From a virus: a stretch of DNA of 26,070 bases. The notes beneath the pieces were generated by a model, which was given only the letters and a program-made list of their open reading frames with translations, was not told the origin of the DNA and made no database searches. The DNA is taken from positions 1 through 26,070 of the IMG/VR virus record IMGVR_UViG_3300028553_000144; one strand, given 5' to 3'. This document shows positions 1 through 26,070 of the stretch, in pieces (position 1 is the stretch's first letter; every line of letters begins with the position of its first letter). The translations under genes and the position numbers were made by a program.

Positions 1-1
1 T

Positions 2-124
2 GACGCACTAATGGCAAGAGAGGTTGCACCTCGCACCATTGTAGGTACTGGCTACAAGAATGGTAGGCAGGTAGCAATTTGGTATCTAAAAGAGATGATC
101 GCTAAAGAGAATGAGGTAAAGTAA
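2..124 (+). CDS. C-terminal part of an unrecognised phage protein
   Basis: The open frame enters from the left edge and stops at 122-124, giving about 40 residues (DALMAREVAPRTIVG... ending KENEVK). No family recognised; the Gly/Arg-rich turn followed by an amphipathic helix could be a small wing or HTH end, but this is guesswork. The stop overlaps the next start (taATG), so it is translationally coupled with the gene at 124. Confidence 0.6.
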   Translation, partial: DALMAREVAPRTIVGTGYKNGRQVAIWYLKEMIAKENEVK

Positions 125-300
125 TGATAAGCATTGAACTACAAGATGTACTTGCTACAACACGCAAGATTCGCAACAATGATCGTGATTCTGGCACACA
201 CTATTTGCTAGGATATTTATGGGCTAACACGCCAGATAAAGAAAAAGAAAGAATTGCAAAACTATTTGCAAAAGATTTAGAGATGGAGAATAAAAAATGA
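124..300 (+). CDS. small hypothetical protein (58 aa)
   Basis: Starts at an ATG overlapping the upstream stop and ends overlapping the next ATG (ATGA-type overlap at 297-300). The protein is charged and helical (MISIELQDVLATTRKI... DLEMENKK) with no Cys and no membrane segment. Function unknown. Tight overlaps on both sides are the main support that it is a real gene of a compact operon. Confidence 0.6.
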   Translation: MISIELQDVLATTRKIRNNDRDSGTHYLLGYLWANTPDKEKERIAKLFAKDLEMENKK

Positions 301-389
301 ACAAATGCGATTCTTGTAAAAAAGAAACAACACAATTCGTAACGGATGACGGCGAATATTATTTTCCAATGTGCGGTGAGTGTTACTAA
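297..389 (+). CDS. 30-aa zinc-ribbon mini-protein
   Basis: Overlaps the preceding stop by 4 nt. Two Cys pairs, C4-x2-C7 and C26-x2-C29, with nothing else but the linker between them, are a minimal zinc ribbon. It could bind nucleic acid or a host protein; no specific role can be assigned. It is the last gene before a hairpin-rich intergenic stretch and belongs to a large set of Cys-pair mini-proteins in this window. Confidence 0.6.
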   Translation: MNKCDSCKKETTQFVTDDGEYYFPMCGECY

Positions 390-410
390 AAAATAAACTA
401 ATGGTCTAAT

Positions 411-437
411 GGGGCCCGACGCATTCGGGCGTGTCGC
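411..437 (+). terminator. GGGGCCCGACGC hairpin, copy 1
   Basis: GGGGCCCGACGC followed by GGGCGTGTCGC can fold as CGACGC/GTGTCG or as GCCCGA/TCGGGC. There is no clear U-tract, so termination is inferred only from its position at the end of an operon. Closely matches copy 2 at 1980-2008. Confidence 0.45.
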
Positions 438-494
438 AGCTGCAAATGTGTTTAAGATCACAATATTATTTTCACTATTTTACGGCGTGTCGCC

Positions 495-523
495 TTGACT
501 TTTTGATATTTTTATGGTACTCT
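495..523 (+). promoter_or_regulatory. sigma70-type promoter
   Basis: TTGACT (495-500), 17-bp spacer, TACTCT (518-523). No convincing gene starts directly downstream; the transcript would run into the tRNA-like element and the 787 gene. The 262 bases between the stop at 389 and the tRNA-like element hold only hairpins, promoters and the CRP-like site. Confidence 0.45.
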
Positions 524-556
524 AGAGGAGTAAAATTAAATAAGTAGAAAAACAAG

Positions 557-572
557 TGTGACCAACCTCACA
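557..572. promoter_or_regulatory. CRP/GlxR-like operator, site 1
   Basis: TGTGACCAACCTCACA fits TGTGA-N6-TCACA exactly, the known consensus of CRP and actinobacterial GlxR. Its centre is 62.5 bp upstream of the -10 box at 627. One of five such sites in the first 5.8 kb. Confidence 0.6.
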
Positions 573-581
573 TTCAAAATG

Positions 582-595
582 TCGGATATGTCCGA
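582..595. repeat. TCGGA-tatg-TCCGA inverted repeat
   Basis: A 5-bp perfect inverted repeat with a 4-base centre lying between CRP-like site 1 and the -35 box at 604. A second operator is possible. The half-site ATGTCCGA recurs near 5755 without the inverted partner. Confidence 0.3.
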
Positions 596-603
596 ATTTG
601 GAT

Positions 604-632
604 TTGATAATGTCAGCCAAAAATGCTATAAT
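604..632 (+). promoter_or_regulatory. promoter TTGATA-N17-TATAAT with TGTCAG element
   Basis: TTGATA (604-609) and a perfect TATAAT (627-632) are 17 bp apart. Inside the spacer TGTCAG (611-616) lies exactly 10 bp before the -10 box, as in five other promoters here. The predicted start is about 639, just before the tRNA-like element. Confidence 0.7.
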
Positions 633-651
633 TAGATATAAAAATAAATAA

Positions 652-723
652 GGTTTTATAGTGAAAAAGTAATCACGCTAGGTTGTCAACCTAGAATAAG
701 GGGAGCGTTACCCCTTAGAACCG
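652..723 (+). ncRNA. tRNA-Asp(GTC)-like cloverleaf with non-canonical loops
   Basis: 72 nt fold as a complete cloverleaf: acceptor GGTTTTA/TAGAACC (one G-U pair), D stem GTGA/TCAC with an 8-base loop, anticodon stem CTAGG/CCTAG with loop TTGTCAA (GTC), 4-base variable region, T stem AGGGG/CCCCT with a 7-base loop. The T loop is AGCGTTA instead of TTCRANY and the D loop lacks GG, so the normal D-loop/T-loop contacts cannot form. The 3' acceptor strand TAGAACCG is identical to that of the canonical tRNA-Asp at 6930, which has the same length. No CCA is encoded. It lies about 13 nt downstream of a strong predicted start site. It may be a decayed tRNA, a decoy or another structured RNA. Confidence 0.6.
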
Positions 724-730
724 CTAGAAA

Positions 731-752
731 TGTCAGACCCCTATGGTAAGAT
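731..752 (+). promoter_or_regulatory. TGTCAG-N10-TAAGAT promoter
   Basis: TGTCAG (731-736), 10 bp, TAAGAT (747-752), with no recognisable -35 hexamer 17 bp upstream (CTAGAA). Drives the gene at 787, which has a Shine-Dalgarno leader. Confidence 0.6.
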
Positions 753-786
753 ATTTATATAACCAAAAAGAAAAGAAGGTGACAAT

Positions 787-984
787 ATGTCAGCCAATGT
801 CTACAATGTCCAAACCCTACTAGTAGGAAAAGAATATCGCTCAAATACTCTTACGGGTAAAATCGTAAGTGCAGAGCCTCACCCTAAAGCCGTATGGTAT
901 GAGGGTTGCGAGTCTTATCTTGTAGAGGTACAACCTGATAACCGTATCCTTACCACCTATCGCACGATTGCCGTCGCTAACTAA
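787..984 (+). CDS. small hypothetical protein (65 aa), paralogue of the 4438 product
   Basis: ATG preceded by AAGAAGGTGAC about 4-12 nt upstream. The protein is rich in beta-type residues and appears as a compact barrel-like fold: VGKEYRS...TGKIVSAEP near the start, TTYRTIAVAN at the end. The 55-aa protein at 4438 shows the same layout (VG..Y.S...TG.I....P...V.V....T...AN), suggesting a duplicated family. Function unknown. Own TGTCAG-type promoter. Confidence 0.75.
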   Translation: MSANVYNVQTLLVGKEYRSNTLTGKIVSAEPHPKAVWYEGCESYLVEVQPDNRILTTYRTIAVAN

Positions 985-985
985 T

Positions 986-1007
986 TGTCAGTGCCCCCTG
1001 ATATAAT
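986..1007 (+). promoter_or_regulatory. TGTCAG-N10-TATAAT promoter
   Basis: TGTCAG (986-991), a C-rich 10-bp spacer, TATAAT (1002-1007). No -35 hexamer at the usual place (AACTAA). Begins 2 nt after the stop of the 787 gene and precedes the gene at 1043. Confidence 0.65.
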
Positions 1008-1042
1008 AAAACAATCAACAAAAAGAAAGTAGGTACAAACTT

Positions 1043-1237
1043 ATGTACAAAGTAAAACTAGAGTCTTTCAATGGCTCAGTAAAAACAATCGCTCTCCCTT
1101 CTAGGGGTGCAGTTGCTCAATTCATCTCACAATACCCTCAAACTTTACCAGTTGGGGTATCAGTAAAAATCGCTTGCGATACACTTGGAATTAGTGGCAC
1201 ACTTCGTGGCACTTCTACACTAACAAAAACAAACTAA
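1043..1237 (+). CDS. small hypothetical protein (64 aa)
   Basis: Predicted beta-rich small protein (MYKVKLESFNGSV... TLRGTSTLTKTN) with a Thr-rich tail. The leader has an AAAGAAAGTAGG Shine-Dalgarno stretch. Not recognised. First gene of an operon continuing through 1932; the protein is small and soluble without Cys pairs apart from one Cys. Confidence 0.7.
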   Translation: MYKVKLESFNGSVKTIALPSRGAVAQFISQYPQTLPVGVSVKIACDTLGISGTLRGTSTLTKTN

Positions 1238-1257
1238 AGAATAGGAAATAAAAAACA

Positions 1258-1464
1258 ATGATAACAATACCTCACTCTCTCCAATTCGTAACTGAATTAG
1301 ACGAAACACATCCAATCGCTAAGCAATTGCTTGCACTACCTACAATAGATCAGGTTGCTATGCTTGAGTCAATGCTAAAAGAACTACTTGCACCACGCAT
1401 TCAGTCTGCGCTTGATGAACTCAATGAAGGAAATTCATATGCAACGCTAAAGGTGGCAGAGTAA
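1258..1464 (+). CDS. small hypothetical protein (68 aa)
   Basis: ATG 20 nt after the previous stop with AGGAAAT upstream. All-helical (LPTIDQVAMLESMLKELLAP), Leu-rich with heptad-like spacing, so it may dimerise. Not recognised. Its stop overlaps the next start. Confidence 0.7.
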   Translation: MITIPHSLQFVTELDETHPIAKQLLALPTIDQVAMLESMLKELLAPRIQSALDELNEGNSYATLKVAE

Positions 1465-1625
1465 TGAAAGAATGTAAAGTAACTAAATGCACAAGCACAA
1501 GCCTTGTTTATTCAGGCATAGATGCATTCATGCTAGGTGGTATCCCTACGGAAACATATTGCTATGATTGCTCTAATGCATACAATCAGATTTCTGCACA
1601 TGTAGAAAATTTGGTGAACATCTAA
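1464..1625 (+). CDS. Cys-pair mini-protein (53 aa)
   Basis: Starts at the A of the upstream TAA. Four Cys (C4, C9, C33, C36; Cx4C and Cx2C) suggest a structural zinc site. Overlaps the next gene (taATG). Function unknown. Confidence 0.6.
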   Translation: MKECKVTKCTSTSLVYSGIDAFMLGGIPTETYCYDCSNAYNQISAHVENLVNI

Positions 1626-1810
1626 TGATGACTAGAAAAGACTATGTAGAAACTGCAAAGATTCTAAATCTATTCGTTGATGAAATGGATTCTAAAACTT
1701 TTAAAGATTTAGTTTTTGAATTCAGCGAATGGTTTAGCGCAGACAATCCAAGATTTGATGAAAATAAATTTTGGGACGCTTGCACAAAAGAAATTGAGGT
1801 AAATGCATGA
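1625..1810 (+). CDS. small acidic hypothetical protein (61 aa)
   Basis: Overlapping taATGATG start. Acidic and aromatic (DLVFEFSEWFSADNPRF...), predicted helical with two or three helices. Not recognised. Ends in an overlap with the next ATG. Confidence 0.65.
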   Translation: MMTRKDYVETAKILNLFVDEMDSKTFKDLVFEFSEWFSADNPRFDENKFWDACTKEIEVNA

Positions 1811-1932
1811 GCAGAGTTATCACAACAATCGTGCAGGTGATTTTATTTCTTGGAGTGCTTGCTTGTTTTCGTTTAATGTGGCAAGATTTAAAAGATGATC
1901 TTGTTGAAATAAAAAACGATTTGCGAAAGTAA
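1807..1932 (+). CDS. single-pass membrane peptide (41 aa)
   Basis: ATGA overlap with the previous stop. Residues about 5-25 (VITTIVQVILFLGVLACF) form one membrane segment, followed by a charged amphipathic tail (DLKDDLVEIKNDLRK). Could be a small phage membrane effector; no evidence for a specific role. Last gene of the operon. Confidence 0.55.
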   Translation: MSRVITTIVQVILFLGVLACFRLMWQDLKDDLVEIKNDLRK

Positions 1933-1942
1933 ATAAAAAAAT

Positions 1943-1967
1943 CCTGAGCAAGATTTAAAACTGCTCA
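1943..1967 (+). repeat. CCTGAGCA...TGCTCA stem-loop, copy 1
   Basis: TGAGCA (1945-1950) pairs with TGCTCA (1962-1967) across an 11-base AT-rich loop. One of five related stem-loops in operon intervals at 1943, 4622, 5165, 5652 and 6902. Confidence 0.6.
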
Positions 1968-1979
1968 ACCTTCAAAAAT

Positions 1980-2008
1980 GGGGCCCGACGCGCCCTGGCG
2001 TGTCGCCC
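1980..2008 (+). terminator. GGGGCCCGACGC hairpin, copy 2
   Basis: CGACGCGCC pairs with GGCGTGTCG, a 9-bp stem with one G-U pair and a 2-base turn. Strong hairpin at the end of the 1043-1932 operon; there is no U-tract, so the terminator role is inferred. Confidence 0.5.
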
Positions 2009-2013
2009 ACAGG

Positions 2014-2022
2014 TTATCCACA
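2014..2022. promoter_or_regulatory. perfect DnaA-box sequence
   Basis: TTATCCACA matches the bacterial DnaA-box consensus. A single copy 10 bp before CRP-like site 2. One copy alone does not define an origin. Confidence 0.3.
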
Positions 2023-2032
2023 GGCTTTACGT

Positions 2033-2048
2033 TGTGACATTAATCACT
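2033..2048. promoter_or_regulatory. CRP/GlxR-like operator, site 2
   Basis: TGTGACATTAATCACT fits TGTGA-N6-TCAC(A) with one mismatch at the last base. Centre 72.5 bp upstream of the -10 at 2113. Confidence 0.55.
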
Positions 2049-2089
2049 CCCAAATTTTCTCACATTTTGAGATTAAGTGCCCTTACGAA

Positions 2090-2118
2090 TTGCCCTTGTC
2101 AGCCCCATAGTGTAAGAT
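2090..2118 (+). promoter_or_regulatory. promoter TTGCCC-N17-TAAGAT with TGTCAG element
   Basis: TTGCCC (2090-2095) and TAAGAT (2113-2118) 17 bp apart; TGTCAG (2097-2102) exactly 10 bp before the -10. Precedes the operon starting at 2150. Confidence 0.65.
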
Positions 2119-2149
2119 AAAATATATCAACAGAAAGAAGGAACCCCCT

Positions 2150-2281
2150 ATGAACGAATGCAAAGTATGTTTTGCTCAGCGCATGAGTATCTCTGCAATA
2201 TCTATCAATATCAACGAACTATGCGAGCCACACTATCGTGACTGGCAAGATGAAAAGAATATGGGTGAGTATTTTGGGTAA
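2150..2281 (+). CDS. Cys-pair mini-protein (43 aa)
   Basis: GAAGGAA Shine-Dalgarno 7 nt before ATG. C4-x2-C7 and C25-x2-H28 make a plausible CCCH zinc site. First gene of an operon of small proteins running to 3303. Function unknown. Confidence 0.65.
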   Translation: MNECKVCFAQRMSISAISININELCEPHYRDWQDEKNMGEYFG

Positions 2282-2282
2282 T

Positions 2283-2414
2283 ATGATGGAAGCCTTGTGC
2301 GTTGCATGTAATGAAAACCTACATATAGACGGATTTTATTGCTGGTCATGCGGAATTGACCAACACTACTCAGACATGTTAGAATTAGAACTCACACTAG
2401 ATTGGAATGAATAA
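2283..2414 (+). CDS. zinc-ribbon mini-protein (43 aa)
   Basis: ATGATG one base after the previous stop. C6-x2-C9 and C20-x2-C23 form a compact zinc ribbon followed by an acidic tail (DMLELELTLDWNE). Not recognised. Confidence 0.6.
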   Translation: MMEALCVACNENLHIDGFYCWSCGIDQHYSDMLELELTLDWNE

Positions 2415-2627
2415 ATGGAATACGAATACGCAATCACCTCAGCCTATGATGGAGAAGCACCTCATTGGGTACAACGCTATGAAAACGAATATGGTGCATG
2501 GGAAAACTTTTTCCTATTTACTGATTGGGGAATGGCTAAAGAATATCGCACAGTCAATCTCTCAACGCCAACAGGCAAGATGTACACAAAAACTTTTTAT
2601 ACTAGCGGATTGGTCGTAGTAAAGTGA
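2415..2627 (+). CDS. small hypothetical protein (70 aa)
   Basis: ATG directly after the upstream TAA. The frame is protein-like (YEYAITSAYDGEAPHW... aromatic, mixed alpha/beta) while the overlapping frame starting at 2407 is not. Ends in a GTGA overlap with the next gene. Function unknown. Confidence 0.65.
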   Translation: MEYEYAITSAYDGEAPHWVQRYENEYGAWENFFLFTDWGMAKEYRTVNLSTPTGKMYTKTFYTSGLVVVK

Positions 2628-2767
2628 TAGATGCAGAAGTAATTACATGGAAGCCTAATGATAAGAATTCTTTTATTAGCAAATTAACTCAAGATGAGTT
2701 AGCAATATTTGAAGCAGATATACAGGACGCTATTGACGGAGTAATTGAGGATTGGGAAGGTAAGTAA
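2624..2767 (+). CDS. small acidic hypothetical protein (47 aa)
   Basis: GTG start overlapping the previous TGA (GTGA). Acidic helical protein (LTQDELAIFEADIQDAIDG) of unknown function. Ends one base before the next ATG. Coupling on both sides is the main support. Confidence 0.55.
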   Translation: MIDAEVITWKPNDKNSFISKLTQDELAIFEADIQDAIDGVIEDWEGK

Positions 2768-2768
2768 T

Positions 2769-3077
2769 ATGGGAAGCGTAACAGCACTAGGAATTAAAGA
2801 TAGCGTGTTAGACCTAGAAACACAATTACTTTATCACTTAAAGGGTAATCACTATCCACCAGTACCCGCAGAAATGGTACAACCTTGCATTGAAGCCATT
2901 GACGCTTACTATGACGAGGACTATGACCGCATGATTGATATGCCTAAAGTTGGTGACTTTCAGATTCTCTATCGTGGAGATACTCAAGCACCTGCACACG
3001 CTATTGTAGAACAACACCACTTATCATGGTTTATTGAGCCAGTTGCATACTCTGATGATGAGGAGCAAAATGAGTGA
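2769..3077 (+). CDS. hypothetical protein (102 aa)
   Basis: The ATG at 2769 is preferred over an upstream in-frame TTG at 2745 because it follows the previous stop and has GGAAGG 8-14 nt upstream. Acidic protein (ALGIKDSVLDLETQ... VAYSDDEEQNE) with a Tyr/Asp-rich middle. Not recognised. Overlaps the next gene by 8 nt. Confidence 0.7.
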   Translation: MGSVTALGIKDSVLDLETQLLYHLKGNHYPPVPAEMVQPCIEAIDAYYDEDYDRMIDMPKVGDFQILYRGDTQAPAHAIVEQHHLSWFIEPVAYSDDEEQNE

Positions 3078-3303
3078 TACAATAAATGTCATGGAACTAA
3101 TAAAAGCTGATGTACTAACAGCAGATGCACTAGAGATTGGTGATCTAATTTCTTTTGATGATGATATTGTTGAAGTAATTTCAATTGATGTTGATTCTAC
3201 TGGAGACATATACAGTGTTCAAGTAAGCAACGACTTTGGTGAAACAACAACAGTTGATTTTGATTTTGATGAAGAAGTTGATTGGTACGTTTATCTAGAC
3301 TAG
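3070..3303 (+). CDS. very acidic small protein (77 aa)
   Basis: Start at ATG 3070 with GAGGAG upstream. Strongly acidic, with many Asp/Glu in short beta-type repeats (DLISFDDDIVEVISIDVD, VDFDFDEEVDWYVYLD). Such acidity is typical of phage DNA mimics, but no known mimic is recognised, so this remains a possibility only. Last gene before a hairpin and CRP-like site 3. Confidence 0.65.
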   Translation: MSDTINVMELIKADVLTADALEIGDLISFDDDIVEVISIDVDSTGDIYSVQVSNDFGETTTVDFDFDEEVDWYVYLD

Positions 3304-3304
3304 T

Positions 3305-3319
3305 GGGGCCCGAGTCCCC
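3305..3319 (+). terminator. GGGGCCCGAGTCCCC hairpin
   Basis: GGGG/CCCC stem with a 7-base centre, sharing GGGGCCCGA with copies 1 and 2, directly between the stop at 3303 and the CRP-like site at 3321. No U-tract. Confidence 0.35.
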
Positions 3320-3320
3320 A

Positions 3321-3336
3321 AGTGATCTACATCACA
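3321..3336. promoter_or_regulatory. CRP/GlxR-like operator, site 3
   Basis: AGTGATCTACATCACA: GTGA-N6-TCACA with perfect inner arms. Centre 41.5 bp upstream of the -10 at 3370. Confidence 0.6.
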
Positions 3337-3346
3337 TTTACGAGAT

Positions 3347-3375
3347 TTGATATTTTTCCCCATATCTGGTAAGAT
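3347..3375 (+). promoter_or_regulatory. promoter TTGATA-N17-TAAGAT
   Basis: TTGATA (3347-3352) and TAAGAT (3370-3375) are 17 bp apart. The -10 ends 6 nt before the ATG at 3382, so the transcript is predicted to be leaderless. Confidence 0.65.
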
Positions 3376-3381
3376 TATTAC

Positions 3382-3528
3382 ATGAGACAGAAAAAAACCC
3401 CTGAACAGTTACGTATCCTTATGGAGTTACGTAGATCTAATGCTGCCTCAGCTATCCCCAATAAAAAGAAATATGACAGAAAGAAATGTCAGTCCTACCT
3501 GCTAAAATTAAAGAAAGAAAGCGAGTAA
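3382..3528 (+). CDS. basic small protein (48 aa), leaderless
   Basis: ATG placed at the predicted transcription start. Strongly basic (MRQKKTPEQLRILMELRRSN... KKKYDRKK), probably nucleic-acid binding. The RSNAA...PNKKK segment resembles small basic proteins seen in other actinophages; that is from memory and not checked. Precedes the GP88 gene by 5 nt. Confidence 0.6.
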   Translation: MRQKKTPEQLRILMELRRSNAASAIPNKKKYDRKKCQSYLLKLKKESE

Positions 3529-3533
3529 CCCCC

Positions 3534-4256
3534 ATGACCAAATTACTTAGATCAAAAGATAGAAAAGTGGCTAATGCCGTTACACCTAATGGTAAGCAAG
3601 CAAGTATTGCTAACACTTTTGGATTACCTGCAGGAAAAGCATATTCATGTCCTGGCGCTACCAGTGTGTGTGAAACAGTGTGCTATGCAGGCAAATTAGA
3701 AAAGGTCTTCCCTACAGTAAAGAAAAACCTATTGCATAACTGGGAACTACTACGCAATGCAGACATGCAAGAAATGTATTCTTTGATCTCAGAAATGATT
3801 GCAGAGTTTAAGACAGATTGTGTTAAGCGCAATGCTAAGATGTTATTCCGTATTCACTGGGACGGAGACTTCTTTAATGATGAATACACGCAGGCATGGA
3901 AACTAGTAATTGAAGAACAACCAGACATTCAATTCTGGGTATACACACGTGTTAAGTCTGCCGCCCTAATGCTAAACGGTATTGATAATCTATCTTTATA
4001 TTATTCCACAGATAGCGAGAACAAGGCTATTGGTATTGACCTCAAGGTTAACAATGGGATCTCCCTTGCATACCTTGCAAAAAACTTTGCACTGGGGCAA
4101 GCGGATATGAAAGAGTTAACTGGCAAGGTAGGTGCGAAGTGCCCTGAGAATAAAAAGGCTATTCCACTTATCTCACAGGCAGGGTCTGCGTGTGCTACCT
4201 GCAAATTGTGTATTTATGAGAAATCTGATATAGTGTTTAGTGCAACCAAAAAATGA
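3534..4256 (+). CDS. GP88-family phage protein (240 aa)
   Basis: ATG at 3534 chosen because it lies just after the previous stop; an in-frame ATG at 3486 would overlap that gene. Matches the GP88 ('gene product 88') family: Cys cluster C39-x6-C46-x3-C50, RIHWDGDFF (106-114), FWVYTR (134-139), and a C-terminal C203, C220, C223, C226 set. Seven conserved-looking Cys suggest an Fe-S or zinc centre; the fold recalls radical-SAM-like proteins, but the classical CX3CX2C is absent. The biochemical role is unknown. Followed by a membrane peptide. Confidence 0.75.
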   Translation: MTKLLRSKDRKVANAVTPNGKQASIANTFGLPAGKAYSCPGATSVCETVCYAGKLEKVFPTVKKNLLHNWELLRNADMQEMYSLISEMIAEFKTDCVKRNAKMLFRIHWDGDFFNDEYTQAWKLVIEEQPDIQFWVYTRVKSAALMLNGIDNLSLYYSTDSENKAIGIDLKVNNGISLAYLAKNFALGQADMKELTGKVGAKCPENKKAIPLISQAGSACATCKLCIYEKSDIVFSATKK

Positions 4257-4265
4257 GGGGGCTAA

Positions 4266-4325
4266 ATGGATACATTCGTTCTACTATCCCTAATAGGACT
4301 ACTATTGTTCATGATGAGTCAATAG
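4266..4325 (+). CDS. 19-aa membrane peptide
   Basis: ATG with GAGGGGGC 6-12 nt upstream and 9 nt after the GP88 stop. Almost entirely hydrophobic (TFVLLSLIGLLLFMM), a minimal transmembrane peptide. Its TAG touches CRP-like site 4. Very small, so moderate confidence. Confidence 0.4.
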   Translation: MDTFVLLSLIGLLLFMMSQ

Positions 4326-4341
4326 TGTGATATAGATCACA
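4326..4341. promoter_or_regulatory. CRP/GlxR-like operator, site 4
   Basis: TGTGATATAGATCACA, the best site: TGTGAT-N4-ATCACA. Centre 62.5 bp upstream of the -10 at 4396, the same spacing as site 1. Confidence 0.65.
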
Positions 4342-4372
4342 TTCCAAATAGTGAGATTTTTAGGAAATGGAT

Positions 4373-4401
4373 TTGATATTTCTTAGATTTTTTGCTACAC
4401 T
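4373..4401 (+). promoter_or_regulatory. promoter TTGATA-N17-TACACT
   Basis: TTGATA (4373-4378), 17 bp, TACACT (4396-4401). Precedes the gene at 4438 with a normal leader and Shine-Dalgarno. Confidence 0.6.
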
Positions 4402-4437
4402 TAGATATAAGCAAGACCAACTACAAAGGAGAAACAA

Positions 4438-4605
4438 ATGACAGTAGCAACAGCAACATACAAGGTGGGCGACCTCTACACTTCACAGAAGTCAAAGGTA
4501 ACAGGAACAATCTTGGAAATCTCACCAACTGCAAATGACACAGTGCGTGTTAAGTTAGATGTAGACGGCATGACACGCTGGACAACTTGGAAGGCTAATT
4601 CATAA
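4438..4605 (+). CDS. small hypothetical protein (55 aa), paralogue of the 787 product
   Basis: AAAGGAGAAA 5-14 nt before ATG. Beta-rich (YKVGDLYTSQKSKVTGTI... WTTWKANS), with the same pattern as the 65-aa protein at 787 (VG..Y.S, TG.I, closing AN). Single-gene transcript flanked by its own promoter and a stem-loop. Function unknown. Confidence 0.7.
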   Translation: MTVATATYKVGDLYTSQKSKVTGTILEISPTANDTVRVKLDVDGMTRWTTWKANS

Positions 4606-4621
4606 TTAGTTAATCCAATAT

Positions 4622-4646
4622 CCTGAGCATGATATAAAAAGGCTCA
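4622..4646 (+). repeat. CCTGAGCA...GGCTCA stem-loop, copy 2
   Basis: TGAGC pairs with GCTCA across an AT-rich loop; ends 7 nt before the TGTCAG promoter at 4653. Confidence 0.55.
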
Positions 4647-4652
4647 ACTTAA

Positions 4653-4674
4653 TGTCAGACCCACCCCCTATAAT
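4653..4674 (+). promoter_or_regulatory. TGTCAG-N10-TATAAT promoter
   Basis: TGTCAG (4653-4658), C-rich 10-bp spacer, TATAAT (4669-4674). No -35 hexamer (AACTTA). Drives the gene at 4705. Confidence 0.65.
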
Positions 4675-4704
4675 ATAAATAACCCACAGAAAAGGAAAAA
4701 CACT

Positions 4705-5127
4705 ATGGCACGACAGAAAGCAATCTCAGTAAAAATCGCAACACCAAAAGTAATTAACGCACTTGAAACTGCACTCGCTAAGTTAGAGTCAGACTACGCA
4801 ACACAATCAGCAAAAGAAGCACAACACACACTTGCTTATGAGGCTTGGAAAAAGCAAATTGGTGAGTGGGCTATTGCCAACTTCTCAAAGGCTGAGAACC
4901 TTCGCACAAACTATCGTTCTTGGAGCAACACACTCAATGTTGATTTTGACATAATCACAAAAGAAGGAACTTTCCCATCAGAACCTGAAAAGGATTTTGA
5001 GGTTATCCATCAGCACACTTATCGTGAACAAAAAGAGGAAATGTCAAATGCTATCCGTATTCTAAAGATGACAGATGAGGAAACAGTTTCCACATCAACC
5101 TATCAAGCGGTGGCTCGCTACCTCTAA
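4705..5127 (+). CDS. hypothetical protein (140 aa)
   Basis: AAAAGGAAAAA upstream of ATG. Mostly helical: a long helix (residues about 15-65, Ala/Glu/Lys rich), a beta-type middle (VDFDIITKEGTF) and a C-terminal helix. Layout resembles small structural or DNA-metabolism accessory proteins of phages, but no family is recognised. Separate transcript with its own TGTCAG promoter. Confidence 0.75.
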   Translation: MARQKAISVKIATPKVINALETALAKLESDYATQSAKEAQHTLAYEAWKKQIGEWAIANFSKAENLRTNYRSWSNTLNVDFDIITKEGTFPSEPEKDFEVIHQHTYREQKEEMSNAIRILKMTDEETVSTSTYQAVARYL

Positions 5128-5164
5128 AACTTGGGGGGCAACTTAAAGTCCTGAACCCAAACGA

Positions 5165-5189
5165 CCTGAGTAAGTCGCAAAACTGCTCA
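5165..5189 (+). repeat. CCTGAGTA...TGCTCA stem-loop, copy 3
   Basis: TGAGTA pairs with TGCTCA (one G-U). Lies between the stop at 5127 and the start at 5217, with no promoter between, so it may act in RNA processing within a transcript rather than as a terminator. Confidence 0.55.
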
Positions 5190-5216
5190 ACCACACAACT
5201 AATAGAAAGAGACCCC

Positions 5217-5633
5217 ATGGACCAGCCAGTAATAGATAATCACTACATGACACGAGAGTTTTTAGAAACTACTCTTGTACAAAATAAAGAACGCATTCAA
5301 CAACTTGAAGAGCACATCCAAAAAGTAAAGCAGGGCTCATATGCAGAATCTGCAGAACGTAACCGCATGGTTGAGGCAATGAAAGAGTGGACTCTTAGCG
5401 AATTGGAAAACCTTTCGCTTGCACAAGAGCATGCAGAAGCAATTGCAGAAATCATGGGATTTGAACTAACAAAAGAATTTGAACTAGAAGTTACAGTTCT
5501 TTATTCAATTACAGTTAATGCACTTAATGAAGAAGAAGCGCAGAACTTAATTCATGATATTGATTTTGATTCAGTATCAGAGCCTCAAGGCGTAACTTAT
5601 TTGTCATCCAGTGTTGACAGAATAGATATTTAG
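5217..5633 (+). CDS. coiled-coil hypothetical protein (138 aa)
   Basis: ATG after AGAAAGAGACCCC. N-terminal half is a charged coiled coil (VQNKERIQQLEEHIQKVKQG), C-terminal half a small beta/alpha domain (ELEVTVLYSITVNALNEEEAQ) of the kind that often binds partners. Not recognised. Flanked by CCTGAG stem-loops on both sides. Confidence 0.75.
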   Translation: MDQPVIDNHYMTREFLETTLVQNKERIQQLEEHIQKVKQGSYAESAERNRMVEAMKEWTLSELENLSLAQEHAEAIAEIMGFELTKEFELEVTVLYSITVNALNEEEAQNLIHDIDFDSVSEPQGVTYLSSSVDRIDI

Positions 5634-5651
5634 TAGGGGGCTACTAATAGA

Positions 5652-5676
5652 CCTGAGTATGTCTATAAACTGCTCA
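5652..5676 (+). repeat. CCTGAGTA...TGCTCA stem-loop, copy 4
   Basis: TGAGTA (5654-5659) pairs with TGCTCA (5671-5676). Followed by the GGGCC hairpin and CRP-like site 5. Confidence 0.55.
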
Positions 5677-5695
5677 TTCAGCTCCCGCAAAATTT

Positions 5696-5708
5696 GGGCC
5701 TCGGGCCC
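5696..5708 (+). terminator. GGGCC-tcg-GGCCC hairpin
   Basis: 5-bp GC stem with a 3-base loop; its reverse complement contains GGGGCCCGA, so it is an inverted relative of the hairpins at 411, 1980 and 3305. Terminator role inferred from position. Confidence 0.4.
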
Positions 5709-5710
5709 CA

Positions 5711-5726
5711 TGTGACCAATATCACA
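5711..5726. promoter_or_regulatory. CRP/GlxR-like operator, site 5
   Basis: TGTGACCAATATCACA, an exact TGTGA-N6-TCACA. Centre 90.5 bp upstream of the -10 at 5809. Confidence 0.6.
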
Positions 5727-5785
5727 CGTGTCTTTACGAAACATTAAAAAAATGTCCGATTTATCCCATATCTAACTAGCCTGAT

Positions 5786-5814
5786 TTGCATTTGTTAGTG
5801 GCCTAGTGTATGAT
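5786..5814 (+). promoter_or_regulatory. promoter TTGCAT-N17-TATGAT with TGTTAG element
   Basis: TTGCAT (5786-5791) and TATGAT (5809-5814) are 17 bp apart; TGTTAG (5793-5798) is again exactly 10 bp before the -10. Drives DUF932. Confidence 0.6.
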
Positions 5815-5846
5815 TATATTAACAACAAACAAAAAGGAGAAAACTC

Positions 5847-6863
5847 ATGGCACATGAACTAGAAACACAAAACGGCGTTGCATCTTTTGCGTCATTTCGT
5901 GAACCTGCTTGGCATGGATTGGGTACCGTATTCACTGAGGAAAAAACCACCGCAGAAATGTTAGATCTTGCTAACCTTTCTAACTGGAATGTTCGCTTAG
6001 AGGATTTGGAAACCCCATCACACTTAACAAGCGATAAAAATTATCAGTATGTATTGCGTACCAATCCCACTGATAACACACAAACTGATATTCTTGGCGT
6101 TGTAGGTGAGCGTTATCATGTTATGCAGAATGAAGATTTATTTTCATTTGGTGATAATATCCTAGACGGCGGTGGTCGTTGGGAAACTGCTGGCTCAATC
6201 AAGGGTGGTCGTGTCGTATTCGGTGCGTTAGCACTAGAGCGTGAAACTATCCTAGACCCTAGCGGTGTTGCAGATAAGGTAAAGACTTATTTGCTCATCA
6301 ACACATCACACGATGGCTCAATCGCTATTCAAGCAAGCATTACACCCGTTCGTGTTGTGTGCGCTAACACTCTCAATCTTGCACTTAACACCACTAAGCG
6401 CAAGGGTGGCGTGAAGCAATCTTTCAAGATTCGTCACACACAAACTGCACAAGGTAAAATTCAGGTTGCACGTGAGACTCTTGGGCTTGCTCATAAGTAC
6501 ATGGACTCATTTGATCTCATGGCTAACGCTATGATTCAGGCAGAAGTATCTGCTCAACAATTCAACGATATCATTCTCGCTGCTTATCCTAAGCCAGAGA
6601 AAGATTCTAAGGGCGCAATCAAGAAATGGGAAAACAAGGTAGATGTTATTAACGACATTTACACTGGTGAGTTTAACGGAATGATCGCTGGTAATGCGTG
6701 GGGTGCGTTTAATGCACTTACTGAACGCCTTGACTGGTATCGTTCTGCAAGAGGTGGTTCTAACGAATCTATTCTTGCAAGCGCAAGCGGATTTGACCCT
6801 GTAATCAACGCAGAAAAAAATCGCTTACTAAAAGTTGTGCAGGGTGTCATGCAACTAGCATGA
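5847..6863 (+). CDS. DUF932 / TIGR03299 phage-plasmid-like protein (338 aa)
   Basis: AAAAGGAGAAA precedes ATG. The N-terminus (REPAWHGLG near 19-27), the middle (TPVRVVCANTLNLAL near 167-181) and the C-terminal SARGGSNESILASASG segment are typical of the DUF932 family found on phages and plasmids; length fits. Family function is unknown, although its gene is usually near replication or recombination genes. Arginine codons are almost all CGT/CGC here, unlike the genes after 16663. Followed by a small hairpin (6874-6897) and tRNA-Asp. Confidence 0.9.
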   Translation: MAHELETQNGVASFASFREPAWHGLGTVFTEEKTTAEMLDLANLSNWNVRLEDLETPSHLTSDKNYQYVLRTNPTDNTQTDILGVVGERYHVMQNEDLFSFGDNILDGGGRWETAGSIKGGRVVFGALALERETILDPSGVADKVKTYLLINTSHDGSIAIQASITPVRVVCANTLNLALNTTKRKGGVKQSFKIRHTQTAQGKIQVARETLGLAHKYMDSFDLMANAMIQAEVSAQQFNDIILAAYPKPEKDSKGAIKKWENKVDVINDIYTGEFNGMIAGNAWGAFNALTERLDWYRSARGGSNESILASASGFDPVINAEKNRLLKVVQGVMQLA

Positions 6864-6873
6864 TACAATAAAA

Positions 6874-6897
6874 TTGCGACTTCAGAAACGTTCGCAA
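6874..6897 (+). terminator. weak TTGCGA/TCGCAA hairpin
   Basis: 6-bp stem with a 12-base loop followed by a run of A rather than U. A weak terminator or processing hairpin after DUF932. Confidence 0.3.
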
Positions 6898-6901
6898 AAA
6901 T

Positions 6902-6926
6902 CCTGAGCATGATTTAAAACTGCTCA
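6902..6926 (+). repeat. CCTGAGCA...TGCTCA stem-loop, copy 5
   Basis: TGAGCA (6904-6909) pairs with TGCTCA (6921-6926); it ends 3 nt before tRNA-Asp, so it could guide 5' processing of the tRNA. Confidence 0.55.
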
Positions 6927-6929
6927 TTA

Positions 6930-7001
6930 GGTTCTATGGTCCAGTGGTTAGGACACGGCACTGTCACTGCCGAAGCACGAGTTCAATTCTCGTTAGAACC
7001 G
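6930..7001 (+). tRNA. tRNA-Asp(GTC)
   Basis: Complete cloverleaf: acceptor GGTTCTA/TAGAACC, D arm GTCC/GGAC with GTGG in the loop, anticodon arm CGGCA/TGCCG with loop CTGTCAC, T arm ACGAG/CTCGT with TTCAATT. Discriminator G and no encoded CCA. Same length as, and same 3' acceptor strand as, the element at 652. Its last bases overlap the stop of the HNH remnant on the other strand. Confidence 0.92.
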
Positions 7002-7169
7002 CTTTACACGATCCCATTGTTTAATATTATTGCAATTAGCACATAATGTCTGATAGCCATCTGGCAAACCTTGTTTAATTAAATGTAAATAAAAATTAGC
7101 TCCAGAGACCTTTTGTCCTCCTATTGTAGAGGCCCCGAGGCAAAATGGTACAAATTGGACATTTAAGAA
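6993..7169 (-). pseudogene. HNH endonuclease remnant (C-terminal fragment)
   Basis: On the minus strand a 58-codon frame ends with GANFYLHLIKQGLPDGYQ followed by TLCANCNNIKQW, the C-terminal signature (YQ-LCANCN-IK) of phage HNH homing endonucleases. The N-terminal zinc-binding CxxC and the catalytic DH motif are missing, and the frame has an in-frame stop upstream (7170-7172) with no start. It is therefore a decayed or truncated endonuclease inserted beside tRNA-Asp, overlapping its 3' end by 9 nt. Confidence 0.75.
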
Positions 7170-7207
7170 CTAGTATAAATATTCTCAGAAAATTGTATTA
7201 AGAGGAC

Positions 7208-7236
7208 TTGCTTTTTTTTGCAGAATCCTGTACAAT
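7208..7236 (+). promoter_or_regulatory. promoter TTGCTT-N17-TACAAT
   Basis: TTGCTT (7208-7213), 17 bp, TACAAT (7231-7236), ending 6 nt before the ATG at 7243; leaderless. Confidence 0.65.
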
Positions 7237-7242
7237 AAATAT

Positions 7243-7404
7243 ATGACTACAACATACAAACCATACACAATACACGAACTAGTAGAAGAAATCTATGAGG
7301 ACAACCTATCGCACTTTGAATTTGAGGAGAACATGGGTGGAGAACCCTGTGACTGCCACCTACATATCACTATGGAAACTATTGTAAAGTATTGGGGAGA
7401 GTAA
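7243..7404 (+). CDS. small hypothetical protein (53 aa), leaderless
   Basis: ATG at the predicted start of transcription. Acidic, with CDCHLH near the C-terminus that could hold a metal. Not recognised. Stop overlaps the next ATG; first gene of a chain of overlapping small genes that continues to 9811. Confidence 0.65.
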   Translation: MTTTYKPYTIHELVEEIYEDNLSHFEFEENMGGEPCDCHLHITMETIVKYWGE

Positions 7405-7562
7405 TGTTAGGATATACTAAAGAAGATTTAGATGAGATGACTAATGCTATTGACTCTGCTATAACTACCGTGAATCCTGACGATGACCCTTGGCTACACT
7501 CAAGATTGTACATGGCAAGTGAATTCTTACAAGGGCTTTGGGCAGAAGGGTACTTTGACTAA
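7404..7562 (+). CDS. small acidic hypothetical protein (52 aa)
   Basis: taATG overlap. Helical acidic protein (GYTKEDLDEMTNAIDSAI... ASEFLQGLWAEGYFD). Not recognised; ends overlapping the next ATG. Confidence 0.6.
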   Translation: MLGYTKEDLDEMTNAIDSAITTVNPDDDPWLHSRLYMASEFLQGLWAEGYFD

Positions 7563-7636
7563 TGAAGTCTCATCCTTTTTGTAGAATACCCATCCAAGAC
7601 CCTAACTATAAATGTGAATGTGAATGTGAGAAATAG
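7562..7636 (+). CDS. 24-aa Cys-rich peptide
   Basis: taATG overlap. C7 and a CECEC run (C18, C20, C22) near the end. It may bind metal, or simply couple translation to the next gene, which starts 1 nt after its stop. Low certainty because of its size. Confidence 0.4.
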   Translation: MKSHPFCRIPIQDPNYKCECECEK

Positions 7637-7637
7637 T

Positions 7638-7826
7638 ATGTGGACTAAGCATGAGTATATATGTACTAATTGTGATACCCTGTTTGAAATCACAACTAGT
7701 AATTCCCTGGTGATTCAGCCTAACTGTATCTGTGAACAGCCTCACATTATTAGGATAAACAGATATGATGTGACACAACTCACAGAGCCACACCTTGATA
7801 TTATTGGCGAAAGCCACTATACTTAA
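7638..7826 (+). CDS. zinc-ribbon protein (62 aa)
   Basis: ATG at 7638 preferred over an in-frame ATG at 7614 because it follows the stop of the upstream peptide. C9-x2-C12 and C30-x-C32, a CxxC/CxC zinc site in a beta-rich protein (HEYICTNCDTLFEI...). The frame contains a promoter for the next gene at its 3' end. Confidence 0.6.
   Translation: MWTKHEYICTNCDTLFEITTSNSLVIQPNCICEQPHIIRINRYDVTQLTEPHLDIIGESHYT
7795..7823 (+). promoter_or_regulatory. internal promoter TTGATA-N17-TATACT
   Basis: TTGATA (7795-7800) and TATACT (7818-7823), 17 bp apart, inside the 3' end of the previous gene, ending 7 nt before the ATG at 7831. Confidence 0.55.
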
Positions 7827-7830
7827 TACT

Positions 7831-7956
7831 ATGGACATATCAAAACTAAAGCACATAAGCGAATACGATGACCCATATTGTGACGAATTAAAGGAAATAT
7901 GGAGTCACAACGACTGCTACTGCGAAGCATGCAAAATATTTTATGGATTAAAATGA
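7831..7956 (+). CDS. Cys-rich mini-protein (41 aa)
   Basis: Near-leaderless start. C17, C29, C31, C34 (CYCEAC) suggest a zinc site. Overlaps the next gene by 4 nt (ATGA). Function unknown. Confidence 0.55.
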   Translation: MDISKLKHISEYDDPYCDELKEIWSHNDCYCEACKIFYGLK

Positions 7957-8132
7957 ACATAGACACATTACGAGAGTATATAAAAATTCACAAAATCTCC
8001 TTGGAGCAAGACGTTGAGGACGCTAACAATGATATTCCTATTAGTGATGACGAGTACTATGAGTCAGACGCTTACTATGAAGGAGCCATTGCTACCTGTG
8101 ATCACCTATTGGAGTATATAAATGAGCGCTAA
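7953..8132 (+). CDS. small acidic hypothetical protein (59 aa)
   Basis: ATG in the ATGA overlap is chosen over an upstream in-frame ATG at 7899 that would overlap the previous gene by 58 nt. Two-helix acidic protein (ISLEQDVEDANNDIPISDDE...; AIATCDHLLEYI). Not recognised. Confidence 0.6.
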   Translation: MNIDTLREYIKIHKISLEQDVEDANNDIPISDDEYYESDAYYEGAIATCDHLLEYINER

Positions 8133-8373
8133 GTATCCTTTCCTACCCGAACATTTAACTAAAGCATTAGAAGATATCTCCATACCACTAATTGATATCA
8201 TGCACGGTGAACTTAAAAATATGATGAATGAAATGCAATATAAAGAGTTTGAGGATAAGCAGTGGGGAGAGGGATATAAAGACTGCTTGACAGACCTATA
8301 CGTTATGACGTATAATTTATCTATAGACCGCCAACAAATAGAAAGAGACCACCATGCCAAATTGGGTTTATAA
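8122..8373 (+). CDS. hypothetical protein (83 aa)
   Basis: ATG overlapping the previous gene, TTGGAG upstream. Amphipathic helical protein with Met-rich middle (LKNMMNEMQYKEFEDKQWGE) and a Lys/Arg/His tail. Not recognised. Overlaps the start of the next gene by 20 nt. Confidence 0.65.
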   Translation: MSAKYPFLPEHLTKALEDISIPLIDIMHGELKNMMNEMQYKEFEDKQWGEGYKDCLTDLYVMTYNLSIDRQQIERDHHAKLGL

Positions 8374-8989
8374 CGGATTAACTGTAGAAGGATCTGAGTC
8401 ATCTGTCCTTAAGTTAAAGGAGCAGGTAGGTAAGCCTATCTCTGTGCCAATAGATGAGTGGCAGACTAATGAAGTAAGCATACAAACTAATGATAGTCCT
8501 ATCTTCTCATATTGGAACATAATTGCTCCAACTGATCTAGACACATACCCTTTGCAGAAATCAGAATCTACAAATGGCAACGATTGGTATACATGGAACA
8601 TTACTAATTGGGGAGTTAAATGGGATGCAAGTAGTGTTTACATTGGTGGAGAGCAAGTCAATGGTGAGAACTATGTAATTCAGTATAACTTTGAATCCCC
8701 TTGGGGAATTCCAGATGAGGCTCTTGCTGAACTGTCTGCTCAGTACCCTGATTTATTATTTACTTTGTCATATGAGGAAGAGACTGGTTGGGGTGGAGAG
8801 CATGAGTACCTCAAAGGTGAAAAACTTGACGGCATGGAATATAACTGGAAATGCCAAGAATGTGACCACTACCATGCAGGAGATCCTGATGAGTTATACA
8901 TGGAGGAGCATGAAGAATATGTGTGCCCTAAATGTCAGTGGCCTGTGTTAGAGTTAATGGGACTACCACCGAAAGTAGAGGTAAAATGA
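8354..8989 (+). CDS. YubB/DUF1281-like (Api92-type) protein with zinc ribbon (211 aa)
   Basis: Begins MPNWVYNGLTVEG and carries an ITNWGVKWDA segment, typical of the DUF1281/YubB family with a ferredoxin-like fold, seen on phages and plasmids. The C-terminal third adds WKCQEC...CPKC, a four-Cys zinc ribbon after an acidic linker. Biochemical role unknown. Start supported by AGAAAGAGACC upstream. Confidence 0.75.
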   Translation: MPNWVYNGLTVEGSESSVLKLKEQVGKPISVPIDEWQTNEVSIQTNDSPIFSYWNIIAPTDLDTYPLQKSESTNGNDWYTWNITNWGVKWDASSVYIGGEQVNGENYVIQYNFESPWGIPDEALAELSAQYPDLLFTLSYEEETGWGGEHEYLKGEKLDGMEYNWKCQECDHYHAGDPDELYMEEHEEYVCPKCQWPVLELMGLPPKVEVK

Positions 8990-9291
8990 AAACGGAAGAT
9001 AGAGATAAACTACACAAGTGTCTAGAGATACTGCAGACAACAAGTCTAGGCCTGCCCATGGTATGGCTATGGACATGGAATGTTATTGTAGATATACTAG
9101 ATGATGAGTCTTACCATGCAGACGTCAACCTTGATACTGTATGGAATGGTCTCTGCGAGTCTGTAGAGGCAGGCAAGGGCTTCTCTCTAGAGTATGGAGC
9201 AGAGCAACACCATGATGATGTATTAGAATGGATGTTAGAAAAAGGTTATATTTTAGACCCTGTTGATTTACTAGAAGAGGATGAAGACTAA
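8986..9291 (+). CDS. hypothetical protein (101 aa)
   Basis: ATG at 8986 in an ATGA overlap; an in-frame ATG at 8932 would intrude into the previous gene and is less likely. Helical N-terminal region with a Trp-rich segment (MVWLWTWNVIVDIL), acidic C-terminus (DPVDLLEEDED). Not recognised. Confidence 0.65.
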   Translation: MKTEDRDKLHKCLEILQTTSLGLPMVWLWTWNVIVDILDDESYHADVNLDTVWNGLCESVEAGKGFSLEYGAEQHHDDVLEWMLEKGYILDPVDLLEEDED

Positions 9292-9425
9292 TGGTAACTG
9301 ATATCTATCTTAATGGTCAACTAGATCTGGCCCAAAAACTTTTGTGGGGTGGGTCAGAGACAGAAAACATTCAAGCACATAACATCATTGCCAAACTAAT
9401 TACAGATCTAGAGGAGCAAGAATAA
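9291..9425 (+). CDS. small hypothetical protein (44 aa)
   Basis: taATG overlap with the previous gene and with the next. Helical (LAQKLLWGGSETENIQAHNI...). Supported mostly by coupling. Confidence 0.5.
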   Translation: MVTDIYLNGQLDLAQKLLWGGSETENIQAHNIIAKLITDLEEQE

Positions 9426-9811
9426 TGGGAGCAAGAATTTGCTATGTATTTAAAGATGTAGAGGCAGCAATTGGTGAGCCCACTGCACATGTTGTCCTAT
9501 ATAGCCACTGGGGTGAGACAGAATGGCAGCGGGACCTAGCAATGGCGCTGCTACATGCTAAACCTAGGTGGAGTGATGCTAGTTACTTTACTCGTATGGT
9601 TATTAGTTATTTAATTCAAGACTCCGTATTTAGTGAGACAGGGTTTGGTATTTATGCTATTAATAATCTTAACGAAGATCTAGGAGATACGACGGTAGTC
9701 ATTGATATCTCTAAAGAAACTATCATTGATAACCAGGGCAATGTATTAGACTGGCAGTTATTCATTGAAGCATACCTGCCAAAGGTTTCCGCTGAGCACG
9801 TAGCCATATAA
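9425..9811 (+). CDS. hypothetical protein (128 aa)
   Basis: taATG overlap, AGAGGAGCAAGA upstream. Mixed alpha/beta soluble protein (GARICYVFKDVEAAIGEP... ending KVSAEHVAI). Not recognised. Last gene before the terminator at 9824, so the end of the operon that begins at 7243. Confidence 0.75.
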   Translation: MGARICYVFKDVEAAIGEPTAHVVLYSHWGETEWQRDLAMALLHAKPRWSDASYFTRMVISYLIQDSVFSETGFGIYAINNLNEDLGDTTVVIDISKETIIDNQGNVLDWQLFIEAYLPKVSAEHVAI

Positions 9812-9823
9812 TCAGGCTACATT

Positions 9824-9868
9824 AGAGGAGGCGCAATTAGTGGTGGGTTGCGCCCCTCTCCTCTTTTT
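9824..9868 (+). terminator. rho-independent terminator
   Basis: AGAGGAG/CTCCTCT and GCGCAA/TTGCGC form a 13-bp stem with a 4-base bulge and a 11-base loop, followed by five T. The clearest intrinsic terminator on the plus strand. Confidence 0.85.
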
Positions 9869-9876
9869 GGTACAAT
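9848..9876 (+). promoter_or_regulatory. promoter TTGCGC-N17-TACAAT
   Basis: TTGCGC (9848-9853) lies in the 3' arm of the terminator; TACAAT (9871-9876) follows after 17 bp. Would drive the gene at 9893. Confidence 0.4.
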
Positions 9877-9892
9877 GTAGGTAAGGAGAATC

Positions 9893-10096
9893 ATGAGAAA
9901 AAAACTGGTAACGAAGGAAGAAAAGGTAGCAATACAATTATGCAATATCTTGGCAGACCTTCGCCTTGACCTTGACATGATTGGTGTTTATCTGGTACGA
10001 TTATCACCTAATGTAATTTACAATCGCTTAATCACACTAACGGACTCAGCAGAAGCAGAAAAGGAAGATCAACACCATGACTACAGAATACGCTAA
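9893..10096 (+). CDS. small basic hypothetical protein (67 aa)
   Basis: AAGGAG 7-12 nt before ATG. Lys-rich start (MRKKLVTKEEKV) then helices (LRLDLDMIGVYLVRLS). A DNA-binding accessory role is possible, not shown. Overlaps the next gene. Confidence 0.65.
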   Translation: MRKKLVTKEEKVAIQLCNILADLRLDLDMIGVYLVRLSPNVIYNRLITLTDSAEAEKEDQHHDYRIR

Positions 10097-10337
10097 GAAA
10101 ATAGAAATCCTTAATGAGGTATGGATAGAACGCATTCCAGAACTTGAAGATTTATTTGATATGTTTGATGTTGGATTTCCACTAGCCCATTGTATTTTTG
10201 AGGGGATAGTAGAATCCACTCCACTAGCACAAGAAAGTATAGAGCAAGCATTTAAAGGTTTGCTTCGTGTGGCTGGTGTAGAAGATACAGGATTCAAAAG
10301 CTCACAGAGTATTGTTTATTTAATTTTAAACCCTTAG
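10077..10337 (+). CDS. acidic hypothetical protein (86 aa), paralogue of the 22587 product
   Basis: ATG with GGAAGATCAACACC upstream. Contains ILNEVW...LEDLFDMFDVGFPLAH...ESTPLAQESIEQAF...FLGL-type ending near EDTGFKSS. The minus-strand protein at 22587 has the same order (ILGELW...DFIEYNDIGLPIAF...EPTVLARQYVYETW...EDLGWES), so the two are diverged paralogues at opposite ends of the window. Function unknown. Confidence 0.75.
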   Translation: MTTEYAKKIEILNEVWIERIPELEDLFDMFDVGFPLAHCIFEGIVESTPLAQESIEQAFKGLLRVAGVEDTGFKSSQSIVYLILNP

Positions 10338-10504
10338 CCACTGCGGTGGTGGGGCCGAGCATTCAAACCATTTCTTCAAACCTTATTACGATATGTCCAA
10401 ATTTTTCCCATTTTTTGGGATTACGAGATCTCAAAATTTTTCTCCTATTTGAGGACATTACGAAGGCTCTAAAAAACCTCCCATTTTATACTATCAAACC
10501 TTAT

Positions 10505-10532
10505 TTGTCAAACCATAAAACCATGTTATAAT
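10505..10532 (+). promoter_or_regulatory. promoter TTGTCA-N16-TATAAT
   Basis: TTGTCA (10505-10510), 16 bp, TATAAT (10527-10532), ending 6 nt before the ATG at 10539. Partly overlaps a CAAACC repeat, so repeat binding could control it. Confidence 0.65.
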
Positions 10533-10538
10533 CTTTAT

Positions 10539-10709
10539 ATGGGCAGAAACTATTTCTCAAAGCATGGAGGACCATATTTTATTAATGATGGTTTTACCAG
10601 GCATTCTGATATCAAACCTTACAAACTAGATAAAGGTTTCTTTTACTTTATAGTGTCAGGGTTTGTTATTACATTAGCTATTATAGGTATAGTTCTGTAT
10701 TCTTTATAA
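10539..10709 (+). CDS. single-pass membrane protein (56 aa), leaderless
   Basis: ATG at the predicted start site. Polar N-terminus (NYFSKHGGPYFINDGF) then one C-terminal membrane segment (about 35-55, FYFIVSGFVITLAIIGIVL). Sits inside the repeat array and carries one CAAACCTT. Function unknown. Confidence 0.6.
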   Translation: MGRNYFSKHGGPYFINDGFTRHSDIKPYKLDKGFFYFIVSGFVITLAIIGIVLYSL

Positions 10710-10754
10710 GTCCCGTCGCAAGGCCGCTAAATAATCCTATTAGACATTACGATC

Positions 10755-10785
10755 ACGCCTTTGGCGTCCCCGCTTTTTGGCGGGG
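10755..10785 (+). terminator. two tandem GC hairpins
   Basis: ACGCC-ttt-GGCGT (10755-10767) directly followed by CCCCGC-tttttg-GCGGGG (10768-10785). They follow the 10539 gene by about 45 nt and could end its transcript or structure the origin region; there is no U-tract. Confidence 0.45.
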
Positions 10786-11202
10786 GAGATAGACAAACCA
10801 CTACACAAAACCTCTCTATATAAAACATTACGATATCAAACCTTTTCTCCTGATTTTTAAATATTTATCAAACCTTTATATATATTATTGGACAAATTTG
10901 CTCATTTTGTCTATGTTTTTTATATGGTTTTTAAGCTATAAAGGTTTGGAAATAAGCATGTAAGGTTTGACAAAAGGAAGGTTTGGCGGTATAATCCAGG
11001 GGATATATAAGGTTTGGAGGTTTGGGAGCAGGCTTTAAAACGTCCTGGACATTACGACGCCATCTGTCTAAGTGCTCAATCCCCCACTTTACTCCACTTT
11101 CCTCCACGAAACCCACATCTAAAAAATATCAGTAAGATTTATTATCCTATCAAACCCTATCAAACCACCCAAATCGGACATATAAAACCTATTTAAACCA
11201 GG

Positions 11203-11208
11203 TATAAT
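11203..11208 (+). promoter_or_regulatory. TATAAT -10 box
   Basis: Perfect TATAAT ending 6 nt before the ATG at 11215; no clear -35. Leaderless start. Confidence 0.55.
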
Positions 11209-11214
11209 CACTCT

Positions 11215-11304
11215 ATGGACATCATCATTTACTGGATATACGGCATGCTAGCTTTCTCTGGAATATTGATTGCTATGGGTATCTACGAGTCTTTTAAAGA
11301 CTAG
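11215..11304 (+). CDS. single-pass membrane peptide (29 aa), leaderless
   Basis: Hydrophobic from residue 3 to 23 (IIIYWIYGMLAFSGILIAMG), short charged end. One of several tiny membrane peptides in the window; role unknown. Confidence 0.5.
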   Translation: MDIIIYWIYGMLAFSGILIAMGIYESFKD

Positions 11305-11329
11305 GTATATGCTACAGCTAGCCATATGC

Positions 11330-11335
11330 TACAAT
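11330..11335 (+). promoter_or_regulatory. TACAAT -10 box
   Basis: TACAAT 6 nt before the ATG at 11342. The TATGCTACA context is duplicated about 20 nt upstream; no clear -35. Confidence 0.5.
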
Positions 11336-11341
11336 TGATAT

Positions 11342-11530
11342 ATGATAACACTAAGCCTAATATTAATCACATGGTATGTCACTAAGGTATACTACACAAA
11401 TAGCCTTAAAATCTCAATGATTACTTCAAGCCCAGATATGATTAATATTAAATGTCATAACTGTGCTCAAACCATATACACTCATATAGACAACCTCAGA
11501 ACACCCTTTTACTGTCTGGCTTGTAAGTAA
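11342..11530 (+). CDS. membrane-anchored zinc-ribbon protein (62 aa), leaderless
   Basis: N-terminal membrane segment (residues 2-18), then C38-x2-C41 and C58-x2-C61, a zinc ribbon on one membrane face. Unusual combination for such a short protein. Stop overlaps the next ATG. Confidence 0.55.
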   Translation: MITLSLILITWYVTKVYYTNSLKISMITSSPDMINIKCHNCAQTIYTHIDNLRTPFYCLACK

Positions 11531-11622
11531 TGCTAAATGTCCTATGCTTTAACTGTGGATCTATGTATCAAGTACCTTATGGGATTAAGTATCCTACTAG
11601 GGTTTGTCCTAAGTGTTCTTAG
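11530..11622 (+). CDS. 30-aa zinc-ribbon mini-protein
   Basis: taATG overlap with the previous gene. C6-x2-C9 and C26-x2-C29 with 16 residues between, a minimal zinc ribbon like the one at 297. Confidence 0.55.
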   Translation: MLNVLCFNCGSMYQVPYGIKYPTRVCPKCS

Positions 11623-11623
11623 C

Positions 11624-11652
11624 TTTACATACCGTCCAAAATCTGCTATGCT
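11624..11652 (+). promoter_or_regulatory. promoter TTTACA-N17-TATGCT
   Basis: TTTACA (11624-11629), 17 bp, TATGCT (11647-11652), ending 6 nt before the ATG at 11659. Confidence 0.6.
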
Positions 11653-11658
11653 TGGTAT

Positions 11659-11868
11659 ATGAATGATGTGAACTTTGACAAACCTTTACCCAAATATATC
11701 TTTGAGTCCTGCATTGACTGTGGTAAATTTATCAGGACAAACGACAAAACCAGACTTATCCTATTCATGATGGATCATTATGGGGGAGAAGGTATTAAGA
11801 TATGTAGTAAGACTTGGTATGGTCATTTTGTCTATACCCTGCTAAACTGGAAACACAGAAACTATTAA
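11659..11868 (+). CDS. Cys-containing hypothetical protein (69 aa), leaderless
   Basis: C18-x2-C21, a further Cys at 49 and basic/aromatic C-terminus (YGHFVYTLLNWKHRNY). Possibly metal-binding; not recognised. Confidence 0.55.
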   Translation: MNDVNFDKPLPKYIFESCIDCGKFIRTNDKTRLILFMMDHYGGEGIKICSKTWYGHFVYTLLNWKHRNY

Positions 11869-11876
11869 GGATAGTC

Positions 11877-12146
11877 ATGATTAAAAATGTTAGAACAAAG
11901 AACAATTCTTTCAGCACTGTCAGATATGACAAAGATGGCAACATCCTGACCCCATCTAGGCTAAAGGCACTTAGGAAAGCAAAGAAAGAAAACAATAATG
12001 CCCCTGTCAAAGGTGCTAAGTGGGTTAAGATTGTAAGCCAGTATATTACCACCTGCTCTGTCTGTAATGATAGGATCTTGGTTGGCAATCAGATACTTTG
12101 GAACAAGAAGAATAAGCAGACAAAGCATGTGAAGTGTTCATCTTGA
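11877..12146 (+). CDS. basic protein with C-terminal zinc knuckle (89 aa)
   Basis: ATG at 11877 has AAGGA upstream and follows the previous stop; an in-frame ATG at 11814 lies inside the previous gene. Basic N-terminal half (RLKALRKAKKENN), then C60-x2-C63 ... H84-x2-C87, a treble-clef-like zinc site (TTCSVCNDRI...HVKC). Probably binds nucleic acid. Stop overlaps a possible TTG start of the next gene. Confidence 0.65.
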   Translation: MIKNVRTKNNSFSTVRYDKDGNILTPSRLKALRKAKKENNNAPVKGAKWVKIVSQYITTCSVCNDRILVGNQILWNKKNKQTKHVKCSS

Positions 12147-12367
12147 AGATAGTAATTGAGGAGTATGTATCACCATTTAAGAAAGGCAAGAATGGAGGAA
12201 GAAGCCCTAAGAGGCTTCAAACAAACTTCAGGATAGATCCAATTCCCTGGAAGTGGGAACTCTACAATGGGTTAAACCTTCTCACATACGGGTATGCTCA
12301 TACTGAAGATGATGCTAATAAGATGGCGAATCAGGCTATTAACCAATATCGCCCTCATAGGGCGTAG
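12143..12367 (+). CDS. small protein (74 aa), paralogue of the 13149 product
   Basis: TTG at 12143, overlapping the previous TGA, is chosen because the protein then begins KIVIEEYV just as the related protein at 13149 begins with KVVVEEYV; a GTG at 12134 is the alternative. Shared core: IPWKWELYNGL...YGYAHTEDDA...AN.A, about 55 residues. Insert of basic residues (FKKGKNGGRSPKR) is absent from the paralogue. Function unknown. Confidence 0.6.
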   Translation: MKIVIEEYVSPFKKGKNGGRSPKRLQTNFRIDPIPWKWELYNGLNLLTYGYAHTEDDANKMANQAINQYRPHRA

Positions 12368-12410
12368 TAATGTTTATGACCTCTATTTTTCGCCGAACTT
12401 TAAACCGTGA

Positions 12411-12416
12411 TATAAT
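12411..12416 (+). promoter_or_regulatory. extended -10 promoter TGA-TATAAT
   Basis: TATAAT preceded by TG one base upstream (TGnTATAAT), no clear -35. Leader with AAAGGGGGAC before the ATG at 12439. Confidence 0.5.
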
Positions 12417-12438
12417 CAGTTAAACAAAAGGGGGACAT

Positions 12439-12792
12439 ATGCCATTTCCAGGAAACCATGACTTTAGCTACTACCGTGGTGATACATACGAATTTGATGT
12501 TGTTTTGAAGAACCAAGATGGCAGTAATTTTGATATATCCCTATATGAAACAGTAGCCTTTACCATCGGAACTCAGAGAGGTTCTGGGGGTACTAAGACT
12601 ACAGCTCTTGCTACAAAGGTTTTGCCATCTACCGTGAGATGTACAATTACATCTACAGTTGGCAGAGGACTGGCTGCAGGATCATATTTTTATGATGTTC
12701 AAATCACAGACACAACCCCAGATCCAGACACTATATATACAGTATTGACTGGAATTATGACAGTAGTGAACGATATAACTGGAGCATCATAG
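12439..12792 (+). CDS. virion-type beta-sandwich protein (117 aa)
   Basis: Strong Shine-Dalgarno (AAAGGGGGAC). The start (PFPGNHDFSYYRGDTYEFDV... then FDISLYETVAFTIGTQ) resembles the N-terminal Ig-like domain of baseplate or fibre proteins (BppU/DUF2479 type), with G-rich turns and repeated beta strands. Likely a structural or decoration protein; family assignment is by pattern only. Coupled to the next gene (tagtg). Confidence 0.6.
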   Translation: MPFPGNHDFSYYRGDTYEFDVVLKNQDGSNFDISLYETVAFTIGTQRGSGGTKTTALATKVLPSTVRCTITSTVGRGLAAGSYFYDVQITDTTPDPDTIYTVLTGIMTVVNDITGAS

Positions 12793-13025
12793 TGCCACAA
12801 ATATTGGTTCGTCAAAAAAACCCTAAAGCCAATATTTACCTTGGTAGAGAAACAATAACATTAAGAAACAAGATCCCAACTATTACTGTATATGATGATA
12901 CATACTTCCCACCTCCAGTGCCATACATTGATGGTGGCTTATATAATGAAGAATCTGCTTCTGTAGATGCAGGACTATACAATACAACATCTTGGGAAAT
13001 AGTATGGGATGGCGAATACGTTTAA
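12792..13025 (+). CDS. small virion-associated protein, putative (77 aa)
   Basis: GTG start overlapping the previous TAG by one base. Beta-rich with Pro/Tyr repeats (DDTYFPPPVPYIDGGLYNE... DAGLYNTTSWEIVWDGEYV); the repeated G-LYN element suggests a short structural repeat. Probably works with the 12439 product. Confidence 0.55.
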   Translation: MPQILVRQKNPKANIYLGRETITLRNKIPTITVYDDTYFPPPVPYIDGGLYNEESASVDAGLYNTTSWEIVWDGEYV

Positions 13026-13031
13026 ATATAT

Positions 13032-13060
13032 TTGACTTATCCCCACAAATTTGCTACAAT
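13032..13060 (+). promoter_or_regulatory. promoter TTGACT-N17-TACAAT
   Basis: TTGACT (13032-13037), 17 bp, TACAAT (13055-13060), ending 6 nt before the ATG at 13067. Confidence 0.7.
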
Positions 13061-13066
13061 AAATAC

Positions 13067-13168
13067 ATGAATATGATTGAAAGAAATGAAAAGTTTCAGG
13101 AAGAGTTTGGATGGCATATTGATCCATTAACAGGCGATGCTTGGAGATATGTTGAAAGTAGTCGTTGA
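13067..13168 (+). CDS. 33-aa hypothetical peptide, leaderless
   Basis: ATG at the predicted start site. Acidic/aromatic (RNEKFQEEFGWHIDPLTGD). Overlaps the next gene by 20 nt. May be a coding gene or a leader for it. Confidence 0.45.
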   Translation: MNMIERNEKFQEEFGWHIDPLTGDAWRYVESSR

Positions 13169-13328
13169 GGAGTATGTAGAAAAAAAACGTGTTGGATTCT
13201 ACATGCCATCTATCCCTTGGAAGTGGACCCTATATGATGGGTTGAAGGTTGTAAGATATGGATATTGCCATACAGAGGAAGAGGCTGAGATTGCAGCAAA
13301 TGGCGCTTTGAAGACTTATAGCCTATAG
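13149..13328 (+). CDS. small protein (59 aa), paralogue of the 12143 product
   Basis: Start placed at ATG 13149 by comparison with the paralogue; ATG 13137 is the in-frame alternative. Core KVVVEEYV... IPWKWTLYDGLKVVRYGY... HTEEEAEIAANGALK. Function unknown. Confidence 0.6.
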   Translation: MLKVVVEEYVEKKRVGFYMPSIPWKWTLYDGLKVVRYGYCHTEEEAEIAANGALKTYSL

Positions 13329-13338
13329 CTTGGCATGA

Positions 13339-13344
13339 TACAAT
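13339..13344 (+). promoter_or_regulatory. TACAAT -10 box
   Basis: TACAAT ending 6 nt before the ATG at 13351; the -35 region (TTATAG) is poor. Confidence 0.45.
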
Positions 13345-13350
13345 AAGTGT

Positions 13351-13476
13351 ATGAAAAAAGATAAGTGCTTCTTCTGCGATAAAGATGCAACACATTACGA
13401 TGTTGTAGTAAATCACCACGAATATGTGGTTGCAGATGTGTGCTTAAATCATCTATCAATGGGCCTTGTATCATAA
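13351..13476 (+). CDS. zinc-binding mini-protein (41 aa), leaderless
   Basis: C6-x2-C9 and C31-x2-H34 form a CCCH zinc site around a beta hairpin (YDVVVNHHEYVVAD). Function unknown. Confidence 0.55.
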   Translation: MKKDKCFFCDKDATHYDVVVNHHEYVVADVCLNHLSMGLVS

Positions 13477-13483
13477 TCCATGT

Positions 13484-13512
13484 TTGACTTTATTTTCTAA
13501 ATAAGGTATTAT
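13484..13512 (+). promoter_or_regulatory. promoter TTGACT-N17-TATTAT
   Basis: TTGACT (13484-13489), 17 bp, TATTAT (13507-13512), ending 6 nt before the ATG at 13519. Confidence 0.7.
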
Positions 13513-13518
13513 GTATGT

Positions 13519-13629
13519 ATGAACTGTAAAGCCTGCGGTATGGACAAAGAAAACATTGAATACTGGGATACTCATCAAACTATGTCAGATAAACACATAT
13601 GGTGCATTAAAGATAAAATTAAAGATTGA
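13519..13629 (+). CDS. zinc-binding mini-protein (36 aa), leaderless
   Basis: C3-x2-C6, H19, H26 and C29 may bind zinc. Basic C-terminus. Its last 11 bases overlap the end of the convergent sulfotransferase-like gene. Confidence 0.5.
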   Translation: MNCKACGMDKENIEYWDTHQTMSDKHIWCIKDKIKD

Positions 13630-14194
13630 TTGCTTTGCTTTTTGCAGCAAAATACAATTTTTTGTGTTTAGATAAATCAAGAGATTTAGTTTGTTTAAGT
13701 ACATCTTGATACAAAACAGACTCTTTTGATGTTATAAGTTTAATTGGGTTCTGTGTTTCTTTATACCATCTTTCATATTCTTGAAAGTTATGGTTTGACC
13801 CTAATACCGTACCACCAAACCTATTACATATAGCTTCTATTATCTGTGGAGTTTTTTCCTTTAAGTCTTCATATGCAAAAAATAAATCTGCATGCTCTAG
13901 AATAAATTCATAATGATTTATATACTCATTTAGTCTGTTATCAATTTTTGTATTTTGTTCCATTGTATTTATAGAAGCTAAGCATTCTTCTGGGCTTCTG
14001 ACTACTGTTATTATTGGGACACAAAGATTATTTTTATAATATTCTTTACCTATTGCGTGAAAAAAGTTTACTTTTAGGTCTGTATTTGTTAATATGTTCC
14101 AATATAACCAATGTTTGCCAGATCTAGGATAAGTAAGCATTGTTAAGTCTGGAATTTTATGGTATAAAAAATCTAAATAATTATTATTTTTCAT
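13619..14194 (-). CDS. P-loop sulfotransferase-like protein (191 aa)
   Basis: TYPRSGKHWL (21-30) matches the 5'-phosphosulfate-binding loop of PAPS sulfotransferases (consensus YPKSGTxW). RSPEECLAS (66-74) gives the Arg-x7-Ser spacing of the 3'-phosphate-binding motif (R66, S74). Predicted to transfer sulfate from PAPS to a glycan or other acceptor; small for the family, and the acceptor is unknown. On the minus strand inside a plus-strand region; predicted leaderless from a -10 at 14201-14206. Near glycan genes, so virion or host surface sulfation is an inference. Confidence 0.75.
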   Translation of the reverse strand: MKNNNYLDFLYHKIPDLTMLTYPRSGKHWLYWNILTNTDLKVNFFHAIGKEYYKNNLCVPIITVVRSPEECLASINTMEQNTKIDNRLNEYINHYEFILEHADLFFAYEDLKEKTPQIIEAICNRFGGTVLGSNHNFQEYERWYKETQNPIKLITSKESVLYQDVLKQTKSLDLSKHKKLYFAAKSKAINL

Positions 14195-14200
14195 ATATTC

Positions 14201-14206
14201 ATTATA
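14201..14206 (-). promoter_or_regulatory. -10 box of the sulfotransferase gene
   Basis: TATAAT on the minus strand, 6 nt before the ATG at 14194. Divergent from the promoter at 14214. Confidence 0.55.
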
Positions 14207-14213
14207 CCTTATC

Positions 14214-14242
14214 TTGACTTATTTACTGGTAAGTGATATACT
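14214..14242 (+). promoter_or_regulatory. promoter TTGACT-N17-TATACT
   Basis: TTGACT (14214-14219), 17 bp, TATACT (14237-14242), 7 nt before the ATG at 14250. Confidence 0.65.
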
Positions 14243-14249
14243 GATATAT

Positions 14250-14339
14250 ATGATAAACATATTATTTCTTATTACAGCATTTTTTATTGGCTATGTGACA
14301 TGCTATTTTGTTATGACATACAAGGTGGATCAAAATTAA
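14250..14339 (+). CDS. single-pass membrane peptide (29 aa), paralogue of the 16292 product
   Basis: Near-leaderless. Hydrophobic INILFLITAFFIGYVTCYFV then MTYKVDQN. The peptide at 16292 ends VMTVGVNQN and shares FF-GY--Y-VMT--V-QN. Possibly a small holin-like or membrane effector pair; role unknown. Confidence 0.55.
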   Translation: MINILFLITAFFIGYVTCYFVMTYKVDQN

Positions 14340-14352
14340 AGAGCCAAGTATT

Positions 14353-14451
14353 ATGAAGATGGACTGGAAAGCTTTAGGATATGAAAGGGTATATGTAGAT
14401 GGAAGATTACGATGGATTCCTCAGCAGATCAAAGAAGATAGAGAAGACTAG
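14353..14451 (+). CDS. 32-aa hypothetical protein
   Basis: ATG 14 nt after the previous stop; weak Shine-Dalgarno. Sequence looks coding (MDWKALGYERVYVDGRLRW). Overlaps the proposed start of the next gene by 53 nt, so one of the two starts may be wrong. Confidence 0.45.
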   Translation: MKMDWKALGYERVYVDGRLRWIPQQIKEDRED

Positions 14452-14641
14452 GATACTTCCACTTAGATGGATGGGTAATTTTTGTGAAAAATATGCTCAC
14501 TATCACCTAAATATGTTTTTACATTATAGAGATCATGATGATCTTGGTCTTGCTTGTAGGTACCACGCATATATGTCAACCTTTTTGTACAAGCCCTATC
14601 ATTGGTGGGGAACCTATTACGAATTAAACATGGAGGAATAA
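14399..14641 (+). CDS. hypothetical protein (80 aa)
   Basis: Tyr/His/Trp-rich C-terminal part (YAHYHLNMFLHYRDHDDLGL, FLYKPYHWWGTYYELNMEE) is protein-like; the first 24 residues are less so. ATG 14399 has GAAAGGG about 8-14 nt upstream; ATG 14471 is a shorter alternative that avoids the overlap. Not recognised. Confidence 0.55.
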   Translation: MEDYDGFLSRSKKIEKTRILPLRWMGNFCEKYAHYHLNMFLHYRDHDDLGLACRYHAYMSTFLYKPYHWWGTYYELNMEE

Positions 14642-14642
14642 A

Positions 14643-14825
14643 ATGAGTATGGATGAAATGATGCTAAGAATAGAAATTGCAGCAGAGATAGAGGCTATTC
14701 CAATTGTTCCAGGAGTAACAAATGCTTTGGGTATGCGTATTGCTGCTGCTAATATTGCAAGGGGAGAAGATAACTATATGACAGAATGGGCTAAAAAGTT
14801 TGAAACGCAGGTAGATTTTGAGTAA
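14643..14825 (+). CDS. small hypothetical protein (60 aa)
   Basis: GGAGGA upstream of ATG, 1 nt after the previous stop. Two helices with an Ala/Ile-rich centre (IAAEIEAIPIVPGVTNALG). Not recognised. Stop overlaps the next ATG. Confidence 0.65.
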   Translation: MSMDEMMLRIEIAAEIEAIPIVPGVTNALGMRIAAANIARGEDNYMTEWAKKFETQVDFE

Positions 14826-15490
14826 TGAAAAAAATTTATATGATTGGTGATTGCCATTTATCTAGAGCAATAGAGCATTATTATCCAGAAAAACATGATG
14901 TAGTTTTTATTCCTTGGTCTAAAGCTGCTAAGAAAATGCATGGATTTAGTGTTGAGCAAATGCGTGAAGAAGATGAAATGTCTTCTGGAGTAGAAATTGC
15001 TAGAACTGTTAACCATATGCCACAACCATTTTCAGTTATTAAAGATGATGGAGTTTTGGTTTTATGGCTTGGATATGTAGACACTAGAACATTTTTACCT
15101 AGGTACAAGAATGCAGATGAGACAGTAAAGAAATTTATTGACAATATAAATAATAACTTTATAAATTCTAGTGTTGTAGTGATAGAGCCATTACCTCAAT
15201 TTACTGAGATGTTGCTAAAGCATGAAGGAATTAGTCCATACTACACGCATGAGCAGAGAATTGATCAGAATCGTGAGTTTCTAGCTGCACTACATAAGTA
15301 TGCAAAAGAAGCGAGATTTGAAATAGTAATTACTCAGCAGGATATCCTAGATGCTCTTGGTGTACCTGAGCTAACTCCATCTATGACACATACAGATGCT
15401 CCACATCCAGTAGACGGATTAAAACCTGAGCATATGGAAAAGATCTGGAAATTATTTTCAGATAAATTAAGTTTTTTAGCAGTTGATTAA
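14825..15490 (+). CDS. SGNH/GDSL-hydrolase-like protein with Cys at the nucleophile position (221 aa)
   Basis: Starts MKKIYMIGDCH: the GDS(H) block I of SGNH proteins with Cys10 in place of Ser. A WLGYVDTR segment (81-88) fits the oxyanion block, and D191-x2-H194 (THTDAPHPVDG) fits the C-terminal catalytic Asp/His block. Predicted esterase or acyl/acetyl-handling enzyme, possibly acting on a glycan like the neighbouring glycan genes. A Cys nucleophile is unusual and may mean a changed or lost activity. Coupled (taATG) to the gene at 14643. Confidence 0.6.
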   Translation: MKKIYMIGDCHLSRAIEHYYPEKHDVVFIPWSKAAKKMHGFSVEQMREEDEMSSGVEIARTVNHMPQPFSVIKDDGVLVLWLGYVDTRTFLPRYKNADETVKKFIDNINNNFINSSVVVIEPLPQFTEMLLKHEGISPYYTHEQRIDQNREFLAALHKYAKEARFEIVITQQDILDALGVPELTPSMTHTDAPHPVDGLKPEHMEKIWKLFSDKLSFLAVD

Positions 15491-15495
15491 TTTAA

Positions 15496-15660
15496 TTAAA
15501 TATAAACATCTTCAAGACATCTAGTGCAGAACCAGTCTGCTGAATCACTAGATCTCTTTATTCCACCGTATATTATTTCATAATTGTTTATTTTATCAAT
15601 TACGTCTCCATGCATGTAGCCATATACTATAGGTATTAGGTGATGATCGCATTCATACAT
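15496..15660 (-). CDS. small Cys-containing protein (54 aa), minus strand
   Basis: Begins MYECDHHLIPIVYGYMHGDV and ends DWFCTRCLEDVYI. The order C-IPIVYGY...EIIYGG...W-C--C is shared with a common small bacterial protein of unknown function (IPI-YGYP...GEI-LGG...C--C), from memory. Predicted leaderless from a TATGAT box at 15667-15672 on the minus strand. Convergent with the SGNH gene, 5 nt away. Confidence 0.65.
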   Translation of the reverse strand: MYECDHHLIPIVYGYMHGDVIDKINNYEIIYGGIKRSSDSADWFCTRCLEDVYI

Positions 15661-15678
15661 ATACTAATCATACCATAG

Positions 15679-15707
15679 TTGCAATACCGCTGATTTTCTG
15701 ATATGAT
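15679..15707 (+). promoter_or_regulatory. promoter TTGCAA-N17-TATGAT
   Basis: TTGCAA (15679-15684), 17 bp, TATGAT (15702-15707), ending 6 nt before the ATG at 15714. Confidence 0.65.
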
Positions 15708-15713
15708 TGATCC

Positions 15714-15950
15714 ATGGAAACAACTGGGTGGACTAAAGATCTTGATGATGATCAAAAAGCATACGTGATGGATTTAATCATCACAACGGTAAAAGAGATT
15801 AGGGAACAGATTGCACTTGATATTGAGGCTACTGTTCCAGTATGGCAGAGGTTAGGCTTTATGAAAAGTCGTAGGACAAAGGCAGCTTTTAAGGTATGTG
15901 CTGCAATTGCAAGAGGACAAAACGAAAGGTTACATCATGGCAATGAATAA
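15714..15950 (+). CDS. hypothetical helical protein (78 aa), leaderless
   Basis: Acidic helical first half (DDDQKAYVMDLIITTVKEI), basic middle (GFMKSRRTKAAFKV). Not recognised. First gene of a short operon ending at the tRNA cluster. Confidence 0.65.
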   Translation: METTGWTKDLDDDQKAYVMDLIITTVKEIREQIALDIEATVPVWQRLGFMKSRRTKAAFKVCAAIARGQNERLHHGNE

Positions 15951-16068
15951 ACGTACATATGTATGTGAGGATAAAGAGTGTGGAACAACAATTACTATTA
16001 AAACAAAAGGCGATTTGGCAGAATCAATAATTTGTCCATGTGACAAAATCATGCCAGCTACTAAATAA
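15937..16068 (+). CDS. Cys-pair mini-protein (43 aa)
   Basis: AAAGG 6 nt before ATG, overlapping the previous stop by 14 nt. C10, C15, C33, C35 (Cx4C, CxC) suggest zinc. Ends directly before the next ATG. Confidence 0.6.
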   Translation: MAMNKRTYVCEDKECGTTITIKTKGDLAESIICPCDKIMPATK

Positions 16069-16299
16069 ATGTGGTCTTGGATATTAGCAGCAATTGGTGT
16101 AACTGGTATATTTTTGGTAGGTCGTAAGACTATTTGGGGTTGGCTAATACTTTGTGTTAATGAGTGCTTATGGATTGCTTATGCACTTGCTACAGATCAG
16201 TATGGCTTCATAGCTATGGCAATAGCATATGCAGCAGTTTATATTAAGTCTTATATACATTGGAAGAAAGATGAAAAGGAAGGAGTGGCAAATGCTTAA
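16069..16299 (+). CDS. small multi-pass membrane protein, PnuC-like fragment (76 aa)
   Basis: Three hydrophobic segments (about 4-16, 22-40, 46-64) and a charged C-terminus. The ECLWIAYALATDQYGF segment resembles the W-x2-YA-x2-T-x-QYGF region of PnuC-type nicotinamide riboside transporters, but the protein is much shorter than PnuC. May be a half-transporter or a related small membrane protein. Confidence 0.5.
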   Translation: MWSWILAAIGVTGIFLVGRKTIWGWLILCVNECLWIAYALATDQYGFIAMAIAYAAVYIKSYIHWKKDEKEGVANA

Positions 16300-16390
16300 G
16301 CTAATTGTTTTAACTGCAGTATCATTTTTTTCTGGGTATCTAGTTTCATACCTAGTAATGACTGTTGGAGTTAATCAGAATAAAGAATAA
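16292..16390 (+). CDS. single-pass membrane peptide (32 aa), paralogue of the 14250 product
   Basis: Overlaps the previous gene by 8 nt. Hydrophobic LKLIVLTAVSFFSGYLVSYL then VMTVGVNQNKE; shares the FF-GY and VMT--V-QN pattern with the 14250 peptide. Followed by tRNA-Met. Confidence 0.55.
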   Translation: MLKLIVLTAVSFFSGYLVSYLVMTVGVNQNKE

Positions 16391-16397
16391 CGTCATT

Positions 16398-16472
16398 GGG
16401 GCAATAGCTTAATTGGTTAGTAGCTTCAATCTCATAAATTGGAAGGTGTGGGTTCAAGTCCCACTTGCCCTA
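16398..16472 (+). tRNA. tRNA with CAT anticodon (Met, or Ile2)
   Basis: Acceptor GGGGCAA/TTGCCCT (first pair G-U), D arm with TTGG, anticodon stem TCAAT/ATTGG with loop CTCATAA, T arm GTGGG/CCCAC with TTCAAGT. Lacks the three G-C pairs of initiator tRNA, so elongator Met or a lysidine-modified Ile2. Confidence 0.85.
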
Positions 16473-16476
16473 CTAA

Positions 16477-16553
16477 ACACCAGTAGCCAAGTTGGTAAAG
16501 GCACCAGTCTTATATACTGAAGATCGTGAGTTCAATTCTCACCTGCTCTACCA
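16477..16553 (+). tRNA. tRNA-Ile(TAT), imperfect acceptor stem
   Basis: D arm GCC/GGC with TTGG, anticodon loop CTTATAT (TAT), T arm GTGAG/CTCAC with TTCAATT, encoded CCA (16551-16553). The acceptor ACACCAG/CTGCTCT has two C-C mismatches (2-71 and 4-69) and the anticodon stem one C-A. Either a divergent functional tRNA or partly decayed. Confidence 0.7.
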
Positions 16554-16554
16554 T

Positions 16555-16626
16555 ACCCCTGTAGCTCAGCGGAAGAGCGACGGACTTCTAATCCGCAGGT
16601 CGTTGGTTCAAATCCAATCAGGGGTG
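16555..16626 (+). tRNA. tRNA-Arg(TCT)
   Basis: Acceptor ACCCCTG/CAGGGGT, D arm GCTC/GAGC, anticodon loop CTTCTAA (TCT), T arm GTTGG/CCAAT. Reads AGA, the dominant Arg codon of the genes that follow. Confidence 0.9.
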
Positions 16627-16635
16627 CTATTCTGG

Positions 16636-16641
16636 TATAAT
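16636..16641 (+). promoter_or_regulatory. extended -10 promoter TGG-TATAAT
   Basis: TATAAT with TG one base upstream, just after the tRNA cluster and before the glycan operon; no good -35. Confidence 0.5.
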
Positions 16642-16662
16642 GGTTAAAACAAAGGGGTAGTC

Positions 16663-17604
16663 TTGGCTAATATAGTTTTTTTAGGTAACTTTCGTGTTGA
16701 CTATACCAGCGAATCTCACCATGCCAAGTCTTTAGAGGCACTTGGACATAAAGTTGTTAGGATGCAAGAGTCTGACGCTAGGTCAGAAGATATCTTGGCT
16801 GCTTGTGTAAATAGTGATCTTTTTATTTGGATACATACACATGGTTGGCAGACTTCAGGAAAAATAACTATGGAAAAGCTACTTGAAAGATTAAAAACGT
16901 TATCTATCCCAAGTATGACATACCACCTTGACTTATGGTTTGGCCTTCAAAGACAGAAAGACCTTGAATCATTTCCTGTATACAAATTAATTGATCACTT
17001 CTTTACCGTTGATAGCCAAATGGCTCAATGGTTTAATGAAAAGACCAACGTTAAGGGTCACTATCTTCCTGCAGGAGTATTTGGAGAAGAATGTATTTAT
17101 AGGCCAAGCATAACTAATCGTAAGGTGTTGTTTGTTGGTAGTAAAAAATATCATCCAGAGTGGCAATATAGAACAAAGTTAGTTGAATGGCTTGAAGATA
17201 CATACAAAAATAGATTTGAGCACTATGGTAGCGGTGGTATCAAAAGTGTTCGTGGAATTTCTTTAAATAAAATATACTGGACTACTAAGGTAGTTGTTGG
17301 AGATACGTTATGTCTAAACTTTAACTACCCTGACTATTGGTCTGATCGTGTTTATGAAACTCTTGGTCGTGGTGGTTTTCTTATACATCCATATGTTCAA
17401 GGGATGGAAAAAGAATTTGAAGATAGAAAGCATTTAGTTTTTTATGAGTATGGAAATTTTGAACAACTGAAGGAATTAATTGACTATTATGTAGAACATG
17501 AAGAAGAACGTGAGCAAATAAGAATTGCAGGGCATGAGTTAGTGAAGAATAACTATACCTACAAACATAGATGGAAGCATATACTTGAAGAGCTGGGACT
17601 ATGA
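16663..17604 (+). CDS. CgeB-like glycosyltransferase (313 aa)
   Basis: TTG start with AAAGGGG 6 nt upstream. Two-domain GT-B type: N-terminal Rossmann (ANIVFLGNFR), and the C-terminal donor-binding block SDRVYETLGRGGFLIHPY (227-244) followed by EYGNFEQLKELIDYY typical of CgeB/Glyco_trans_1_2 proteins. Predicted to transfer a sugar from a nucleotide sugar to a glycan or protein. First gene of a cassette whose stop overlaps the next ATG. Confidence 0.85.
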   Translation: MANIVFLGNFRVDYTSESHHAKSLEALGHKVVRMQESDARSEDILAACVNSDLFIWIHTHGWQTSGKITMEKLLERLKTLSIPSMTYHLDLWFGLQRQKDLESFPVYKLIDHFFTVDSQMAQWFNEKTNVKGHYLPAGVFGEECIYRPSITNRKVLFVGSKKYHPEWQYRTKLVEWLEDTYKNRFEHYGSGGIKSVRGISLNKIYWTTKVVVGDTLCLNFNYPDYWSDRVYETLGRGGFLIHPYVQGMEKEFEDRKHLVFYEYGNFEQLKELIDYYVEHEEEREQIRIAGHELVKNNYTYKHRWKHILEELGL

Positions 17605-18299
17605 ATTACAATACTATAGATACAAACTACTCCTTTAAAATTAGAGAGTTGCTAGATGATCCAAGTGATGATCATAATTTAGACTATAAAGTAGTTGATG
17701 AAACATGGAATGAAAATGTTTATAGACTACATGAATATCAGTTTAAAGAAAATGCAGTATTTATTGATATTGGTGCAAACATTGGGTCTGTTAGTCTGTA
17801 TGTAGATAGCTTTAATAAGTTTAGAGAAGATGCAAACAAGATAAAAGTTTATTCAATTGAACCTGAGCCACACAATTTCTTCTTGTTAAAAGAAAATATT
17901 AAAAATAATCCAACTGAAAATATTACAGTAGTCAATAATGCTATTTGGTATGAACAAAAAAATGTTTTTATTACAAATAGAGGTGGTAATAGCAGCATTG
18001 TTGATGGAGGATTAACTGAATCTGTTGAGGTTTTAGCAATTACAATTCAAGACCTTGTTGAACGTTACGGTATTGATGAGATAGATGTTATGAAGATTGA
18101 TATTGAAGGTGCTGAATTTGATCTTATAATTAATACCCCCCCAGAAATACTTTCAAAGATTAGATATTTAACACTTGAGTTTGATAAATCTTTTGACGGA
18201 AGGTTTGGCATCATGATTGAAAAGCTTTCAAAACAGTTTGGCATTGAAATTTTAGGTAGTCCCGAAAGAGGAGGATATGTTTATGCAAACAGATACTGA
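17601..18299 (+). CDS. FkbM-family methyltransferase (232 aa)
   Basis: SAM-binding motif VFIDIGANIGSVS (53-65), an acidic residue in YSIEPEP (84-90) and the characteristic IDVMKIDIEGAEFDL (161-175). O-methylation of a sugar is the usual role. AGA is nearly the only Arg codon. Coupled upstream (ATGA) and overlapping the next gene by 23 nt. Confidence 0.88.
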   Translation: MNYNTIDTNYSFKIRELLDDPSDDHNLDYKVVDETWNENVYRLHEYQFKENAVFIDIGANIGSVSLYVDSFNKFREDANKIKVYSIEPEPHNFFLLKENIKNNPTENITVVNNAIWYEQKNVFITNRGGNSSIVDGGLTESVEVLAITIQDLVERYGIDEIDVMKIDIEGAEFDLIINTPPEILSKIRYLTLEFDKSFDGRFGIMIEKLSKQFGIEILGSPERGGYVYANRY

Positions 18300-19071
18300 G
18301 ATTGATTATCTAATTTGTATCCCTGTTTATAGAGTAACAGAAAGAATATATAAATGTATGGAATCTATAAGAGATAAAAATGTTTTACTTATAGATAATA
18401 GTGGAAACAGAGAGTGTGAAGTATTTGAAAAAAAGTATGGATTTCAGGTAGAGTATCAGTCAGAGAACATTGGGTTAGCAAGAGCATGGAATGTAGCATT
18501 AAAAAAGAATCATGATTGGACATTTGTTGTTTCATCTTCAATGTTGTTTAATCAGCCTTTTTCACATATCATTGATATGCTTAAAGACTTCAATGGTTTA
18601 ATGTTTAGAACACAGCATGGGTGGCATCTTTGTGGAATCAATAAAAAATTAGTTTCAGCAATTGGATATTTTGATGAAAATTTTTATCCATATAATTTTG
18701 ATGACTGTGACTGGGATCAAAGGTGCAGAATACTTGAAGAACAAGTTATAATAAACCCTGATTCGGATGTTGCAGTTTCTTGGCGTAGTCAGTTTGTACA
18801 TTCTAATACACCTATAAGTTATGTAATGAGAATAAACGCACCTGCTGCAGAAGTTGATGTATCATGTCAAATAGACGGCGGTGCAACAATAGACGGACTA
18901 AGAATTAACATTGAACCTCTTCATGATTACTTTAAGGCTAAATGGGGCGGAGATAGAACAAGAGAAGGTTGGGGAGAATATAAATATCCATTTAACGATC
19001 CTACAAAATCTTTAGACTATTGGCCAGTAAATGATATAGCGACATTAAAGAAAAACTATGGGTTAAAATAA
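18277..19071 (+). CDS. GT2-like glycosyltransferase (264 aa)
   Basis: GAGGAGG upstream; ATG 18277 or 18283. N-terminal GT-A-type fold (DYLICIPVYRVTERI...LLIDNSGN...ENIGLARAWNVAL), with DDCDWDQRC near 148-156 as possible metal/acceptor site, although a classical DxD is not obvious. Predicted sugar transferase. Stop overlaps the next ATG. Confidence 0.75.
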   Translation: MFMQTDTEIDYLICIPVYRVTERIYKCMESIRDKNVLLIDNSGNRECEVFEKKYGFQVEYQSENIGLARAWNVALKKNHDWTFVVSSSMLFNQPFSHIIDMLKDFNGLMFRTQHGWHLCGINKKLVSAIGYFDENFYPYNFDDCDWDQRCRILEEQVIINPDSDVAVSWRSQFVHSNTPISYVMRINAPAAEVDVSCQIDGGATIDGLRINIEPLHDYFKAKWGGDRTREGWGEYKYPFNDPTKSLDYWPVNDIATLKKNYGLK

Positions 19072-19736
19072 TGCAAACAATAGGAGTTTTACCAGCATCT
19101 GGAAAGGCCTCCAGAATTGGAGGAATACCAAAGTTTTGCCTACCTATTTCTGATGAAAGATGTTTGCTTCAGTGGCATGTAGAACAAATGCTAGAAGTAT
19201 GTGATGAGGTTCGTGTATCAACTAGACCTGAGTGGGTAAATATTATACAAAATATGGACATGAACATTAAGCTGATTATTCGTGAGCCATCAACAATGTC
19301 TGATGCAGTAAAGTTTATGATTGGTGAATATAACGATACCGTGCTTGTTGGAATGCCAGATACTTATATATTAAATGCACCTGTAAACATTTATAAAGAA
19401 ATGATTAAAGAAACCAATGCTGATATAGTTTTGGGTGTTTGGGAATGTGGTGATGAGTTAAAAGGTCGTGTAGGGCAGGTATTGTTATCTGGAGATAAAG
19501 TAATTAAGTCTGAAGACAAAGTAGAAGATTGTAATTACCCAGATATGTGGGGAACCATGATGTTTAGAAAAAACATGATTAGATATTTAGATCCAACCCT
19601 GGATCATCCTGGTAAACAATTAAAAGATTGGATATCTGATGGTGCTAATATATCAGCGGTAAAACCTGGTGGAAAGTATATGGATATCGGAACATTAAGA
19701 GGACTAAAACAATTATATAAAGAAATGGATTTATGA
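19071..19736 (+). CDS. sugar nucleotidyltransferase (221 aa)
   Basis: LPASGKASRIGG-PK (7-21) is the NTP-binding signature of NTP_transferase enzymes, GMPD (93-96) supplies the metal-binding Asp, and YMDIGTLRGL near the end fits the family. Probably makes an NDP-sugar (thymidylyl-, uridylyl- or similar) for the neighbouring glycosyltransferases; substrate not predictable. Coupled to both neighbours by overlaps. Confidence 0.85.
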   Translation: MQTIGVLPASGKASRIGGIPKFCLPISDERCLLQWHVEQMLEVCDEVRVSTRPEWVNIIQNMDMNIKLIIREPSTMSDAVKFMIGEYNDTVLVGMPDTYILNAPVNIYKEMIKETNADIVLGVWECGDELKGRVGQVLLSGDKVIKSEDKVEDCNYPDMWGTMMFRKNMIRYLDPTLDHPGKQLKDWISDGANISAVKPGGKYMDIGTLRGLKQLYKEMDL

Positions 19737-20767
19737 GATTAGGAATCATTGCAAGGTCTGACAACACTGGACTAGGTAATCAGACTAAAGAGCTTGTTAA
19801 AATGCTTAATCCTGATAAGGTTCTTCTTATTGATTCCTCGCAATTTAATGACAACACGCAGCATCCAGAATGGTATCAAGGGTACAATTGCTTGACTACT
19901 AAACGAGGAATGGCCTCTAAAGAAGAGGTATATGAGTTCATAGACGGACTAGATGTAGTACTTAGTTGTGAAATATTCTACAACAACTCATTTATTTCTA
20001 TAGCAAAGAAAAGAAAAGTTAAAACTGTTCTTCAATACAACTATGAATTCTTGGACTATTTAGCCAACCCAGACCTTCAACTACCAGACATTTTAGTTGC
20101 TCCAAGCCTATGGAACTTTACCGATGTTGTTGAAAAGTTTGGTGACAAAACCAAAGTAGTTTATCTTCCACCTCCAACAAGCATAGATTTATTTGCTGGT
20201 GCAAAAAATATTAATACAAGCAAGACTCACAAAAAAATATTACACATTGGTGGCAAGGCTGCTGTAAAAGATAGAAACGGCACAAGTACGGTAATTGAAA
20301 TGCTTAAGTATTCTAAGAGTGATTATCAACTTGTAATCAAGAGTCAAACCCCCCTAGATACAGAATGTGATGATCCAAGACTGGTCATTGATACCTCTAG
20401 TCCAGATACCAGAGAAAGCCTCTACGAAGGCTATGACGCTATGGTAATGCCAAGGCGGTATGCAGGCCTATGTCTACCTATGAACGAGGCTCTAATGAGC
20501 GCTCTACCCGTTTTTATGACCAATATATCCCCTAACAACAAGATACTTCCGCAGGAATGGCTTACAGACTCTAAAAAGATTGATAGGCTAATGACTCGTA
20601 TAATGCTTGATGTTTATGGGGGAGATGCTAAAATGTTAGCTAAAATAGTTGATAATTATTATGAAAGTGATATGAGTATTTATAAGGATCAGGCATATCA
20701 AATAGGATTAACAAACTTTTCAGCCAATAGTTTAATAGCAGGATATAGAGAATTGCTACAGCTTTAA
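19733..20767 (+). CDS. GT4-like glycosyltransferase (344 aa)
   Basis: GT-B fold: GIIARSDNTGLGNQTKEL at the start, and the donor-binding region YDAMVMPRRYAGLCLPMNEA in the C-terminal half. Last plus-strand gene of the cassette. Its end overlaps the convergent GT2 gene by 12 nt, with no terminator visible between. Confidence 0.82.
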   Translation: MRLGIIARSDNTGLGNQTKELVKMLNPDKVLLIDSSQFNDNTQHPEWYQGYNCLTTKRGMASKEEVYEFIDGLDVVLSCEIFYNNSFISIAKKRKVKTVLQYNYEFLDYLANPDLQLPDILVAPSLWNFTDVVEKFGDKTKVVYLPPPTSIDLFAGAKNINTSKTHKKILHIGGKAAVKDRNGTSTVIEMLKYSKSDYQLVIKSQTPLDTECDDPRLVIDTSSPDTRESLYEGYDAMVMPRRYAGLCLPMNEALMSALPVFMTNISPNNKILPQEWLTDSKKIDRLMTRIMLDVYGGDAKMLAKIVDNYYESDMSIYKDQAYQIGLTNFSANSLIAGYRELLQL

Positions 20768-21442
20768 ATCAAGCTTTTTAGATACTGGGATAATAAAATC
20801 ATTTGAAAATTTTTGTTTTAAGTTTCCTAATGTCATGAATGTTGCCTTCATATCTTTTATAAATTGAATATTTGTTTTAAGTTCTTTAATCTTATAGTCT
20901 GTAAAACTTAATACATAATAAGATAACCAAAGATCATCAATGATCCAATATTCTTCAGGGCAATCAAAAAAGTCGTCATTTAAAAATAGCTTAGAGCTAC
21001 ATATAAGTCCACCTGTTCCAGCGTAGTTACCTATTTCATTTTTTTCTAATTTTATTTTTCTGTTATATCTTTCTTCAACCATATGTGCCCAAAAAGATTT
21101 TATAGAGCCTTCTTCATATTGTTCGTGGCATTCCTGTATAAATGTGTCTGGAATAATTTCATCATCATCAATAAATATAATTTTTTCATATCCTTGCTCA
21201 GCAAGATCTCTTGCCAATAAGAATCTAGCGAACTGTTTAAATTCATTATGATAGTTGTGTACAGTTATATCAATACCTTTGCCAAATTTATCAAGGTACC
21301 CCAACAACTTTTCATGTCTATTAGAGTTATCAACAATATAAAAATCAAAATCTTTATTGGTTTGTCTTTCTATGCAACCCAAAGTTTTTTTAAGGTTTTC
21401 AAACCTTATATAAGTGCACATAATTAAAGCTGTATTTGACAT
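20756..21442 (-). CDS. GT2 glycosyltransferase (228 aa), minus strand
   Basis: GT-A fold: ALIMCTYIRFENLKKTLGCI, VDNSN, and FIDDDEIIP (near 89-97), a DxD-type metal site. Predicted to use a nucleotide sugar. Convergent with the GT4 gene; possible -10 TATGAT at 21451-21456 eight nt upstream of the start. Belongs functionally to the glycan cassette although transcribed from the opposite side. Confidence 0.85.
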   Translation of the reverse strand: MSNTALIMCTYIRFENLKKTLGCIERQTNKDFDFYIVDNSNRHEKLLGYLDKFGKGIDITVHNYHNEFKQFARFLLARDLAEQGYEKIIFIDDDEIIPDTFIQECHEQYEEGSIKSFWAHMVEERYNRKIKLEKNEIGNYAGTGGLICSSKLFLNDDFFDCPEEYWIIDDLWLSYYVLSFTDYKIKELKTNIQFIKDMKATFMTLGNLKQKFSNDFIIPVSKKLDLKL

Positions 21443-21467
21443 ATAATCCTATCATAGCATAGAAAGA

Positions 21468-21487
21468 GCCAGCCCAAATGGACTGGC
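21468..21487 (-). terminator. terminator of the minus-strand arm
   Basis: GCCAG-TCC...GG-CTGGC hairpin (7 bp with one bulged base) followed on the minus strand by TCTTTCT. Lies after the holin-like gene. Confidence 0.7.
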
Positions 21488-21505
21488 CCTAACTATTTTT
21501 ACTAT

Positions 21506-21781
21506 TTACTTAGCCTTTGGAGCAGCCTTCTTAGCTGCTGCCTTCTTTACAGGTGCCTTAGCAGTCTTTAGAGCCTTCTCTACTTCCTTAGCATCTGGCA
21601 ATACGCCAAACGCCTTGTCATTAGGGTTGATTGCTCTGATTGCTACTGGTGCAATTGCAGCAACTAGTGCTGTCCATAGATCCTTTGGATCTGTTACGCC
21701 AGCCATATAGAGTGCTAGACCTGATGCAAGTACTGAGCGACCATATGATGCCAGTAGTGCCTTTAGTTGTTCTGTATTCAT
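21506..21781 (-). CDS. holin-like membrane protein with Lys/Ala tail (91 aa)
   Basis: TAGGAGGAAAACA just before ATG. Two hydrophobic stretches (about 13-27 and 35-50), a loop with INPNDKAFG, and a C-terminal run of Ala/Lys/Pro repeats (VKKAAAKKAAPKAK). The layout matches small actinophage membrane proteins often called holins; the histone-H1-like basic tail is typical of the cytosolic end. Next to the XapX gene. Confidence 0.65.
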   Translation of the reverse strand: MNTEQLKALLASYGRSVLASGLALYMAGVTDPKDLWTALVAAIAPVAIRAINPNDKAFGVLPDAKEVEKALKTAKAPVKKAAAKKAAPKAK

Positions 21782-21791
21782 TGTTTTCCTC

Positions 21792-21950
21792 CTAGGATAT
21801 AACTCGTGTTAGTAATGTAAAGCCAATCCATAGACCAATAATTCCTGCGACTCCCGCAAAAACTGGTGGTGCTGGTACTGGCAATTTGAATGCTGCGAAC
21901 ACGACACCGCATCCAAAACCTGTTAATGTTGATAGAATAATGTCTTTCAT
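21792..21950 (-). CDS. XapX-domain membrane protein (52 aa)
   Basis: A frame other than the longest one: MKDIILSTLTGFGCGVVFAA followed by KLPVPAPPVFAGVAGIIG, the XapX signature (LPVPAPP---G--G--G). Two membrane segments. XapX proteins are small bacterial membrane proteins of unknown function. Overlaps the 21947 gene by 4 nt (ATGA) and carries the Shine-Dalgarno of the holin-like gene at its end, so it is translated with both. Confidence 0.8.
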   Translation of the reverse strand: MKDIILSTLTGFGCGVVFAAFKLPVPAPPVFAGVAGIIGLWIGFTLLTRVIS

Positions 21951-22357
21951 TCAACTTCCTCTTTTGGTAATAGTTTAATAAGATCTTCATAGGCAGTAGC
22001 AATTTTATTCATAGAGTTGTAATTAGGTGCCATCGCTATTATGTCTCCGTACTCTTTAAAGTATGATATTTCTGGATCAACCTGCTCAACAAACTTAGAT
22101 ATACCTGATTGAACCTCTTCAATATAATCAAATGCGGAATCACGAGAATCAGAAAGAAACTTAATAAAGCTTTCTTGATGCACATTGTTATCTAGCTTAT
22201 CATTAGATAGCATTAGCTGAGTAACTTTAGAATAGGCAGTAGCCATCTTTTTAATATCGTTCTTTAGTCTTAAAAACTTAATTGATAAAACTAATACTGA
22301 AAGCAAGGAAGCAAAAAGCAAAGAGCCAACAATCACTGTAACTTCTAGGATATTCAT
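21947..22357 (-). CDS. membrane-anchored coiled-coil protein (136 aa)
   Basis: N-terminal membrane segment (residues 6-27), then helices (LRLKNDIKKMATAYSKVTQL, SFIKFLSDSRDSAFDYIEEV). Similar short membrane proteins occur beside phage lysis genes, but no family is recognised. Coupled by overlaps to neighbours. Confidence 0.7.
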   Translation of the reverse strand: MNILEVTVIVGSLLFASLLSVLVLSIKFLRLKNDIKKMATAYSKVTQLMLSNDKLDNNVHQESFIKFLSDSRDSAFDYIEEVQSGISKFVEQVDPEISYFKEYGDIIAMAPNYNSMNKIATAYEDLIKLLPKEEVE

Positions 22358-22587
22358 TAATTTAAAGCCTCTCTTGTAACTAACACTATAGCACCTTCCA
22401 TCTCTAAAGCATTTTTAAGTTGAACAACATATTGTAATGCTGCAATCTTTTCATCATGCGATAATCCTACAAAGTGTCTTTCATCTAATTTTATCGTAAG
22501 AAAGTGCTCGTTGTCAATAAGTTGCACACCAAAACCTTTTGGTGCTTGAACGGCATGAAAAGCTCTACGCATTGAATCTGTATACAT
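22357..22587 (-). CDS. hypothetical protein (76 aa)
   Basis: taATG overlaps at both ends. Small alpha/beta protein (GFGVQLIDNEHFLTIKLDE; GLSHDEKIAALQYVVQLKN). Not recognised. Confidence 0.7.
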   Translation of the reverse strand: MYTDSMRRAFHAVQAPKGFGVQLIDNEHFLTIKLDERHFVGLSHDEKIAALQYVVQLKNALEMEGAIVLVTREALN

Positions 22588-22889
22588 TACTGCTTATCTT
22601 TCTTATCTACATAATGAAATAAATCTTCTAATGATTCCCAGCCTAAATCTTCTTTAACTTCTAGTGCTCCAAGAAAAATATCCCATGTTTCATAAACATA
22701 CTGTCTTGCCAATACCGTTGGCTCAACAAGTTCATTATCAATTAAAAATGCAATTGGAAGACCAATATCGTTGTATTCAATAAAGTCTTTAAAGTATTTA
22801 TCAGACTTATAGTCCATCCACAGTTCTCCAAGGATGGCACATATTGAATCAAAGCTGGTTACATCTTCTCCATTGTTAGAGATTTCCAC
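22587..22889 (-). CDS. acidic hypothetical protein (100 aa), paralogue of the 10077 product
   Basis: GTG start with GGGGTGAG upstream, overlapping the WhiB gene by 31 nt. ILGELW...YFKDFIEYNDIGLPIAFLI...EPTVLARQYVYETWDIFL matches the 10077 protein in order and spacing. Function unknown; its position beside WhiB suggests regulation-linked use, not shown. Confidence 0.75.
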   Translation of the reverse strand: MEISNNGEDVTSFDSICAILGELWMDYKSDKYFKDFIEYNDIGLPIAFLIDNELVEPTVLARQYVYETWDIFLGALEVKEDLGWESLEDLFHYVDKKDKQ

Positions 22890-23146
22890 ATCTCACCCCA
22901 TTTTTCTTTTGTTCTATGCTTACTAAACTCTCTTGATATTTCACCATTCTCTAAGTATATACCACCCCATACACCCCACTCTTTGCCAGATACACCGTTA
23001 GCAAAACATATTTTTTGCACTGGGCACGATTGACACAGGTTGTCTATTATTGGTCTAATAAGCTCATCATCTTCATATCTTTCAAAGAATAAATTGGTAT
23101 CTGTACCAAAGCAAGCACTTTCGTCTTTCCATAAGTGTTGCTTCAT
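22859..23146 (-). CDS. whiB-like: WhiB-family transcription factor (95 aa)
   Basis: Cys12, then C38-x2-C41-x5-C47 give the four [4Fe-4S] ligands, and GVWGG (58-62) is the WhiB turn; the C-terminal basic segment (SREFSKHRTKEKWGE) fits the DNA-contact region. WhiB proteins are specific to actinobacteria and their phages and act with sigma factor at the promoter. It may control the phage promoters described here; this is inference. Confidence 0.93.
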   Translation of the reverse strand: MKQHLWKDESACFGTDTNLFFERYEDDELIRPIIDNLCQSCPVQKICFANGVSGKEWGVWGGIYLENGEISREFSKHRTKEKWGEMWKSLTMEKM

Positions 23147-23148
23147 GG

Positions 23149-23358
23149 TTACTCCTTGTATTTATTTGGAATATCCCAGCCATTACGATCAGGTACGAAA
23201 GTCTTTGCCAAAAACCATTTACCATTACGACGAATTCCATTAATAGCAGTCTTGGCAATATCAGACTGCTTTGTTTCTACAACTGTCCAACCATCCCAAT
23301 GCAAGTTGTTGTTCTTTGCAACAATCTTTTCCATTGTTTTTAAATCTTTTACAATCAT
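23149..23358 (-). CDS. hypothetical protein (69 aa)
   Basis: Alpha/beta, with a basic C-terminal half (INGIRRNGKWFLAKTFVPDR). Starts 10 nt after the 23369 gene ends (AAAGGGGTAAAA leader). Not recognised. Directly upstream of WhiB (2 nt). Confidence 0.7.
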   Translation of the reverse strand: MIVKDLKTMEKIVAKNNNLHWDGWTVVETKQSDIAKTAINGIRRNGKWFLAKTFVPDRNGWDIPNKYKE

Positions 23359-23368
23359 TTTTACCCCT

Positions 23369-23719
23369 TTAGTATCGGAAAATTCCTACTTCAATGTTGT
23401 TTTTTTCTGCAGTTTTAACAAGTTTTGATACAGACTGATGTGGTCTGCTCAAGAAAGCAAGATAGTTTACACTAAGCATGTTTTCTTCAATCCAGGAAGA
23501 AGGAACATTGTAAAACTTAATCTTTCTTCCACGAGACTTCATTCCTCTTTCTGATAAATTACAAAACTCAGATACAAATGAGTTTATTGAAGCTGGTCCA
23601 GCAGAATAAACTATAAACTCTGTATCTCCATCTTGCATTCCAGAAAGGGCAACGCTCATAGCACGAAGAAAGACTTTATAATCATTAAAGTCATTCGTTC
23701 CATGCACTGCTACTATCAT
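23369..23719 (-). CDS. DUF2493/SLOG-like protein (116 aa)
   Basis: ATG at 23719 with GGGAA upstream is preferred; an in-frame ATG at 23731 is possible. MIVAVHGTNDFNDYKVF at the start recalls the GSRDF-D-Y signature of DUF2493/SLOG Rossmann-type proteins, here with GTND. Contains TEFIVYSAGPASINSF as a second strand-turn. A nucleotide-related ligand is possible; assignment is tentative. Confidence 0.55.
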   Translation of the reverse strand: MIVAVHGTNDFNDYKVFLRAMSVALSGMQDGDTEFIVYSAGPASINSFVSEFCNLSERGMKSRGRKIKFYNVPSSWIEENMLSVNYLAFLSRPHQSVSKLVKTAEKNNIEVGIFRY

Positions 23720-24110
23720 CAGAATTCCCATTCTTTAAGCTATCCAGTATGAATAGCATCTTATCAATATCTCGCTTTGACATATTGTTTGTGTCTACTG
23801 GCCTAACAGTTTCTGAATCTACTGATCCATCAACTGCATCTGCCACATAAAACATATTGTTGTGTACCCAATATGCGTTATCTTCTATTATCAGTACCTT
23901 GACAGTATTATTACTGACATGCTTTCTTGATTGAGAAAGTATTTTAGGTACCTCAAAAAGATCTTTTGGTAAAATGTTTTTTACTATTTGATGAATACTG
24001 CTTTGAGTATAAACAATTTTAGCAAAATACTTCTTACGCTTTTGTACTACTCTTATAATTATAGAGCAAAGGACTATAGATGTCAAGCCAATAAGCAAGG
24101 TTGATACCAT
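23691..24110 (-). CDS. single-pass membrane protein (139 aa)
   Basis: N-terminal membrane segment (residues 3-22) then a basic stretch (VVQKRKKYFAK) and a soluble domain (VKVLIIEDNAYWVHNNMFYV) with Asp/Ser-rich end. GAGG before ATG. Function unknown. Overlaps the 23369 gene. Confidence 0.7.
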   Translation of the reverse strand: MVSTLLIGLTSIVLCSIIIRVVQKRKKYFAKIVYTQSSIHQIVKNILPKDLFEVPKILSQSRKHVSNNTVKVLIIEDNAYWVHNNMFYVADAVDGSVDSETVRPVDTNNMSKRDIDKMLFILDSLKNGNSDDSSSAWNE

Positions 24111-24112
24111 TT

Positions 24113-25255
24113 TTAACCTCTAAAACTAAATGCGCTTCCAACCCATACTGTCTTTTTCTTTTCACGCTCAACAATACCTCGTGACCAAGAGAATCCTGCG
24201 TCTCCGCCCCATGCCAACCACATGATATATCCATTAGAAGGGTTTGATTGGTTTCCCCAATCCTTACCCTTCTTATCTACTTCATGGCGTGAGAAGTATG
24301 AGTACATTCTTTTAACAGTACTAAGAGATATAGTTTCTCCTCTTGCTAACTGCCCTGCACGAGTCCAGCCAACTGCAGTTCCTGCACCAGTGGCCTTGCC
24401 ATCTTCTTTAAACTTAATTGCTTTACGAGCAGCTGATCTTGCTCCTTCTGGTGGTGAGTAACCTTCAGCCTTTGATACTGAATCTGTATCGTATTCAACT
24501 GTGTCATCATCTTCCCATAAGTCATCTGCTTTTGCAGCAGGCACACAATTAGGAACCATTTTGCCATTTTTTCCAGGCTTCATTCCTCTTTGTACATATC
24601 CATCCCAACAAGGTGCTTGCTTGCTTACATTGCCACAGCAATCTGACTTCATTTCTCCAGCCTGACACATTGGACAGTTATCACAGTTAACATTTAATTC
24701 TTTACACGTAGGACATCCACAACCTTCATATTCTTTTTTAACTTTATCGTCTTCATCATAAGATTTATATGTTCCACCACGTTTTTTATATTCTTGTGAT
24801 ACCCACGCATTTGCTACTGCTGAAGGATAAACATCAAACTTTGCTTTTGCTTCAGCAATAATTCTATTATAAAGCTCTCTGTTGGATGGCTCACTACCAC
24901 CTTCACGCTCATCAATTATTTCTGCATAGTTAGGTTTTTCTGCTTTACCAACTGAGTTATCATAGGCGTCAGTGTTATTATTTGAGTTCATTGTGTGACC
25001 ATCCAAGGTTTCTAATTTTGTAGCATCACTATACATCATGCCAATACTATATGCGGTTTCTTCCCAACCGCCATCTTCTTCTTCATAAATTCTTACAGAC
25101 ATTGCTGGGTTATCTGGTGGCATAGAGACAAGAGAATATTCTGATCCAGGTGTGCCAAGTGTTCCACCCTCTACCATTATGTGCTCAACCATTCCATGGA
25201 TTATGCCTTCTTTGGTCATGCCCATGACAAAATTGCCTTCTTGTATGTTCAACAT
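24113..25255 (-). CDS. phage structural-type protein with Cys-rich insert (380 aa)
   Basis: Modular: N-terminal EGIIHGMVEHIMVEGGT-like part; AEAKAKFDVYPSAVANAWVS (134-153), a segment known in phage virion proteins (YPSAYAN type); a Cys-rich stretch at 179-237 with ten Cys including CPTC, CDNCPMC and CC; and a C-terminal domain (AVGWTRAGQLARGETISL..., GYIMWLAWGGDAG near 342-354) recalling head-maturation/structural fusions. The Cys-rich part could bind zinc. Predicted leaderless from an extended -10 (TGATATAAT) at 25262-25267. Role in the virion is inferred. Confidence 0.6.
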   Translation of the reverse strand: MLNIQEGNFVMGMTKEGIIHGMVEHIMVEGGTLGTPGSEYSLVSMPPDNPAMSVRIYEEEDGGWEETAYSIGMMYSDATKLETLDGHTMNSNNNTDAYDNSVGKAEKPNYAEIIDEREGGSEPSNRELYNRIIAEAKAKFDVYPSAVANAWVSQEYKKRGGTYKSYDEDDKVKKEYEGCGCPTCKELNVNCDNCPMCQAGEMKSDCCGNVSKQAPCWDGYVQRGMKPGKNGKMVPNCVPAAKADDLWEDDDTVEYDTDSVSKAEGYSPPEGARSAARKAIKFKEDGKATGAGTAVGWTRAGQLARGETISLSTVKRMYSYFSRHEVDKKGKDWGNQSNPSNGYIMWLAWGGDAGFSWSRGIVEREKKKTVWVGSAFSFRG

Positions 25256-25261
25256 ATAATC

Positions 25262-25267
25262 ATTATA
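25262..25267 (-). promoter_or_regulatory. extended -10 box of the 24113 gene
   Basis: TATAAT on the minus strand with TG one base before, 6 nt upstream of the ATG at 25255, overlapping the end of the previous gene. Confidence 0.55.
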
Positions 25268-25612
25268 TCAGAGTTCTTGAGAGTCTATGGTTCTTTTTAG
25301 CTCTTGCAAAGACCATCGCTCTTCTCTGGAAAGCTTCATAACCTCAGATTTATCATAAGATTTATCACTAATATATATTAATGGATCATCATTAAAAAAA
25401 TCTATATTTACAAACCCTTTTTCCCAAAGAGCCATCAAGTCATTGTTTATGAAGTTTATATGCTCCTCATACAGCTCTGGCATTATTTCTTTTATTTTTG
25501 GGGTAAGAGAGTATAGTATTTCTCCACTCTCTGGATCAACACCAGCAAACTCTATGCCACCTTCAAGTATTAGGCTGTCTACTATTTTACTTATTTCTTC
25601 ATCATTAAGCAT
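25268..25612 (-). CDS. acidic hypothetical protein (114 aa)
   Basis: ATG overlaps the thioredoxin gene by 8 nt. Acidic and helical (LNDEEISKIVDSLILEGGIE... LSREERWSLQELKRT). Not recognised. Confidence 0.7.
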   Translation of the reverse strand: MLNDEEISKIVDSLILEGGIEFAGVDPESGEILYSLTPKIKEIMPELYEEHINFINNDLMALWEKGFVNIDFFNDDPLIYISDKSYDKSEVMKLSREERWSLQELKRTIDSQEL

Positions 25613-25856
25613 TTACGAAGTCCAAGAATTCTTCACGAGTTTTTGCACCAGTCATACGTTTAACCTCTAGACCATCTTTAAGAAGTATATATGTAGGAAC
25701 AGACTTAACACCAAATGTTTCAAAAAGCTCTCTTTCGTAGTCTGCATCAACAAATATAAAATCTATAAGTCCACCCCTCTTTAATTCTTCTGCTACTGGC
25801 ATAGTTCTTTCACATGGTTTACACCATTCAGCAGTAAAGTAAAGTACGTGACTCAC
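25605..25856 (-). CDS. thioredoxin-like protein (83 aa)
   Basis: Active site WCKPC (C12, C15) after the first strand, cis-Pro in SVPTYIL, and the family's strand-helix order; slightly short for thioredoxin. GTG start in a GTGA overlap with the upstream stop. Predicted disulfide reductase, possibly supporting deoxyribonucleotide reduction or another redox need of the phage. Confidence 0.9.
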   Translation of the reverse strand: MSHVLYFTAEWCKPCERTMPVAEELKRGGLIDFIFVDADYERELFETFGVKSVPTYILLKDGLEVKRMTGAKTREEFLDFVNA

Positions 25857-26070
25857 TTACCAGACTTCTTTCTTGCCTTAGCAAGTACATCAAAATCCTT
25901 TACCTTAGTATCACCCATATAGCCCCACGCATATCCATCATTAATCATCATGTCATTAAGAGATACTGTGTCTCCATTAATATATACCCAGCCTAAAATG
26001 CGACCATACTTTTCAGATGAGTTCATCTTCTCAGTCTTAATTACAACTGACTTGGCATCTTTTAGAGCCT
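25853..26070 (-). CDS. staphylococcal-nuclease (TNase)-like protein, partial
   Basis: Enters from the right edge and stops at 25853-25855. About 72 residues visible with KYGRILGWVYINGDTVSLND and GYAWGYMGD, the C-terminal part of the SNase fold (GR-GR-LG...VN..L...GYA). Predicted Ca-dependent nuclease; catalytic residues lie in the missing part. Stop overlaps the thioredoxin start. Confidence 0.8.
   Translation of the reverse strand, partial: ALKDAKSVVIKTEKMNSSEKYGRILGWVYINGDTVSLNDMMINDGYAWGYMGDTKVKDFDVLAKARKKSGK

Follow-up and report, generated by a model that had tools for sequence, protein, structure and literature searches.

Inverted short repeats, promoters and DnaA boxes mark a probable replication origin in uncultured phages, likely of freshwater actinobacteria

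Introduction

Origins of iteron plasmids such as P1 oriR, RK2 and pSC101 carry repeats that bind the initiator and also overlap a promoter (autoregulation), and they contain AT-rich DNA as well as DnaA boxes. Short-repeat arrays are also typical of some centromeres, and the stoperators of cluster A mycobacteriophages are short asymmetric sites associated with promoters and scattered through the genome. The best-studied parallel for the locus described here is ori-lambda, which by analogy offers a precedent for iterons, a promoter and DnaA boxes in one origin: it combines O-protein iterons with transcriptional activation, and its promoter pO is followed downstream by two DnaA boxes (PMC3985674). 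For large lytic phages of actinobacteria, the papers we found give no description of how replication starts, and no DnaA-box origin in these phages was described in the literature within reach of our search (many subscription papers lay beyond it).

Here we examine a 26,070-base stretch of an uncultured virus (IMG/VR record IMGVR_UViG_3300028553_000144, positions 1 to 26,070; hereafter the window). From sequence comparisons, we consider it probable that the region at about 10364–11170 is a phage replication origin, built like ori-lambda or the iteron plasmid origins, and that its repeats also control its promoters. The same locus is most likely the origin in a large group of uncultured phages of freshwater actinobacteria. 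The locus is precise enough to be tested, in cultured Streptomyces phages as well as in a common group of uncultured ones.

Like ori-lambda, the locus joins iterons (for which initiator binding is putative) to promoter transcription through or near the origin and, in the window's relatives, to DnaA boxes just downstream of a promoter. It differs in its repeats, which are 8 bp long against the 19-bp iterons of lambda, number at least ten, are inverted across a promoter core and are intergenic, and in the DnaA boxes of the relatives, which match the consensus perfectly. With iteron plasmid origins it shares repeats lying over promoters, DnaA boxes (in relatives) and AT-rich DNA; unlike in these plasmids, a Rep-family initiator gene was not found, and the carrier is a large phage that encodes a polymerase and a helicase of its own. 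Its sites are short, asymmetric and placed at promoters, as are cluster A stoperators, but in six genomes they are concentrated in one locus rather than scattered between genes. Phages of the Stanwilliamsviridae (clusters BE and BK) have DnaA boxes in a gene-poor gap at a comparable genome end, yet a CAAACC cluster was not seen in them (in the Samisti12 genome and the gap sequences inspected), and they have no DNA similarity to the window region.

Results and discussion

The window's DUF932 protein is 100% identical over its length to its match on a 76.7-kb contig. Two relatives whose contig ends overlap by 99 and 127 bp, and which we take to be circular and complete, measure 111.9 and 105.9 kb, and complete genomes of the group are about 106–112 kb. 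The gene content of the group includes Pol III alpha, RecA, a DnaB-like helicase, a portal, other phage structural proteins and WhiB; a tyrosine integrase was not found in nine genomes. Among cultured phages, Stanwilliamsviridae (Streptomyces phages) come closest in portal, Pol III alpha and DUF932, and the best matches to core genes of this family (portal, Pol III alpha, RecA, DnaB-like helicase) are 44–54% identical. The group is likely related to this family, whose BE phages are presumed virulent and have terminal repeats of 11–12 kb (PMC10690885). Judging from WhiB and from the relatives, the hosts are likely freshwater actinobacteria. A host oriC carrying the same module was also considered: the sole hit outside viral collections was phage contig CANGYR010000020.1 (L240) in a Chitinophagaceae MAG, probably a mis-binned contig of the window's group that carries this phage origin. 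Elsewhere in the window, three tRNA genes are followed by genes resembling glycosyltransferases, a methyltransferase and a nucleotidyltransferase (16398–21442), conceivably a surface or DNA modification cassette.

Window features are given on the plus strand unless stated otherwise. The word CAAACCTT occurs 14 times in the 26,070 bases, against 1.07 ± 1.03 expected from dinucleotide shuffles (0 of 100 reach 14). Nine of these copies are packed into 640 bp, a clustering never matched in 100,000 random placements of 14 sites. Their orientation flips at about 10,900, with forward copies on the left and reverse copies on the right. The forward group (10364–10876) comprises exact copies at 10377, 10495, 10613, 10837 and 10869 and shorter CAAACC copies at 10364, 10509 and 10794; the reverse group (10941–11024, minus strand) comprises exact AAGGTTTG at 10941, 10962, 10978 and 11009 and a GGTTTG copy at 11019. 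Motif positions confirm the five forward and four reverse exact copies, and their inversion, reported in a first-pass annotation of this DNA. The 118-bp spacing that it gave for three forward copies, and the 21, 16 and 31 bp separating the reverse ones, are exact in the window. It had also described the region as gene-poor, and we found only a 56-aa ORF (10539–10709), encoding a putative small membrane protein directly after the left promoter, and a 29-aa ORF (from 11216), both after promoter-like sites. The AT-rich core between the groups (10845–10940, unoriented), a candidate unwinding region, is indeed 79% A+T against 63% window-wide; in melting energy, however, it is not an outlier, since easier melting is seen in several other parts of the window, and it does not take top rank for easy melting in the genomes compared.

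We sampled 80 relatives, found through the DUF932 protein. A dense repeat cluster lies downstream of DUF932 in 68 of them, always a few kb from the gene; a few of these clusters are cut by contig ends and so show their densest part incompletely. The other 12 are mostly contigs that seem to break off ahead of the region or within it and are therefore uninformative on conservation; one (L056) extends further and has no repeat there. The positions of individual copies shift among relatives, with forward copies staying left and reverse copies right. Both the cluster and its inversion are kept in the relatives where the region was found (a dense cluster in 68 of 80 sampled). The 118-bp period is absent from relatives, where spacings differ, and we do not treat it as meaningful. 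Averaged over 138 distinct loci, the profile runs from CAAACC on the left through a promoter to GGTTTG on the right, with DnaA boxes beyond. The motif itself is CAAACCT(T), sharply 8 bp long, with no conservation in its flanks. In the six genomes compared, each cluster holds 8–11 exact copies, few others are intergenic, and copies beyond the cluster show no concentration in intergenic DNA. A nucleotide search with the window region against annotated phages gave no match.

An array of short repeats would also suit a parS-like partition centromere to which a Par protein binds, and the first-pass annotation had mentioned a centromere-like site. This suggestion finds no support: a ParA-type ATPase (PF13614) and ParB (PF02195) were not found in nine genomes, and the gene content is that of a lytic phage, with no tyrosine integrase found. 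We regard a centromere as extremely unlikely.

Promoters are a second component of the cluster. A perfect sigma-70-type promoter (TTGACA-17-TATAAT, 12 of 12 bases, 10967–10995), conserved in relatives, has repeats overlapping its −35 box and occupying its spacer, and at a strong promoter-like site on the left (TTGTCA-16-TATAAT, 11 of 12 bases, 10505–10532) a repeat overlaps the −35 box. Counting as strong a match at 11 or more of 12 bases, 85 of 90 strong promoters inside the cluster of relatives overlap a repeat, versus 12 of 224 outside, and the overlap expected by chance is 40% for a random 42-base stretch of cluster. Since CCAAACC and GGTTTGG include it, a reversed control hexamer is also frequent inside the cluster (31 of 90), which leaves the outside and random-stretch comparisons to carry the argument. 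The repeats probably double as operators, a role that the first-pass annotation overlooked.

With nearly all strong promoters of the cluster overlapped, the repeats could simply be operators. The locus would then be a transcription-control island only, in which a phage repressor or activator on the repeats controls strong early promoters, while the DnaA boxes of relatives (below) serve regulation of transcription by host DnaA or DnaA titration. The few lone repeat copies that overlap promoter-like sites elsewhere in the same arm would fit such an island, as would the other DnaA-box pairs, without repeats, in the left arm. However, the repeats are confined to one locus instead of being spread across the genome's promoters, and operators would leave unexplained the CTCCACT units, TCAGTAAGAT and the near-fixed DnaA boxes described next. 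An immunity region also becomes less likely, since a tyrosine integrase was not found. We judge a control island alone to be unlikely and favor an origin whose promoters are controlled through the repeats.

Right of the reverse repeats, the alignment of relatives reveals a module made of ATTACGA, CTCCACT units, an AT-rich stretch ending in TCAGTAAGAT, and repeated TGTGGATAAC. In the window it opens with an ATTACGA box (11051–11057; columns over 90% conserved), followed by a G-free CTCCACT element of three units at ~10-bp steps (11080–11108) and by the conserved AT-rich anchor TCAGTAAGAT (11129–11138). The sequence TTATCCACA is a perfect DnaA box, and at least two perfect boxes lie within 400 bp in 58 of 61 relatives' loci. 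This sample was picked by a protein and not by DnaA boxes, so the count is not circular; a later pattern scan, which selected for boxes, is excluded from it. The first box is found at +15 or +16 from the anchor and the second usually at +26/+27, in some loci at +36/+37. Box density is 7.3 per kb beside the cluster versus 0.149 per kb elsewhere in the same loci (49-fold).

In six cultured Stanwilliamsviridae, the corresponding genome end has a gene-poor gap that contains DnaA boxes, and in five of the six the boxes are clustered beyond uniform placement. Samisti12 has three perfect boxes within 45 bp (L239, 122951–122995), in a 1.3-kb stretch without annotated genes that lies 1.3 kb from the right-hand DUF932 copy. 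In a comparable gap, two to four boxes fall within 300 bp in Comrade, BillNye, Yaboi and Wakanda, and Bmoc has a single one. A conserved block in 47 related Streptomyces phages includes the DnaA-box site of the Samisti12 region, and BLAST matches to this region in several diverged BE phages begin at the first box or no more than a few bases from it. The CAAACC cluster is not among the most repeated words of Samisti12, and the gap sequences of the other five phages show no such cluster.

In three Boydwoodruffvirinae (Samisti12, L239; Yaboi, L243; Bmoc, L244), the boxes sit ~50–115 bp outside the start of the 11–12 kb terminal repeat, and seven contigs of the window's relatives (L005, L007, L008, L012, L015, L020 and L053) stop near the forward repeats, 4.0–4.8 kb beyond the DUF932 start. 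Both observations would suit a genome-end or packaging site, that is, a terminal repeat boundary where concatemers are cut, with DnaA boxes for terminal replication. Against this, the boxes of three Loccivirinae lie 5–6 kb away from the terminal repeat, and contig ends are nearly as frequent elsewhere, none of them falling at DnaA boxes; the seven ends near the forward repeats may be assembly breaks. We also know of no need of terminases for DnaA boxes and iterons. A packaging site seems very unlikely to us, and we retain an origin as the preferred reading.

The window itself lacks the DnaA boxes. The slot that DnaA boxes occupy in relatives (11144–11166), which here reads TCAGTAAGATTTATTATCCTATCAAACCCTATCAAACC, has no DnaA box, even at one mismatch, and contains two TATCAAACC repeats (11148 and 11158). 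In a scan of 60 distinct loci selected for the window's sequence subtype, 22 have fewer than two DnaA boxes, many with CAAACC repeats in the slot. Other loci (L023, L073) have both there. Since box-poor loci with repeats occur beside loci with both, the two kinds of site seem exchangeable at this position, with repeats apparently standing in place of boxes lost in the window's lineage. We propose, tentatively and as a possibility short of an even chance, that host DnaA is co-opted beside the phage's own iterons in a widespread group of lytic actinophages and that some lineages, this one included, swapped boxes for iterons at the same position. If true, these phages would form a natural series from host-dependent to phage-controlled initiation. 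The findings suggest that the use of host DnaA can be gained or lost by exchange of short sites.

In the simplest reading, the origin combines initiator sites of two kinds: the phage's repeats and boxes for host DnaA. A putative repeat-binding protein, most likely phage-encoded, would bind the 8-bp CAAACCTT repeats flanking the AT-rich, promoter-bearing core. Since repeats cover parts of the promoters (−35 boxes, spacers and starts), the same protein would also control transcription into the origin, with autoregulation of the promoters that fire into it. Rightward transcription may help to unwind the DNA and to load the replicative helicase, and in most relatives host DnaA on the boxes right of TCAGTAAGAT would assist both steps. 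Helicase and polymerase would be supplied by the phage-encoded DnaB-like helicase and Pol III alpha. In the window's lineage, where boxes are replaced by repeats, the repeat-binding protein would act alone. The origin proposed in the first-pass annotation thus gains from the conserved cluster and inversion and from the DnaA boxes in 58 of 61 loci and in the gap of cultured Stanwilliamsviridae, and it is weakened by the absence of boxes from the window, by the unexceptional melting of the core and, as set out below, by the failure to find a known initiator family and by the distance to the replication genes. GC skew (raw and at fourfold sites, strand-corrected) gave no support either way, as the best positions differ between relatives.

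The annotation had suggested a search for an initiator or Par gene outside the window. Among the ORFs scanned, no known initiator family was found, and in nine genomes ParA, ParB and a DnaA C-terminal domain were not found. IstB was considered and set aside: in nine genomes it gave weak matches, which fall in the DnaB-like helicase. The replication genes lie ~35 kb from the cluster in a complete relative. The replication module also contains a conserved MerR-like helix-turn-helix protein of 180 aa (phrog_9440; L117:8511-9053, L332:1291-1833), encoded ~0.5 kb upstream of the DnaB-like helicase. Of the 130 phage records in which it occurs, 127 are Streptomyces phages, and it is also conserved in the replication module of Stanwilliamsviridae. 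The phages examined that carry it lack the repeat cluster, so it may bind something else, and we treat it as a mere candidate for the repeat-binding initiator. Its AlphaFold model was too uncertain to use (mean pLDDT 51).

DnaA boxes also occur away from the cluster. An additional perfect box lies in the left arm at window position 2014, near a gene start and without CAAACC repeats. Left-arm pairs in relatives (G005, 70248/70290; G006, 1347/1358; G004, 13741/13754; window-orientation coordinates) are likewise near gene starts and without these repeats.

Left of the core, three ATTACGA boxes (10385, 10420 and 10457) lie in imperfect 35-bp repeats (10385–10463), with more boxes at 10746 and 10827. 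ATTACGA is strictly one-oriented in the cluster (4–6 forward and 0 reverse per genome, six genomes) and often precedes a hairpin; it is possibly a transcript-level signal. Comrade, BillNye and Wakanda show an enrichment of the word TCGTAA in their last 20 kb.
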